Below are positions 1 through 64,000 of a DNA stretch of 64,000 nucleotides, piece after piece; the stretch's first letter is position 1, and every line of letters starts with the position of its first letter. The notes below the pieces were generated by a model. The model saw nothing but the letters and a program-made list of their open reading frames with translations, was not told the DNA's origin and did no database searches. The DNA comes from Gloeobacter morelensis MG652769 (GTDB lineage: Bacteria > Cyanobacteriota > Cyanobacteriia > Gloeobacterales > Gloeobacteraceae), in the NCBI RefSeq assembly GCF_021018745.1, contig NZ_CP063845.1, positions 3,596,001 through 3,660,000 on the forward strand, in the 5' to 3' direction. A program made the position numbers and the translations under genes.

Positions 1-3000
1 GTGTCCTCCGTATCGACAATCTCCGAGCGATCGAGCACCAACAGTTGCCGGAGTTGATCGGTACTCAGATCCGACAGCCAGTTCTCACCGGCGCTCACCA
101 CCTGCTCGGCCAGAGCCTTTTTGCTTTCGATCAGGGCGTTGATGCGCTCTTCGAGTGTGCCGGTGCACACGTACTTGTAGACCTGTACGTTCTTGGTCTG
201 GCCGATGCGGAAGACGCGGTCGGTGGCTTGATTCTCGACCGCCGGGTTCCACCAGCGGTCGAAGTGGAAGACGTGGTTGGCGCGGGTGAGGTTGAGGCCG
301 ACCCCCCCCGCCTTCAACGACAGAATAAAAATCCGCGGCCCCTGCGGATCGTTCTGGAAGCGCTCGATCATCGCCTCGCGCTGGTTTTTGCTGGTGCCGC
401 CGTAGAGAAAAAACACTTCTGAACCCAACTGGCGGCTCAGGTGCGCCTGCAGCAGGTGGCCCCACTCGGCGAACTGGGTAAAAATCAGCGCCCGCTCCTC
501 CTCGGCGAGCACTTCTTCGAGCATCTCGCCCAGGCGGTTGAGCTTGCCCGAGCGATCCGCAAGCGGCCCGTCGTCGCCCAAGTAGTGGCTTGGGTGGTTG
601 CAGATTTGCTTGAGTTTGACCAGGGTGGCAAGCACCGTCCCGCGCCGCTGGATGCCGGTGCTCTGTTCGATCTTGACGAGCGATTCGTTCACCACCCGCT
701 CGTAGAGGGCCGCCTGCTCGGGCGTGAGCGGACAGAAGACGTTGGTCTCCTGTTTCTCCGGCAGATCCTGAATAATCTGCGGGTCGGATTTGAGCCGCCG
801 CAGGATAAACGGCTGCACCAGCGCCTTGAGGGCGTTCGCCGAGGAGCGATCCCCGTACTTTTCGATCGGGACTGCGAAGCGGCGCTGAAAGAAGTTGCGC
901 GCCCCCAGATAGCCGGGATTGAGAAAATCGAGGATTGACCACAGTTCTGCGAGGCGATTCTCGACCGGCGTACCGGTGAGGGCGATCCGAAAGCGCGCCG
1001 TCAGCTCCCGAATCGACTGGGTCTGCTTGGCGTCGGGGTTTTTGATGTTCTGGGCTTCGTCGAGCACCAGGCCCAACCATTCGACGCGCTTGAGATCTTT
1101 GCTGTCGCGCTGTACCAGGGCGTAGCTGCTGACGATGATTTGCTTTTTCTGGGCCGTCTCGACAAAATTGCGCCCCTTCGGCCGCCGCGCACCATGATGG
1201 ACATGTACAGACAAACCAGTAGAAAATTTCTTGATTTCTCTCTCCCAGTTTCCCATTACTGATGTGGGGCAAATCAGCAGCACAGGAGCATCAAGCTCAT
1301 TTTTTGAGTTAAGATACAAAAGGAATGCTATCAGCTCAATTGTCTTTCCGAGTCCCATGTCGTCGGCTAGGCAAGCACCCAGGCCCCACTTCTGCAAAAA
1401 GGCGAGCCAGCCGACGCCAATTTTTTGATAGGGTCGCAGGGTGCCCTTGAACCCCGGTGGTTCGTCGATAGGGGTGAGTTTGCGCTGGTCGGTGAGGGTC
1501 TCCAGCAGTTGCTGAATGGGGCCGGAGCTGTCGAAGTTGACGATGGGCAGCCCATCGATTTTGGGGGTGTCGCCGAAGTTGAGGCGCAGCACATCCTCCA
1601 GCGAAAGTCCGACTTGATCTTTGCGCGACTGCAAAAAGCTGCGGGCGGCGCGCACGTCCTGGGGGCGCAATTCGACCCAGTTGTCGTGGACTTTGACCAG
1701 AGGTTCAGAACTGGCGGCGAGGCGGTCGAACTCGGCGCGGCTCAGGGTTTTGCCCGCGAGCGACAGCTCCCATTTAAACGCGAGCAAGCTCTGCATGCCG
1801 AGGCCCGAGCCGTTGCGACCGGGCGCGTTCGCTTCGAGTTTGAGGCCCAGGCGGTTGCGCAGGCTACCCGCATCCGCGAGGCTTTCGGGCAACAACACCC
1901 CGAAGCCGCTGTCGCGCAGCCGCCAGGTAGCGGCTTTGAGAAACTGAAACGCCTCGACGGTGCTCACGGTACAGCAGGTGGGCTGGGGGACGAGCAACCC
2001 CCGCTCGATGGGCGCAAAAATGCGCGAGGCGAGGCCCAAACCGGCAAGGAACACCTCCTGCAGTGCCCCGGTGCTGCTCCAGACTTGCTGGGCAGTGATC
2101 AGCGCCTCGGGATCGTCACCCGCCTGCAACAGAAAATCCAGCTTCCACTCGCTTTTGCTCTCCTCGGGCGGCTGCAGGCGGAAGCAAGTGCGCGAGCGGA
2201 CCTGATAGCTCAGGGGGGCGCGCCAGGTGGCCAGGGCTTCCGCCAGGGCCGGCGTCTCCGGATCCGGGGATTTGAGCTGGGGCTGGGGATGGGCCAGGGC
2301 CAGAAGCCAGGGGCGCACCGCTCCGGCAGGCAGCGTGCGCGGATCGGGAGGCTCGCAAGCAAGCAGCGTGCGCACCCGCGCGTCGAGCATAGCGCCCAGG
2401 AAACTCTTGAGAATCTGGTGCGCAGACAATGCGGGGGTAGCGGCGCGGCAGGCGCCCGGTAGACGGGCGGCAAATTCTTTGAGGCGGGCTTGATCGACGG
2501 CGCTGTCGAGCAGCGGCACCCAGTGGGCAGTGGGGATTTGCTGGCCGTCGCCGCTCTCCAGGTCGGGCAGGTACTTGGCGCGCACCAGCAAGTCGAGCAC
2601 CCAGCGGGCGCACTGCGACCAGAAGCGCAGGTCGTCACCAATCGAGGCGTCCCCGCCGCCCAGGGGCACCCCAAGCAGCAGTTCAAAAGCCTGGTGACCA
2701 TCGAGCCAGAAACCTTCCACCAGCCATGGTTCCAGCTCCAAGGGCTTGCCTTCGGGAGCCGCACTCGCCGAGTAGACCACATTTTCGACCGTGGCGGGCA
2801 ACTGGAGGGCTAACGTCTCGGGAACCAGCGATCTGAGCGGTATTTGGGGAAACTGAGCGGCCAGGCGAGGGGACAGCTCGGCCGGTTCCTGGACATAGGG
2901 ATGCGCGGAGGGTGCTTCGGAGCGCTTGCGCCGCTTTGCAACCCGCCTCCAGGTTTCTCCCCAAAGGAAAAGCCCGGCCCGGGGGGGTTGGTGAACCCAG

Positions 3001-3020
3001 ATACCGTGCAAGATAGCCAT
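1..3020 (-). CDS. SNF2-family DEAD/DEAH-like helicase, 3' end cut by window edge
   Basis: ATP-dependent SWI/SNF2-type DNA translocase. The frame is open from an ATG at 3020 to the left edge, about 1006 codons. It begins MAILHGIWVHQ, a start typical of cyanobacterial SNF2 proteins, followed by a roughly 500-residue SNF2-associated region. Walker A (DDMGLGKT) lies near residue 556 and motif II is DEAQ near residue 654. The C-terminal helicase half has DRWWNPAVENQATDR then FRIGQ near residue 935. The visible end (DLSTDQLRQLLVLDRSE) is close to the usual C-terminus, so probably only a few residues are missing. Partner and substrate cannot be read from the sequence; bacterial members are linked to DNA repair or transcription recycling. 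It diverges from the TauE-like gene. Confidence 0.93.
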   Translation of the reverse strand, partial: MAILHGIWVHQPPRAGLFLWGETWRRVAKRRKRSEAPSAHPYVQEPAELSPRLAAQFPQIPLRSLVPETLALQLPATVENVVYSASAAPEGKPLELEPWLVEGFWLDGHQAFELLLGVPLGGGDASIGDDLRFWSQCARWVLDLLVRAKYLPDLESGDGQQIPTAHWVPLLDSAVDQARLKEFAARLPGACRAATPALSAHQILKSFLGAMLDARVRTLLACEPPDPRTLPAGAVRPWLLALAHPQPQLKSPDPETPALAEALATWRAPLSYQVRSRTCFRLQPPEESKSEWKLDFLLQAGDDPEALITAQQVWSSTGALQEVFLAGLGLASRIFAPIERGLLVPQPTCCTVSTVEAFQFLKAATWRLRDSGFGVLLPESLADAGSLRNRLGLKLEANAPGRNGSGLGMQSLLAFKWELSLAGKTLSRAEFDRLAASSEPLVKVHDNWVELRPQDVRAARSFLQSRKDQVGLSLEDVLRLNFGDTPKIDGLPIVNFDSSGPIQQLLETLTDQRKLTPIDEPPGFKGTLRPYQKIGVGWLAFLQKWGLGACLADDMGLGKTIELIAFLLYLNSKNELDAPVLLICPTSVMGNWEREIKKFSTGLSVHVHHGARRPKGRNFVETAQKKQIIVSSYALVQRDSKDLKRVEWLGLVLDEAQNIKNPDAKQTQSIRELTARFRIALTGTPVENRLAELWSILDFLNPGYLGARNFFQRRFAVPIEKYGDRSSANALKALVQPFILRRLKSDPQIIQDLPEKQETNVFCPLTPEQAALYERVVNESLVKIEQSTGIQRRGTVLATLVKLKQICNHPSHYLGDDGPLADRSGKLNRLGEMLEEVLAEEERALIFTQFAEWGHLLQAHLSRQLGSEVFFLYGGTSKNQREAMIERFQNDPQGPRIFILSLKAGGVGLNLTRANHVFHFDRWWNPAVENQATDRVFRIGQTKNVQVYKYVCTGTLEERINALIESKKALAEQVVSAGENWLSDLSTDQLRQLLVLDRSEIVDTED

Positions 3021-3091
3021 GCTGACATTTTATGCTTCGCAGCCTGGCTGCTGGGTGAAATAATTGGGCATGGCGCTTCTGGGGGTGGCCC

Positions 3092-3469
3092 TTGGGTAGT
3101 TTGGGCACGGTGCAGATCGCCTCGCTGCTGAGCCTGGGGCTGGTGGCCGGGGTGCTGGCCGGTATGTTCGGCATCGGCGGCGGGGCGATTATGGTGCCGG
3201 CGATGATGTTTTTGATCGGCTTTAGCACCAAGATGGCCACCGGCACTTCGCTTGCGGCGCTGCTGCTGCCTTTTGGGCTGTTTGGCGTGCTTGAGTACTA
3301 CAAAAACGGCCAGGTGAACATCCCGGCGGCGCTGCTACTGGCGGCGGGGCTGTTCGTGGGTTCGTATTTTGGCGCCAAATTGACGCTCGGTTTGCCGGAT
3401 ATCGTCGTCAAGCGCGCCTTCGGGGTGTTCTTGATCGTGGTTGCCCTGCGCTATCTGACGACAAAATAA
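3092..3469 (+). CDS. Half-size TauE/SafE-family membrane protein
   Basis: Predicted anion or organosulfonate exporter of the TauE/SafE family. The 125-residue protein carries one family repeat: a first helix with the GMFGIGGGAIMVP motif (about residues 24-36), then three more hydrophobic segments ending in RYLTTK. Full-length relatives have two such repeats (about 250 residues), so this one presumably dimerises (inference). The start is uncertain. TTG 3092 follows a GGGGG run at a plausible distance; TTG 3101 and GTG 3110 are alternatives. It is convergent with the MscS gene, with a hairpin between them. The substrate is unknown. Confidence 0.8.
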   Translation: MGSLGTVQIASLLSLGLVAGVLAGMFGIGGGAIMVPAMMFLIGFSTKMATGTSLAALLLPFGLFGVLEYYKNGQVNIPAALLLAAGLFVGSYFGAKLTLGLPDIVVKRAFGVFLIVVALRYLTTK

Positions 3470-3483
3470 CTAAGGTATCAGGC

Positions 3484-3516
3484 ATCAGGTGTCAGTAAGT
3501 GCCCTGACGCCTGATT
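3484..3516. terminator. Hairpin between convergent genes
   Basis: Twelve-base arms ATCAGGTGTCAG (3484-3495) and CTGACGCCTGAT (3504-3515) pair with one G-T wobble around an 8-base loop. The hairpin lies between the TauE-like stop and the MscS stop, so it can serve both strands. There is no clear T tract. Confidence 0.6.
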
Positions 3517-5167
3517 AGTTCAACTTACCGGCCGCCGGACCAAATTCGTTGGGATCCGCTTCGTAGCTCGGGGCAAAAATGCGAATGCCTGCCTCCTGGC
3601 AGCAGTCGCGGATGTTTTCGTGCAGTTGGGAATAGATCCTCTCAACAGTAAGCTCTGCGTTCGATTGAGCCATGACCAGCGCATCGATGTAGGCGTTCAG
3701 CTCGTAGGTGACGTAGACCTCGTTCAATTCTTTTTGCAGCACAAAAGGCTGGGGTTCTTGAGCAATGAACGTCGTGCGGGCCGCCGCCGCTTTGAGCGCC
3801 TCGTAGGCCCGGCGCCAGGGGACTTCATAGCCCAAAAATACTTTGGTGTGCAAGATCAGTTTTTTGTCCAGTTCGCGGACAGTATTGAAGTTCTCGATCT
3901 GCCGGGTGAGGATGTCGGAATTGGGGATATTGATGACCACGTTTTTGACAGTGATGATCCGGGTGACCAGCAGTGAAGTCTCGAGCACTCGCCCGACCGT
4001 GTCGCCGAGGCGGACGATGTCGCCGACTTTGAAGTTGCGCGTATAGATGAGCAGAGTGCCGGCGACGATGTTGGCGATGGCCGAAGTGGAACCCAGGGAG
4101 ACGAGAATGCCCAGAAATACCGAAATGCCTTGAAATGCAGGCGAATCGAATCCGGGCAGGTACGGGAAGATAACGACGGCAGCCAGGGCGATAGTCAGCC
4201 AGGTGAGCAGCCGATAGGTCGGCTTCGCCCACTCCGGGTAGAATCCGGGAAGCACGAAGGTCTCCCTTTCCAGTTGTTCGGAGAGGGGACGCAAAAATCG
4301 CAAAGCCAGGTAGGCTACCGTCACAACACTGATTATAAAAAAGACGTTCGGAATATAACCGATAATCGCCAGGCCAATCGTCTGAAAAGCTGACAAAAAG
4401 TAGCCACGGAATGCCGCTGCTATCTGGCGCGTCCAGGGGAACAGATCGAGCACCAGCGGAAAGTAAATGGCAAGCAAGCCCAGCACCACCGCAATCTGGA
4501 CGAGGCGCGCAAAGAAAGTAATCAAATCATCCAGTTGGTTGGCCTGCAACAGCTCGTAGCTGCCGATGTGGATGGGCCGGATGTAAACGTTTTCCCAGGC
4601 TTTGAGTACCCGGTAGAGCCGGGCGAAGACATGGTTGATGACCCTCAGGGCCGCCAGCAAAATGACCGTGGCTACGGCGGTATAGGCGCCGCTGCGCAGC
4701 AGGTAGCCGGTTTGCCGTTCCTGGCGGTAGCGGCCGACGGCCGATCTAATCTTTTCGAGAGAGTCCTTCGCCAAAGCTGTGCGGCTTTTGCCGGCCGCTC
4801 GGGCGTCCGCCTCGGAGAAGGTCGCAAGGTTGCCCCCCGGGTAGGAAATCGCGGTGAGGGGGATGCCCTGTTTATCACCCGATTCGATTCTCAAAGCGTC
4901 GAGGGGCTGGTCTTGATTCTGGGCAAATTTCACCAGCCGCTCGGTGGTGTTCTTGCCCCGCTCCGAGGCTGAAGCGCTCCCCAGTTCTACCTCGATGACA
5001 AACAGGGTCTTGCCGTCGAGGGCGACAGCGCCTGCGGCGGTCTGGGCGGTAGGAGATTTGGATTCAGTTTTGGAAGTCTCCTGGGCCGACAGCGGGCAGA
5101 TGAGCGCGGCTGACAGTACCAGGACGGCGACCAATCGGCTCACAATCCAGCGAAACCCAGGGTGCAT
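3515..5167 (-). CDS. MscS-family mechanosensitive ion channel
   Basis: Predicted small-conductance mechanosensitive channel or related osmotic-release protein, 550 residues. The ATG at 5167 is preceded by AGAGGTATGCC and gives a clear signal peptide (MHPGFRWIVSRL, hydrophobic stretch, then PLSAQ). A soluble Ser/Lys-rich region of about 150 residues follows, then several membrane helices and the MscS core. The pore helix region reads SLGSTSAIANIVAG, followed by the beta domain FKVGDIVRLGDTVGRV and NIPNSDI. The frame stays open upstream to 5383, but that extension has no sensible N-terminus. Divergent from the ABC transporter. The N-terminal periplasmic domain makes it larger than E. coli MscS. 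Confidence 0.9.
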   Translation of the reverse strand: MHPGFRWIVSRLVAVLVLSAALICPLSAQETSKTESKSPTAQTAAGAVALDGKTLFVIEVELGSASASERGKNTTERLVKFAQNQDQPLDALRIESGDKQGIPLTAISYPGGNLATFSEADARAAGKSRTALAKDSLEKIRSAVGRYRQERQTGYLLRSGAYTAVATVILLAALRVINHVFARLYRVLKAWENVYIRPIHIGSYELLQANQLDDLITFFARLVQIAVVLGLLAIYFPLVLDLFPWTRQIAAAFRGYFLSAFQTIGLAIIGYIPNVFFIISVVTVAYLALRFLRPLSEQLERETFVLPGFYPEWAKPTYRLLTWLTIALAAVVIFPYLPGFDSPAFQGISVFLGILVSLGSTSAIANIVAGTLLIYTRNFKVGDIVRLGDTVGRVLETSLLVTRIITVKNVVINIPNSDILTRQIENFNTVRELDKKLILHTKVFLGYEVPWRRAYEALKAAAARTTFIAQEPQPFVLQKELNEVYVTYELNAYIDALVMAQSNAELTVERIYSQLHENIRDCCQEAGIRIFAPSYEADPNEFGPAAGKLN

Positions 5168-5370
5168 TTGGCATACCTCTTTAGGGGAAGACGGTATCGA
5201 TTCTATTGCGTGCCGATCAAACTGGATCGCTCGCGGATCGCCACGCGGTCGCTGCCGCCCCGACCGTAAACTTTTGGTCGGTACAGCTGCGTGCAGGACT
5301 CGGGCGATGTGGCCGAGGACGAGCCACCCGAAAAAATGGCGGCTGCCGAAGGGGTGGACAGGTGACGACA

Positions 5371-7188
5371 ATGGAGATCTCATCCATCCGGTTCGGTGTA
5401 TCGATGTTCATCCGCCTGCGCCGCGTTCTAGAACTGGTCTGGCAGAGCGGCCCGCTCGCCTGCGTCGGTCTACTGATCCTCACGCTGGTAGGTGGAGTGT
5501 TACCCGCTGTGCAACTCTACGTCGGCAAGCTCATCATCGACACGGTCGTGGCCGCCTCCACGCGGCCGGACGGTGAAATCTTCACCAGCCGGGCGCTCGG
5601 ATTGGTGGGTTTGGAACTGGGGCTGCTGGTGCTCTCCGCCGCCGTCCAGACGGCCGGGTCGATCCTCCAGGAGGTCTTCGGTGAAAAGCTGACCTTCCAG
5701 ATCAACGAGCGGATCTTGCGCAAGGCAGACGCGCTGGAACTGGCCTACTTCGAGGATTCAAAATTCTACGACGCGCTGCAGCGCGCCCAGCGCGAGGCGG
5801 GCTACCGGCCCCTGGGTCTGCTGATCCAGAGCCTGTCGATTACCCAGAGCGTCGTCTCGATGGGGGCGCTGGTGGTCCTGCTCGCCCGCCTAGGAGCGTT
5901 CGTACTGCCGGTGCTGGTGCTCGCCTCGGTGCCGCTGCTGGTCACAACGGTGCGCTTCGTGCGCACGGGTTATCTGCTTGTGCAGGCGCGCACCCCGGAG
6001 GCCCGCAAGATGAGCTATATCAAGACGCTGATGGGCACCGACCAGGCCGCCAAGGAAATCAAACTATTCAACCTCGGGCCGTATTTTATTGAGAGTTTTC
6101 GCAACCTGTTTACAAAGGTGCACCGCGAGACGGTCGATCTGGCCCTGCGCAAAGGGGCGGCGCGGGTGGGAAGCAGCGCCTTCAACGCCCTCTGCTACGC
6201 GGGACTTTACGGGTACCTCATCTGGATGGCGCTTCGGCGGCTTCTGACCATCGGCGATCTGACCCTCTATGCCGGAGCGGTGCTGCAGCTCAACAACCAG
6301 TTGCAGTCGCTCAGCGAGAGCGGGGCGCGCGTTTATCAAAATGCGCTGTTTATCGACGATTTGTTCAGGTTTCTGGATCTCAAGCCCCGCAGGGCCGTGG
6401 CCGCCGCACCCCGGCCGCTACCCGAGCGCATCGAGCAGGGCATCCGCTTCGAAGCTGTCACTTTTCGCTATCCGGGTTGCGAGCGCGAGGTGCTGAGCGG
6501 TGTGAGCTTCGAAATCCGACCCGGCGAGACGGTGGCGCTGGTGGGCGAAAACGGCTCCGGCAAGACGACGCTGGTCAAGTTGCTCACCCGCCTGTACGAA
6601 CCCACCGGCGGACGCATCCTCCTCGAAGGTCGGGATCTAGCCGAGTACGAACCCGAGCAGCTGCGCGAACTGGTGGGGGTGGTCTTTCAGGATTTTGTGC
6701 GCTTTCATGCCACCGCCCGCGACAACATCGCCTACGGCCGGGTGGACGCCCTCACGGATTTTGAGCGCATCGAAGCGGCGGCGGCGCGCGGTGGGGCGGA
6801 CGCGCTCATCACCAGCCTCGCGCGCGGCTACGACACGATGCTCGGCAAATGGTTCCGCGAAGGCCAGGAGCTCTCCGGCGGCCAGTGGCAAAAAATTGCC
6901 CTCGCCCGGGCCTACATGCGCGCCGCACCGGTGCTGGTGCTCGACGAGCCCACCGCCGCCCTCGACGCGCGCGCCGAGCACGAAGTGTTCAGCAAATTCC
7001 GGGAGCTGCGCCAGGGGAAAATGGCCCTTTTGATCTCGCACCGCTTCTCGACGGTGCTCACCGCCGACCGCATCGTCGTGCTGGAGGGGGGCCGGGTCGG
7101 CGAGCAGGGAACCCACCGCGAACTTGCCGCCCAAAACGGGCGCTATGCCGAGCTGTTCACCCTTCAGGCAGAGGGCTACCGAGAATGA
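5371..7188 (+). CDS. ABC transporter, fused permease and ATP-binding domains
   Basis: Half-type ABC exporter of 605 residues that would act as a homodimer or heterodimer in the inner membrane. The N-terminal half has hydrophobic segments of a type-1 exporter transmembrane domain. The nucleotide-binding half has Walker A (GENGSGKTT), signature LSGGQWQKIALARA, Walker B VLVLDEPTAALD and the H-loop LLISHRFSTV. The ATG at 5371 follows AGGTGA at good spacing; the open frame further upstream lacks support. Substrate cannot be inferred. No partner permease or binding protein lies alongside, which fits a self-contained exporter. Confidence 0.92.
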   Translation: MEISSIRFGVSMFIRLRRVLELVWQSGPLACVGLLILTLVGGVLPAVQLYVGKLIIDTVVAASTRPDGEIFTSRALGLVGLELGLLVLSAAVQTAGSILQEVFGEKLTFQINERILRKADALELAYFEDSKFYDALQRAQREAGYRPLGLLIQSLSITQSVVSMGALVVLLARLGAFVLPVLVLASVPLLVTTVRFVRTGYLLVQARTPEARKMSYIKTLMGTDQAAKEIKLFNLGPYFIESFRNLFTKVHRETVDLALRKGAARVGSSAFNALCYAGLYGYLIWMALRRLLTIGDLTLYAGAVLQLNNQLQSLSESGARVYQNALFIDDLFRFLDLKPRRAVAAAPRPLPERIEQGIRFEAVTFRYPGCEREVLSGVSFEIRPGETVALVGENGSGKTTLVKLLTRLYEPTGGRILLEGRDLAEYEPEQLRELVGVVFQDFVRFHATARDNIAYGRVDALTDFERIEAAAARGGADALITSLARGYDTMLGKWFREGQELSGGQWQKIALARAYMRAAPVLVLDEPTAALDARAEHEVFSKFRELRQGKMALLISHRFSTVLTADRIVVLEGGRVGEQGTHRELAAQNGRYAELFTLQAEGYRE

Positions 7189-7277
7189 GAAGCGGATCTT
7201 CCCGTCGCAGGGAGGAGGCGAAGGTCGGCGGTAATTTCTACATTGCAGATGACCCCAATTAAGACAGGCATAAGAAC

Positions 7278-8003
7278 ATGGCTGATACACACATCCGTCG
7301 CGCTGTAGGGACTTTCTCCAATCGTGCCCAGGCCGAGCAAGCCCTCTATCGGCTGCGCGATGCCGGTTTTGATATGGACGACGTCTCCGTGATCAGTAAG
7401 CACGAAGAGGGTGGCGAGATTGCCGGTGCCGACGTCAAAGACGAAGTCGGCAACCGCGCCGGCGAAGGGGCTGCCACCGGGGCGACCACCGGGGCGGCCG
7501 TGGGCGGTCTGACCGGTTTGCTGGTCGGTATCGGCGCGCTGGCCATTCCCGGCATCGGTCCGGTGATGACCGCAGGTGCCCTGGGTACCGCCCTCGCCAC
7601 CACCCTGGCAGGCGGCGCCATCGGTGCGGCAGCGGGCGGCCTGGTGGGTGCCCTCATCGGCCTCGGCATCCCCAAGGAGCGCGCCGAAGCCTATAACGCG
7701 GCAGTGACCCGCGGCGACTACCTGGTGGTCATCGACGGCACCGCCGAAGAGATCAACGAAGCCGAGCGCATCCTCAACGGCCAGGGCATCCGCGACTACG
7801 GCGTCTACGACGCTCCGGCCGGCAGTTACGACGAAGCGCGCTACCGCAACCGTCCCTCCCTGGGGGATCGCGCCCGCAACCTGGGCACCCGCGCGCAGGG
7901 TTCGGCCCAGGAGACCGTGGGCCGCATCACCAACGATCCGGCCGATGTGATCGAGGGTGAGGCCAAGCAGCGTCAAGCCGACATCAACGACCGTAAGTAC
8001 TAA
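7278..8003 (+). CDS. General-stress-like protein with glycine-zipper core and CsbD-like tail
   Basis: A 241-residue protein in three parts. Residues 1-45 resemble the heat-induced/YflT-type stress domain (VGTFSNRAQAEQALYRLRDAGF). Residues 65-135 are a Gly/Ala-rich stretch with repeated GxxxG spacing (ATGATTGAAVGGLTGLLVG, then AGGAIGAAAGGLVGALIGLG) that could insert in a membrane or oligomerise. The C-terminus (QETVGRITNDPADVIEGEAK) resembles CsbD-type stress proteins. It stands alone, followed by terminator-like hairpins. The stress role is inferred from these similarities; no enzymatic residues are visible. Confidence 0.8.
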   Translation: MADTHIRRAVGTFSNRAQAEQALYRLRDAGFDMDDVSVISKHEEGGEIAGADVKDEVGNRAGEGAATGATTGAAVGGLTGLLVGIGALAIPGIGPVMTAGALGTALATTLAGGAIGAAAGGLVGALIGLGIPKERAEAYNAAVTRGDYLVVIDGTAEEINEAERILNGQGIRDYGVYDAPAGSYDEARYRNRPSLGDRARNLGTRAQGSAQETVGRITNDPADVIEGEAKQRQADINDRKY

Positions 8004-8013
8004 AAACCGTGAA

Positions 8014-8035
8014 GCGTCGAGAACCTTCTCGACGC
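8014..8035 (+). terminator. Perfect inverted repeat after the stress protein gene
   Basis: GCGTCGAGAA (8014-8023) and TTCTCGACGC (8026-8035) are perfectly complementary with only CC between them. There is no T run, so alone it may act as a 3' stabiliser. A second hairpin with a T run follows at 8049. Confidence 0.5.
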
Positions 8036-8048
8036 GCTCGAACGGCAG

Positions 8049-8074
8049 GCCGGGGGCGCAAGCTCCCGGCTTTT
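8049..8074 (+). terminator. Rho-independent terminator
   Basis: GCCGGGGGC (8049-8057) pairs with GCTCCCGGC (8062-8070), one G-T wobble and a GCAA loop, and TTTT follows. It ends transcription of the stress protein gene about 150 bp before the peptide transporter start. Confidence 0.8.
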
Positions 8075-8223
8075 CCGATGGCGGGCCAAGAATTGTGCAT
8101 TGGCGCACCTCCACAGTTGAAAGCGATTGCGAGTATGGTGGGAAATTGAAAAATCGCTGGCCCCCACAGCAATGCGGCGGGCACCCCCGGCCCACTTCTT
8201 GCCGTTTTCAATCCGGTCAAACC

Positions 8224-9633
8224 ATGAGCAATTTCCAAGCCGAAATCCCCCTCGCCGCCGGTCCCGCCTCCTCAAGGACGTTTTTCGGCCATCCGGTCGG
8301 ACTGTACGTGCTATTTTTCACCGAGATGTGGGAGCGCTTTTCGTACTACGGAATGCGCGCCCTGCTGGTGCTTTACATGATCAATTACCTCTCGAAGCCG
8401 GAGATTGCAGCCGGTGTGCTGGGCTACGGCGCGGTGCGCGGTGCGCTGGAGGGGGTGTTCGGACCGCTTGCCACCCAGGCGTTCGCTTCGCAGATTTACG
8501 GCATTTACACCGCACTGGTCTACTTGACGCCGCTGTTGGGCGGCTACCTGGCCGATCAGGTCTGGGGACAGCGCCGCACGGTGGTGATTGGCGGCGTGCT
8601 GATGGCGATGGGCCACTTTTTGATGGCCTTCGAGAGCTTGTTCTTCCTGGCCTTGGGGCTAATCATCCTCGGTAATGGCGCTTTTAAGCCGAACATCTCC
8701 ACCCAGGTGGGTGGGCTGTACCCGCCCGGTGACCCGCGCCGCGACCAGGCTTTTAGCATTTTTTATGTCGGCATCAACCTGGGGGCGTTCGCAGCGCCGC
8801 TGGTGTGCGGCACCCTGGGCGAGACGGTGGGCTGGCACTACGGATTTAGCGCCGCAGGCGTCGGCATGGTGATTGGGTTGATGATTTATCTGTTCGGCCA
8901 GCGCTATCTGGCGCCGGACCAGCTCGCCCAGACCCGCGCCAACCATACCGAGAAAATCCCCCTCGATTCCACCGAACGCAGCGGCATCCTGGCGCTGGTA
9001 GCCCTGTGCGTCATCAACGTCTTCTGGTGGGCGGCCTACGAGCAAAGCGGCAACACCATCGCCTTTTGGGCGGACAAATTTACCAACCGCGAACTTTTTG
9101 GCAACGGCTGGCTATTTCCGGCCACCTGGGTGCAGTCCATCAACCCGTTTTTGATCTTCACCCTGACCCCGGTCATCGTCGGCCTGTGGGCCTGGCAGGC
9201 CAGCCGCGGCAAAGAACTTTCGACCATCGCCAAGATGGTCTTCAGCTGCCTGCTCCTCGGGATGGCCTTTCTAGTCATGGTGGGCGGGGCGCGCGAGTAC
9301 GCCCAGACCGGCACGACCAGCATCTGGTGGCTGCTTGCTTTTTTTACACTGATGACAGTGTCGGAGTTGTACCTTTCGCCCATCGGTCTGTCGCTGGTGA
9401 CCAAAGTCGCCCCGGCGCGGATGGTCTCGCTGCTGATGGGCATGTGGTTTTTGGCGATTTTCGCGGGCAACTACCTGGGTGGCTTTCTGGGGACTTATAT
9501 CGAGCGCATACCCAAGGAGACGTTCTTCCTGGGTATGGCCTGTATGTGCTTCGCCGCGGGCGGGGCGATGTGGCTGCTGAGCGGCCCGGTCAAAAAGGCT
9601 GTCAACGCTTCGATTGCCCAGAAAAAAGCCTGA
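8224..9633 (+). CDS. POT/PTR2-family proton-coupled oligopeptide transporter
   Basis: Proton-dependent di/tripeptide symporter of the major facilitator superfamily, 469 residues. The first helix carries the family motif TEMWERFSYYGMRALL, and the PTR2 signature FSIFYVGINLGAF lies in the middle. About 12-14 hydrophobic helices are visible. The ATG at 8224 starts MSNFQAEIPLA and matches the family; the frame continues upstream to 7957 but runs into the terminator region. Shine-Dalgarno is weak. The neighbouring genes give no further hint of the substrate. Confidence 0.92.
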   Translation: MSNFQAEIPLAAGPASSRTFFGHPVGLYVLFFTEMWERFSYYGMRALLVLYMINYLSKPEIAAGVLGYGAVRGALEGVFGPLATQAFASQIYGIYTALVYLTPLLGGYLADQVWGQRRTVVIGGVLMAMGHFLMAFESLFFLALGLIILGNGAFKPNISTQVGGLYPPGDPRRDQAFSIFYVGINLGAFAAPLVCGTLGETVGWHYGFSAAGVGMVIGLMIYLFGQRYLAPDQLAQTRANHTEKIPLDSTERSGILALVALCVINVFWWAAYEQSGNTIAFWADKFTNRELFGNGWLFPATWVQSINPFLIFTLTPVIVGLWAWQASRGKELSTIAKMVFSCLLLGMAFLVMVGGAREYAQTGTTSIWWLLAFFTLMTVSELYLSPIGLSLVTKVAPARMVSLLMGMWFLAIFAGNYLGGFLGTYIERIPKETFFLGMACMCFAAGGAMWLLSGPVKKAVNASIAQKKA

Positions 9634-9643
9634 TAGCGGACCT

Positions 9644-11512
9644 TCAGCGCGGGCCGCGCACCTGCCAGCGGGTGTCGGCGACGAGCGGCAGGGATTGGCG
9701 GGCGAGAAACACCGTGCCGTTCATCAGCCAGACGGCATTTTCGCCGGTGGCCCGGTGGCGCCAGACCAGGTCGGGGGCGGCGTCGTTGTTGTAATCGCCC
9801 ACCCCGCCTATTTCCCAGCGGGTATCCCCGACGCTCGGTAGGGAAAGCGATTTGGCAAAAGTGGTGCCGTTCATCAGCCAGACGGCGTTTTCGCCGGTGG
9901 CCCGGTGGCGCCAGACGATGTCCAATTTGCCGTCCCCGTCGAAGTGACCGGTCCCCACCACCTGCCAGTCCGGACCGGCCACCGCCGGCAGCGCGACCGC
10001 ACCGGTGTAGACTGGCCCGTTCATCGTCCAGACGCTGTTGGCCCCGCTGAGCGCATTGCGCCAGAGGATGTCGGTCTTGCCGTCGCCACTGAAATCCCCT
10101 GTGCCGACAATGTCCCAGTTGCCGTCGCCCACGGGCGGTAAGGAGACTGTCCCCACAAAAGCCGGGCCGTTCATGCGCCAGACAGTATTGGCGCCGGTGG
10201 TTTTGTTGCGCCAAAGTATATCGGTCTTGCTGTCGCCGTCAAAATCGCCGGTGCCCCCAATCTGCCAGTTGGGGTCGGCCACCGTCGGCAGATAGGCGAC
10301 GCCGGTCTGGGTGGTGCCGCTCATCAGCCAGAGAAGATTGGCCCCCGTCTCAGATAAGCGCCAGAGAATTTCAGAGGTGCGATCCGCGTTGAAATCGCCC
10401 CGGATGGGCAGCGCGCCGATTTTGTATACTGCGCCGCTATTGATCGACAGCCAGTACAACTGCCCATCCGGGCCGACTTTGAGATCGACCACGCCGTCCA
10501 GGCCCCTGGCGAACTCGCGCACCTGGGTGTAGTCGGCGGGTAGCAAACGGCGGAGGAAGCCCTGGATATAATCGGCAAAAAAGTAGTTGCCGCTGTAGGC
10601 CCCCGGAAACTGGGTGGCCTGGTAGAACGCGCCGCCGGCGATCGAGGCGCTGCTGCCGCGCGGGTAGCTGTAGACGGGATCGATAAAATCGGGATCGTCG
10701 GCGTCCCCTTCCACCGCGGGCCAGCCGTAATTGCCGCCTTTGGCCGCACGGTTGACTTCCTCCCAGGCGTTGGAACCGACGTCGTTGATAAAGATGGTGC
10801 CCGTACCCGGCTGGACAGCGAAGGTAAACGGGTTGCGCAGCCCCAGAGCCCAGATTTCACCGCGCGCCCCACCGGTGCCCACGAAGGGGTTGTCCGGCGG
10901 GACGATGTTCGGGTAAGCGCCCGGATCGACGCGCAGCAGTTTGCCGGAAAGCGTTCCCAGCGACTGGGAGTTGTCGGGATTGGACCCACCGTCGCCCACG
11001 CCCGCGTACAGTTTGCCGTCGGTCCCGAAGTGGATGGCCCCACCGTTGTGGTTACCGGTGTCGGAGGCGATGTTGTCGAGGATGACCAGCTCGCTCGCAG
11101 GTTCAGCCACGTTCGGGTTGGCGGCGCTGGCGGTAAAGCGGCTGAGCCGGTTTTTGACGGGCTCAGCGGCACGGGTGTAGTAGACGTAGAGATGGCGATT
11201 GGTGGCAAAGGCAGGATCGAAGGCGATCCCCAAAAGCCCCCGCTCGTTCTCAGTGGCGACATCCACTTGCAAAAACGGCTCACCAAGCAGACTGTCGCCC
11301 GCGATCACGCGCAGGGCGCCTCCTTTTTCACAGACAAACAACCGGCCGTCGGGGGCAAACTCCATGGCCGTCGGGGCGTCCAGTCCCTCTAAGACAAGCT
11401 TTTGCTGGAAACCGGCCGGAATCTGGGCGTGGGCAGCCGCAGCGATAGAGAAAATCGAAACACAAAGACTGCTTCCAAGCAGTCCTGACAGCGCACGGTA
11501 ATCGGTAAGCAT
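9644..11512 (-). CDS. Secreted PQQ-type glucose/sorbosone dehydrogenase with FG-GAP-like repeats
   Basis: Predicted periplasmic or extracellular sugar dehydrogenase, 622 residues. A signal peptide ends around AAAAHAQ. Residues about 30-370 form a soluble-glucose-dehydrogenase/YliI-type beta propeller (GLDAPTAMEFAPDGRLFV, NHNGGAIHFGTDGKLY, GLRNPFTFAVQPGTG). The last about 250 residues are five tandem units of about 47-50 residues with calcium-loop-like cores (GTGDFDGDSKTDILWRN). Such FG-GAP/VCBS units usually fold as an integrin-type propeller. The two most C-terminal units are nearly identical at DNA level. Convergent with the peptide transporter. PQQ dependence is a family inference. Confidence 0.85.
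   Translation of the reverse strand: MLTDYRALSGLLGSSLCVSIFSIAAAAHAQIPAGFQQKLVLEGLDAPTAMEFAPDGRLFVCEKGGALRVIAGDSLLGEPFLQVDVATENERGLLGIAFDPAFATNRHLYVYYTRAAEPVKNRLSRFTASAANPNVAEPASELVILDNIASDTGNHNGGAIHFGTDGKLYAGVGDGGSNPDNSQSLGTLSGKLLRVDPGAYPNIVPPDNPFVGTGGARGEIWALGLRNPFTFAVQPGTGTIFINDVGSNAWEEVNRAAKGGNYGWPAVEGDADDPDFIDPVYSYPRGSSASIAGGAFYQATQFPGAYSGNYFFADYIQGFLRRLLPADYTQVREFARGLDGVVDLKVGPDGQLYWLSINSGAVYKIGALPIRGDFNADRTSEILWRLSETGANLLWLMSGTTQTGVAYLPTVADPNWQIGGTGDFDGDSKTDILWRNKTTGANTVWRMNGPAFVGTVSLPPVGDGNWDIVGTGDFSGDGKTDILWRNALSGANSVWTMNGPVYTGAVALPAVAGPDWQVVGTGHFDGDGKLDIVWRHRATGENAVWLMNGTTFAKSLSLPSVGDTRWEIGGVGDYNNDAAPDLVWRHRATGENAVWLMNGTVFLARQSLPLVADTRWQVRGPR
9655..10400 (-). repeat. Tandem FG-GAP-like coding repeats
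   Basis: Five coding units of roughly 141-150 bp lie inside the dehydrogenase gene. The 48-base stretches starting at 9719 and 9869 differ at one base only. The other units keep the protein pattern (DILWRN, MNGP/T, LP-V-D) but diverge more in DNA, which points to recent duplication of the terminal unit. Confidence 0.8.
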
Positions 11513-11677
11513 GGTGCCTCTGGGGGCCTGCTATCAAGATCCCGAGCGAGCCGGGTTTTGCCATCCACCCCCGGGCGTAAGCTGTGTTACAGGCCCGTAG
11601 ATTTCTTTAAATAACCACGGTTGCCGTTGAGCCAGGCCGGATAATGAGGGTGAGACTGCATCGACAAGTAATACATA

Positions 11678-12745
11678 ATGCAAGCGATGATGTCCGGATG
11701 GTTCGCTGTTGTCTTTGGTACCCTACTCGCCTGGTTTACCCTCGCCGGCTCCGCCGATGGCCAGCCGGTAAACTGCACAGAACCAGCGCAGGCAGTACGA
11801 ACAATCTGGGCGAATTTTTATATCAATGCCGTCCGTGAGATCAACAGCCCGTCGAGTACTTTTTATGCAGATATTTATGTCAACTATGAGTGGTTTGACC
11901 CGGAGCTGAGTTCCGGAAATAGCGCTTTTCTAGATCGCGCCTCCGCCACGGATCCAGCCATTGAATTTGTCAATGGACGCGATATCAAACCGGTGTTTAT
12001 CGACTATTTACCCGCCAGGACCAACCGGGATGCCAATATCCGTGTGGAAGCCCGGTACGCCGGAACTTTCTTTGCAAATTTCCGCTTCACACGTTTTCCC
12101 TTTGACACCCAGGTGTTGCCGATTGTATTTGAATCGGAGAAGTATCCTTGCAGTAAGCTTGTAATTCGCTATCAGTTTCGCAGGCCTAGCGGCGAGCAAT
12201 CCCGGTTCTTTTTGTCCCAGGAAGTTGCCCTCAACCGACACGTCGAAAGCAGCCTTCGCCTCAACGAATGGGATATTCAGGAATTAAAGGTTACCGAAAG
12301 AATCCGCTCCCTACCCTACGAAGAAAGCCAGTGGTCGCAACTGAGAATAGAGATGGAAATTGGCCGAAAATCCGGCTACTATGTTTTCAAATTTATGTTG
12401 ATTATTACGTTGTTTTGCGGTCTCTCCCTCGGGGTACTACTGATCGATGCGAATATCATCAATTATCGTCTCTCGATACCCATATCGCTGCTTGTAGCGG
12501 TGATCGCCCTCAATTTTACCGCCGGACAGGTGCTGCCGCGCATTCCCTATTTGACCTTTCTCGATATCCACATTAATACCGCCTACTTGTGTATTATCCT
12601 GATCGCTTTTGAAGGAATTGCCGGCAAGATCCTCGTCTTGAAAAACCGGCAAGATATTGTCACGATGCTCAACCGGTACACGCTGGTGACCCTGCCGATA
12701 CTGTTCGTTGCCGTTCACGTAATCGCCCTGCTGACGCTAAAGTAG
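11678..12745 (+). CDS. Pentameric ligand-gated ion channel subunit (Cys-loop superfamily, GLIC-like but distinct)
   Basis: A 355-residue subunit of a prokaryotic pentameric channel in the inner membrane. A signal peptide covers residues 1-29. The beta-sandwich ligand domain has VNYEWFDPEL (68-77) and the Pro-loop FPFDTQ (140-145). M1 is about 233-255, M2 264-283, the M2-M3 loop LPRIPYLT 286-293, M3 296-316 and M4 333-352, with only a short M3-M4 link as in other bacterial members. From memory it is clearly not GLIC itself. Aligning the NxxxxxxLPxxPYxT block puts Asn at -2', Arg at 0', Ser at 2' and 6', Val at 9' and 11'. GLIC has Glu at -2' and His at 11'. Start codons at 11687 and 11690 are also possible. 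Ligand and ion are unknown. Confidence 0.88.
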   Translation: MQAMMSGWFAVVFGTLLAWFTLAGSADGQPVNCTEPAQAVRTIWANFYINAVREINSPSSTFYADIYVNYEWFDPELSSGNSAFLDRASATDPAIEFVNGRDIKPVFIDYLPARTNRDANIRVEARYAGTFFANFRFTRFPFDTQVLPIVFESEKYPCSKLVIRYQFRRPSGEQSRFFLSQEVALNRHVESSLRLNEWDIQELKVTERIRSLPYEESQWSQLRIEMEIGRKSGYYVFKFMLIITLFCGLSLGVLLIDANIINYRLSIPISLLVAVIALNFTAGQVLPRIPYLTFLDIHINTAYLCIILIAFEGIAGKILVLKNRQDIVTMLNRYTLVTLPILFVAVHVIALLTLK

Positions 12746-12870
12746 ATGGCTGTGCAAATCTGGAAACTGGCCCCGCAGCGATTCCCTTGACCTGTGCGCT
12801 TCGATCCTTTACGTTTTTGAACGTGGTTGCAGCAGGCGGAGCGCCCGCAGCGCTATTTGAGGGTATGTGC

Positions 12871-13884
12871 ATGCAAGCTGTCGGCTACAAAGTACCGCTC
12901 CCGGCGCAGGACCCGAACGCGCTTTTGGATGTGGAGTTACCCGATCCGGTTGCCGGGGAGCGCGACTTGCTTGTCGAGGTCAGGGCAATCTCCGTCAATC
13001 CGGTAGATACGAAAGTACGCCGTAGCACCGCTCCCCCGGAAGGCCAGATCAAGGTGCTGGGCTGGGATGCAAGTGGCATCGTGCGCGCGGTGGGTTCTGG
13101 GGTGAGTTTGTTCAAACCGGGCGATGCAGTGTGGTACGCCGGTTCGATCGCCCGGGCGGGGACCAACAGCGCCCTGCACACCGTCGATGAACGGATCGTC
13201 GGCTACAAGCCTGTGAGCCTCGATTTTGCCCAGGCGGCTGCTTTGCCCCTGACGGCGATCACCGCCTGGGAGCTGTTGTTCGACCGGCTGCAGGTGGCTT
13301 TGGACACCACCGACCGGGGCGAGACGCTCTTGATTGTCGGGGCGGCCGGTGGGGTGGGCTCGATCCTCACCCAACTGGCGCGGCAACTTACCGGCATCAC
13401 GATTATCGGTACCGCCTCGCGCCCTGAGACCCAAAAGTGGGTCCAGGATCTCGGCGCCCACCAGGTGATCGATCATTCCCGGCCGCTCGCCGAACAGCTG
13501 CAGCAGCTGGGGATCGCTCAGGTCAGCCACGTGGCGAGCCTGACCCGTACCGATTTGCACTACGGCCAATTGGTGGAAGTCCTCGCCCCCCAGGGCCGCC
13601 TGGGGCTTATCGACGATCCCGGAGCACTCGATGTCTCGCTCCTCAAACGCAAGAGCCTGTCGCTACATTGGGAATTGATGTTCACCCGCCCGCTTTTTGA
13701 AACCCCAGACATGATCGAGCAGCACCATCTGCTCAACCGCGTCGGTGAGCTGGTGGACGCCGGGGTGCTCAGGACCACCCTGGGTGACCATTTTGGCCGG
13801 ATCTGCGCTGAGAACCTGCGCAAGGCCCACGCCCTCATCGAGAGCGCCAAAGCCAGGGGCAAAATCGTGCTCGAAGGGTTTTAA
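12871..13884 (+). CDS. Zinc-type alcohol dehydrogenase/quinone oxidoreductase family (MDR)
   Basis: NAD(P)H-dependent medium-chain oxidoreductase, 337 residues. The N-terminal GroES-like domain contains EVRAISVNPVDTKVR, and the Rossmann domain has LLIVGAAGGVGSILTQLAR. The length and these motifs match the ZADH1/quinone-reductase-like branch, where catalytic zinc ligands are usually absent. The ATG at 12871 has GAGGG upstream; the frame extends to 12787 without a good site. It follows the channel gene by about 125 bp on the same strand. Substrate unknown. Confidence 0.88.
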   Translation: MQAVGYKVPLPAQDPNALLDVELPDPVAGERDLLVEVRAISVNPVDTKVRRSTAPPEGQIKVLGWDASGIVRAVGSGVSLFKPGDAVWYAGSIARAGTNSALHTVDERIVGYKPVSLDFAQAAALPLTAITAWELLFDRLQVALDTTDRGETLLIVGAAGGVGSILTQLARQLTGITIIGTASRPETQKWVQDLGAHQVIDHSRPLAEQLQQLGIAQVSHVASLTRTDLHYGQLVEVLAPQGRLGLIDDPGALDVSLLKRKSLSLHWELMFTRPLFETPDMIEQHHLLNRVGELVDAGVLRTTLGDHFGRICAENLRKAHALIESAKARGKIVLEGF

Positions 13885-14117
13885 GCACCGATGCCGACCA
13901 TCCTGGCCCGCAGTGCGTAACAAAAACTACTGAACCTGCCCATCAGGTTGTGGCCCCCGGTAGCGGCGGGCTGGGCTCTCCCGGCCTGTACTGGTGCGCT
14001 CGAAGCGCCATCGGACGGCATTGCAATCACCAGACCATCGCAAAGCGAGTGTTTTTGCCAATTCGGCACAAGCACCCGGTTCCGTTCGCCTAACGTTCTC
14101 TACAGGAGCACGCATCC

Positions 14118-14687
14118 ATGCATTACCTACAAAAGCAGGCCATCGGGCTTGCCCTCGCGGCAGTGATCGTTCCTCAGTTTGTGGCCGCCCCGGCCAGCGC
14201 TGAGGAGACGACCTGCACCGGTTCGCTCGGCGCCATCACCGTGGACAACCTGCGCGTACCCCAGGGGGCGACCTGCACCCTGAGCGGCACCCGCGTCGAA
14301 GGGACCATCGTCGTCGAAGCGAACGCCACGCTCAGAGCGAACAAGGTGCAGGTCAAAGGCAACGTCCAGGCCGAAGGTGCCGCCCGGGTGAACGTGCTTG
14401 CACGCTCCACCGTCGGCGGCAGCATCCAGATTGTCCAGGGCGGCGCGGCGCGCATCGACAGCGTTCAGATCGAAGGGGATCTGCAGTTTGAAAGCAACTC
14501 CAAAAATCTGACCGCCAACAAAAACACGATCGGCGGCAGCCTCCAGGCTTTCCAAAATAGCGGCGGCCTGTCGATTACCGCCAACACCATCGACGGAAAC
14601 CTGCAGTGCAAAGAGAACAACCCTGCCCCGGTCGGCGGGGAGAATGTCGTCCAGGGCAACAAAGAAGATCAGTGCGCCAAGTTGTAG
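14118..14687 (+). CDS. Secreted beta-repeat protein of unknown function
   Basis: A 189-residue exported protein. Residues 1-28 form a signal peptide ending PASAEE. The rest is a run of short alternating strands (GTIVVEANATLRANKVQVKG, NVLARSTVGGSIQIV, GNLQCKENN), the pattern of a single-stranded beta-helix or bactofilin-like stack. Four Cys, in pairs near each end, could form disulfides. AGGAG precedes the ATG. It stands alone and ends before a T-tailed hairpin. No catalytic residues are recognised. A surface or periplasmic structural role is plausible but unproven. Confidence 0.75.
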   Translation: MHYLQKQAIGLALAAVIVPQFVAAPASAEETTCTGSLGAITVDNLRVPQGATCTLSGTRVEGTIVVEANATLRANKVQVKGNVQAEGAARVNVLARSTVGGSIQIVQGGAARIDSVQIEGDLQFESNSKNLTANKNTIGGSLQAFQNSGGLSITANTIDGNLQCKENNPAPVGGENVVQGNKEDQCAKL

Positions 14688-14803
14688 GATCTGCCCTTTC
14701 AACCTCAGTTGAGCAGAGCCAGTAAAACCGGAGGCGATGCGACGGCCAGGCGTCTGGCTTGACCATTGGCGGAGCCGTTGCTTTTGCCGACCGGCGCAAA
14801 GAT

Positions 14804-14839
14804 ACCCGCTCACTTCGTGCTCTGAAGTGGGCGGGTTTT
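14804..14839 (+). terminator. Rho-independent terminator
   Basis: ACCCGCTCACTTC (14804-14816) pairs with GAAGTGGGCGGGT (14824-14836), one T-G wobble, followed by TTT. It ends the secreted beta-repeat transcript. The stretch between that stop and the hairpin (14688-14803) holds no gene I can support. Confidence 0.8.
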
Positions 14840-14886
14840 CCTGCGCCGGACAGTTTGGCTGGTCGCTACAGCTCAGCTACCTATGC

Positions 14887-16140
14887 TCAAACCGGTGTGT
14901 TCTGGGCGGCGAGAGATTGGACCTGGACAGGGAAGGTCACAGTGAATGTCGAGCCGACCCCGGGTTCAGAGACCAGCGCGATTTGGCCCTGCAGCAGGTT
15001 CACCAGTTGGGCGACGATGGCAAGCCCGAGCCCGGTGCCTTCGGTCCGGCTGCGCTCGTTGCAGCTGAAACGCGAGTAGGGCTCGAAGATGTGGGGTTGA
15101 TCTTCAGGGGCGATGCCCAGACCGGTGTCGCTCACGGCGACCGACCAGTGTCCGTCGCCCACAGCCTTGCACTCCACCCGCACAGAACCGCTCGGGGTGT
15201 AGCGCACGGCATTGCTGAGCAGGTTGGTGAGGATTTGTTGCAGGCGCATGCTGTCGCTCGCTACGGTTTGGGGGGCCGACCCGCAATCGAGCGAAACTTC
15301 CAGGCCCTGCGCTTCGGCCAGCGGCCGGATCATCTCGACTACTGCTTCGAGTGTCGGGCGCAGCGCGACCGCCTCCAGGTGCAACCGGGTCTGTCCGGCC
15401 TCCGAGCGCGAAAACTCCAGCGCATCGTTGATCAGGTGCAGCAGTCGGGTGCCGTTGCGAACCACCCGCTCGATGTGCTCGAAGTCGGGCAGGGTATCCC
15501 CGATGCCCGTGCGGGTACGGCCGGTGCGCAAAAAGAGATTTGCATAGCCGATGATCGAATTGAGGGGAGTCTTCAACTCGTGGGCCAGCACCGAGAGATT
15601 GTCCTGGTGGGCGCGCACCAACCGGCCGAGTTCTTGATTGGTGAGCAACAACTGGCTTTGCAGTTGTGCCAGTTCGCGCAGGCGCTCATCCACGTAGCTT
15701 TGAAAGCAAGAAGCAATCGCCTCGTCCACCACCTCGTTGATCAGATGGACAGCCCGCACCACCCCAGCTATCGAACCGCGCGTCATTTCCCCATCCAGGA
15801 CCGTAAAGATCACCCGGCGCAGCAACCGATACTCCTGGGCAATCTCAGCGGGGTTGAAACCCTGGCTGGCCCGCAGGGAACCGTGCACCAGACTTTTGCT
15901 CACCAGCAGTCTGGTGTCGCTCTTCTCAGTCTGGGAAAGGACGGTGACCATTGCCCTGAGCACATCGGGCAAACTGTTGCGTACGGCGGAGTAGGGCAGT
16001 CCGTCGTCGCTGCTGATCCGGCGGTCGGAGCGGACGGCCGCGATCCACTGCTCGATGATCGCATCGCTCCGGTCTGCAAGGAGTTTGCTGAAGTCCATAG
16101 CTGGCGAGTCAATAGTGGACTGGAAGGGACCGGTTCTCAT
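14887..16140 (-). CDS. Sensor histidine kinase with RsbRD-like N-terminal domain
   Basis: Soluble two-component histidine kinase, 417 residues. Residues 15-160 resemble the RsbRD/RsbU-type helical input domain (RSDAIIEQWIAAVRSD, EYRLLRRVIFTVL). A coiled linker leads to the H-box SVLAHELKTPLNS with His187. The ATPase domain has the N-box LTNLLSNAVRYTPSGSV, G1 DTGLGIAPED and G2 GTGLGLAIV. No membrane helix is present, so the signal is cytoplasmic or reaches it through a partner. GGAGG sits 8 bases before ATG 16140, favouring that start over 16173 or 16098. No response regulator lies next to it, so it is an orphan here. Confidence 0.9.
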   Translation of the reverse strand: MRTGPFQSTIDSPAMDFSKLLADRSDAIIEQWIAAVRSDRRISSDDGLPYSAVRNSLPDVLRAMVTVLSQTEKSDTRLLVSKSLVHGSLRASQGFNPAEIAQEYRLLRRVIFTVLDGEMTRGSIAGVVRAVHLINEVVDEAIASCFQSYVDERLRELAQLQSQLLLTNQELGRLVRAHQDNLSVLAHELKTPLNSIIGYANLFLRTGRTRTGIGDTLPDFEHIERVVRNGTRLLHLINDALEFSRSEAGQTRLHLEAVALRPTLEAVVEMIRPLAEAQGLEVSLDCGSAPQTVASDSMRLQQILTNLLSNAVRYTPSGSVRVECKAVGDGHWSVAVSDTGLGIAPEDQPHIFEPYSRFSCNERSRTEGTGLGLAIVAQLVNLLQGQIALVSEPGVGSTFTVTFPVQVQSLAAQNTPV

Positions 16141-16405
16141 CCACCCACCCTCCGAGCACCCGTGAATGCTCACGATTGTAGAGGACCAACGGCCTTTGCA
16201 TCCGCAAGTCTTGCGAATTTGTGGCGCTCCGCCGGGCTACTTTGCCGACGGTGCCGCCCCCATCATCGCCGGAAAGTGCTGCAATCGGGGGTCCGAGCGC
16301 AACCGGGCCAGCACCTGCCGCCCGTCGATCGCAATCTCGCACTAGCAACCGCAGGGCCTGCCGGTGCACCGATGCCAGCGGCGGTCGAACTGGATTCAGC
16401 AGGTC

Positions 16406-17965
16406 TCACCGGGGAATGTACAGTAGCGGTGCCCCCGGTCCGAGGGGCAAGTTGAACAGGTACCAGAGCACGAACAACCCCGACCAGCCGAGGCCAAAGG
16501 CGATCGAATACGGAAGCATCGCGGCAAGCAGCGATCCCAGGCGCAAATCGGGTTCGTACTTGCGCGCGAAGACGACGATGAGCGGGAAATAGGGCAGCAG
16601 CGGGGCAATCACGTTGGTAAACGAATCGGCCACCCGGTAGGCCGCCTGGGTCAGTTCGGGGCTGTAGCCCAGACCCATCAGCATCGGCACAAAGATCGGG
16701 GCCATCACCGCCCACTTCGCCGAAGCCGAGGCGATGAACAGGTCCAACAGAGCAGCAAATAGAATAAACAGCAGCAGCAGCGCAATGCCGGTCAGACCGA
16801 TGCCTTTGAGAAAATTCGCCCCAGCGATGGCGACCATAATCCCCAGATTCGACCAGTTGAAATAGGCAATAAATTGGGCGGCGGCGAAGGCGAGCACGAT
16901 GTAGGAACCCATCGTCGCCATCGTCTCGGCCATCATCGTAGCCACCGCCCGATCGTCGCGGATGCTGCCGGTGAGCGCACCGTAGATAAGACCCGGCACC
17001 AAAAAGGCAATCGCAATGATCGGGATAAGCGACTGAAATAGGGGCTTCAGATCGCCGTTTTCGCCATGGAGCAGCCCTCCTGGCGCCAGTCCCTGCCAGG
17101 CGAACACCGCCAGGATCACAACGAAACTCGCCAGGGCAATCCAGGCGGCCCGGCGCTCGCGAGCGCTCAGATCCGCGCTCGGCAGGTCGGGAAAGCCGGT
17201 CGGGCGTCGCCACACCCCCAACCGCGGCTCGACGATCCGCTCGGTGACAAACCAGCCCAGGCCGGTGAGCAAAAAGACCGAAGCGACCATGAAGTAATAA
17301 TTGGCCGTCGGGGCCACCTGGTAGGCCGGATCAAACAGCTGGGCCGCCGACTGGGTGAATCCGGCGAGCAGCGGATCGAGCGAGGTGATGAGCAAATTGG
17401 CCGAGAAGCCGCCGGAGACCCCGGCGAAGGCGGCACAGAGCCCCGCGAGCGGGTGGCGGCCAAGCCCGAGGTACAGCGCCGCCCCCAGGGGAATGAGCAC
17501 CACGAACCCGGCGTCCGCCGCGACCGAGGCGTTCACCCCGGTGAAAACCAGCGTCGGGGTCACCAACGCACGCGGGACCGCCGTCACCGACAGGGTGAGC
17601 AGTGCGGCGATCAGGCCGCTGCGCTCGGCCACGCCGATGCCCAGCAGCACCACCAGCACGATTCCCAACGGCGGAAAGCCGGTGAAATTCGCGATCGCCT
17701 CGGTGAGCATCCGACGGATGCCCTCGGAGGTGAGCAGGTTGACCGCTTCGATGGTTTTGCCGCTCACCGGATGGACGACGCTCCAGCCGCTCTGCACCGC
17801 CAGCCAGCTGAGCGCCGGCATGGCAAGGGCAAATAGCGCAAACAGCGTCAGCGGGTCGGGCAGGCGATTGCCTACCGCTTCGACCCGGTTGAGAAACCGG
17901 CCCACCCAGCCCGCTGGGGGCGGCAATTCGACAAGGGGCGGCTCGGCGGAAGGATCGCGGGTCAT
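16406..17965 (-). CDS. AbgT-family transporter
   Basis: Inner-membrane transporter of the AbgT family, whose members import p-aminobenzoyl-glutamate or export sulfonamides. Length is 519 residues with about 11 hydrophobic helices. Recognisable blocks are RVEAVGNRLPDPLTLFALFA near the start, the PVSGKTIEAVNLLTSEGIRRML loop of the family, and SASAKWAVMAPIFVPM late in the protein. The ATG at 17965 gives MTRDPSAEPP; a TTG at 18004 is an upstream alternative and neither has a strong Shine-Dalgarno. The 265 bp between this stop and the kinase start hold nothing I recognise. Link to folate salvage is a family inference. Confidence 0.9.
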   Translation of the reverse strand: MTRDPSAEPPLVELPPPAGWVGRFLNRVEAVGNRLPDPLTLFALFALAMPALSWLAVQSGWSVVHPVSGKTIEAVNLLTSEGIRRMLTEAIANFTGFPPLGIVLVVLLGIGVAERSGLIAALLTLSVTAVPRALVTPTLVFTGVNASVAADAGFVVLIPLGAALYLGLGRHPLAGLCAAFAGVSGGFSANLLITSLDPLLAGFTQSAAQLFDPAYQVAPTANYYFMVASVFLLTGLGWFVTERIVEPRLGVWRRPTGFPDLPSADLSARERRAAWIALASFVVILAVFAWQGLAPGGLLHGENGDLKPLFQSLIPIIAIAFLVPGLIYGALTGSIRDDRAVATMMAETMATMGSYIVLAFAAAQFIAYFNWSNLGIMVAIAGANFLKGIGLTGIALLLLFILFAALLDLFIASASAKWAVMAPIFVPMLMGLGYSPELTQAAYRVADSFTNVIAPLLPYFPLIVVFARKYEPDLRLGSLLAAMLPYSIAFGLGWSGLFVLWYLFNLPLGPGAPLLYIPR

Positions 17966-18042
17966 CGGCGCGACGAGATAATTTTTACCAGAAACGGGCG
18001 TCAAGCCCGTGCTTGATGTGGAGGGTATCTCGGTGCTCTTTT

Positions 18043-18068
18043 GAGCATCCCCGGCGCCGGGGATGCTC
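18043..18068 (-). terminator. 26-base perfect palindrome after rplO
   Basis: GAGCATCCCCGGC is followed directly by GCCGGGGATGCTC, an uninterrupted palindrome 25 bases after the rplO stop. On the minus strand the following bases are A-rich, not T-rich, so it is not a textbook intrinsic terminator. It may fold at the 3' end of the ribosomal transcript or bind a dimeric protein. Confidence 0.5.
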
Positions 18069-18093
18069 TGTTTGAGATCGCACAGTGCAGCCG

Positions 18094-18549
18094 TTACGCT
18101 TCGACTGTGCAGGTGCCCCCGGCCGCTTCGATCTTTTCTCTGGCTGAGGCTGTGAAGTAAGCGGCCGTGACCTGGAGGGCCACGTGCGCTTCGCCGTCGC
18201 CCAGTACCCGCAAGGGACCGCTGGTAGCCGTCAGAATACCGGCATCGAGCAGCGATTCGATGTTCACTGCACTATCGGCGGGCAAATCGCGCAGTTGCTT
18301 GAGATTGACGATCGTGTAGGAACTCGGATTGACCAGCTCGAAGCCCTTGAGCTTGGGCAGGCGCATGTAGAGTGGGATCTGGCCGCCCTCGAAGCCGGGG
18401 CGCACACCGCCGCCGGAGCGGCACTTCTGACCGCGCATGCCCCGACCGCTGGTCTTGCCCTGACCGGCGGAATGGCCCCGGCCGACGCGCAGCTTGCGGT
18501 GGCGAGAGCCGGACTGGGGAACGGCGTCCTCAAGACGGAGGCTTTTCAT
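18094..18549 (-). CDS. rplO: Ribosomal protein L15 (uL15)
   Basis: Large-subunit protein involved in late 50S assembly, 151 residues. The N-terminus ([20 protein letters not shown]) and the Gly-rich [27 protein letters not shown] block are diagnostic. It is the last gene of the minus-strand ribosomal cluster, 3 bp after rpsE. The usual next gene, secY, is absent; a palindrome and then the AbgT gene follow. Confidence 0.97.
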
Positions 18550-18552
18550 GGT

Positions 18553-19215
18553 TTATCGACTCCACAAATTTGAGACGGGCACGCCGCGCTCGCTGGCAAC
18601 TTCTGAGAGGGTGCGCAGGCGCGACAGGGCGTCGGCAGCGGCCCGGGCGTTGTTGAGGGGCGACTTGGAGCCCAGGGATTTGGCCAGGACGTTTTTGATC
18701 CCGGCTAGCTCCAGCACCGTGCGCACCGCACCGCCCGCGATGACGCCAGTACCGCCTGAGGCCGGTTTGAGAAAGACGTTGGCCGCCCCCGAGGTGCCGC
18801 TCATCGGGTGGGGAATCGAGTTGATCTTGTTGAGGGGCACCCGGATGAGCGCCTTGCGCGCATCGGAGACGCCCTTTTTGACCGCGCCGATGACGTCGTT
18901 GGCTTTGCCCACACCGACACCGACCCGGCCGTTGCCGTCGCCCACAACGATCACCGCTCTGAAGCTGAGCTTTTTGCCCCCCTTGACGACCTTGGTGACG
19001 CGCCGAATCTGGACGACGCGCTCTTGAAATTCGGTCTCGGCCTGGGCCCGCTCGGCTTTGTCACCGCCGCCGCGACCGGCGCCGCGGCCCCGGCCCCGGC
19101 GTCGTTCACCCCCGGACTCGCGATCGGGATCTTCGGGCGCTTGCTCGGGGCCAGGACCACCGGGACCACCGGGTCCACGGCCTCTGCCTCTGCCTCTTTG
19201 TTGCTGTGGCGGCAT
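18553..19215 (-). CDS. rpsE: Ribosomal protein S5 (uS5) with RG-rich N-terminal extension
   Basis: Small-subunit protein at the mRNA entry site that contributes to decoding fidelity, 220 residues. The conserved core starts near residue 60 ([18 protein letters not shown]) and includes [16 protein letters not shown] and [18 protein letters not shown]. The first about 55 residues are Arg/Gly/Pro/Glu-rich ([32 protein letters not shown]) and look disordered. Most bacterial S5 proteins are about 165-175 residues, so the extension is unusual. The ATG at 19215 opens the frame; a much later start would be needed to remove it. Confidence 0.95.
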
Positions 19216-19233
19216 GACTGCTCTCCTGAGTAC

Positions 19234-19596
19234 TTAAAAACTGAGCCCGGCTTCGCGGGCCGCATCGGCTACCGCTTTGACCCGGCCGTGGTACAACTTG
19301 CCGCCCCGGTCGAAGACCACGGCGGTGATCCCTTTTTCTTTGGCGCGCTCGGCCACCAACCGACCGACCGCCGTGGCCGCCTCGCAGGTGGCGGTGCCGT
19401 CCTCGCCGGAGCGCCAAGGCGCTTCCAGGGTCGAGGCCGCCACCAGCGTCCGCTGGTGGACATCGTCGATCACCTGAGCGTAGATGTGCCGGTTAGAGCG
19501 GTAAACCGCCAGACGCGGCTGCTCGGGCGTGCCCGCAATTTTGCGGCGGATGCGCTGGTGGCGGCGGTGGGTGGCTGTTTTGCGATCGACTTTCAT
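19234..19596 (-). CDS. rplR: Ribosomal protein L18 (uL18)
   Basis: 5S rRNA-binding protein of the central protuberance, 120 residues. It has the family start [17 protein letters not shown], the [18 protein letters not shown] block and the terminal [15 protein letters not shown]. Normal length. It lies between rplF and rpsE, as in the canonical spc order. Confidence 0.97.
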
Positions 19597-19619
19597 GTGC
19601 CGTCTCTAGGTGCGGTGGA

Positions 19620-20195
19620 CTACTTCTTGCCGGATTTGCCGGCCTTGAGCAGGATCTTCTCGGCGGTATAGCGGATGCCCTTACCCTTGTAGGGCTCGGG
19701 TGGACGGATATCGCGGATCTTGGCCGCCAGGTCGCCCACCGCCTGCTTGTCGAAGCCTTTGATGACAAAGTTGAAGCCCTGCTGGTTGCGGGTGCCGGCA
19801 ATCGCCGACGCCTTCGGGTCCACCTCAATGTCGATGCCTGCCGGCAGCTCGATTTCGACCGGGTGACTGAAACCGGCGTTGATCGTCAGTTTGCGGCCGG
19901 TAAGCGCAATGCGGTAACCAACCCCGGCAATTTGCATAGGCTTGGTGAAGCCGGTGGTCACCCCGGCGACCATGTTGGCCACCAGCGTGCGGCCGAGACC
20001 GTGCTGCTCGCGGGCGCGGCGGCTCTCGCCGCGGCGGGCCACCAAAAGCCTGGCGTCCTCGCACACCACCTCGATCGAGTCGGGCAGGGTGCGCTCGAGG
20101 GTACCCTTGGGGCCTTTGACGACGATGCGCTGGCCATCCAGGGTGACTTCGACCTTGGGCGGGATCGCGATCGGAAGTTTGCCGATACGGGACAT
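19620..20195 (-). CDS. rplF: Ribosomal protein L6 (uL6)
   Basis: Large-subunit protein at the base of the L7/L12 stalk near the factor-binding site, 191 residues. It starts MSRIGKLPIAIPPKVEV and carries the C-terminal signature PEPYKGKGIRYTAEKI. A short Lys-rich tail makes it slightly longer than the usual 175-180 residues. It follows rpsH by 9 bp. Confidence 0.97.
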   Translation of the reverse strand: MSRIGKLPIAIPPKVEVTLDGQRIVVKGPKGTLERTLPDSIEVVCEDARLLVARRGESRRAREQHGLGRTLVANMVAGVTTGFTKPMQIAGVGYRIALTGRKLTINAGFSHPVEIELPAGIDIEVDPKASAIAGTRNQQGFNFVIKGFDKQAVGDLAAKIRDIRPPEPYKGKGIRYTAEKILLKAGKSGKK

Positions 20196-20204
20196 GGCGC
20201 GCTC

Positions 20205-20606
20205 CTAAAAGACGTAGCAGAGGACTTCACCGCCCACACCCGCCCGGCGGGCGTCGCGGTCGGTCATGACCCCCTGGGAGGTGGAGATGATGGCGATGCC
20301 GATGCCGCCCAGCACGCGGGGCAACTCCTTGCGGTTGGCGTAGACCCTCAGCCCCGGGCGCGAGACGCGCTTGAGATTGGTGATCAGCGGGCGGCGCTGG
20401 CGACCGGCGTACTTGAGGGTGAGCAGGAGCTGGCGATCTTTGCCTTCGCCCTGGTCCTGGTATTCGAGTATCAACCCTTCCATCTTCAGCACCTCCGCCA
20501 CCGAGCGCGTCATGCGCGTCGACGGCACCGGAACGATATCGTGTTTGACGATACTTGCGTTGCGGATGCGGGTGAGCATATCGGCAAGGGTGTCATTTAC
20601 CGCCAT
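20205..20606 (-). CDS. rpsH: Ribosomal protein S8 (uS8)
   Basis: Primary 16S rRNA-binding protein of the 30S platform, 133 residues. It begins [20 protein letters not shown] and ends with the signature [27 protein letters not shown]. It sits between rpsN and rplF in the spc order. In many bacteria S8 represses the spc operon; no such site was verified here. Confidence 0.97.
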
Positions 20607-20615
20607 GGTCTTCTC

Positions 20616-20822
20616 CTACCAGCTTGCTTTGACGACGCCGGGCAACAGACCCTGGTGGGCCATCTCCCGAAAACAGATGCGGCACAGGCCAAAGTCACGG
20701 ATGTAACCGCGGGGGCGCCCGCACCGCCAGCAGCGGTTGTGCAGCCGGGTGTCGGAGAGCTTGCCCTTTAAGACCAGTTTCTGGCGCTTTTTCTCGCGCT
20801 CGACCATCGATACTTTTGCCAT
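20616..20822 (-). CDS. rpsN: Ribosomal protein S14, zinc-binding type (uS14, type Z)
   Basis: Small-subunit head protein, 68 residues. Two CXXC pairs (Cys31/Cys34 and Cys47/Cys50, spaced CX2C-X12-CX2C) form a zinc site, as in Gram-positive type Z S14. It sits at the ancestral place between rplE and rpsH. The cyanobacteria I know carry a zinc-free S14 of about 100 residues encoded elsewhere, so both form and position are notable. Only 4 bp separate it from the rplE start side. Confidence 0.95.
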
Positions 20823-20826
20823 GTTG

Positions 20827-21375
20827 TTATTTCCTGAAGGGCATTCCGAGAGCGGCGAGCAGGGCGCGGCCCTCCTCGTCGGTTTTGGCCGTGGTGCAGA
20901 TAGTAATGTCCATACCGCGGATTTTATCGACCGAGTCGTACTCGATCTCGGGGAAAATCAGTTGCTCGCGCAGACCGAGGGTGTAGTTGCCGCGGCCGTC
21001 GAAGGCTTTGGGGCTGACGCCGCGAAAGTCGCGGATGCGCGGCAGGGCCACCGAGACCAGCCGATCGAGAAATTCGTACATCCGCCGGGCCCTGAGGGTC
21101 ACCGTGACGCCCACCGGCACCCCGGCGCGCAGCTTGAAACCGGCGATCGCCTTTTTGGCGCGGGTGACCACGGGCTTCTGGCCGGCGATGCGGGCCACCT
21201 CGGCAATCGACCCATCGAGGGCCTTGGCGTTCTGCGAAGCCTCGCCGAGGCCGCGGTTGATCACGATTTTGGAGATCTTGGGCACCTGCATGAGGTTGGT
21301 GTAGCTGAACTGCTCCTGCAGGCGCGGGACGACCTCCCGGTTGTATTTGTCCTTCATGCGAACGGTGGTGGCCAT
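20827..21375 (-). CDS. rplE: Ribosomal protein L5 (uL5)
   Basis: 5S rRNA-binding protein that also contacts P-site tRNA, 182 residues. Blocks [20 protein letters not shown], the [17 protein letters not shown] motif and the C-terminal [19 protein letters not shown] identify it. Length is standard. It lies between rplX and rpsN. Confidence 0.97.
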
Positions 21376-21385
21376 GGTTCACTCT

Positions 21386-21736
21386 CTACTTGTCGAGGAT
21401 CTCGCCGGTTTTCTTGAGTACGCGCACTTTTTTGCCCGCCTCGGTAACGGTGTGACCGACGCGGCTGGCCTGCTTTTTCTTGTCTGAGTAGAGCATCACC
21501 TTGCAGCTGTAGATCGGGGCTTCGCGCCGCAGGGTCTGGCCCTGCTGGTCGCCCTGGGGTTTGACGTGTTTGGTCTGCAGGTTCACCCCCTCGACAATCA
21601 CCTTGCCCGCGGTGGGCAACACCTCGGTTACCTTGCCGACTTTGCCTTTGTCCTTGCCGGAGATCACCTGGACGGTGTCGCCTTTTTTGACGTGGAACTT
21701 GTGCCGCGCCTTGCCGGCGCCGTTGTTGGTCGCCAT
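21386..21736 (-). CDS. rplX: Ribosomal protein L24 (uL24)
   Basis: Assembly-initiating 50S protein, 116 residues. The KOW motif appears as [20 protein letters not shown] and is followed by [17 protein letters not shown]. Its start codon touches the rplN stop by one base, which supports translational coupling. Confidence 0.97.
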
Positions 21737-22137
21737 CAGAGCACCTCCGGGGCCAAGGAAATGATCTTGGTAAAATTTTTCTCGCGCAGCTCGCGGGCGA
21801 CCGGCCCAAAGACGCGCGTGCCGCGGGGGTTGCCGTTTTTGTCGATAATCACCGCGGCGTTGTCATCGAAGCGGATGACCATGCCGTTGTCGCGGCGAAT
21901 CGCCTGGCGGGTGCGCACCACCACCGCGCGCACCACCTCGGATTTTTTGACCCCCATGTTGGGGGCGGCGTCTTTGACCACGGCCACGACGATGTCGCCC
22001 ACGAAGGCGTAGCGGCGGTTGCCGCCGCCTTTGGTGAGGCCCTTGGAGCCGACGGTCGAGCCGAGCACGCGGATGCACAACAGTTCGCGCGCTCCGGTAT
22101 TGTCGGCCACGCTCAGCCGGGACTGCTGCTGGATCAT
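21736..22137 (-). CDS. rplN: Ribosomal protein L14 (uL14) with internal insertion
   Basis: 50S protein at the subunit interface, 133 residues. [20 protein letters not shown] is the family start, and ATGA overlap with rpsQ fixes the start at 22137. Usual bacterial L14 is about 122 residues. Here an extra stretch [14 protein letters not shown] lies after IRVLG and before RRYAFVGD (about residues 29-40), in a loop that is normally short. The rest, including [12 protein letters not shown] and [11 protein letters not shown], is typical. Confidence 0.96.
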
Positions 22138-22385
22138 GGGTTGCGAGCCTCCTCGAGAATGTCCAGCACAACCCACCGCTTGGTTTTGCTCAGGGGCGGC
22201 GATTCGAGAATGCGCACCCGGTCGCCGACTTTGCAGCGGTTCTGTTCGTCGTGGGCTTTGAACTTGCGCGTGCGCACGACGATCTTTTTGTACTTGGGGT
22301 GGGGGACACGGTTTTCGACGGCGACCACCACCGTCTTTTGCATCGCGTCACTGACCACCAATCCGATTTTTTCTTTGCGCGGCAT
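22134..22385 (-). CDS. rpsQ: Ribosomal protein S17 (uS17)
   Basis: Primary 16S rRNA-binding protein of the 30S body, 83 residues. Motifs [19 protein letters not shown] and [20 protein letters not shown] are diagnostic. Its TGA stop overlaps the rplN ATG by four bases (ATGA). rpmC ends 3 bp upstream. Confidence 0.97.
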
Positions 22386-22388
22386 GGG

Positions 22389-22601
22389 TTATTTCTCCTT
22401 GGCGGCGGCGGTGCGCTGGCCTTCAAGCAGCATCAGCTGGGCGAGCTTGTGCTTGGCGTGGCGCACGAGGTGCGGCTTTTCGAGCTGGCGCGTCGCCTTT
22501 TGCAACCGCAGTTCGAACAGTTCTTTTTTGGTGGCGAGGATCTGCTCGGAAATCTCCTCGTCGCTGAGGTCGCGCCAGTCGTCAATTTTAGGTAGGGGCA
22601 T
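22389..22601 (-). CDS. rpmC: Ribosomal protein L29 (uL29)
   Basis: 50S protein near the exit tunnel, part of the trigger-factor and SRP docking area, 70 residues. It begins [18 protein letters not shown] and contains [20 protein letters not shown]. The ATG at 22601 is preceded by GAGGAG and overlaps the rplP stop by 14 bases; the open frame beyond it lies inside rplP. Confidence 0.96.
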
Positions 22602-23034
22602 TGGTCGGCTCCTCAGCGGGGGCAGTCTCGCTTTTGACGATAAATCGAGATTTGATGGGCAGCTTGGCCGCCGCCAGACGCATCGCCTCGCGGGCAATCT
22701 CCTCGGCGACCCCGTCGATCTCAAACAGGATTCGACCGGGCTTGACCACGCACACCCAGTACTCGGGCGCACCTTTTCCTGAACCCATGCGGGTCTCGGC
22801 GGCGCGCTGGGTGACGGGCTTATCTGGAAACACCCGGATATAAATTTTGCCGCCGCGGCGGATGTAGCGGGTCATGGCCCGTCGGGCGGCTTCGATTTGC
22901 CGGGAAGTCATCCAGACGGGCTCAAGCGCCTGCAGCGCGTAGGTGCCGAACTCGATTTCGTTGCCGCGGCAGGCAACCCCGTTCATGCGTCCGCGCTGCT
23001 GCTTGCGGAACTTGGTGCGTTTGGGCATCAACAT
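22588..23034 (-). CDS. rplP: Ribosomal protein L16 (uL16)
   Basis: 50S protein that helps position A-site tRNA, 148 residues. It starts [17 protein letters not shown], and [20 protein letters not shown] is the family signature. The short Glu/Pro/Thr tail ([13 protein letters not shown]) extends beyond the usual end. GGGAG precedes ATG 23034. Confidence 0.97.
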
Positions 23035-23052
23035 GGTGCGACTCCCTGGCCT

Positions 23053-23796
23053 CTACTGCTCGTCGGTGCGTTCTTCGTACTGGATCTTTTTGCGGCGGCG
23101 GGGGCGCTGATCGGGCTTGGGCTGGGCTGCCACCTCCTCGGGAGCTGCCGCCGGGCCGCTGCTGCCGGGCAAAATTTCGCCGCGGAAAATCCAGACTTTG
23201 ACCCCCAGCGTGCCGTAGGTCGTCTGGGCAATTTTGTAGGCGTAATCGATGTCGGCTCTGAGGGTATGCAGCGGAATGCGTCCCTCGCGCGTCCACTCCG
23301 AGCGGGCAATTTCGGCCCCGTTGAGGCGGCCTGCCACCATCACCTTGATCCCCTGCACCCCGGCGCGCTGGGCGCGCTGGACAGCCTGACGCACCGCGCG
23401 CCGGAAGGCGACGCGCCGCTCCAGTTGGCCGACGATGTACTCGGCGATCAGGGCCGCCTCGGCATCGACGCGCTGAACCTCGACGACATTGATGCGGATC
23501 TGGCGGCGGCCGATCAGCTTTTCGAGATTGGCTTTCAGTTCGTCGATGCCCGCGCCGCCGCGGCCGACCACCACGCCTGGCCGGGCGGTGCGGATGGTGA
23601 TCTCCACCTGATCGGCCTTGCGCTCGATGTCGACATCGGCGATGCCGCCGCTCGCCAGTTTCTTGACGATATAGGCGCGAATTTTGTGGTCTTCGGCCAA
23701 CAGTGCGGGGTACTCGCCCGCCTTGGCGAACCAGCGCGAGCGGTGGTCACGGATAATGCCCAGACGCAGGCCGATCGGATGTACTTTTTGTCCCAT
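23053..23796 (-). CDS. rpsC: Ribosomal protein S3 (uS3)
   Basis: Head protein of the 30S subunit at the mRNA entry, 247 residues. [20 protein letters not shown] starts it, the KH domain holds [18 protein letters not shown], and [15 protein letters not shown] closes the core. A basic, Pro-rich tail of about 35 residues follows. Two bases separate it from rplV. Confidence 0.98.
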
Positions 23797-23798
23797 GG

Positions 23799-24149
23799 TT
23801 ATTCGACCTCGCTGGTGGAGCGCACGGCGACGGTGATGTGGCTGGTGCGCTTGCGGACGGGGCGGGCACGGCCGCGATCGCCGGCGCGAAAGCGCTTGAG
23901 CACCGGACCGCCGTCGGCGAAGGCGGTGCTCACCACCAGAGCGCGCCGATCGAGGCTGAAGTTGTGCTCGGCGTTGGCCGCCGCCGACTCGAGCACCTTC
24001 TTGATGGGCTCGGTGGCGGCGTGGGGCATGAACTGAAGGATGATCAGCGCGTCCTGATAGGAGCGCCCCCGGATCTGATCGAGGATCCGGCGCACCTTAA
24101 AGGGTGACATGCGAATGAAGCGAGCGACGGCTTTGACTTCGTCGGCCAT
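23799..24149 (-). CDS. rplV: Ribosomal protein L22 (uL22)
   Basis: Exit-tunnel protein of the 50S subunit, 116 residues. The start [20 protein letters not shown] follows AAGGTG; the frame upstream to 24266 is not L22-like. [16 protein letters not shown] is the C-terminal signature. This is the first gene of the minus-strand cluster here: rpsS, rplB, rplW, rplD and rplC, which usually precede it, are missing, and proA lies upstream. A promoter must therefore lie in the 192 bp upstream (24150-24341). Confidence 0.97.
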
Positions 24150-24341
24150 GGTTTGGGTACACCTTAGGGATCTAAACGGGGCGGAGCGCCGACAGGCACT
24201 TCCCATACCCGTCAGGCTCGTCCCGATAACGAACAGCAAAATCAGGCAAAGGGACTTAGGAAGCAAGCCTCCCAGTATCCACCCGGCTGCCGCAAGGCAA
24301 CAGATACCGAGTGTAAGGCAAAAGATGGCGAGTGTCCAGCC

Positions 24342-25607
24342 TCAGGGCCGGATCTGGCCGGAACCGCTCACGATGTATTTGGTGGTGGTCAGTTCCACAA
24401 GGCCCACCGGCCCGCGCGCGTGCAGCTTTTGGGTGGAGATGCCAATCTCGGCCCCAAAGCCAAATTCGCCGCCGTCGGTATAGCGGGTCGAGGCGTTGAC
24501 GTAGACCGCCGCCGCGTCGATGGCGGCGGTGAAGCGGCGGGCTTCCTCGTAGTTGGCGGTGACGATTGCTTCTGAGTGGCGGGTGCCGTAGTGGTTGATC
24601 CAGTCGATCGCTTCGCGGGTCGAATCGACCACTTTGATGGCGATGATTTTGTCGAGGTACTCCTTGCCCCAGTCCTCTTCAGCGGCGCTTTTGACCTTCG
24701 GGTCGAAGGCGACGGTGCGCGGGCAGCCGCGCACTTCCACGCCGTGGGCGTGTAGATCCCCCAGCAGCGGGGCCAGATGCGTCACTACCGTGTCTCGGTG
24801 CACCAGCAGCTTCTCGGCGGCGTTGCAGACCGAGGGGCGCTGGACCTTGGCGTTGAGGACGATGCGGCGGGCCATCTCCAGATCGGCGGAGGCGGCGATG
24901 TAGATGTGGCAGTTGCCCACACCGGTCTCCAGCACCGGCACAGTCGCGTTGCGCACGACAAAGTCGATGAGCGAGTGCCCTCCCCGGGGAATTACCAGAT
25001 CCACGTACGGATTAAGGCGAATCAGCGCCTCGACCACCGCCCGCTCGCCGGGCAGCTGCTCGATGCAGCCTTCGGGGATGCCCTGTTCGTAGGCGGCGGC
25101 TTTGAGGACGGAGCTGATGGCCCGGTTGGAATTTTCGGCTTCTTTGCCGCCTTTGAGGAGCACACCGTTGCCGGACTTGAGGCACAGACCGATGGCGTCG
25201 GCGGTAACGTTGGGGCGCGCCTCGTAGATGATCCCGATGAGGCCCAGCGGCACCCGCACCCGCACAATTTCGAGGCCCTCGGGGTGCTGCCAGCCGCCCA
25301 CAATCTCACCCACCGGATCTTTGAGCGCGGCGATCTGCTCCAAAGAGAGTGCCATGCCTTCGAGGCGCTGGGGAGTCAGCTTCAGTCGGTCGAGCAACGC
25401 CTCAGAAAGGCCCATCTGGCGCCCGAATTCGAGATCTATCGTGTTCGATTCGAGGATTTCGCTGTGGGCGGTGCGCAGCGAACGGGCCATGGCGCGCAGC
25501 GCCTTGTTTTTGATTCCTGAAGGCACCCGAGCAAGTGCCATCGCCGAGCGCTGCGCCTGCTGCGCCGTGGCTTTGAGGGTCTCGTAAAGCGAAGATTCCA
25601 CCTGCAA
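24342..25607 (-). CDS. proA: Gamma-glutamyl phosphate reductase
   Basis: Second enzyme of proline synthesis, reducing glutamyl-5-phosphate to the semialdehyde with NADPH in the cytoplasm; 421 residues. Signature blocks are VPLGLIGIIYEARPNVTADA, KGGKEAENSNRAI, the catalytic-Cys region QRPSVCNAAEKLL, and YTDGGEFGFGAEIGISTQKLH. The first codon is TTG at 25607; GTG 25601 is also possible. proB is not adjacent. It sits 27 bp after the zinc-ribbon membrane gene on the same strand, so the two may be cotranscribed. Confidence 0.95.
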   Translation of the reverse strand: MQVESSLYETLKATAQQAQRSAMALARVPSGIKNKALRAMARSLRTAHSEILESNTIDLEFGRQMGLSEALLDRLKLTPQRLEGMALSLEQIAALKDPVGEIVGGWQHPEGLEIVRVRVPLGLIGIIYEARPNVTADAIGLCLKSGNGVLLKGGKEAENSNRAISSVLKAAAYEQGIPEGCIEQLPGERAVVEALIRLNPYVDLVIPRGGHSLIDFVVRNATVPVLETGVGNCHIYIAASADLEMARRIVLNAKVQRPSVCNAAEKLLVHRDTVVTHLAPLLGDLHAHGVEVRGCPRTVAFDPKVKSAAEEDWGKEYLDKIIAIKVVDSTREAIDWINHYGTRHSEAIVTANYEEARRFTAAIDAAAVYVNASTRYTDGGEFGFGAEIGISTQKLHARGPVGLVELTTTKYIVSGSGQIRP

Positions 25608-25633
25608 CGTTTCCGCGAGAACTGTAGTGACCT

Positions 25634-26026
25634 CTAGGGTCTAGAGCGGCGGGCCAGCCAGAAGATCAGCACAATCAGCGTCAAGACCACCGTAATCGCA
25701 AGTGCTCCCAGGCCCGAACGCGATTGGAGCACCAGAGGCAGCCAAACCGGAGGGATCAAAGCCAGGGCAACCAGAATAAAGGGAAAGTAGTTGTCCGTCA
25801 AAGAACGGTTTTGGTCGCGCCAGTTCCCCCCGGTCCACTGCCAGGCTTTTTTGTAAGGGTAACTGGTCGAAAGCTGCTCAAGCACCAATCCGTCCGGCGA
25901 GAGGCCGAATATCTGGCTGCAACGGTCGCAGCCGAACGCTTCGGTGAGGACAATGGCCTGCAGCCTCCCCCGTTTGCAGCGCGGACACGGATACTCCACC
26001 TGGAGATCGATTTTTTCTGGCTTCAC
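25634..26026 (-). CDS. Zinc-ribbon protein with two membrane helices, unknown function
   Basis: A 130-residue protein. The N-terminal third holds two CXXC pairs (CPRCKRG and CDRC about 17 residues apart), a zinc-ribbon pattern. Two hydrophobic helices follow (FPFILVALALIPPVWLPLVL and LGALAITVVLTLIVLIFWLA) with a basic tail. The ribbon is therefore predicted to be cytoplasmic and tethered to the membrane. I recognise the type as a conserved cyanobacterial hypothetical but assign no function. It lies just upstream of proA. Confidence 0.75.
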   Translation of the reverse strand: MKPEKIDLQVEYPCPRCKRGRLQAIVLTEAFGCDRCSQIFGLSPDGLVLEQLSTSYPYKKAWQWTGGNWRDQNRSLTDNYFPFILVALALIPPVWLPLVLQSRSGLGALAITVVLTLIVLIFWLARRSRP

Positions 26027-26147
26027 GGGGCGACCCAGAACCTATGCCCTTGAGTACCGCAATCTTAGGTCACACCTCAGGCAGTGGCAAGGCGGCGCAC
26101 CAGCAGCGGCGAACCGCTCCTGAGGCACGCCGTGCAACAATTCTTAG

Positions 26148-26177
26148 TTGACGAAGGGTTCTTTCGCTGGCTATATT
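26148..26177 (+). promoter_or_regulatory. Sigma-70-type promoter of the str operon
   Basis: TTGACG (26148-26153) and TATATT (26172-26177) are separated by 18 bases and lie 27 bp before the rpsL start. This is the best promoter match I noticed in the window and fits a highly expressed operon. Confidence 0.65.
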
Positions 26178-26204
26178 AAGTCTTCGTTGACTTTAACCGA
26201 AATC

Positions 26205-26612
26205 ATGCCCACGATTGCCCAGCTCATTCGCCATGAGCGCGGGATCGCCCAGCGCAAAACCAAGTCGCCGGCCCTCAAAGCCTGCCCCCAGCGGCGCGGG
26301 GTGTGCACGCGCGTGTACACCACCACGCCCAAAAAGCCCAACTCGGCCCTGCGCAAGGTAGCCCGCGTCCGCCTGACCAGCGGTTTTGAAGTGACGGCGT
26401 ACATTCCGGGCGTCGGTCACAACCTGCAGGAGCACTCCGTGGTAATGATCCGCGGCGGTCGCGTCAAGGACTTGCCCGGTGTCCGCTATCACATCATCCG
26501 CGGCACCCTCGACACTGCTGGGGTCAAAAACCGTATGCAGAGCCGCTCCAAATACGGAACCAAGCGTCCCAAACCGGGACAGGCTGCTGCTCCCGCCGGT
26601 AAGAAACGTTAA
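26205..26612 (+). CDS. rpsL: Ribosomal protein S12 (uS12)
   Basis: Decoding-centre protein of the 30S subunit, 135 residues. It starts [13 protein letters not shown], contains [19 protein letters not shown] and the loop [20 protein letters not shown] that is the site of streptomycin-resistance changes. The upstream in-frame ATG at 26148 overlaps the promoter and is rejected. First gene of the str operon. Confidence 0.98.
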
Positions 26613-26635
26613 TCTTTCCACAACCACCAAAACCT

Positions 26636-27106
26636 ATGTCCCGCCGTACCCGCGCCATACTGCGTCCTGTCACCGCCGATCCGCTCTACGCATCCAGGCT
26701 GGTGACGATGATGACCAACAAGCTGATGAAGGAAGGCAAAAAGGCCACCGCCGAGCGCATCCTCTACTCGGCGCTCGAACGCGTGCAGGAGCGCACCGGG
26801 CGCGAGCCGCTCGATGTGTTTAACCAGGCGGTGCTCAACTGCACCCCCCGCATCGAGGTCAAGGCTCGCCGCGTCGGCGGGGCGACTTACCAGGTGCCCA
26901 TGGAGGTGCGCCAGGAGCGCGGCACTTCCCTGGCCCTGCGCTGGTTGGTGCAGTTCTCCCGCAAGCGCTCGGGCAAGAGCATGGTCGACAAGCTTTCCAA
27001 CGAGCTGATGGACGCCGCCAACGACACCGGCTCGGCGGTGCGCAAGCGCGAAGAAACGCACCGCATGGCCGAGGCCAACAAAGCCTTTGCCCACTATCGT
27101 TACTAA
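26636..27106 (+). CDS. rpsG: Ribosomal protein S7 (uS7)
   Basis: Primary binder of the 3' domain of 16S rRNA, 156 residues. It has [18 protein letters not shown] at the start, [18 protein letters not shown] in the middle and the [20 protein letters not shown] end. It follows rpsL by 23 bp. In some bacteria S7 represses this operon; no binding site was verified. Confidence 0.98.
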
Positions 27107-27214
27107 CCGGTAAGCGGCGGCGGTTTGCTGTGCAAGCGACGCCAATGGTGTGGGCAGTTGGGCTAGGATTGTTACAGAACTTTTCGAACTCGCGATGAAT
27201 GCGAGGAGGTAACC

Positions 27215-29338
27215 GTGGCACGCAACATTCCCCTGGAGCGGGTACGCAACATCGGCATCGCGGCGCACATCGATGCTGGCAAGACTACCACGACCGAGCG
27301 CATTCTGTTCTACTCCGGGGTGATCCACAAGATTGGCGAGGTGCACGAGGGCAACACCGTTACCGACTGGATGGCCCAGGAGCGCGAGCGCGGCATCACG
27401 ATCACCGCGGCGGCGATCACCACCGCCTGGACCCGCCGTGACCCCGAAAATCCCACCCAGCCGCTGCCCGGTGCCCTTGAGCACAAGATCAACATCATCG
27501 ACACCCCCGGCCACGTCGACTTCACCATCGAAGTCGAGCGCTCGATGCGCGTGCTCGATGGGGTGATCACGGTGCTGTGCTCGGTGGGTGGCGTGCAACC
27601 CCAGACCGAGACCGTCTGGCGCCAGGCAAACCGCTACAACGTGCCGCGCTTTATCTTCGTCAACAAGATGGATCGCACCGGTGCCAATTTCTACAAGGTC
27701 TACAGCCAGGTGCGCGACCGGCTGCGGGCCAATGCCGTGCCCATTCAGTTACCCATCGGCGCCGAGGACACCCTAAGCGGCATCGTCGATCTGGTGGGCA
27801 TGAAGGCCTACGTCTACGGCAACGACATCGGCACCGACATTCGGGTCGAAGCGATCCCCGCAGACATGGAGGAACTGGTGCAGGAGTACCGCGCCAAGCT
27901 CATCGAAGCGGTCTCGGAGACCGACGATGTCTTGCTTGAGAAGTACTTTGGCGGCGAAGAGCTTAGCGAAGCTGAGATCAAGGCCGCTCTGCGCAAAGGC
28001 ACCGTCGCCAACACGATCGTGCCGATGCTCTGCGGCTCAGCTTTCAAGAACAAAGGCGTGCAGCAGATGCTCGATGCGGTGCTCGACTATCTGCCCTCGC
28101 CCATCGACATCCCGCCCATCAAAGGCCTGCTGCCCAACGGTACCGAGGTCGAGCGCAGCGCCGACGACAGCCAGCCGCTTTCAGCCCTGGCCTTCAAGAT
28201 CATGGCCGACCCCTACGGACGGCTCACCTTCGTGCGCGTCTACTCGGGTGTGCTGCAAAAAGGCAGCTACGCCCTCAACGCGAGTAAGGACAAGAAAGAG
28301 CGCATCTCGCGGCTTATCGTGCTGAAGGCGGACGATCGCATCGAGGTGGACGAGCTGCGCGCGGGCGACCTTGGCGCGGTGGTCGGCCTCAAGGACACCT
28401 TCACCGGCGACACGCTGTGCACCGAAGATTCGCCGGTCATCCTCGAATCGCTGTTTATTCCGGAACCGGTCATCTCGGTGGCCATCGAGCCCAAGACCAA
28501 GGCCGATCTCGATAAGCTTTCCAAGGCGCTGCAGTCGCTCTCCGAAGAAGACCCGACCTTCCGGGTCCACGTCGACCAGGAGACCAACCAGACGATTATT
28601 GCGGGGATGGGCGAACTGCACCTCGAGATCCTCGTGGACCGCATGCTGCGCGAGTTCAAGGTCGAGGCCAACGTCGGTGCGCCGCAGGTGGCCTACCGCG
28701 AGACGATTCGCAAAGCGGTCAACAATGTCGAGGGCCTCTACAAGCGTCAGACCGGCGGCAAGGGTCAGTACGGCCACGTCGTCATCAACCTCGAACCGGG
28801 TGAGCCGGGTACGGGTTTCGAGTTCGTCTCGAAGATTGTCGGCGGCGTGGTGCCCAAGGAGTACATCGGTCCGGCCGAGCAGGGCATGAAGGAGCGCTGC
28901 GAGTCGGGGGTGATCGCAGGCTACCCGCTCATCGATGTGAAGGTGACGATGGTGGATGGCTCCTACCACGACGTCGATTCCTCCGAAATGGCCTTCAAAA
29001 TCGCCGGTTCGCTGGCGCTGCGGGAAGCGGCTCAAAAGGCGCAGCCTGTGCTGCTCGAACCGATGATGAAGGTCGAGGTCGAAGTGTCCGGCGACTTCCT
29101 GGGCGATGTGATGGGCGATCTGAACGCCCGCCGCGGTCAGATCGAGTCGATGGACACCGAAGGCGGCGTCTCGAAGGTCACCTCCCGGGTGCCCCTGGCC
29201 GAGATGTTCGGTTATGCCACCGACATCCGCTCCAAGACCCAGGGTCGTGGTACTTTCTCGATGGAGTTCAGCCATTACGAAGAAGTGCCGCGCAACGTCG
29301 CCGAGACGATCATCGCCAAAAACAAAGGGAACGCTTAA
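27215..29338 (+). CDS. fusA: Elongation factor G
   Basis: Translocation GTPase, 707 residues. GTG start at 27215 with a strong GAGGAGG site. G1 is AHIDAGKTT, the switch II region is DTPGHVDF, and NKMD supplies G4. Domain IV begins near [15 protein letters not shown]. It is full length. About 108 bp separate it from rpsG, and tuf follows 18 bp later. The copy lies within the str operon, as expected for the housekeeping factor. Confidence 0.98.
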
Positions 29339-29356
29339 CTAGAGGAAAGGAAACCC

Positions 29357-30586
<1,230 letters not shown>

Positions 30587-30599
30587 AGTAGATTCACCC

Positions 30600-30633
30600 G
30601 CAAAGGGTGGGGCGATTCCGCCCCACCCTTTGC
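30600..30633 (+). terminator. Perfect 15-bp hairpin between tuf and rpsJ
   Basis: GCAAAGGGTGGGGCG (30600-30614) and CGCCCCACCCTTTGC (30619-30633) pair without mismatch around the loop ATTC. No T tract follows, and rpsJ begins 18 bases later. It could attenuate, pause or direct processing so that tuf and rpsJ levels differ. Confidence 0.65.
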
Positions 30634-30650
30634 TCTGAGGACTCCCAGCC

Positions 30651-30965
30651 ATGGCGCTCACCCAGCAAAAAATCCGCATTCGTCTGCAGGCGTTCGATCA
30701 CGGCCTACTCGATCAATCCTGCTCAAAGATCGTCGATACAGCCAACCGCACCAACGCCGCCGCTGTGGGACCGATTCCGCTGCCCACGCGCATCCGCCGT
30801 TACTGCGTGCTCAGATCGCCGCACGTCGACAAAGATTCGCGCGAGCACTTCGAGACGCGCACCCACCGCCGGATCATCGACATTTACCAACCCTCGGCAA
30901 AGACGATCGACGCACTGATGCGCCTCGATTTGCCGGCGGGCGTCGACATCGAAGTGAAGCTTTAA
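30651..30965 (+). CDS. rpsJ: Ribosomal protein S10 (uS10, NusE)
   Basis: 30S head protein and NusE antitermination partner, 104 residues. [38 protein letters not shown] and [18 protein letters not shown] identify it. In cyanobacteria and plastids it commonly sits after tuf instead of heading the S10 operon, as here. The coding sequence starts only 18 bp after the tuf-rpsJ hairpin. Confidence 0.98.
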
Positions 30966-30978
30966 TTTTTAGCAGCAA

Positions 30979-31011
30979 AGATTTGGGGCTGGGATGGTCG
31001 GCCCCGAATCT
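30979..31011 (+). terminator. Hairpin after rpsJ
   Basis: AGATTTGGGGC (30979-30989) pairs with GCCCCGAATCT (31001-31011) with one G-T wobble and an 11-base loop, 13 bases after the rpsJ stop. No T run follows, so termination is likely but unproven. Confidence 0.5.
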
Positions 31012-31073
31012 GCATAGCTTCACTCTGCCACCCTTGACAGAATGGAGCTATCCGGCACTTTGAGGTTCCCACG

Positions 31074-31733
31074 GTGCAGTACGACCCGCTTGTCGAGCAT
31101 CTGCCTTCTTCTACGGAACTACCGGATTCCGATGAGACTCCCGTGGACAATGAATTACAGGATTCTGTCCCTACCCTGTTGAAGATCATCCTGGCCTCCC
31201 TGTGGAAGCACCGCGAAGACTGGTTTTTCGGCATCGACATGGCCGTCTACTACGCTCCTGACGAGCCCCCAATCGTGCCGGACGGCTTTCTGTGCGTGGG
31301 CGTATCGAGATTCAAAGGGGAGAATGGGCGACCCAGCTATGTGCTGTGGGAAGAAGGTGAGGTCATCCCGATGCTGGTTTTGGAAGTCGTCTCCAGAACC
31401 TATCGCGGTGAATACAATCGAAAGCTCAGGGACTATGCAGAACTTGGTGTCCAGTATTATGCCATCTACAATCCCAATCTTCGGCGCAAACGTGAGCCGC
31501 TTGAAATCTATGCATTGAATCAGGGCACCTACACGCGCCTTGCAGGGGAGCCTGTTTGGTTAGAGGGGATCGGGCTGGGTCTTGGTCGGGCGAGAGGAGG
31601 TTTCAACGGCTGGGAACGCGAATGGTTGTACTGGTTTGGTAAAGACGGGCGCAGGTTCCCTTCCCCCGAAGAAAAAGCGGAACGCCTAGCGGCATACCTT
31701 CGCGAGCAAGGCGTCGATCCTGACAAAATTTGA
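31074..31733 (+). CDS. Uma2/DUF820-family putative PD-(D/E)XK endonuclease
   Basis: A 219-residue member of the Uma2 family, expanded in cyanobacteria and predicted to be a restriction-like nuclease of unknown target. The fold core shows IVPDGFLCVGV, then IPMLVLEVVSRTYRGEYNRKL with the E-x-V/S-x13-K pattern, then YAELGVQYYAIYNPNLRR. The C-terminal EEKAERLAAYLREQGVDPDKI is common in these proteins. GTG start at 31074. It is convergent with argB, 8 bp apart. Confidence 0.85.
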   Translation: MQYDPLVEHLPSSTELPDSDETPVDNELQDSVPTLLKIILASLWKHREDWFFGIDMAVYYAPDEPPIVPDGFLCVGVSRFKGENGRPSYVLWEEGEVIPMLVLEVVSRTYRGEYNRKLRDYAELGVQYYAIYNPNLRRKREPLEIYALNQGTYTRLAGEPVWLEGIGLGLGRARGGFNGWEREWLYWFGKDGRRFPSPEEKAERLAAYLREQGVDPDKI

Positions 31734-31741
31734 TCGTCTAA

Positions 31742-32686
31742 TCAAACAAGTTCCGAGGCTACCAGCATGCTGCCGATGCCCTGATCGGTAAGGACCTCCA
31801 GCAGGAGCGCATGCATCTGCCGACCATCGACGATGTGGGCGGCGCGAACCCCCTGGGCGAGGGCGCGCACGCAGCACTGGACTTTGGGGATCATGCCCCC
31901 ATCCACGACGCCTTCGGCGATCAGTTTGCGGGCCTGGTAGATGTCCAGTTTTCGAATCAGCGACCTGGGATGGTCTTTATCCAGCAAAATCCCTGGAGTA
32001 TCGGTGAGCAGAATCAATTTCTCGGCATCGAGGGCCGCCGCGAGTTCCCCGGCGGCGGTGTCGGCGTTGATGTTGTAGGCTTGACCGTTCTCGTCGCTCG
32101 CCACACTCGAAAGCACCGGAATATGTCCCTCTTTGAGCAGCGACTGAATCAGTTTGGGGTTGACGCTCTGGATATCGCCCACAAAGCCGATGTCCGGCTG
32201 CAGTTGGGCGCTCTGGTGGGGGCGCGCCTCGATAATCGAGCCGTCGCGACCGCAAAGACCCACCGCCGAGCCGCCCGCCTGGTTGATCATCTGGACGATC
32301 GATTTATTCACCTTGCCCGCGAGGACCATCTCCACCACTTCCATGGTGATCTTGTCGGTCACCCGCAAGCCGCCGACAAATTGCACCGGAATGTTGAGCC
32401 GCTCCAGCCAGCTGTTAATCTCAGGTCCGCCGCCATGGACGACCACCGGCTTGATGCCGACGGTGGCCAGAAACACGATGTCGCGAATGACCAGGTCGCG
32501 CAGGTTTTCTCTGACCATCGCCGCACCGCCGTACTTGACGACGATCGTTTTGCCGGCAAAGCGCTGAATGTAGGGCAGAGCCTCGGCCAGCACCTGCACG
32601 CGGTCGGCCGGGGAGATGTTGGCGGTAAAACAGCTCGGGGCGTCCTGGGACACCGCCTGCAGGGGATCTCCGGTCTTTTCGATCAC
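31742..32686 (-). CDS. argB: Acetylglutamate kinase
   Basis: Phosphorylates N-acetylglutamate, the committed step of arginine synthesis in cyanobacteria; 314 residues. Substrate and ATP sites are seen as [22 protein letters not shown], and [15 protein letters not shown]. The N-terminal helix before KTIVVKYGG ([17 protein letters not shown]) is typical of arginine-inhibited hexameric enzymes, which in cyanobacteria are relieved by PII binding (established knowledge). GTG start at 32686 with GAGGTG upstream. It stands outside an arginine operon. Confidence 0.95.
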
Positions 32687-32789
32687 GGCTCGAACACCTC
32701 AAAATCCCCCCCACCATACGCCATCTGGCGGTTGATGGTGGAGAGCACGCCATTTCCAGTGGCCGGTTCCTAGGGCATGAAGGGCAAAA

Positions 32790-33134
32790 CTAGCGCACCG
32801 AGCGCAACAGGATATTGAGCCCCTGCTGGATCAATACGCCTTCGAGGCTCTGGGGACGGCCGTAGACGTTGCCGTAGCGCCCGTAGTTGCTGTAACCGGA
32901 GCGGTTGTAGCCGGAGGATGAATAGCCGTAGCGCGAGTACTGCCCGGCGGAGCGAGCACCGCCGGCGCAATCCTCGTAGCGGCCGCAGCGGTAACCGTCG
33001 TTGTAGCCCTGGCTGTACTGGTTATTGCTGCCGTTGTAGTAGCCCGGGTCGTAGTCGGGAGGATAGTACTGCGCCTGAGCAGGCACGGCAAAAACGCCAA
33101 CAGCCAGGGCACCGAGCACAAGCAGTTTTTTCAT
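32790..33134 (-). CDS. Small secreted Tyr/Gly/Ser-rich protein
   Basis: A 114-residue exported protein. The signal peptide is MKKLLVLGALAVGVFAVPAQA. The mature part is Tyr/Gly/Asn/Ser-rich (YYPPDYDPGYYNGSNNQYSQ, YSRYGYSSSGYNRSGYSNYG), with two Cys in the RCGRYEDC segment and a less biased end (SLEGVLIQQGLNILLRSVR). Such low-complexity tails suggest an envelope-associated or self-assembling protein. It diverges from dnaE. I recognise no family. Confidence 0.7.
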   Translation of the reverse strand: MKKLLVLGALAVGVFAVPAQAQYYPPDYDPGYYNGSNNQYSQGYNDGYRCGRYEDCAGGARSAGQYSRYGYSSSGYNRSGYSNYGRYGNVYGRPQSLEGVLIQQGLNILLRSVR

Positions 33135-33351
33135 GATCCAGTGGGGGTGTGGGGAGAACAGGCATCGGTGCGATCCGTCGCACTCCACCATGGTAATCAT
33201 TCCCGGACGGCACCGGTCTCCCTCGTCAGGTGGAAGCGGCTGCACTACAATCGTTTGTAAACACATGTTCATCATGGCCCCGGCCCACTCGCCGATTGAT
33301 CCAGATTTAGTGCCCCTGTAGGATAATGGCCTGTGCCCGTAGTGTCTCACC

Positions 33352-36300
33352 ATGCAGTACGTCAATCTCCATACCCATAGCGACTACAGTTTGCTGGATG
33401 GTGCCAGCCAGGTGCCGGACCTCATCGAGCGGGCGAAGGGCCTGGAGATGCCGGCCATCGCGATCACCGATCACGGGGTGATGTACGGGGCCATCGAGCT
33501 GATTAAAAAGTGCCGCGCCGCCGGGCTCAAGCCGATCGTGGGCACCGAAGGATACGTGATTAACGGCGACATCCGCGACAAGAGCCGCCGCTACCGGCGC
33601 TACCACCAGATTCTGCTGGCCAAGAACCTCACCGGCTACAAGAACCTCGTCAAGCTGGTGACGATCTCGCATCTGGACGGCGTGCAGGGCAAAGGGATCT
33701 TTTCGCGGCCCTGCATGAACAAGGAGATGCTCGTGCAGTACCACGAGGGGATCATCTGCACCTCCGCCTGCCTGGGGGGCGAAATTCCCCAGCTCATCCT
33801 GGCCGGCCAGTTTGAGCAGGCCCGCCGCACCACCCAGTGGTACAAAGACCTGTTTGGCGACGATTTTTATTTGGAAATTCAAGACCACGGCCAGCGCGAG
33901 GACCGCGTCGTCAACGTCGCCGTCGTGCACCTCGGGCGCGAACTGGGCATCAAGGTGATCGCCACCAACGACTCGCACTTTACTTCCTGTGAGGATGTCG
34001 ATGCCCACGACGCGCTGTTGTGTATCCAGACGGGCAAGCTGGTGGTCGAAGAGAACCGCATGCGCTACACCGGCACCGAGTTTCTCAAAAGTGCCGAGCA
34101 GATGGCGGGTATGTTTCGCGACCACCTGAGCGACGAGGTGATCGCCCAGGCGCTCACCACCACCCTGGAGATCGCCGAAAAAGTCGAAAAGTATGACCGT
34201 GAACTATTGGGAGATTCGCGCCTGCCGCGCTTTGCGATCCCCCAAGGCCATACCGCCGAGAGCTACCTGGAGCAGGTGACCTGGGAGGGCATGCGCGAGC
34301 GCTTCGGCAGCGACATTGCCCCGGACTACCGCGAAAGGCTCAAATACGAACTGGGGATCATCGAGCAGATGGGTTTTGCCACCTACTTTCTGGTGGTCTG
34401 GGACTACATCAAGTACGCCCGCGACCACGGCATCGCCGTGGGGCCGGGCAGAGGCAGCGCCGCCGGCTCCCTGGTGGCCTACGCGCTGCGGATCACCAAC
34501 ATCGACCCGGTGCGCTACAACCTGCTTTTTGAGCGCTTTCTCAATCCGGAGCGCAAGTCGATGCCCGACATCGACACCGACTTTTGCATCGAGCGGCGCG
34601 ACGAACTGATTCGCTACGTCACCGAGAAGTACGGCGAGCAGTACGTGGCGCAGATCATCACCTTCAACCGCCTCACCTCCAAAGCGGTGCTCAAAGACGT
34701 CGCCAGGGTGCTCGATATTTCCTACGGCGAGGCGGACAAGCTCGCCAAGCTCATCCCGGTCGTGCGCGGCAAACCCGTCCCGCTCAAGAAGATGATCTCC
34801 GAGGAGACCCCTGCCCCCGAGTTCAAGCAGTCCTACGAGGGCGACGAGCGGGTCAGAAAATGGGTGGAACTCGCCATGCGCATCGAGGGCACCAACAAAA
34901 CCTTCGGCGTGCACGCCGCCGGGGTGGTGATTTCGAGTGTGCCCCTCGACGAGTTGGTGCCTCTGCAGCGCAACAACGACGGCCAGGTGATCACCCAGTA
35001 CTACATGGAGGACATCGCCGATCTGGGCCTGCTCAAGATGGATTTTTTAGGTCTTAGAAACCTGACGATGATCCATCGCGCCCAGGAGTTGATCGAGCGC
35101 TATCGGGGGGTCCGCATCGACCTAGACAATTTGCCGCTGGAAGATTCCGAAACTTACGCACTGCTGGGTAAGGCGGACCTGGAGGGAATTTTTCAACTTG
35201 AATCCTCAGGAATGAAAGCGATCGTGCGCGATCTGCGCCCTTCAAATATTGAGGATATTTCTTCAATTCTTGCTCTTTATCGTCCGGGTCCACTGGACGC
35301 TGGACTTATTCCGGAATTTATCAACCGAAAGCATGGCCGCAAAAAAATAGAATATTTGCATCCATTGCTAGAACCCATTTTGAAGGAAACCTATGGTGTT
35401 CTGTGCTATCAAGAACAGATCATGAAAGTTGCCCAAGAATTAGGTGGTTATACCCTCGGCCAAGCCGACCTGCTTCGAAGAGCAATGGGCAAGAAAAAGC
35501 GCGAAGAGATGGAGAAGCATCGTTCCATATTCGTGGATGGTTCCGCCAAGAACGGCGTGCCCAGCCGCGTGGCAGACGAGTTGTTCGAGCAGATGGTTGT
35601 GTTCGCGGAGTACTGTTTCAACAAATCTCATTCTGCTGCCTACGGTTATGTTACTTTTCAAACGGCATATCTAAAAGCGCATTACCCGGTCGAGTACATG
35701 GCCGCGCTGCTCAGTTCGGTCAAAGGCGATCAGGACAAGGTACAAAAATATATCGCCAGCTGCATAGGCATGGGCATTGAAATTGAACCGCCGGATATCA
35801 ATCGTTCGGGCTTTGATTTTACGCCCCAGGAGAAGAGCATTCTGTTTGGATTGGGAGCGGTCAAAAACGTCGGTGAAGGAGCGATCCAGGCGTTGCTCGA
35901 CGCTCGCGACAGTCAGGGTCCGTTCAAGAACCTCGCGAATCTTTGCGATCGGGTGGACATGCGGGTCATCAACAAGCGCGCCCTCGAATCGCTCATCAAA
36001 GCCGGGGCATTCGATGCGTTTTCGCCCAACCGGGGACAGTTGATTGCCGACATGGAAAAGGTGGTGGACTGGGCACAGGATCGTGCCCGCGACCGCGCCC
36101 TTGGCCAGTTCAATCTTTTTGATGCACTCTCAGGCGGCGGGGATCGTCATCCGACCGGCTATCAGAGCGCTCCCAGCGCTCAGCCCACGCCGGATCTGCC
36201 GCCTGCGGACAAGCTCAAGTTCGAGCGGGAACTCTTAGGCTTCTATATTTCCGATCACCCCCTCAAGGCTGTGCGCGAAAGTGCGCGCCTGCTTGCCCCG

Positions 36301-36831
36301 ATCAACCTCGCGGACCTGGCCGACTGCCGGGCCGAGAGTACCGTGAGCGCCATCGCCCTGGTGCTCGATGTCAAAAATGTCGTCACCAAAAAAGGCGACC
36401 GCATGGCGATCGTCCAGATTGAAGATCTGACCGGCTCGACGGAGGCGGTGGTGTTTCCGAAGACCTACGAGCGGGTGGGCAGTTACTTTGTCTCCGACGC
36501 GCGGCTGATGCTCTGGGCCAAGCTGGACGTGCGCGACGACCGGCCGCAACTGATCATCCAGGACGCGGAGCCGATCGAAGAAGTCCGCATGGTGGTCATC
36601 GACCTCGAACCGCGCGCCGACCTGCAAACCTGGCACCAGATCCGCGACGTGTTGCAGGCCCACCAGAACGAGAGCGCCCACATCCCGGTCATCGCCTCGG
36701 TCAAGACCAACCTCCGCCACAAACTGGTGCGCTTCGGTCCCCAGTTTCGGGTCAGCAACGACAGTTCGCTGATTCAGGCCCTCCAGCGCAAGGGCTTCTC
36801 GGCGCGCACGACCCGGATTGTCGGGGGATAG
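33352..36831 (+). CDS. dnaE: DNA polymerase III alpha subunit, continuous (no split intein)
   Basis: Replicative polymerase catalytic subunit, 1159 residues. The PHP domain starts [15 protein letters not shown]; the palm has PDIDTDF; the tau/OB region follows near residue 1000 ([19 protein letters not shown]). In most cyanobacteria dnaE is broken into dnaE-N and dnaE-C by the split DnaE intein inserted before the Cys of YCFNKSHS. Here that site, Tyr754/Cys755 (35613/35614), is intact and the gene is one frame. Bases 35161-35880 around it are only about 48% GC by hand count, against 62-77% in lines checked on either side. Confidence 0.97.
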
Positions 36832-36953
36832 AACGTCTGCCGGGCAGGGGCAGTACCCGTTTGTAGGACTCAGGGCGATCAGTCCCTCATTGGGCTTAGC
36901 AAGCCCACATCGAAGGTGATGGCGCTGAACGTCCTAATCTTCCATGGACATAG

Positions 36954-36991
36954 AACCCTAGGATTCCTACAGTCGAATCGCTAGGGTTTTT
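36954..36991 (+). terminator. T-tailed hairpin between dnaE and the amine oxidase
   Basis: AACCCTAG plus GATTC (36954-36966) pair with GAATC and CTAGGGTT (36975-36988, one bulged G), followed by T to 36991. The Shine-Dalgarno of the next gene begins about five bases later. It therefore either terminates dnaE very late or acts as an attenuator in the oxidase leader. Confidence 0.7.
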
Positions 36992-37009
36992 ACGCGAGGA
37001 GCTTTCATC

Positions 37010-38638
37010 ATGACCCACTCGGTACTATTTCAATCCTTGATTGACCTGCTGCAACAAGCGCGCCGGGCCAATTGCAAAGCGGCGGGTCGAGCGATGCCAA
37101 TTTGTCAAGGGGATTTTCGGGTGTCCCGCCGTGGCTTTATCGTTTCCGCCACGGCGGCAGGGGTTCTCTCGGCGGCCTCGACAGGAGGGGCAGCCCCGGA
37201 CTTTGCCCAAAATCAGTCGCCAAGTATCGCTATTGTCGGCGCCGGGATCGCCGGACTCAATGCAGCCTACCAGCTCAAAAAATTGGGGCTCAAGGCCGAT
37301 GTCTACGAAGCCAAGGCTTTTGTCGGCGGGCGCATTCAATCGAACAAGAACGCCGTCAGCCCAGGGCTGATCGTCGAACTGGGGGGTGCATTCATCAATT
37401 CCAACCATCGGGATCTGTTGACTTTGGCTCAGGAATTCAACTTGCCCTTGTTCAATCGGGCGAAGGACGCACAGAGGTTCCCCTTGCCGGAGACCGGTTA
37501 TTATTTTGACGGTCAGAATCGCCCCGAATCCGAAGTGGCCGAAAAGTTGCGTTCCCTCGCCGAGCAGATTGCAAAGGATGCAGCTTTGCTCGATGAGGAT
37601 TTTGACACGTTTGCCCCCCGCTTCGACCGATTGTCTGTGACCCAGTACCTGGATATCCACGCCGATAAGATTGCTGATCCCTTCATTCGCACGCTGATCG
37701 AAAATTCGATCCGCACAGAGTACGGGGTCGAACCGCAGGAATCTTCCGCGCTGCAACTATTGTTCAATTTGCCCGTGGTGGACGGCGAGGACGTCGAAGT
37801 GCTCGGCTCCAGCGACGAAATCTTTGTCGTGGAAGGCGGGAGCGAACGGCTGATCGACAGCCTTGCTGCATCCCTGCCGGGTCAGATCCACACCCGGATG
37901 GCCCTCACCCGGCTTGCAAAAATCGAGCAAAAGTACCGTTTGAGCTTTGCCGGTGGTCAAACGCGCGAGGTGGATTTTGTGATCGTTGCCGTCCCGGTCA
38001 ATGGACTCAAAAAGATCGATCTCCAGGTGCCGCTACCACCCGCCTTCAGGCGCTTCATTGAGGAAGTGAGCCTGGGCTTCAACGAAAAACTCTTCGCCGG
38101 GTTCGCCGAGCGCGTCTGGCGTCAGGAGGAAGGATTTGTCGCCGAGGTGTGGACGGATCTGGGTTTCTCGCAAGTTTGGGAGGACACCCAGCGCCAACCG
38201 GCCAGCCGCGAGGCGGCGCTGACTTTCTTTATGGGTGCTCGGGAAGTTGCCGCGACCCGGTCGCTTGGAGCGCAAGCTTTGGGAAATGCTTTTTTGCAGC
38301 GCTTCGAGGCGGTGGTGGATGGTGCCCAGGCCGCAGCCAGCGGCCAGTTCGCGCGCACCCGCTGGAATCAAGATCCCTGGATCGGCGGCGGGTACACCAA
38401 CTTCAAGCCCGGGCAACTCACGGAGTTTGGCGGTTTTCTCTACATCGAATCGGTGATCCCCGCTTTCCGGCAAGATGTCAATTTCGGCAACCTCATCTTT
38501 GCCGGGGAGCACCTGAGCGACGAGTTCTACGGCTTTATGAACGGGGCGGCCCAGACCGGCCGACTTGCAGCCCAGGTCGTCCTTCACCAGGTACAGGAGG
38601 GTCAGCTTGCCAGTGGGAAACCGACGAGTGCGGCTTAA
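37010..38638 (+). CDS. Flavin monoamine oxidase family protein with Tat-like leader
   Basis: FAD-dependent amine oxidase, 542 residues, oxidising amines or amino acids with H2O2 as by-product in this family. The FAD site is IAIVGAGIAGLNAAYQLKKLG with VYEAKAFVGGRI. The C-terminal flavin block includes NLIFAGEHLSDEFYGFMNGA. Before it, SRRGFIVSATAAGVLSAA is a twin-arginine-type leader, preceded by an unusual 38-residue N-terminal stretch. AGGAG precedes the ATG at 37010. An internal start nearer the RR motif is possible. Export is inferred. Confidence 0.88.
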   Translation: MTHSVLFQSLIDLLQQARRANCKAAGRAMPICQGDFRVSRRGFIVSATAAGVLSAASTGGAAPDFAQNQSPSIAIVGAGIAGLNAAYQLKKLGLKADVYEAKAFVGGRIQSNKNAVSPGLIVELGGAFINSNHRDLLTLAQEFNLPLFNRAKDAQRFPLPETGYYFDGQNRPESEVAEKLRSLAEQIAKDAALLDEDFDTFAPRFDRLSVTQYLDIHADKIADPFIRTLIENSIRTEYGVEPQESSALQLLFNLPVVDGEDVEVLGSSDEIFVVEGGSERLIDSLAASLPGQIHTRMALTRLAKIEQKYRLSFAGGQTREVDFVIVAVPVNGLKKIDLQVPLPPAFRRFIEEVSLGFNEKLFAGFAERVWRQEEGFVAEVWTDLGFSQVWEDTQRQPASREAALTFFMGAREVAATRSLGAQALGNAFLQRFEAVVDGAQAAASGQFARTRWNQDPWIGGGYTNFKPGQLTEFGGFLYIESVIPAFRQDVNFGNLIFAGEHLSDEFYGFMNGAAQTGRLAAQVVLHQVQEGQLASGKPTSAA

Positions 38639-38672
38639 ACCTCCAAGTCTATGGGTGTACAAAGCAGACAGC

Positions 38673-40187
38673 CTATGCTGATTGCGATTCAGTAATTTGT
38701 CGTGCGCCAAAGAGTTGCGCCACAGCCGGCTTGGTGACTTTTCCCATCGCATTGCGGGGTAATTCTTCGACGCTCAGAATTCGGGTCGGCACTTTGTAAA
38801 CTGCTAGATATTCTTTTGCCCAGCTGCGGAAAGGTTCTAGCGCCAAACTACAGCCTGATTTGAGGACCAATGCCGCACAGACCCGCTCTCCCCACTCCGG
38901 ATCGCCCACCCCAACCACGGCACATTCCTGAATATCGGGATGGGCGCGCAGGACTTCCTCAATTTCCAGAGCCGAAACCTTGTAGCCTCCGGTTTTGATA
39001 ATATCGACGCTGATCCGACCCAAAATGCGGTAGCCATCTTGCTCAACGACTGCGAGATCCCCCGTGCAAAACCAGCCGTCTTGAAAGGCTTTGGCGGTAG
39101 CTTCCGGTTTGTGCCAGTATTCCAAAAATACCCCCGGACCTTTCACCTGGATTTCTCCGGGCGTTCCTGCCGGAACAGGAACCCCACTTTCATCCACCAA
39201 TCGCACTTCCACCTGGGGCAACGGCACTCCGACACAGCCTGCCCGCCGTTGACCGTGGAGCGGGTTCGAGAGTGCCATGCCGATTTCGGTCATGCCGTAG
39301 CGCTCCAGCAGGAAGTGGCCGCTGATGTTCCTCCATCGTTCTAAAACTTGAACGGGTAGGGCGGCCGAGCCGCTTACCATCAATCGCATCCCGGCACAGC
39401 CTTTGGACAGAGCCATCTGCCGGTCGCTGGCGGTTTTTTCCCAGGCCGCAATCAGTTTTGTGTAGATGGTGGGAACTGCCATAAATAGAGTCAGGTTTTC
39501 CTCGCAAATGCGTTTCCAGACAGCCTCAGCCTCAAATTTGCTGAGCATGTGGCACTCGGCTCCGGCCCACAGCGCGCAAGTCAACACATTGACGATGCCA
39601 TGAATATGATGGAGCGGCAGGACATGCAAGATGCGATCGCCGGATGTCCACTCCCAGGCTGCAATCAGGCTGGTGACCTGTGCCTGGATATTGCCGTGGG
39701 TGGTCACGACTCCCTTGGGTTTTCCGGTGGTGCCGCTGGTATAGAGAATCAAGGCGCGTCTAGTGGCGTCAACTTCCGCCAGCTGACCGATGTCAGACGG
39801 CAGGGGATCTGAAGTGAGGATAAAACGCAGTTGATGCGCTTCTGCGATCGGGCGCAGAAGTGCTTCAAAACTGGGATGGGTGATCACAATGGACGCACCG
39901 GAGTCGATAATCACATACTCCAGTTCAGGGCGTGGATGGGAGACACACAAGGGCACCGCAATGCCGCCCGCCCGCCAGATGCCCCACTGGGTCGCGACAT
40001 ACTCAAAACCCGCCGGCACCAGAAAGGCAACCCGCTGCTCCCACAAATCGTCGGCACCACCCAGAAGCCGGGTTGCGACTTGACCGGAAAGGCGAAGCAG
40101 ATCCTGATAGGTAAATTGCCCGTCAGCGGTGACGATCGCAGTTCTGGGGCCATGTTCGTAAGCACGATGGACCAGGGGAAGATTCAC
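38673..40187 (-). CDS. AMP-dependent acyl-CoA synthetase, malonyl-CoA-synthetase-like
   Basis: ATP-dependent acid:CoA ligase of the ANL superfamily, about 504 residues. P-loop LILYTSGTTGKPKGVV, A5 motif ERYGMTEIGMALSNPL, and the hinge/A8 region GRISVDIIKTGGYKVSALEI; the catalytic Lys lies in NAMGKVTK. The TEIGMALSNPL form is shared with MatB/ACSF3-type malonyl-CoA synthetases, so a dicarboxylic or short acid is likely (family inference). GTG 40187 gives VNLPLVHRAYEHG, matching relatives; TTG 40205 is an alternative. It is convergent with the amine oxidase, 34 bp apart. Confidence 0.87.
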   Translation of the reverse strand: MNLPLVHRAYEHGPRTAIVTADGQFTYQDLLRLSGQVATRLLGGADDLWEQRVAFLVPAGFEYVATQWGIWRAGGIAVPLCVSHPRPELEYVIIDSGASIVITHPSFEALLRPIAEAHQLRFILTSDPLPSDIGQLAEVDATRRALILYTSGTTGKPKGVVTTHGNIQAQVTSLIAAWEWTSGDRILHVLPLHHIHGIVNVLTCALWAGAECHMLSKFEAEAVWKRICEENLTLFMAVPTIYTKLIAAWEKTASDRQMALSKGCAGMRLMVSGSAALPVQVLERWRNISGHFLLERYGMTEIGMALSNPLHGQRRAGCVGVPLPQVEVRLVDESGVPVPAGTPGEIQVKGPGVFLEYWHKPEATAKAFQDGWFCTGDLAVVEQDGYRILGRISVDIIKTGGYKVSALEIEEVLRAHPDIQECAVVGVGDPEWGERVCAALVLKSGCSLALEPFRSWAKEYLAVYKVPTRILSVEELPRNAMGKVTKPAVAQLFGARQITESQSA

Positions 40188-40327
40188 AGGAATTGACCGG
40201 TACAAGAGAGATATAGAACGGCTACAGAGAGCATAGCGGACGATTGCCAGTCTAGCTACGTGCGAGAGAATACTAGGCTTAAGCCCGGGATTGACAAACG
40301 CGACCTTGCCCTGGCGGCAGAGCGCAC

Positions 40328-40783
40328 TTACTCAGGCGCAACGATCAGGTGTGGCTGCTGCTTGCGGGGTCTGCCACCCTTTTTGCCGTTTGCGCGGGCG
40401 GCGTTGACTTTGGCCGCGCTGCGGGCGGAACCACCCTTGGCGGCTACGGTGCGCAGATCCTGCATCCATCGCTCGGTGCCGAAGATGCCCTTGAGCAGTC
40501 CGTCGAGGCTGAAATCAGCGTCGAGGGCCGGGAAGCGTATACCGGTGCGCGAGGGGCCAAAGGTTACCTCCCGCAATTGCTCCGGGGTGGCGTCAGCCAG
40601 ACCCTGGAGTGAGCGCACCGGGATCATCACCCCATAACCAGTGTTCAGGTAAATCACGAGGGTTCGGCTGCGGCGATCGTAGCGGACTCGCTCAGCGAGC
40701 GGTCCGGCAAGTTGGCGAGCCTGTCCCGCTTCGCGCGCACTCTCGACAGCGCGCTCAAGTGCTGAAGCGTCATATTCAGCCAT
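40328..40783 (-). CDS. DUF2442 domain protein
   Basis: A 151-residue protein. The central part (residues 35-105) is a DUF2442 fold: VRYDRRSRTLVIYLNTGYGVMIPV, LREVTFGPSRTGIRFPALDADFSL, then LLKGIFGTERWM. The C-terminus is basic and looks DNA-binding (NGKKGGRPRKQQPH). GGAGGGAG precedes ATG 40783. It follows the DUF4160 gene by 21 bp in the same direction. DUF4160-DUF2442 pairs are widespread and are often treated as possible toxin-antitoxin modules; activity here is not shown. Confidence 0.85.
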   Translation of the reverse strand: MAEYDASALERAVESAREAGQARQLAGPLAERVRYDRRSRTLVIYLNTGYGVMIPVRSLQGLADATPEQLREVTFGPSRTGIRFPALDADFSLDGLLKGIFGTERWMQDLRTVAAKGGSARSAAKVNAARANGKKGGRPRKQQPHLIVAPE

Positions 40784-40804
40784 GGATCTCCCTCCACTTG
40801 GCAA

Positions 40805-41020
40805 TCAGCAATTCCCGATCGGCAGCCCCACGATAGCCAGGCCGCGCCGCACATCGTTGTTCTTCAGGTTGACAATCTCAATGGGAATTGGTGCACGGCT
40901 AGCATCGTCGATTTTGACGCGCATTTCACCATCCGCTTTAAAGACGTGGACGTGTGCAGGTTCATGGTCGTTGAAGTAGATGACCCCTTGAAAACCGTCT
41001 ACCTGCAGAATTGTGGGCAT
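40805..41020 (-). CDS. DUF4160 domain protein
   Basis: A 71-residue protein starting MPTILQVDGFQGVIYF with the family hallmark NDHEPAHVHVFKADGE. This His-rich HxPxHxHV signature suggests metal or nucleic-acid contact, unproven. The ATG at 41020 fits the family N-terminus better than the frame opening at 41038. First gene of the pair with DUF2442. Confidence 0.87.
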   Translation of the reverse strand: MPTILQVDGFQGVIYFNDHEPAHVHVFKADGEMRVKIDDASRAPIPIEIVNLKNNDVRRGLAIVGLPIGNC

Positions 41021-41128
41021 GGCCCCAAAGTAACCCAAGCGCTTGGGTTGCGCAAGCGCAACAAGATTCCTGGCTGATTCTCCTGACAGCGAAACAGCCT
41101 GGAAGGCAGCGAGCGGGGTTTGGCCGTG

Positions 41129-42691
<1,563 letters not shown>

Positions 42692-42724
42692 CTAGACTGG
42701 GACTGAAGAAAGGAAGCGACTTCT

Positions 42725-44176
42725 ATGGAAACATCGGCTCTGCAATCCGGCGCGCAGGCAACCCCCGAAAAACCCAGCATCGGGCTGGTTGGCCTTGCGG
42801 TGATGGGTGAGAACCTGGCGCTTAATATTGCCAACCACGGCTTTGCGATCTCGGTTTATAACCGCACCACCGCCAAGACCAAAGAACTGGCCGAAGGCCG
42901 CGCCCGTGGTAAGGCGCTCTACCCGACTTTCACCATGGAAGAATTCGTCGCCTCCATGGAGCGCCCCCGCAAAATCATCATTCTGGTCAAAGCCGGCGCT
43001 CCGGTTGACGCGGTGATCGACCAGCTCAAGCCCCTGCTCGAAAAAGACGACGTGATCATCGACGGCGGCAATTCGCTATTTACCGACACCGAGAAGCGCT
43101 CCGGCGAGATCGAGGCGCTCGGACTGCGCTTTGTCGGGATGGGCGTCTCGGGCGGCGAAGAGGGTGCCCTCAACGGTCCCAGCTTGATGCCCGGCGGACC
43201 GCAGACCGCCTACGACGATCTAGCTCCGATTCTCACCAAGATTGCCGCCCAGGTGGACGACGGCCCCTGTGTCACCTACATCGGCCCGCGCGGCGCCGGC
43301 CACTACGTGAAGATGGTCCACAACGGCATCGAGTACGGCGATATGCAACTGATTGCCGAAGCCTACGACCTGCTGCGCCAGACCCTAGGTCTGGGGGCCG
43401 CCGAGTTGCACGACATTTTTGCCCAGTGGAACGAAGGGGAACTCAAATCATTTTTGATCGAGATCACCGCCGACATCTTCACCAAGATCGACCCGGAGAC
43501 CGGCAAACCGCTGGTGGATTTGATCCTCGATAAAGCGGGCCAAAAAGGTACCGGCAAGTGGACCAGCCAGAACGCCTACGACCTGGGCATTCCGATTCCG
43601 ACGATTAACGCCGCGGTCGAATCGCGCATCCTCTCGGCCTACAAAAGCGAGCGGGTGGCCGCCGCCAAGATCCTGAGCGGACCGCAGCGGCCGGCGTTTA
43701 CGGGCGATAAGCAGCAATTTATCGACGCGGTCCGCGACGCGCTCTACTGCGCCAAGATCTGCTCCTACGCCCAGGGCATGGCGCTCCTGAAGGCCGCCTC
43801 CCACGAGTACGACTACCACCTCAACCTTTCTGAACTGGCGCGCATCTGGAAGGGCGGCTGCATCATCCGGGCCATCTTCCTGGATAAGATCAAAAACGCT
43901 TTCCTGCGCGATTCGGCCCTCACCAACTTGCTCATCGACAGCGAATTTAGCGGCGACATCCAGGCGCGCCAGGCCAACTGGCGCTACGCGGTGCAGACGG
44001 CCGCCCAACTGGGAATCCCGGCCTACGCCACGGGGGCGTCGCTCGCTTACTACGACGCCTACCGCACAGCCCAACTGCCCCTCAACCTCACCCAGGCCCA
44101 GCGCGACTACTTCGGCGCCCACACCTACGAGCGCATCGACAAAGAAGGCACCTTCCACACCGAGTGGTTCAGCTGA
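42725..44176 (+). CDS. gnd: 6-phosphogluconate dehydrogenase, decarboxylating
   Basis: Oxidative pentose phosphate enzyme producing ribulose-5-phosphate, CO2 and NADPH; 483 residues. The NADP site is [20 protein letters not shown] with VYNRTT, the substrate block is [21 protein letters not shown], and catalytic Lys lies in [19 protein letters not shown]. The N-terminus has about 14 extra residues before the Rossmann strand. It diverges from thiC. Confidence 0.97.
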
Positions 44177-44225
44177 CCCATGGTGCATGCTTTGATTGCC
44201 GTTCCTACGTGAATGTGCAGTGGCG

Positions 44226-44675
44226 CTAAGGCAAGCGCCACCATGGACGGCTCCAGGGAATAGCCGTCAAGATCAGCAAGGCCGCAGACGTGTAGCACAC
44301 CACCGACCATAGCCAACTGCCGGCGCTCGTCTGCGCTTTTCTTGAGCGGGTGGAACCCAGGTGGGCGAGGGCAATGGCCACAAACATCTGCAGAGGGTGT
44401 TCGAGGACAAATAGACGCAGTTGGCGGTTTTTCATCGCTTCGCCCAAATTGCCGAGGGCATTGCGGGCGAGGCCCGACGGGTCCAGAAACAGCCCCAGTC
44501 CCAGGACAAACTGCAGCGAGGCAAGATTGGCGAACCAGGCTCCCGGCCGCTGATCTTCCGGCTGCCACTTGCGGCGGCTCAAAAAGCCAAACCAGCTCCA
44601 GCCGAGCGCCAAGGCCATCGCAGCGAGCAGTAGCCAGCGGGTGAGGTTGTGGGCGATCAAAAACCAGTCGTACAT
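44226..44675 (-). CDS. Four-helix membrane protein of unknown function
   Basis: A 149-residue integral membrane protein with about four helices: WLLLAAMALALGWSWFGFL, ANLASLQFVLGLGLFL, HPLQMFVAIALAHLG and VVCYTSAALLILTAIPW. Conserved-looking polar spots include the LQ and EHPLQM segments, the latter with a His that might bind a cofactor. Convergent with gnd, and a hairpin GTGGCGCT/AGCGCCAC (44220-44241) spans its stop codon. No name can be assigned. Confidence 0.72.
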   Translation of the reverse strand: MYDWFLIAHNLTRWLLLAAMALALGWSWFGFLSRRKWQPEDQRPGAWFANLASLQFVLGLGLFLDPSGLARNALGNLGEAMKNRQLRLFVLEHPLQMFVAIALAHLGSTRSRKAQTSAGSWLWSVVCYTSAALLILTAIPWSRPWWRLP

Positions 44676-44854
44676 CGGTAGGCACTATCCTGCATTGCAA
44701 CCATGCCACCGATCGGGCCGGTTCGCCATAGACCTTTTGTCATACGCACCCATGCGCCGCAGTACCGATTTGCGGCGTATTTCAGCTGTAGGGGACAACC
44801 CGGTTCGACTCTCCGGTAGTTTATACTTTTGTAAAGGACTGAAGTGGGTACACA

Positions 44855-45307
44855 ATGATCGAACGCACGGTGGAAGTGGATGTGGCCGCTCCGGTGGCGC
44901 AGGTATATGCGATCTGGGCGGATATGGAGAATCTGCCGCGCTGGATGCGCTTTGTGCAGGAGGTCAAAATTCTGCCGGGTTCAGGAGATCTTTCGCGCTG
45001 GAAATTTGGCCTGGCTGCACCGCTGCTGGTGGAATGGACCTCGCGGATCACCCGACGCATTCCCCTCAGGTTGATCGGTTGGGAATCGGTCTCGGGGCTC
45101 GCCAACCGCGGCTCGGCAGAATTTTTCCCCACCGAGCGCGGTTGCCGCCTGCGTCTTACCCTGTCCTTCGATACCCCAGGCGGGATGGTCGGGGCATTTC
45201 TTGAGCGCGTCGGGGTGCAGCGCTGGGTAGACGAAAATCTGCTGGACGACCTCAAGCGTTTCCAGGCGATGGTGGAAGCTGAAACTCCAAGCCAGCCCGT
45301 GGCCTAG
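44855..45307 (+). CDS. SRPBCC-family (polyketide cyclase/START-like) protein
   Basis: A 150-residue single-domain protein with the helix-grip fold that binds hydrophobic ligands. The start ERTVEVDVAAPVAQVYAIWADMENLPRWM is typical, followed by beta strands and the long C-terminal helix WVDENLLDDLKRFQAMVEAE. Ligand is unknown; in cyanobacteria such proteins are often annotated cyclase/dehydrase. It is convergent with the FKBP gene, separated by a hairpin. Confidence 0.85.
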   Translation: MIERTVEVDVAAPVAQVYAIWADMENLPRWMRFVQEVKILPGSGDLSRWKFGLAAPLLVEWTSRITRRIPLRLIGWESVSGLANRGSAEFFPTERGCRLRLTLSFDTPGGMVGAFLERVGVQRWVDENLLDDLKRFQAMVEAETPSQPVA

Positions 45308-45311
45308 GCAC

Positions 45312-45341
45312 CAGGTGCCACAAAGCGCTCACCGGCACCTG
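45312..45341. terminator. Hairpin between convergent SRPBCC and FKBP genes
   Basis: CAGGTGCC (45312-45319) and GGCACCTG (45334-45341) are complementary around a 14-base loop. Neither side has a strong T run, so it probably acts as a weak bidirectional terminator. Confidence 0.5.
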
Positions 45342-45352
45342 AAGCTTGGAAC

Positions 45353-45838
45353 CTACTGTACGCCCAATAGTTCAACATCAAACAGCAGCGTGGCGTTGGG
45401 CGGGATCACCCCTCCCGCACCCCGGGCACCGTAGCCCAGGTTGGACGGGATGACCAGTTTGCGCTTGCCGCCCACCTTCATTGTGGCGACACCCTCGTCC
45501 CAGCCCTGAATCACCTGGCCGACGCCGATGGTAAAGCTGAAGGGCTGGCCCCGATCCCGTGAGGAATCGAACTTCTTGCCATCCTCGAGGGTGCCGGTGT
45601 AGTGCACGGTGACGCGCTGGCCTTTTTGGGGCGAAGCACCGGTGCCCACGGTCTCGTCGAGGTACTTGAGGCCGGAGGTGGTGGTGGTGTACGCGGGAGT
45701 CTGACCGGGCTGCGACATTTTGTTTTTTCCTGTGGTGGGGCTGGGGCTCTGGGCGACGGCGATCTCGCCCATGACTCCGGCAGTGGCCGCGAGCAGCAAG
45801 GCGGTGGCGAGGGTGAGGCGAGTAAATTTGTTGAGCAT
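45353..45838 (-). CDS. FKBP-type peptidyl-prolyl isomerase, exported
   Basis: Proline isomerase acting after export, 161 residues. Signal sequence at residues 1-29 ([15 protein letters not shown] to VAQS), then a Ser/Pro/Thr linker. The FKBP domain runs from [16 protein letters not shown] to the end and keeps the active-site pattern [28 protein letters not shown] and [22 protein letters not shown]. Length and layout match the periplasmic or lumenal cyanobacterial FKBPs. The likely role is folding of secreted proteins. Confidence 0.94.
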
Positions 45839-45890
45839 GGCCCGCTTGTAATTTCAACCTGAACGAGTGTAGCGCAGGCTGCCGTTTGGG

Positions 45891-46490
45891 CTACGGTTTT
45901 TCTTCCCACTCGGCGCTGAGGCGCAGGTAGTTGCCCACCTTGGCCCCCGGGTGGCACGGCAGGCAGGAGGCGGTGTTGGGCCGCTTCGGCAGGGGCACCT
46001 TCGGGTGCAGCGCCCGGAAATAGCGCGATTCAGCAAAGTAATAGGGCACCGGTTCTTTTTCTTGCAAAGCGCGCGAGTAGTCGCGCAGGTACTGCCAGAC
46101 CAGCAGCTTCTCAGGCCGAAAATCGATCTGCACCTGGCGGCCGTAGTGGTAACTATCCAGCAACAGCGCCCGCCAGGTATCGCTGGGGAAAACCTCCGGC
46201 GGGATGACCAGGTGGCAATAGCTGCAATTCTTGATGTACAGTTCCCGGCCCAGTTTGTACTGGGGAGCCAGTGGCTCCTCGCGGCTGCTTTCGAGCTTGC
46301 CTTCGAGGGGCTTCTCGGGGGCAGGCTGGGCGCGCACCATCCAGCTGGTGGCGGCGGCGGCAAGCAGGGTCACAGCGAAGCACCCACCCAGGATCAGCGG
46401 ACGGGATCGCTGCTTGGCTGCGATGTCTTTTCGGGAAACCAAATCGGAGTTAGCCTGATTGAGGATCGTTGTGTAGTCAGGGTGGCGCAT
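45891..46490 (-). CDS. Membrane-anchored diheme cytochrome c-like protein
   Basis: About 199 residues from the ATG at 46490. A membrane anchor or uncleaved signal is at residues 33-52 ([19 protein letters not shown]). Two heme-binding motifs, CSYCH and, about 80 residues later, CLPCH, mark a diheme c-type cytochrome facing the periplasm. The start shares bases with the hemH start on the other strand (CATG at 46488-46491) and has no Shine-Dalgarno, so a later start is possible. Adjacent ferrochelatase makes a heme link attractive but unproven. Confidence 0.8.
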
Positions 46491-47472
46491 GGCTGAAGTC
46501 GGAGTGCTGTTGCTCAACCTGGGGGGGCCGGACAAACAAGAGGACGTCAGGCCTTTTCTGTATAACCTGTTTGCCGACCCGGAAATTATTCGCATTCCGG
46601 TGCCGCCCTTGCAAAAGCCGCTCGCCTGGTTGATTTCGACCCTGCGCGCTCCCAAATCGCGCAAGAATTATCAGGCCATCGGCGGCGGCTCGCCCCTCAG
46701 AGCGATCACCAACCAGCAGGGCCGGGTGCTCAAAAAAGCGCTCGCCGCCCGCGGACTCGACATCGAAATCTACGTCGGTATGCGCTACTGGCACCCGTTT
46801 ACAGAAGAAGCCGTGCGCAAAATCAAAGCCGACGGCATTCGCCGTCTGGTGCTTCTGCCCCTCTACCCGCAGTACTCGATTTCCACCAGCGGTTCGAGCT
46901 TCAAATTGCTCGACCAGATGTGGGCGCGCGATCCGTCCCTCAAAGCGATCGAGCGCATCGCGATCAACTCCTGGTACAGCCGCCCCGGCTACATTCGGGC
47001 GATGGGCGAGCGCGTGCGCGAGGGCCTCGACAAATTCGACAACCCCGATGGGGTCCATATTCTTTTTTCCGCCCACGGTGTGCCCCGCACCTACGTCGAT
47101 CAAGACGGCGATCCGTATCAGCGCCAGACCGAGGAAACGGTCGACCTGGTCATGCAAGCGCTCGGACGCCCCAATGCCCATTCGCTCGCCTACCAGAGCC
47201 GGGTCGGCCCGGTGGAGTGGCTGAAGCCCTACACAGAAGACACCATCAACGCACTGGCCCAACAAGGGGTGCGCTCGCTGCTGGCGGTGCCGGTGAGCTT
47301 TATTTCCGAGCACATCGAGACCCTGCAAGAAATCGAAATCGAATACCGCGAAGTGGCCGAAGCCGCCGGCATTCACGACTTTCGCCGCGCCAAGGCCCTC
47401 AACGTCAACAAGACGTTTATCGACGATCTGGCCGAGATGGTGATCGAGAATCTGGGGGTCTACTCGCGCTGA
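46489..47472 (+). CDS. hemH: Ferrochelatase, without C-terminal CAB extension
   Basis: Inserts Fe2+ into protoporphyrin IX as the last step of heme synthesis; 327 residues. Signature blocks are [37 protein letters not shown], and the active-site [20 protein letters not shown] and [27 protein letters not shown] precedes the ATG. Most cyanobacterial enzymes continue for about 60 residues with a chlorophyll-binding (CAB) helix; this protein stops at [10 protein letters not shown] and no CAB-like frame follows. Confidence 0.97.
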
Positions 47473-47858
47473 TCCCGCAGCGATCACCGCTTGCGGTGGT
47501 CGCTGCGCTCGTATTGCAATTACTATCTGTGGCGTCATCCAAAAGATAGATGACAAGAGTCTTCCTGGGCGATAGCAGACCTGCCAATCTTAAGGACAGC
47601 TAAAGTGTCCGCCGATCTGGGCATCCAAATGAAAATCTATTCATTTTTGTATTGAAAATAATCATTCGTGTTAGCATTGGTCTCGTTGGCGGTGCTTGAT
47701 GCGATATCAATGCACCGCGAATAGTTTGCTAATTGAGCATCGATACTTCACCTTGATGCAAGTCAATTCTCTTTGAATTTGCTGCGCAGTATTGCGTACA
47801 TTTCATCGAGGATTGAGGGCGCATGAACACTTGGTTTATTCATTGCGAGGTATGGGTA
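47473..47858. other. Gene-free AT-richer spacer with possible Fur-like site
   Basis: About 386 bp between hemH and the Asp/Arg-repeat gene without a supportable ORF. It begins with a short inverted-repeat patch after hemH (CGATCACCGCTTGCGGTGGTCG, about 47482-47503), then becomes AT-rich. TTGAAAATAATCATTC (47652-47667) matches 11 of 19 positions of the Fur-box consensus, mostly in its right half. ATG 47823 is an alternative start for the next gene. Confidence 0.35.
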
Positions 47859-48515
47859 ATGTCGAGATGGGCGCATAATGTCCGCCATGCTTGGCGGCAG
47901 GGGAAACTGGTTGCAGCTGTGCAGTGCGGATTGGTCGGCGCGGTGATGGTGGGCGCCTTGGCGCTGCCGGCCGCAGCAGGCGACTCGAAGGTCAATCGTC
48001 AGGGTCTGTGCAGTGCGGCGAGCACCTATCAACTGAATCTGGCCGAACAAAAAGGCGTGCTCGGCGTCGATTTTGTGGTCAATTCAAAGGGAATCGGTGA
48101 GCAGTGGCGCTTTGTGCTGCAGGAGGACGGCAAGACGTTCTTTCAAGGTGGCGTGACCAACACCAAGGGCGTACTCAAAGCGTCGGCCAAGACAAACAAC
48201 GAAGATGAAGATTTCGTCAAAGCCATTGCCACGAACCTTACCACCGGAGAAGTCTGCCAGACGACGGTCCGCATCGATCCTGACGACGACGATCGCTGCG
48301 ACGACCGCTTCGACGACAGTGCCACGGCCGATCGCCGTCGGCGCTGCCGCGACCGCGACGACCGCTTCGACGACAGCGCCGCCCTGACTCCGACCGCCGA
48401 CGACCGCGACGACGATCGCTGCGACGATCGCTTTGACGACGGGTTCGGCGACCAGGCTGCCACCGACGATCGCCGTCGGCGCTGCCGCGACCGCGACGAC
48501 CGCGGCGACGGCTAG
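47859..48515 (+). CDS. Secreted protein with Asp/Arg/Cys repeat tail
   Basis: About 218 residues. ATG 47859 has GAGG 8 bases upstream; ATG 47823 is also possible. The signal peptide ends near ALPAAAGDS. Residues 50-130 form a compact domain (CSAASTYQLNLAEQKGVLGV, WRFVLQEDGKTFFQGG). The last about 75 residues alternate DDDRCDDRFDD and DRRRRCRDRDDR units, two of each, highly charged with one Cys per unit. Acidic repeats suggest metal (calcium) binding and Cys may crosslink. The function is unknown and no family is recognised for the tail. Confidence 0.75.
   Translation: MSRWAHNVRHAWRQGKLVAAVQCGLVGAVMVGALALPAAAGDSKVNRQGLCSAASTYQLNLAEQKGVLGVDFVVNSKGIGEQWRFVLQEDGKTFFQGGVTNTKGVLKASAKTNNEDEDFVKAIATNLTTGEVCQTTVRIDPDDDDRCDDRFDDSATADRRRRCRDRDDRFDDSAALTPTADDRDDDRCDDRFDDGFGDQAATDDRRRRCRDRDDRGDG
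48330..48503 (+). repeat. Direct repeat pair inside the Asp/Arg-rich gene
   Basis: The 36-base stretch at 48330-48365 recurs exactly at 48468-48503 (both begin GATCGCCGTCGGCGCTGCCG). Neighbouring stretches GACGATCGCTGCGACGA also recur. The repeats keep the reading frame and are expansion of coding units. Confidence 0.85.
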
Positions 48516-48557
48516 CAAACTCTACAATCCCGTTACTCCCCCCAGACGGGATACTGG

Positions 48558-48592
48558 CCCCGGGCAGCGCCTTGCTAGCCCGGGCTTTTTTT
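48558..48592 (+). terminator. Rho-independent terminator
   Basis: CCCGGGC (48559-48565) pairs with GCCCGGG (48578-48584), followed by C and seven T. It ends the Asp/Arg-repeat transcript just before the merR promoter. Confidence 0.85.
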
Positions 48593-48600
48593 GCGGGCGC

Positions 48601-48631
48601 TTGACTTAGAGTGCGCTCCAAGTTCTAAGGT
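48601..48631 (+). promoter_or_regulatory. MerR-type promoter and operator
   Basis: TTGACT at 48601 is followed by a long spacer to a TAAGGT-like -10 near 48626. The spacer holds the near-palindrome ACTTAGAG-TGCG-CTCCAAGT (48604-48623, one mismatch). A dyad inside a 19-base spacer is the classic MerR activator layout. Confidence 0.75.
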
Positions 48632-48637
48632 GATCCC

Positions 48638-49069
48638 ATGCACACCGCACTCACCATCCAGCAGGTGGCGGCAGCCACCGGCCTCAGCGAGCACACGCTG
48701 CGCTACTACGAGCGCAACGGCCTGCTCGCCCCGGTCAGCAGGGCCGCCAACGGTCACCGGCGCTACGGCCCCGAGGACGTCTCGCGCATCGAATTTTTGG
48801 GCAAACTGCGCTCGACGGGGATGCCCATCCGCCAGATGCAGCGCTTTACCGAACTGCTCTCGAGCGCCCCTGACGACGTGCACGAGCGGCGCTTGCTGCT
48901 CGAAGCGCACGAACACGAGGTCCGCCGCCGCCTGGAGCAACTGAGCGACAACCTGAGCGTTATCCAGAAAAAAATACGCCACTACCGCGAACTGGAGGCG
49001 GCGGCCGAAGTCGGTACGGACAGTGAGCGGCGGGTGTATTCGTCCACTCTGCAGGAGCAACAGCCATGA
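48638..49069 (+). CDS. MerR-family transcriptional regulator
   Basis: DNA-distorting activator, 143 residues. The winged-helix domain is [28 protein letters not shown] with [11 protein letters not shown], followed by the dimerisation coiled coil (residues 80-120). No Cys is present, so it is not a thiol metal sensor; it resembles the subgroup that controls aldo/keto reductases. Its stop overlaps the reductase start by four bases (ATGA), so one promoter serves both, probably by autoregulation. Confidence 0.92.
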
Positions 49070-50046
49070 AAATGTGCACACTGGGCAGGCAGGGACTGGT
49101 GGTTTCCGAACTGGGCCTTGGTTGCATGGGTATGTCCGAGTTCTACGGTGCCGCCGACGAGACCGAATCGATCGCCACCATCCACCGGGCGCTGGAACTG
49201 GGGATCAATTTTCTCGATACCGCCGACATGTACGGCCCCTACACCAACGAGCAGCTGGTGGGTAAAGCGATCCGCGATCGTCGCGACCAAGTCGTGGTGG
49301 CGACCAAATTCGGCATCGTGCGCAGCGCAGACCGGGGCTTTCGCGGGGTGAACGGTTCACCGCAGTACGTACGCTCCAGCTGTGAAGCGTCCCTTGAACG
49401 GCTCGGGGTCGAAGTCATCGACCTGTACTACCTGCACCGGGTCGATCCGAAAGTCCCCATCGAGGAGACCGTCGGGGCGATGGCCGAACTGGTGCAAGCG
49501 GGCAAGGTGCGCTTTATCGGTCTTTCGGAGGCGGCCCCCCAGACGCTTCGCCGCGCCCAGAGGGTGCATCCGATTAGTGCCCTCCAGTCGGAATATTCGC
49601 TGTGGAGCCGCGACGTCGAGGATGAGATTTTGCCCACCTTGCGGGAATTGGGCATCGGCTTTGTGCCCTACAGCCCGCTCGGGCGGGGTTTTCTCTCCGG
49701 GAGCATCACCAGCCCCGACGACTTTGCCCCCGACGACTACCGCCGCCAGTCACCGCGCTTTCAGGGCGAGAACTTCACAAAGAATCTGCAACTGGTGGAG
49801 AAAGTCCGGGAACTGGCCGCCCAAAAAGGCGTGCAGCCTTCGCAATTGGCCCTCGCCTGGATCCTGGCGCAAGGCGAGGATCTTGTACCGATCCCCGGCA
49901 CCAAGCGCGTCGCTTACCTGGAAGAAAACGTCGCCGCCACCGAAATTGTCCTCACTCCCGAGGAACTGGCGAGTATCGAAGCGATTGCTCCCAAAGGAGC
50001 CGCCTCCGGCCAGCGCTACGCCGATATGAGTGGGGTCAATCGTTAG
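49066..50046 (+). CDS. Aldo/keto reductase
   Basis: NADPH-dependent carbonyl reductase, 326 residues. The TIM-barrel family markers are [32 protein letters not shown] (catalytic Asp and Tyr), Lys in VVATKFGI and His in [10 protein letters not shown]. The C-terminal cofactor block is [17 protein letters not shown]. It is translationally coupled to merR and may detoxify aldehydes. Its stop codon overlaps the stop of the opposite-strand PIN gene. Confidence 0.95.
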
Positions 50047-50462
50047 TTCTGATCCAGCCCTGTGCAGTACGCTTCGGGAAGCACGGCGGGAACCAAAGTC
50101 TGGTCAAAGTCGTGGATGTCACGGGTAATAATGGCTACCGCGCCCACCTGTCTTGCACACGCATGGGTGACACCATCCTCAAAGTCGAAAAGGGAACTGC
50201 CCAATGCCTCCCGAACAACTGCGTCGGTAAGAGGGGCCACCCGCAAATGAGACAACAAATTAACCAGGGCGATGCGGGTGCGGGTGGCTCCGAGCCGACG
50301 CTGCAGCAGATAGGCAACAGTGGTCACCGCATGAGCGGCGATATAACCCTCCACCGCTCCGCCAACGGCTGTATTTAGGGCCAATGCCGATGCCTCGTAA
50401 AATGGCTGCCGCTCCAACAGCACATCGAGAATGACGTTTGTGTCAAAGAGCACCGCGCTCAT
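50043..50462 (-). CDS. PIN-domain toxin-like ribonuclease
   Basis: A 139-residue PIN protein, predicted Mg2+-dependent RNase of a VapC-like toxin. Acidic positions are seen in [15 protein letters not shown], in [10 protein letters not shown] and in [15 protein letters not shown] overlap with the antitoxin gene indicates one transcript. Its stop codon shares bases with the aldo/keto reductase stop on the other strand. Confidence 0.88.
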
Positions 50463-50719
50463 TGGTGTTTGTGCTCAAGGTAATCGAGATACTCTTCGCG
50501 CAGCTGAGTATCGCTAGGGGCGGGTTGCCCTTCATCGAGCAGCCCGCTCAAGCTCTTGATCCAGGGACTCAATTCTGGTTGTCGGGGGGCATCTGGGTCT
50601 GGAATCTGGGCAAAAAATTGCTCGACAGCCTCGGACACAGAAATCTGGCGTGAGGCCGCCCAGCGTTTGGCCTTGTCTATAAGCCGCTTGTCGAGCCGCA
50701 GGGTCAGCTTTGCTTGCAT
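50459..50719 (-). CDS. Antitoxin-like protein (DUF6364-type ribbon-helix-helix)
   Basis: An 86-residue partner of the PIN gene. The N-terminus AKLTLRLDKRLIDKAKRWAA reads as a ribbon-helix-helix DNA-binding region, and the acidic C-terminal half would neutralise the toxin. ATG 50719 is chosen over 50731 because it begins MQAKLTLRLD. An inverted repeat lies directly upstream. Confidence 0.85.
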   Translation of the reverse strand: MQAKLTLRLDKRLIDKAKRWAASRQISVSEAVEQFFAQIPDPDAPRQPELSPWIKSLSGLLDEGQPAPSDTQLREEYLDYLEHKHQ

Positions 50720-50724
50720 AGTGG

Positions 50725-50749
50725 CGTACAACTTCTAATGCATTGTACG
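50725..50749 (-). promoter_or_regulatory. Inverted repeat, likely antitoxin operator
   Basis: CGTACAA (50725-50731) and TTGTACG (50743-50749) are exact complements 11 bases apart and end six bases before the antitoxin ATG. This is the expected place for autorepression by a ribbon-helix-helix antitoxin-toxin complex. Confidence 0.6.
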
Positions 50750-50775
50750 TCAGCCCTCATCCAGTTTGTCTGACG

Positions 50776-51186
50776 CTAGCGCAGGGGAGCCGGCAGCCAC
50801 TTGATCTGCACCTGGTTGCGGCCGGCGTCGATGCCGATGCGGTAGCGCGCTTCCACGCAGCGATCCGCCAGCCAGATGGGGTAACTGGGTAGCGCTTCGA
50901 GGGCTTCTCGAAGCAGCACTTCCAACAGGGGATTGGAGCAAAAGCGGATCTCGGGGGAGCTTTTGAGCAGGCAGCCTCCCAGCCGGAGACAGAAAGCGGC
51001 TTCGGCGATCAACTGGCCGCCCTCGCAGCCGTAGCGCTTTTTGAGCGGGTCTCGACCGCGGTAGATGCCGCGCTGGCTGCCAAAGAGCAGACTGTCGAGG
51101 TCGCTGGCCAGCACCGTTCCCCAGCCGTTCGCTGCCGGGGATTCGGGATCTTTTTCCAGCAGAGGCGGAACTTGCAGCCAGTCCAT
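50776..51186 (-). CDS. Hypothetical protein
   Basis: A 136-residue protein with no domain I recognise. It has no signal peptide or membrane helix. Features are a Gly/Arg-rich GSQRGIYRGRDPLKKRYGCEGG segment, four Cys scattered through the middle, and RYRIGIDAGRNQVQIKWLP near the C-terminus. It lies between the antitoxin promoter and the cryptochrome gene. Codon use looks normal for the window, supporting a real gene, but the ATG at 51186 has no clear Shine-Dalgarno. Confidence 0.6.
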   Translation of the reverse strand: MDWLQVPPLLEKDPESPAANGWGTVLASDLDSLLFGSQRGIYRGRDPLKKRYGCEGGQLIAEAAFCLRLGGCLLKSSPEIRFCSNPLLEVLLREALEALPSYPIWLADRCVEARYRIGIDAGRNQVQIKWLPAPLR

Positions 51187-51259
51187 AGTCGCGGGTGGTG
51201 CTTTGACACTACACGTACTTTAACCGCTCCCATATGTTGGCTCAAGTGCGGCTTTACGG

Positions 51260-52744
51260 TTATCCGCGGCGCTTCCTGTGGTGGTGCTCCCAGGCAGCAT
51301 TGTAGAGGGCCTCGTTGGCGGCGGCGGATTGGAACAGATCCACCACCGGCTGCGGGTAGTCAACCCCCAGTCTGACCCCGAAGCGCTTCTGCTCGACGGG
51401 CAGCAATTTCCAGGGCTCGTGCACCCTGGCCGCGGGCAATCCGGCCAGTTCCGGCAGCCAGTGTTTGACGTAGGTGCCGTCGGGGTCGTAGTCTCCGGCC
51501 TGCTTGAGGATATTGAAGAAGCGAAAGCCGCGCGCGTCGTTGCCGACCCCGGCGGTGTAGTTCCAGTTGCCCCAGTTGCTCGCGACGTCGTAGTCGATCA
51601 GCTGCGACTCGAACCACTCGGCTCCCATGTGCCAGTGGATGCCCAGGTTCTTGGTCAAAAAGCTCGCGACATTCTGTCTGCCCCGGTTGGACATGAAACC
51701 GGTGGCCGCCAGTTCGCGCATGTTGGCATCGACCAGCGGAAAGCCGGTCCGGCCGCTCCGCCACAGTTCAAAGCGCTCCCAGTCCTCTTTCCAGGGAATG
51801 TCCAGTCCCCGAAGGCCCGAAGTGTAAAACAACCGATCCCCGTGCTTGGCGGCAATAAAGCGAAAGTGATCGCGCCAGAGCAGTTCGAAAATAAGCCAGT
51901 AGGTCGAATCGTTCTTGAGGCGCTTTGCTTCGTAGGTCTGCACCTGCTCGTGGATATAGCGGGCGGAGAGGCATCCCAGGGCAAGCCAGGCTGAGAACTT
52001 TGAAGAATAATCGGCCCCGAGCATGCCGTTGCGGGTCTGCTTGTAGGTCTTGAGCAAACTTTTTTTCCAGAAGTATTCGTCGAGGCGAGCAAGCCCCGCC
52101 GTCTCGCCGCCAGTAAATTCCAGTACACCCCGTTTGTCTGTGGGCGGGCTTTCGAGACCCAAATCCGCCAGTTGCGGGATCTCGCCGGGATCGACTGCAG
52201 GCAAGGGCGGCAACTGCGTAGGAGCGGGCAGGGGTGGGTTGATGGTGGCGGCGCGCTCGACCTGCTTGCGAAAATCCGTAAACACCTCCGGGATCGCCTC
52301 GATGGCAAAGGGCAGATCCTCCGGATGCACCAGGGTGGTTCCCCAGAACGGGCGCATCGGCACATTCAAAGGCGCGAGTGCTGCCTGAAGATTGCGCTCG
52401 ACCGCCAGTTCTTCCGAGGTCACCTCGCCGTGGTAGTGGACGGCCGCGATCCCCAACTCGCTCACCAGTGCCGGGATCACCTCCTCGGGATGGCCCCGGC
52501 GCACCAGCAGGTCGCTTCCCAGTTGCCGCAGCGAACAGCGCAAATCCGCGACGCTTTCGAGCAAAAAGCGGGCGCGAAACGGCCCGGTCTTCTCAAAGCC
52601 GAAGGGCGTTTTGGCGAACTGGCGCGGGTCAACACAGTACAGCGGCACAATCCGGGCATCCTCGCGCAGCGCACGGGTGAGCGGCTCGTGATCGTGCAGG
52701 CGCAGGTCGTTGCGGTACCAGACAAGGACAGTTTTGGTAAACAT
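51260..52744 (-). CDS. Cryptochrome DASH / photolyase family protein
   Basis: FAD- and folate-binding photoreceptor or repair enzyme of the CPD photolyase/cryptochrome superfamily; 494 residues. It starts VLVWYRNDLRLHDHEPL, and the FAD region contains LELLWRDHFRF-like LLWRDHFRFIAAKHG, RTGFPLVDANMRELAATGFMSNRGRQ and ESQLIDYDVASNWGNWNY. The TGFMSNRGRQNVASFL motif is typical of DASH proteins, which repair CPDs in single-stranded DNA. The ATG at 52744 is family-like; upstream frame to 52783 is rejected. Confidence 0.93.
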   Translation of the reverse strand: MFTKTVLVWYRNDLRLHDHEPLTRALREDARIVPLYCVDPRQFAKTPFGFEKTGPFRARFLLESVADLRCSLRQLGSDLLVRRGHPEEVIPALVSELGIAAVHYHGEVTSEELAVERNLQAALAPLNVPMRPFWGTTLVHPEDLPFAIEAIPEVFTDFRKQVERAATINPPLPAPTQLPPLPAVDPGEIPQLADLGLESPPTDKRGVLEFTGGETAGLARLDEYFWKKSLLKTYKQTRNGMLGADYSSKFSAWLALGCLSARYIHEQVQTYEAKRLKNDSTYWLIFELLWRDHFRFIAAKHGDRLFYTSGLRGLDIPWKEDWERFELWRSGRTGFPLVDANMRELAATGFMSNRGRQNVASFLTKNLGIHWHMGAEWFESQLIDYDVASNWGNWNYTAGVGNDARGFRFFNILKQAGDYDPDGTYVKHWLPELAGLPAARVHEPWKLLPVEQKRFGVRLGVDYPQPVVDLFQSAAANEALYNAAWEHHHRKRRG

Positions 52745-52791
52745 CGGTGCACATCGATACCTGCCTGCCATGATACGCAACAACCGCCGCC

Positions 52792-53727
52792 CTAGCGCTC
52801 GACCAGCACCACCGTCGAGACAGCTGTACCCTGTCGGGCCAGGTCGCTAAAGATGACCTGCTGGACCGGCTCGCCCGGTCTGCCCAGGGGGGTCTCCGCC
52901 TCGAAGCTGAAGCGGCCGCGCGCGTCGCTGTAGACGGCGTTGTTGGTGTAGATGAGCCCCGTCAGCGAGCGCACCTGATAGAAGACCGCACTGAAGGGGC
53001 GCGCGGAGACCCCCGCTACTTTGTAGCTTTTGCCCATCACCAGGGCGTGGGCGGGCGGGGCGGTCTTCAGCAAGATGCCCTGGCCGATGAAAGCGTCGGC
53101 CGTAACTGGCGTGTCGGAAGGCCGGCTCGCCGCCGCCCCCCGGGCGCAGACGCGCTCGCCCTGTTTGGGCACACCGTCTGGGGCCGCGCTATCGGCCAGC
53201 CGGGCCGGGAGCGAAGTGAGCGAGGGCAACAGCGTCATCGCCCCAAAGTGCAGGTGTGGGGCCACACCGGTATCCCGGCCGCTTGCGGCGATGATTTGAC
53301 CGGCCCCGACGCGCTCGCCGGGACGCACCCGCAGGTGGCTCAGGTGGGCGTAGAGGGTATAAAGACCGCCGCCGTGGTCGAGCACGACGCTCTTGCCGAT
53401 GCCCTCGTCAACTTTGGGCACCGGCACCACCCGGCCGGCGGCGGCAGCGGCGATTGGGGTGCCTGTGGGCATGGCGAAGTCCCAGGCGTAACGGTTGGAG
53501 CGCTCGTGGTGGCTGTAGCTGCCCTGGTTGCCCTGGGTGACCACAAAACAGGCTCCCCGGGCAAAGGGCAATTGCAGCGGCAAAGCGCGGGCGTCGGCGG
53601 GCAGGCTGGCAAGAGCCGGCAGGCTGAGCGGTGTCCGCGGGAGGCGGGCATCGCCCGCGGACGCCAAGCTACCGCCGAGGGCCGCAAGCCCGATTAAGAT
53701 GCCGGTGAGACGGGAGCGGGGACGCAT
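52792..53727 (-). CDS. Exported M23-family metallopeptidase-like protein
   Basis: A 311-residue secreted protein with a signal peptide (TGILIGLAALGGSLASAGDA). The LytM/M23 domain spans about residues 55-165: SNRYAWDFAMPTGTPIAAAA supplies the H/D zinc ligand region, VLDHGGGLYTLYAHLSHL and APHLHFG the HxH motif. Such enzymes cut peptidoglycan crosslinks. The C-terminal half is a beta-rich domain of unknown role. ATG 53727 has GAGGG upstream and overlaps the HAD gene stop by 34 bp, so the two are coupled. Confidence 0.85.
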   Translation of the reverse strand: MRPRSRLTGILIGLAALGGSLASAGDARLPRTPLSLPALASLPADARALPLQLPFARGACFVVTQGNQGSYSHHERSNRYAWDFAMPTGTPIAAAAAGRVVPVPKVDEGIGKSVVLDHGGGLYTLYAHLSHLRVRPGERVGAGQIIAASGRDTGVAPHLHFGAMTLLPSLTSLPARLADSAAPDGVPKQGERVCARGAAASRPSDTPVTADAFIGQGILLKTAPPAHALVMGKSYKVAGVSARPFSAVFYQVRSLTGLIYTNNAVYSDARGRFSFEAETPLGRPGEPVQQVIFSDLARQGTAVSTVVLVER

Positions 53728-54545
53728 GGGAGGCCCTCGGGTGCCAGGATGAATTTTTCGATGGCGCGGGCGACGCCGTCCTGCTCGACCGTAGGAGCCA
53801 CCCAATCGGCGAGCGCCTGCACTTCGGCAGGCGCGTTGCCCATTGCCACCCCGAGCCCGGCGTAGGCGAGCATCTCGGCGTCGTTGAACTGGTCGCCCAC
53901 GCACATCACCTCTTCGCGGGGGATCTGCAGCATTTGCTCAGCCAAATAGCGCACCGCCAGCCCTTTGTTGACCTGGGGGTGGGCCACCTCCACAAAGGTC
54001 GGGTCCGACTTGGTGAGGTAGAGCGTCTCAGGAGCGTAGCGCTCCCGCAGTGCCCCGAGCAGACGATCGGTCGCCGCCTCGCCGGGGGTGAGCCCCAAAA
54101 TCTTGGTCGGTTCCGCCGTCAACACCCGGCGCAGATCGCCCACCACCTGGGGAGTGACCCCGGTGCGCTCGCCGTAGCGCCGACTGGCGGCCGTCAGTTC
54201 GCGCACGTAGAGCGTGTCGTTGAGGTATAGATGAACCGCCAGTTCCTCGCCCTCCAAAAACGCCAGCACCTCCAGGGTCCGCTCGATGGGTACTGGCCGG
54301 TGCAGCAGCACCCGACCGTCCAGCGGATCTTTGACCAGTGCCCCTTGATAGCTCACCAGCGGCAGGTCCGAACCCACCAGCCGGTAGAAAGGCAGTGCCG
54401 CGCGGTACATGCGGCCGGTGGCCACCGCCACGCGCACTCCCCGCTCGCGCACCCGGCGGATCGCCCCGATGACGGCGTCGCTGACCTGCAGTTGTCGGCC
54501 CACGATTGTGCCGTCGAGATCGAGAACGAGCAATGTAATTGGCAT
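53694..54545 (-). CDS. Cof-type HAD-IIB phosphatase
   Basis: Haloacid dehalogenase-like sugar or cofactor phosphatase, 283 residues. Motif I is LLVLDLDGTIVG, motif II VAVATGRM, and motif III/IV VNKGLAVRYLAEQ plus MCVGDQFNDAEMLAYAG. The IIB cap sits between motifs II and III. ATG 54545 gives the family start MPITLLVLDLDG; GTG 54572 is possible. It runs directly into the M23 gene. Confidence 0.92.
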   Translation of the reverse strand: MPITLLVLDLDGTIVGRQLQVSDAVIGAIRRVRERGVRVAVATGRMYRAALPFYRLVGSDLPLVSYQGALVKDPLDGRVLLHRPVPIERTLEVLAFLEGEELAVHLYLNDTLYVRELTAASRRYGERTGVTPQVVGDLRRVLTAEPTKILGLTPGEAATDRLLGALRERYAPETLYLTKSDPTFVEVAHPQVNKGLAVRYLAEQMLQIPREEVMCVGDQFNDAEMLAYAGLGVAMGNAPAEVQALADWVAPTVEQDGVARAIEKFILAPEGLPCVPAPVSPAS

Positions 54546-54699
54546 CGGAGCGAACTCTTTTGTCTTACCCACCCTTCAGATTAACAGCCGACGCTCACCT
54601 GTTATTGCGAATTATTGACGGCCAAAGCGCTCAAATCGGCTCTACTCAAGGCTCTCATGCTTTAATATTTCAAGACAGATCTGAGGAGACGTCGACTAC

Positions 54700-54984
54700 A
54701 TGAACAAAGGCGAATTGGTGAAGGCTGTGGCTGAGCGAACCAAGATAACCCTCAAAGAAGCGGACGCCGTGATCAGCGCCGTCTTCGACGAAATCCAGGA
54801 CACCGTCGCCAGCGGCGAAAAAGTCACCCTGGTCGGATTTGGCACCTTCGAAGCGCGCAAACGGGCCGAGCGGGAGGGACGCAACCCCAAGACCAATGAA
54901 AAAATGATCATTCCTGCAACGGTTGCACCGGCCTTCAGTGCAGGCAAGACCTTCAAAGAAGCAGTGCTTACCAACAACAAGTAG
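54700..54984 (+). CDS. hup: HU-family DNA-binding protein
   Basis: Nucleoid protein that bends DNA as a dimer, 94 residues. MNKGELVKAVAERTKITLKEAD and the GFGTFEARKRAEREGRNPKT arm with the intercalating Pro are diagnostic. GAGGAG lies a bit far upstream (about 14 bases). A T-tailed hairpin follows. The gene is monocistronic. Confidence 0.96.
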   Translation: MNKGELVKAVAERTKITLKEADAVISAVFDEIQDTVASGEKVTLVGFGTFEARKRAEREGRNPKTNEKMIIPATVAPAFSAGKTFKEAVLTNNK

Positions 54985-55000
54985 TAGATACCAGACTTTA

Positions 55001-55034
55001 AATAGGGATATGCAGGGGCATATCCCTATTTTTT
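55001..55034. terminator. Bidirectional terminator of hup and secG
   Basis: AATAGGGATATGC (55001-55013) pairs with GCATATCCCTATT (55018-55030), followed by T to 55034 on the plus strand and by A/T-rich sequence on the other. The secG stop (55026-55028) lies inside the stem. Confidence 0.85.
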
Positions 55035-55337
55035 GGTCGGCTCGGGAGCGGGGAGCGTGGGAGCCGTCTGGGGAATGGCCGTCGCCGGGGTGCTCGCACC
55101 CGGTTGCTCAAGCCAGCCCGCGCTCAATACCAGGGTGATTGCCAGGAAGCCGGCCACTGCGGCCCAAGTCACCTTGTCGAGGTTGCTCTCGGCGCTCTTT
55201 TGGCTCGAAAAGAGCTGAGCGCTGCCGCCGATGGCGGCGATGCCGTCGCCCTTAGCAGCGTGCAGGAGCACTGCGACGACGATACCTACCGCCAGCAGCG
55301 ACCACAGAACTCTCAGAACAATCACCAGAACGGTCAC
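55026..55337 (-). CDS. secG: Preprotein translocase subunit SecG
   Basis: Accessory SecYEG subunit in the inner membrane, 103 residues. Two helices (VLVIVLRVLWSLLAVGIVVAVLLH and AAVAGFLAITLVLSAGW) flank the loop with the family pattern GSAQLFSSQKSAESNLDKVT. A Pro/Ala/Thr tail follows. It starts 11 bp after the nusG stop and thus ends the secE-nusG operon. That is unusual: rplK is the expected neighbour. Confidence 0.93.
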   Translation of the reverse strand: MTVLVIVLRVLWSLLAVGIVVAVLLHAAKGDGIAAIGGSAQLFSSQKSAESNLDKVTWAAVAGFLAITLVLSAGWLEQPGASTPATAIPQTAPTLPAPEPTKK

Positions 55338-55348
55338 AGGGGTGCCTC

Positions 55349-55942
55349 CTATTCGTCGAGACGGCGGACCTGATTGAAGCCCAGTTCGACCGGCGTGTCG
55401 CGGCCGAAGATCGAGATGAGCGCCTTGAGGGTACCCCGCTCGGGGTTAACCTCAACCACTTCGCCGTTGAAGTCCTGGAACGGACCGGCGGTGACTTCGA
55501 TTTTATGTCCAGGTTCGAGGTCGACCTTGATCACCGGCTCCTCCTGCTCGGCGGCGCGGAAGATGCGGTTGACCTCCGCCGACCCCAAGGGCCGGGGGGT
55601 GACGTGGCCGCGCCCGCGGCCGTAGCGGCGGCGCTCCTCGGTGCCCACGAAGTTGATCACATTTGGGGTATTTTTGACCACCTGCCAGGACTCATCGTCC
55701 ATCACCATGTTGATCAGCACGTACCCTGGAAAAATCTTCTCGGCACTGGCGGTGCGCGAGCCTTCCTGCCGAATGCGCACTGCCTGGCGCTCGGGAATCT
55801 CGACTTTGAGGATGCGGTCGCTCATCTCCATTGTCTGGATGCGCTGCTCCAGATTGGTTTTGACCTTTTTTTCGCACCCGGAGGCCACCTGGACGAAGTA
55901 CCAGTGCGGCTCGGGCGGCTCGGGCTTTCTTGCGGAATCCAT
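55349..55942 (-). CDS. nusG: Transcription termination/antitermination factor NusG
   Basis: RNA polymerase elongation factor, 197 residues. The NGN domain starts HWYFVQVASGCEKKVKTNL, has FPGYVLINMVMDDESW, and the KOW domain is VTAGPFQDFNGEVVEVNPERG. ATG 55942 overlaps the secE stop (ATGA), which fixes the start. Order secE-nusG is universal, but the L11 operon does not follow. Confidence 0.96.
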   Translation of the reverse strand: MDSARKPEPPEPHWYFVQVASGCEKKVKTNLEQRIQTMEMSDRILKVEIPERQAVRIRQEGSRTASAEKIFPGYVLINMVMDDESWQVVKNTPNVINFVGTEERRRYGRGRGHVTPRPLGSAEVNRIFRAAEQEEPVIKVDLEPGHKIEVTAGPFQDFNGEVVEVNPERGTLKALISIFGRDTPVELGFNQVRRLDE

Positions 55943-56163
55943 CAGAAAATCAGTCCCGATAACCATTTCAACAACTCGTCGAGCAAATAGATGAAGCTCG
56001 CGATCACCACCACGATGAGCACCACCGACACCGACTGGCTGATCAGCTGCTTGCGATCGGGCCAGACGACCTTGTCGAGTTCCCCGCGCACCTCGGTCAA
56101 AAACTGCCGGGGGTTGAACTTGGCGGGTACCTCGGGGGAAGTGGACTTTGGCTCGGTGGTCAC
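55942..56163 (-). CDS. secE: Preprotein translocase subunit SecE
   Basis: Essential small SecYEG subunit, 73 residues. It has FNPRQFLTEVRGELDKVVWPDRKQL before a single membrane helix (SVVLIVVVIASFIYLLDELL). The start is taken as GTG 56163 (VTTEPKSTSP). The open frame continues upstream only because it reads through the tRNA-Trp gene. Its stop overlaps the nusG start. Confidence 0.94.
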   Translation of the reverse strand: MTTEPKSTSPEVPAKFNPRQFLTEVRGELDKVVWPDRKQLISQSVSVVLIVVVIASFIYLLDELLKWLSGLIF

Positions 56164-56186
56164 TGGCGGGGCACTCCGAAAAAAGG

Positions 56187-56259
56187 CGCGTGGTGAAGGA
56201 CTCGAACCCTCGACATCAGGTTTTGGAGACCTGCGTTCTACCGACTGAACTAACCACGC
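56187..56259 (-). tRNA. trnW: tRNA-Trp (CCA)
   Basis: A 73-nt cloverleaf. The acceptor stem is GCGTGGT/ACCACGC, the D-loop is TTAGTTCAGTCGGTAGAA, the anticodon loop CTCCAAA gives CCA for Trp, and the T-arm is GAGGGTTCGAGTCCTTC. The 3' CCA is not encoded. It lies just upstream of secE, a placement seen in many bacteria. Confidence 0.96.
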
Positions 56260-56375
56260 ATGCATACCAGCCGCCCGAAGCGGCTGTGCAACTACCGATC
56301 TTAAAGATTGTCGATCCTGCCGTCAAGGAGCATCTTTTGAGAAGAGGCAGAGCGCAAGCGCCCCAGGGCCGGGTC

Positions 56376-56741
56376 TCAGTTGGCCTTGCGCATAATTTTT
56401 TGCTTGACGCGGGTGGCTTTGCCGATGCGGTCGCGCAGGTAGTAGAGCTTGGCGCGGCGCACCTTGCCGAGGCGGGTAACGGTCATGCTCTCGATGCGCG
56501 GCGAGTGGACCAGAAAGACCCGCTCGACGCCGATGCCCTGGAAGATGCGGCGCACTGTGACTGTGCGATTGATGCCGGCGCGCGCCATGGAGATGATCGT
56601 GCCTTCAAAAGCCTGGATGCGCTCTTTGCCGCCTTCGCGGATGCGGACGTTGACTTTGACGGTGTCGCCGATGTGCAGCACGGGCAACTGGGTCTTCATC
56701 TGTTCCGCTTCGATCGAGCGGATGATCTCCTGGGCGTTCAT
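56376..56741 (-). CDS. rplS: Ribosomal protein L19 (bL19)
   Basis: 50S protein at the subunit interface, 121 residues. [39 protein letters not shown] and [11 protein letters not shown] identify it. The ATG at 56741 fits the family; the longer frame does not. It lies upstream of trnW-secE, the cyanobacterial arrangement. Confidence 0.96.
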
Positions 56742-56803
56742 GATGGGTTTTTGCAAATGCTCAACAGTGTCCCAGCCTATCACCACAAATCATCAGCGGC
56801 AAG

Positions 56804-57334
56804 TCAGTACAGCAGCACGCCGTCGCGGCCGTCGATCTCTTCGAGCAGCACTTTGACCTGTTCGTGGCGGGCGGTGGGCAATTTGCGGCCCACCAGATCC
56901 GGGTGGATGGGCAGATCCCGCCAGCCGCGATCGACAAGGACTGCGAGGCGAATGGCGGCGGGGCGGCCGTAGTCGGTGAGCGCGTCGAGGGCGGCGCGCA
57001 CGGTGCGTCCCCGGTAGATGACATCGTCGACAAGATAGACGTTGCGCTCGGTAATGTCACAGGGGATCTCGCTGCGGTTGAGGGGCCTGACACCGATGTC
57101 GCGCAGATCGTCGCGGTAGAGGGTGATATCGAGGGCACCCACCGGCACGCTGGTGTTCTCCAGGCCGTCGATGAGCTGACCGAGCCGTTCGGCCAGGGGT
57201 ACCCCCCGCGTGTAGATGCCCAACAACACCAGATCTTCGACACCGCGGTTGTTCTCGATAATCTGGGTGGCAAGCCGCTGGAGCGTGCGTCGCAACTCGG
57301 TGGCGGAGAGGATTTCGACAGGATCGCGGCTCAT
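56804..57334 (-). CDS. pyrR: Bifunctional PyrR (uracil phosphoribosyltransferase / pyr regulator)
   Basis: A 176-residue PyrR. Blocks [22 protein letters not shown] and the PRPP motif [19 protein letters not shown] are typical. In Gram-positives it binds pyr mRNA and attenuates; in cyanobacteria the regulatory role is less certain. It diverges from the FIST gene by about 60 bp. Confidence 0.95.
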
Positions 57335-57396
57335 TGCGACATATTATCTTGGGGACAGACCTATCTGGCGTTCGTCACAACAAGGAGGCATTGAGC

Positions 57397-58620
57397 ATGG
57401 CCGGTTTTGCCTCAGATACGATGCACTGGGCCGGTGCCCTTGCGCGCCGCCCCACCGTGGGCGAGGCCCTCGCCGAGGCCACCCGGGCAATCCGCTCCCA
57501 GATGGCCGGCCGGCGGGTGGATTTGCTGTTTGTGTTTGCTTCCCCGGATTTTGCCCAGAATGCCGGGCAGTGGCTGGGGGAACTGCAGCGCGAACTGGCT
57601 TGCCGGGTGCAGATAGGCTGCTCCGGCGGCGGCATCATCGGTGCGGGCAGCGAGGTCGAAGGGCCTTCGGCGCTGTCGCTGCTGGCGGCGCACCTGCCGG
57701 GGGTCGAGTTGCGACCCTTCTGGCTCAAAGCCGAGGAGCTTCCCGATCTCGATAGCTCTCCCAAGACCTGGGAGAACCTGATGGAAATCTCTGCCGGGGC
57801 GGCTCCCCATTTTGTGCTGATGGCCGACGGCAGCAGTTTTCCGGTCGACGTGCTCATCGGTGGCCTCGATTTCGCTTTTCCGAGGGCCATTAAGGTGGGG
57901 GGCCTGGCGAGCGGCGGCAACCGCCCCGGCCAGAACCGTCTGTTTTTTGGCGATCAGGCGGTGGGTGGCGGCGCGGTAGGGGTGGCCCTCGCGGGCGACA
58001 TTGCCGTCGAAGCGGCGGTGGCCCAGGGTTGCCGTCCGGTGGGGCAGACCTTTCAGATCACCCGCGCCGAGGGCAACTTGCTATGGGAACTGGACGGCCA
58101 ACCGGCGTTGCAGGTGTTGCAAACCGTCCTGCAGCAACTCGACGAGAACGATCAGCGCCTGGCGCGCAAGGCGCTGTTTGTCGGCGTGCGGATGAGCGAG
58201 TTTCACTCGGGTTCCGAGCAGGGCGATTTTCTGGTGCGCAATTTGATGGGTGTCGATCCGCGCACGGGTGGGTTGGCGGTGGGCGAATGGCTGCGCACCG
58301 GCCAGACTATCCGCTTTCACCTGCGCGACGCGGCCACCTCCCGAGACGATCTGCAGCTGGTACTGCAGCGCCACCGTCTTGAGCACAGCGGCGCGCCGCC
58401 CGCCGGGGCCTTGCTCTTTTCGTGCCTCGGGCGGGGTGAATCTCTCTATGGCGAGCCGGACGTCGACAGTACCCTGTTCGCCCAGGTTCTAGGTGAGGGG
58501 GTGCCGCTCGCCGGATTTTTCTGTAATGGCGAGATCGGACCGGTAGGAAGCACCACCTTTTTGCACGGCTACACCTCCTCCTTCGGCCTCTTCCGGCCCC
58601 GCACCTCCGGTCGGCTTTGA
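57397..58620 (+). CDS. FIST N/FIST C domain protein
   Basis: A 407-residue protein made only of the FIST pair, a predicted small-ligand (amino-acid-like) sensing module. FIST N holds CRVQIGCSGGGIIGAGSEVE and the middle IKVGGLASGGNRPGQNRLFFG. FIST C ends with ALLFSCLGRGESLYG and LAGFFCNGEIGPVGSTTFLHGYTSSFGLF. It has no attached kinase or chemotaxis domain, so it may signal to another protein. AAGGAGG lies 8 bases before ATG 57397. Confidence 0.9.
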   Translation: MAGFASDTMHWAGALARRPTVGEALAEATRAIRSQMAGRRVDLLFVFASPDFAQNAGQWLGELQRELACRVQIGCSGGGIIGAGSEVEGPSALSLLAAHLPGVELRPFWLKAEELPDLDSSPKTWENLMEISAGAAPHFVLMADGSSFPVDVLIGGLDFAFPRAIKVGGLASGGNRPGQNRLFFGDQAVGGGAVGVALAGDIAVEAAVAQGCRPVGQTFQITRAEGNLLWELDGQPALQVLQTVLQQLDENDQRLARKALFVGVRMSEFHSGSEQGDFLVRNLMGVDPRTGGLAVGEWLRTGQTIRFHLRDAATSRDDLQLVLQRHRLEHSGAPPAGALLFSCLGRGESLYGEPDVDSTLFAQVLGEGVPLAGFFCNGEIGPVGSTTFLHGYTSSFGLFRPRTSGRL

Positions 58621-58723
58621 CAGCCCGCCCACTGCTTTGTCATAATGGTTGACTGTTGTGATTTCGCTCGAACCAGGTTACCCAAGCGCGCGGCGCGCGC
58701 ACCTGTACGGCGACAGGAGAGAT

Positions 58724-59089
58724 ATGGTCTACGCGATTGTGGAGACGGGCGGCAAACAGGTGCTGGTCCAACCGGGCCGCTTCTGTGATGTCGAGTTGTT
58801 GGCCCTCGATGTCGAGGCTGTGCTCACCTTTGACAAGGTGCTGCTGGTGCGCCACGACGGCGGGGCCGCCGTCGGTCGGCCCTTTGTCGAAGGGGCGGCC
58901 GTGCAGGGCCGTATACTCCAGCACGGCAAGGCGGCCAAAGTAACCGTCTACAAGATGCGCCCCAAAAAGGGCTATCGCCGCAAAAAGGGTCACCGTCAGC
59001 GTTTTACGCGCGTGATGATCGAATCGATCGATTTTGAAGGCAAAAGCTTCACGGCCGAAGCGAGAGCCGAAGCAGTATCCAGCACCTGA
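58724..59089 (+). CDS. rplU: Ribosomal protein L21 (bL21)
   Basis: 50S protein, 121 residues. It starts [19 protein letters not shown] and ends near [21 protein letters not shown], the family signature. CAGGAGA precedes the ATG at 58724; the frame to 58649 is not L21-like. rpmA follows 10 bp later. Confidence 0.97.
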
Positions 59090-59099
59090 GGAAGCAACC

Positions 59100-59387
59100 A
59101 TGGCACACAAAAAAGGGACAGGCTCCACCCGCAACGGCCGCGACTCCAACGCCCAACGCCTGGGTGTCAAGCGCTACGGCGGCGAGCGGGTCAAAGCCGG
59201 CAATATTCTGATCCGTCAGCGCGGCACCAAGATTCACCCAGGCGTCAACGTCGGGCGCGGCTCCGACGACACGCTTTTTGCGCTTATCGAGGGCATCGTC
59301 ACCTTCGAGCGCTTCGGGCGCGACCGCAAGAAAGTGAGTGTCTACCCGATCGCCCAGACGGCCATGCAGCCCGTAGCCGCCGAGTAG
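59100..59387 (+). CDS. rpmA: Ribosomal protein L27 (bL27)
   Basis: 50S protein near the peptidyl-transferase centre, 95 residues. [20 protein letters not shown] is the exact family start, placed at 59100, and [17 protein letters not shown] follows. No N-terminal cleavage extension of the Firmicute kind is present. A hairpin follows the stop. Confidence 0.97.
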
Positions 59388-59403
59388 CAACGCTTTGGAA
59401 AAA

Positions 59404-59441
59404 TCAAAAGCGCACCGGAGGTAACCCCGGTGTGCTTTTGA
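59404..59441. terminator. Hairpin after rpmA
   Basis: TCAAAAGCGCACCGG (59404-59418) pairs with CCGGTGTGCTTTTGA (59427-59441) with one wobble. The arm ends in TTTTG and lies between the convergent rpmA and VPS10-like genes, so it may act on both strands. Confidence 0.75.
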
Positions 59442-59452
59442 TGCAGATCTCT

Positions 59453-62400
59453 CTATGGCCGGGCGCTCCGGCTGGCAGTACCCGCCCCGGCCGGGTAACC
59501 GGCGGCGCGCAGTTCCTGTTCGAAGGCGACCACGTCGCTTTTTTTGAGGGTGTCGTACTCGGCGAGGATGGTGGCGGTCTGCTGTTTGACTTTGTCGAAC
59601 TTGACCAGCACCGGCTGGTTGGGTCCGTCGTAGCTGCTCTGCAAAGCCCCGAGCACAATAGCGATCTGATTGGCGACCTCGGCGGTGCGGTCGTAGATGC
59701 CCTGGCGATCTTCGTTGGGGGCCATGCGGTTCGCCAGGTCGGCGAGTTTGGTGTCTAGGGCCTTGCCGCGCTCGGCAAGCGACGGGTTGGCGGGTTTATC
59801 CCCCTGCGTTGCCGTCTGGATCGTCTTGCGGGTATCCCAGATCTGCTGGTAGGCCTTCGCCACCGATTCGAGCATCGCCCCGGCTTCGAGCGCCAATTGA
59901 TAGCTCTGGCGGCGCGCCGCCGGATAGTAAGGAATGCGCGGATCAGGTTTTACCTCGAAACTCTGGCTGACGATCGAGCCCTGGTACTGGATGCGGGCGG
60001 TGTACTTGCCCGGCGGCACCAGCGGCCCGCGCCGCTCTTTGTCGGCCTTTTCGCGCTCTTTGATCCGCTCGGGATCGCTGAGGGGAAACTGGGGCACGGC
60101 AAATTTTTCGCGGCGCAGATCCCAGGCAATCCGGTTGAGACCTGCCTTCATCGGTCCTTTGACCGTGCGGATCACTTTGCCGGTGTCATCGAGAATCTCG
60201 ATGTCCAGTTTCGCTTCTTCTTTTTTCTTGGTCTCAGCGGCAGGGCTAGAGGCGACGGGTTTGTCCTCACCGGTGGCCGGGGCTCCGGAAGGGGAAATCG
60301 GCTGGCTACTTTTGGGTGCCGTGGCCGCTTCTTCTTTGTCTTTGTCGGCTTCTTCGCCTTCCTCGGCATCTGCTTTGGCGGGCTCCAGACCGGGGCCGTT
60401 CAGCACGTAAGTCAACAGCGCGCCGTAGGGGCGCGCTTTGCCGCGAAAGAGCGCGTCGCCCGCAAAGAAATATGGCCCCGAGAAGGGGGCAAAGTGCATC
60501 TGATCGGGATCGGCTACTGCGAACAGGTGTAGAGCTTTGGCGGCGACTTGCTCACTCAAAGCGCGCAACGGCCGGATGTCGTCGAGGATGTAGATGCCCC
60601 GGCCGTGGGTGCCGATCACCAGATCTTGCTCGCGCGGGTGGACCACCAGATCGGTGACGGGCACCGTGGGCAGCCCCTGGGTCCACTTGAACCAGCTTTT
60701 GCCGGCGTCGGCGCTCACAAACAGGCCGAATTCGGTCCCCAGGTAGAGCAGGTCTGCCTTCACCGGGTCTTCTTCGATCACGTGGGCGAAGCCGTCGATC
60801 GTGGGCGTGGCCAGGCTTTTCCAACTCTTGCCGTAGTCGCGGGTGACAAAGACGTAGCTCTGCCAGTTGGAGCGGCGGTGATCGTCGAAGAGCGCGTAGG
60901 CCGTGGCCGGGTCATGTTTCGAAGCTTCGATGTGGGGTGCCCAGGTACCCGCCGGGACTAGCCCCGCTTTTGTCAGACTATCCGAGACGCGCTGCCAGCT
61001 TTTGCCGCCGTCGGTGGTGAGCTGCACGTTGCCATCGTCGGTGGAGGCCCACAGCAGGCCCTTTTTGAGCGCACTGGGCGCGATGCTCAAGATCGTGCAG
61101 TGGTTTTCGGCAGTGGTGACATCGCGGGTAAGGCCGCCGGATTCGGCTTGTTTTTGCTTCTCAGGATCGTCGGTGCTCAGATCCGGGCTGATAATCTGCC
61201 AGGAATTGCCCTTGTCCGGGCTTTTGTGGACGAACTGGCTGCCGTAGTAAATCGTCTTGGGGTCAAAAGGGTCGATGGCGAGGGCCGCATTCCAGTTGTA
61301 GCGGTGCTTGATCTCGGCCTCGGTAGGACGGATCGCTTTGCGTACGCCGGTACGGGAATTGAAGTAAAACAGATTGCCGCCCTGGCTCATCGCATAGCCG
61401 TACTCGGCATTCTCGGGATCCGGCAGCGTGGCGAAGCCGTCGCCGAAGCCGACCGCTTCCCAGCTGGCATTGAGGATGCCGGAAGGTTTGAGGGCATTGC
61501 TGGGGCCGCGCCAGGAGCCGTTGTCCTGCAGGCCGCCGTAGACGTTGTACGGCTGCTCCATATCCACGCCGATGTGGTAAAACTGCCCGAGCGGCAAATT
61601 GTCGACGAACTGCCACTTTTTGCCCCGGTCGTAGCTGATCGCGATGCCGCCGTCGTTGCCGTTGATCAGGGTGTTGCCGTTCGGGTGAATCCACAAAGCG
61701 TGGTGATCGGAGTGGATGCCCTGGGGAGCGGTGGGCTTGAAGGTTTTGCCGCCGTCGGTGCTGATATCCAGGTTGACCTGCAGCCGATAGAGCAGATTTT
61801 CGTCCCTGGGATTGACTTCGAGGTCGGCAAAGTAAAAGGGGCGCGGGTTGATGTCGGGGCGGGTGTTGACGGTCTTCCAGCTGGCTCCCCCGTCGTCGGA
61901 ACGCAGCAGCACGTTCTTACCCGCTTCAACTAGGGCGTAGACGACTTTCGGGTTGCTCGGGGCGATGGCCACCCCGATGCGGCCCAACTCCCCGGCCGGC
62001 AGACCGTCTTTGGCTTCGAGTTTCTTCCAACTGGCGCCGCCGTCGGAGGTGACGTACAGACCGCTGCCCGGGCCGCCGGATTTGAACGCCCACGGCCAGC
62101 GCCGATGCTCCCACATCGCAGCGATGAGCTTGTCGGGGTTGGACGGGTCGATGGCCAGATCCCCGACGCCGGTCCGCTCATCGACGTAGAGAATTTTGTT
62201 CCAGCTTTTGCCGCCGTCGGTGGTCTTGAAGACGCCACGATCGGGGTTCTCGCCCCAGGTGGTGCCCATCGCCGCCACGTAGGCGATGTCGGGGTTGGTG
62301 GGGTGCAGCAATATTCTGTGGATGCGCTCGGTTTTTTCGAGGCCCAGCTTCTGCCAGCTCTTGCCGCCGTCGGTGGATTTATAGATGCCGCGGCCCACCC

Positions 62401-62782
62401 CGGCGCTGTTGCGGGTATTCCCTTCGCCGCTGCCTGCCCAGACGATCTCGGGCTGGGGCTGAAAGACCGCCACCGCCCCGATCGAAGAGGTGTCCTGCTC
62501 ATCAAAGATGGGCTTCCAGGTGGTGCCGCCGTTGGTGCTTTTCCAGACGCCGCCGGTGGCGGTGCCGATGTAGATAATCTCCGGCTGGGCCGTCACCGCC
62601 GCGACCGCCGCCACCCGGCCGCTCATGTTGCCGGGACCGACATTGCGCGCCTTCATACCGGCAAAAAAGAGTTTGTCGTAGGCAGCGGCGGCCGGCAGGG
62701 CGCCCAGCAGGCTCACCAGGACAGAAACAGCCAGGATTTTCGCGCGCCGTCCGGCGCTTTGCCGGGGCTTCAAGCCAGTCAT
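59453..62782 (-). CDS. Large exported VPS10/BNR-repeat (sortilin-like) beta-propeller protein
   Basis: A 1109-residue secreted protein. The signal peptide ends at LGALPAAAA. Residues about 40-720 contain many Asp-box/BNR repeats (GVWKSTNGGTTW, GIYKSTDGGKSW, GVFKTTDGGKSW, GLYVTSDGGASW), forming a sortilin-like propeller. The RPL-to-linker region ends in charged, Glu/Lys-rich low complexity (about 770-830). A C-terminal domain with FnIII-like and helical parts follows (IRTVKGPMKAGLNRIAWDLRR). AAAGGACG precedes the ATG. Proteins of this make-up are often annotated as glycosyl hydrolases, but no catalytic residues are evident here. Confidence 0.87.
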   Translation of the reverse strand: MTGLKPRQSAGRRAKILAVSVLVSLLGALPAAAAYDKLFFAGMKARNVGPGNMSGRVAAVAAVTAQPEIIYIGTATGGVWKSTNGGTTWKPIFDEQDTSSIGAVAVFQPQPEIVWAGSGEGNTRNSAGVGRGIYKSTDGGKSWQKLGLEKTERIHRILLHPTNPDIAYVAAMGTTWGENPDRGVFKTTDGGKSWNKILYVDERTGVGDLAIDPSNPDKLIAAMWEHRRWPWAFKSGGPGSGLYVTSDGGASWKKLEAKDGLPAGELGRIGVAIAPSNPKVVYALVEAGKNVLLRSDDGGASWKTVNTRPDINPRPFYFADLEVNPRDENLLYRLQVNLDISTDGGKTFKPTAPQGIHSDHHALWIHPNGNTLINGNDGGIAISYDRGKKWQFVDNLPLGQFYHIGVDMEQPYNVYGGLQDNGSWRGPSNALKPSGILNASWEAVGFGDGFATLPDPENAEYGYAMSQGGNLFYFNSRTGVRKAIRPTEAEIKHRYNWNAALAIDPFDPKTIYYGSQFVHKSPDKGNSWQIISPDLSTDDPEKQKQAESGGLTRDVTTAENHCTILSIAPSALKKGLLWASTDDGNVQLTTDGGKSWQRVSDSLTKAGLVPAGTWAPHIEASKHDPATAYALFDDHRRSNWQSYVFVTRDYGKSWKSLATPTIDGFAHVIEEDPVKADLLYLGTEFGLFVSADAGKSWFKWTQGLPTVPVTDLVVHPREQDLVIGTHGRGIYILDDIRPLRALSEQVAAKALHLFAVADPDQMHFAPFSGPYFFAGDALFRGKARPYGALLTYVLNGPGLEPAKADAEEGEEADKDKEEAATAPKSSQPISPSGAPATGEDKPVASSPAAETKKKEEAKLDIEILDDTGKVIRTVKGPMKAGLNRIAWDLRREKFAVPQFPLSDPERIKEREKADKERRGPLVPPGKYTARIQYQGSIVSQSFEVKPDPRIPYYPAARRQSYQLALEAGAMLESVAKAYQQIWDTRKTIQTATQGDKPANPSLAERGKALDTKLADLANRMAPNEDRQGIYDRTAEVANQIAIVLGALQSSYDGPNQPVLVKFDKVKQQTATILAEYDTLKKSDVVAFEQELRAAGYPAGAGTASRSARP

Positions 62783-62943
62783 GCCAATCGTCCTTTTGTG
62801 TCAAGGTGTTCGATAACACAGGTAACTGTAGCTGATCTTCAGCCATAGATAGCAGCCGAAAACACCGTCAGGACCGGCAGTTGCCGGACGATTACACTGG
62901 AGGTGCTTCGGGCCCTCTGCCAGCACCGCTGCGAGAACGTTTG

Positions 62944-63535
62944 ATGACCACACCGGCACCGCCGCCTGTCGAAGGGAGCAGCACCCTGTACGGCGTCGAT
63001 TGGGAACAATTCAAAACGACCGAAGCCACCCTGGCCCCTCTGGGCAAAGGGGTCAAACTGTCGCACTTCAACGGGGTGCTTGAAATCATGTCCCCCATCG
63101 GTCCCCGGCACGAAGACGTCAAAAGTACTCTGGGCCTGTTGTTGGAAGCCTATATACGAGAAAAAGGCATCCGGTTCTACGTCTGTGGCGGCTTCACCCT
63201 CGCATCCCCCAAGACGGCCTCAGGCACCCCGGACGCATCCTACGCCATCGGCACCCGGAAGAAAATTCCAGACATTGTCATTGAAGTCATCATCACCAGC
63301 GGCAGGCTGGATAAAACCGAAACTTACAGGCCCCAGCAGGTGCCGGAAGTCTGGTTCTGGAAAAAAGGCCAAATTACGCTATTTCACTCGGAAGAACAGG
63401 GCTATATCCAGCGCGAGCACAGCGTGTTTTTTCCGGCTCTGGAGTTGTCGGTGCTCCAGCGCTATCTGGATTTTGCCGATTCAGTACGACGCTGTGGGCG
63501 AGTTTGTCGAGGCCATCCGCCGGGCAGACCAGTAG
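62944..63535 (+). pseudogene. Uma2/DUF820-family nuclease gene with one-base frameshift
   Basis: A second Uma2-family member. The frame from ATG 62944 carries YGVDWEQFKTTEATLAPLG, HFNGVLEIMSPIGPRHEDVK, KKIPDIVIEVIITSG and YRPQQVPEVWFWKKGQ, then shifts at 63480/63481, where GATTCAG would be expected to read GATCAG. Removing one T restores DQYDAVGEFVEAIRRADQ and stop at 63533-63535, as in normal family ends. As given, the frame continues to 63756 with unrelated residues. Possible sequencing error, recent mutation or real altered tail. The catalytic core is intact. Confidence 0.75.
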
Positions 63536-63598
63536 GCTGGTCATGGCAGTACCGCAGAAGCGCCTGCCCGGAGTGTGCTCTCGTACCAAAAAGCAAGT

Positions 63599-64000
63599 AT
63601 GCCATTCCTTGTACTGTGGCTGTCGGCGTTGGGTTTGTGGCTTTGCGGGTTGCCCGCTTCCCTGGCTGCATCTCCTGCAGATCTGATGTATATTTTTGCA
63701 CCTGTGCTCCAGGACAATGCCTTCACTCTCGATATCGAGTTGCATTTTGCAGGTAATGCCGGTGGTTGGGTCGAATTGGAATTGCCTTCGCGCTGGGCTA
63801 ATCAGGAAAGACTCTACGAAAACATCCGCGATCTGCGACCCCTCTCAGCTGGAACGCGGCTTGAGGATACAGCCAAGCCGTCAATCAAAATTGTCCGCCA
63901 TATCCCCAATCGACCGGTCCAGTTGCGCTACCGACTGGTGCAGAACTGGAAGGGTGAACTCATCCAGAACACCTACCTTCGGCCGATTCTGCAAAAAGAT
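63599..64000 (+). CDS. Exported protein, 3' end beyond window (possible M61-like peptidase N-terminus)
   Basis: Open frame from ATG 63599 to the right edge, 134 codons, no stop. The leader MPFLVLWLSALGLWLCGLPA is a signal peptide. The mature part is beta-rich (FTLDIELHFAGNAGGWVELE, PVQLRYRLVQNWKGELIQNT, YLRPILQKD). The strand pattern and the YRLVQ-W-G block recall the N-terminal domain of M61 aminopeptidases, but too little is visible to name it. No clear Shine-Dalgarno. Confidence 0.55.
   Translation, partial: MPFLVLWLSALGLWLCGLPASLAASPADLMYIFAPVLQDNAFTLDIELHFAGNAGGWVELELPSRWANQERLYENIRDLRPLSAGTRLEDTAKPSIKIVRHIPNRPVQLRYRLVQNWKGELIQNTYLRPILQKD

Follow-up and report, generated by a model that had tools for sequence, protein, structure and literature searches.

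The window, a stretch of 64,000 nucleotides from the genome of Gloeobacter morelensis MG652769, harbours at 11678..12745 on the plus strand an intact open reading frame, which begins with ATG and codes for a 355-aa subunit of a pentameric ligand-gated ion channel (pLGIC, Pro-loop receptor). The neighbouring gene upstream, on the opposite strand, encodes a glucose/sorbosone dehydrogenase with FG-GAP repeats, whereas a zinc-binding alcohol dehydrogenase (adh_fam_1 type) is encoded next to it downstream, in the orientation of the pLGIC gene.

In sequence and fold, membership of the 355-aa protein in the pLGIC superfamily is secure. The product matches Pfam family PF02931 (Neur_chan_LBD) with E=6e-11, above the curated cut-off, and a phmmer search against solved structures retrieved ELIC as the best PDB relative (2.3e-11), together with GLIC (2e-9) and with bacterial pLGICs that bear an N-terminal extension (~1.5e-8). 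The AlphaFold model, based on a 63-sequence alignment (pLDDT 86, pTM 0.80), consists of an extracellular beta domain and four helices, and its residues 35-355 match solved pLGIC chains with Z ~25 across 292-299 residues. A chance ORF is rejected by the phmmer and Pfam matches and by this fold match. The top structural scores (Z 24-25) belong to the eukaryotic anion channels GABA-A beta3, GluCl and GlyR; since all pLGIC scores lie close together, this ranking was rejected as an indication of ion choice. These channels resemble the 355-aa protein in having neutral residues at -2'/-1' and a basic 0' (the eukaryotic motif, PMC4795631), but the identity amounts to 15-19%, and the bacterial protein lacks both the Cys-loop cysteines and the long M3-M4 loop. 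Its cysteines occupy positions 33, 158, 247 and 305, with no pair around FPFD, so it is not a Cys-loop receptor of the metazoan type.

Conserved and lost residues of the encoded channel

The coding sequence opens with a signal-peptide-like N-terminus (putatively residues 1-28, 11678..11761), read directly from the sequence, with a modelled helix at 2-21. The Pro-loop motif F140-P141-F142-D143 (12095..12106) has a Pro and an Asp which are invariant among 63 homologues, and the pre-M1 Arg230 (12365..12367), a residue that pairs with the Pro-loop Asp in known pLGICs (PMC4795631), is Arg in 62 of the 63. Between them lies an extra extracellular segment of ~15 residues (about 172-188, 12191..12241), recognised by alignment and modelled with pLDDT <50. 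The model delimits helices M1 (residues 232-255, 12371..12442), M3 (294-321, 12557..12640) and M4 (325-354, 12650..12739). The M2 pore helix, set by alignments and model, comprises residues 261-285 (-3' to 21', 12458..12532), and the M2-M3 loop LPRIPYLT (286-293, 12533..12556) contains the invariant Pro287. All of these features are on the plus strand. The preliminary description of this DNA, which reported a superfamily protein with signal peptide, FPFD, four helices and LPxxPYxT, is thus reproduced by the sequence, by the modelled helices (232-354) and by the loop at 286-293.

The hallmarks of the superfamily, i.e. the [F/Y]PxD Pro loop, the pre-M1 Arg, the beta9 aromatic residue (W198) and the M2-M3 Pro, are all present, and in the 63-homologue alignment the coupling residues P141, D143, W198, R230 and P287 are all retained. 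Across the superfamily, the Pro-loop Pro is conserved in 100%, the pre-M1 Arg in 94% and the M2-M3 Pro in 88% of sequences; the 355-aa protein has six of the seven residues listed in Table 1 of that survey (PMC4795631). The M1 kink proline (M1 14', GLIC P203/P204 depending on the numbering used), by contrast, is replaced by Ile242 (12401..12403, plus strand). A proline occupies this site in 61 of the 63 aligned homologues (56/58 in the L-INS-i set), the sole other exception being a Krumholzibacteriia pLGIC (L053:5896-6954) with Thr. The proline is 77% conserved superfamily-wide, with natural exceptions (PMC4795631), and is therefore characteristic of the superfamily without defining it. Further conserved residues are lost, namely the loop-A Trp (T91), a Gly (A119) and an Asp that normally precedes the Pro loop (R136).

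These losses at T91, A119, R136 and I242, along with a very long branch in the tree and the lack of a close relative (see below), would fit a functionless foreign gene in decay. However, the 355-codon frame is intact, the fold is confidently predicted and the most strongly conserved residues of the Pro loop, pre-M1 and M2-M3 have been kept, which makes decay extremely improbable. The 355-aa protein is best regarded as a divergent, real, yet fairly ordinary member of its family.

Pore register and predicted ion selectivity

Pore residues were counted in a 58-sequence L-INS-i alignment, which is ungapped against GLIC and ELIC from -2' through LPxxPYxT. In the lower half of M2 the GLIC residues E222 (-2'), A223 (-1'), N224 (0') and T226 (2') correspond to N262, Y263, R264 and S266, and in the upper half S230 (6'), I233 (9'), H235 (11') and E243 (19') correspond to S270, V273, V275 and G283. 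A pairwise BLASTP alignment with GLIC opens a 5-residue gap and places a ‘DAN’ segment (D257) near GLIC E222. The register with DAN at -2' is disfavoured because it requires this gap just where M2 begins. No gap interrupts the multiple alignment from -2' to LPxxPY, and the modelled M2 starts at residue 261; both put DAN in the M1-M2 loop. The assignments made earlier (-2' Asn, 0' Arg, 2'/6' Ser, 11' Val) are hence the same as those of the 58-sequence alignment and agree with the model, and alignment with GLIC and ELIC gives no Glu at -2', no His at 11' and an identity to GLIC of 21% (BLASTP).

The preliminary description emphasised that the pore is different. While this is true with respect to GLIC, it is misleading as to the family, since 0' Arg is the majority state and several other pore states found here are the commonest ones. 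At 0', Arg occurs in 36 and Lys in 3 of the 58 sequences, and R/K makes up 79% of 561 sequences surveyed (PMC4795631). Among the 58 homologues, 11' His is seen in two Gloeobacter GLICs only, and 11' Val ties with Leu as the commonest state. At 2', 13' and 16' the commonest states are likewise those found here (Ser, Ala and Phe). Judging by this alignment, the contrast arises mainly from GLIC itself being the family outlier, with its 0' Asn and 11' His as the unusual pore residues. Less usual in the 355-aa protein are the lack of an acid at -2'/-1', the Ile in place of the M1 proline, the changed proton-gating positions and the ~15 extra extracellular residues. Even so, Glu at -2' is present in 10 of the 58 homologues, and acids are missing at both -2' and -1' in 29, of which 16 have a basic 0'.

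The selectivity filter is formed by a Glu at -2' in GLIC (PMC5760087) and at -1' in ELIC (PMC12637682). Both are absent from the 355-aa protein, and strict cation selectivity by means of an acidic filter ring is therefore unlikely. With neutral residues at -2'/-1' (Asn, Tyr) and Arg at 0', the selectivity might, with less assurance, be weak or anion-leaning, and anion permeability taken by itself is a possibility that we rate somewhat below even. One must bear in mind that the inner mouth could gain negative charge from D257 of the M1-M2 loop, counter to an anion-leaning pore, and that the pre-M2 motif is generally insufficient for predicting selectivity in prokaryotes (PMC4795631).

Candidate activators and gating

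Eight GLIC positions (E26, D32, E35, D122, E222, H235, E243, H277) have been named as altering activation (PMC5760087). D122 alone is retained (D143), and the equivalents of E26, D32, E35, E222, H235, E243 and H277 are A, S, S, N, V, G and K, respectively. A different activator, as proposed in the preliminary description, is accordingly plausible with seven of the eight positions changed; on the other hand, retention of 1/8 is nothing special, given that a typical homologue in the 58-sequence set keeps 1.8/8. Proton gating through other titratable residues would be compatible with the retained D143 and with the finding that in GLIC the response is shared among many dispersed residues, none of which is the only sensor (PMC5760087), but as the other seven equivalents are all missing, we regard it as highly improbable.

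Another candidate is an ELIC-like cation channel gated by a small amine, in which ELIC-type contacts are kept and D257 or the loop backbone confers cation selectivity. ELIC (Erwinia/Dickeya chrysanthemi), as mentioned, is the best PDB relative and shares with the 355-aa protein 0' Arg, 13' Ala, 16' Phe, the LPRxPYxT loop and partly similar ligand contacts: Y67, V98, E152 and W219 align with ELIC Y38, I79, E131 and F188 (PMC9674596 for the ELIC ligand contacts Y38, I79 and E131). Tyr67, Val98 and Glu152 may thus weakly favour a small amine ligand, bearing in mind that an E152-type residue is common across the family (32/63 homologues). ELIC F133, however, aligns ambiguously (E154 or Y156) and ELIC Y175 falls opposite a gap. 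The pore differs as well, with Tyr (Y263) for the filter Glu of ELIC at -1', Ser for Gln at 2' and Val for Leu at 9', and the M1 proline is missing. The tree does not group the two proteins, though the AU test does not reject such a grouping (p 0.20). Taken together, an ELIC-like channel appears rather unlikely.

The absence of the M1 proline bears on whether the protein conducts at all. In GLIC, conventional replacement of this proline (P203A and others) abolishes the current, and P203L retains surface expression yet is silent (PMC4813548); the 355-aa protein, therefore, might not gate normally. Since a GLIC orthologue is encoded in the same genome, a non-conducting or modulatory subunit, co-assembling with that GLIC or acting as a receptor without current, is conceivable. 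With a superfamily-wide conservation of 77%, however, loss of the M1 proline need not silence a channel, and the identity to the supposed partner is just 21%. To our knowledge, no heteromeric prokaryotic pLGIC has been described, and a modulatory role is considered very unlikely.

We therefore favour, with a probability of roughly 0.6, a divergent and probably ligand-gated channel which is not proton-gated in the style of GLIC, has weak or anion-leaning selectivity and was probably acquired laterally. Such a channel would be a homopentamer in the cytoplasmic membrane, its extracellular domains facing the periplasm and a small molecule binding at the interface between those of neighbouring subunits. 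The signal would pass from the Pro loop (D143) via the pre-M1 R230 to P287 in the M2-M3 loop, whereupon M2 would open, the gate being a putative hydrophobic girdle of V273 (9') and F280 (16'). Within this scheme, the absence of GLIC-type proton gating and the weakly selective or anion-permeable pore are the less certain elements.

Relatives and origin of the gene

The 5.1 Mb genome contains two pLGIC genes, the one at 11678-12745 of the window and a GLIC orthologue (G000:C1:2767759-2768718; L001, L010) whose product is 95% identical to GLIC (Glr4197) of Gloeobacter violaceus; a sibling Gloeobacter genome (G001) encodes a protein identical to the PDB sequence of GLIC over 359 residues. At 21% identity, and with the 95% orthologue elsewhere in the genome, the 355-aa protein is neither GLIC nor a recent duplicate of it, which bears out the earlier statement that it is not GLIC. 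The two have superfamily, fold, coupling core and genus in common. They differ in the -2' Glu, 11' His, 19' Glu and E35/E26/D32 equivalents, all missing here, in Arg for Asn at 0', in the lost M1 proline, in an M1-M2 loop longer by 2 residues and in the additional extracellular segment.

Matches to pLGIC homologues were found in 59 of the 390 sampled genomes of the class (~15%), several of which have two or three, but none of the 390 yielded a close relative. The best match, cyanobacterial pLGIC L012 (31%), forms no robust clade with the 355-aa protein. The cyanobacterial L016 group (e.g. L016, L018) has Arg 0' and Pro 4' in common with it, yet mostly carries an acid at -2', and both this group and L012/L013 retain the M1 proline. 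No orthologue occurs in the other 8 Gloeobacterales genomes examined, scanning 84,980 species genomes with the chosen patterns returned distant relatives only (mostly 21-29% identity), and plasmid sequences and viral contigs gave no match, on which ground carriage by a plasmid or virus was rejected. In the tree the protein forms the longest end branch (2.32 changes per column) and falls, with support that is not firm (93/76), into a cyanobacterial/archaeal/Paenibacillus group, grouping with neither ELIC nor GLIC (AU p 0.175 for the latter). AU tests of four groupings (GLIC, ELIC, L012/L013 and the L016 group) rejected none and established none (p 0.18-0.46).

The gene lies in a segment (approximately 11483..12855, plus strand) that genome comparison revealed to be absent from two sibling Gloeobacter genomes. 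There the same flanking genes are divergent and ~200 bp apart, and an intergenic stretch of ~230 bp, unrelated in sequence but shared by both siblings in conserved form, takes the place of the ~1.37 kb of the window that includes the pLGIC gene. The 248 bp upstream of the gene have no other match within the genus. The gene itself has a GC content of 49.5% versus ~62% in the surroundings, with a GC3 of 59% as against 77-80% in the neighbours. Because a lone, GC-poor gene occupies a site that is empty in the siblings, a single-gene lateral acquisition is likely. However, the GC3 of the GLIC orthologue is equally low (58.9%), hence low GC is no proof of recent acquisition, and gene loss in both siblings yields the same pattern as gain. 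Neither insertion-sequence nor repeat borders were found around the gene, and a promoter and terminator scan gave no more hits than shuffled sequences. This single-gene setting, the lost M1 proline and the same-genome GLIC orthologue had been overlooked in the preliminary description, although its observation as such stands.

GLIC is a leading structural model for pLGIC gating, and a second pLGIC beside it, devoid of the acidic ring and the M1 proline, offers a ready comparison for the essentials of gating and selectivity. The protein adds a divergent new member to a known superfamily and is noteworthy chiefly for accompanying GLIC and for the absence of the M1 proline. Should it be an anion-permeable natural bacterial channel that gates without the kink proline in the same cell as GLIC, a combination which seems unlikely, it would provide a native-protein test of the need for both that proline and the acidic filter ring.

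Several other genes of the window deserve mention. A mechanosensitive channel gene of the MscS family (3515-5383, minus strand) is situated ~6 kb from the pLGIC gene. The glucose/sorbosone dehydrogenase-FG-GAP-like fusion (9644-11512) has dozens of related repeat copies across Gloeobacter genomes. Meanwhile, the region 14118-14687 encodes a secreted-looking 189-aa protein, with a sub-threshold Pfam match only, whose repeats suggest a beta-solenoid.
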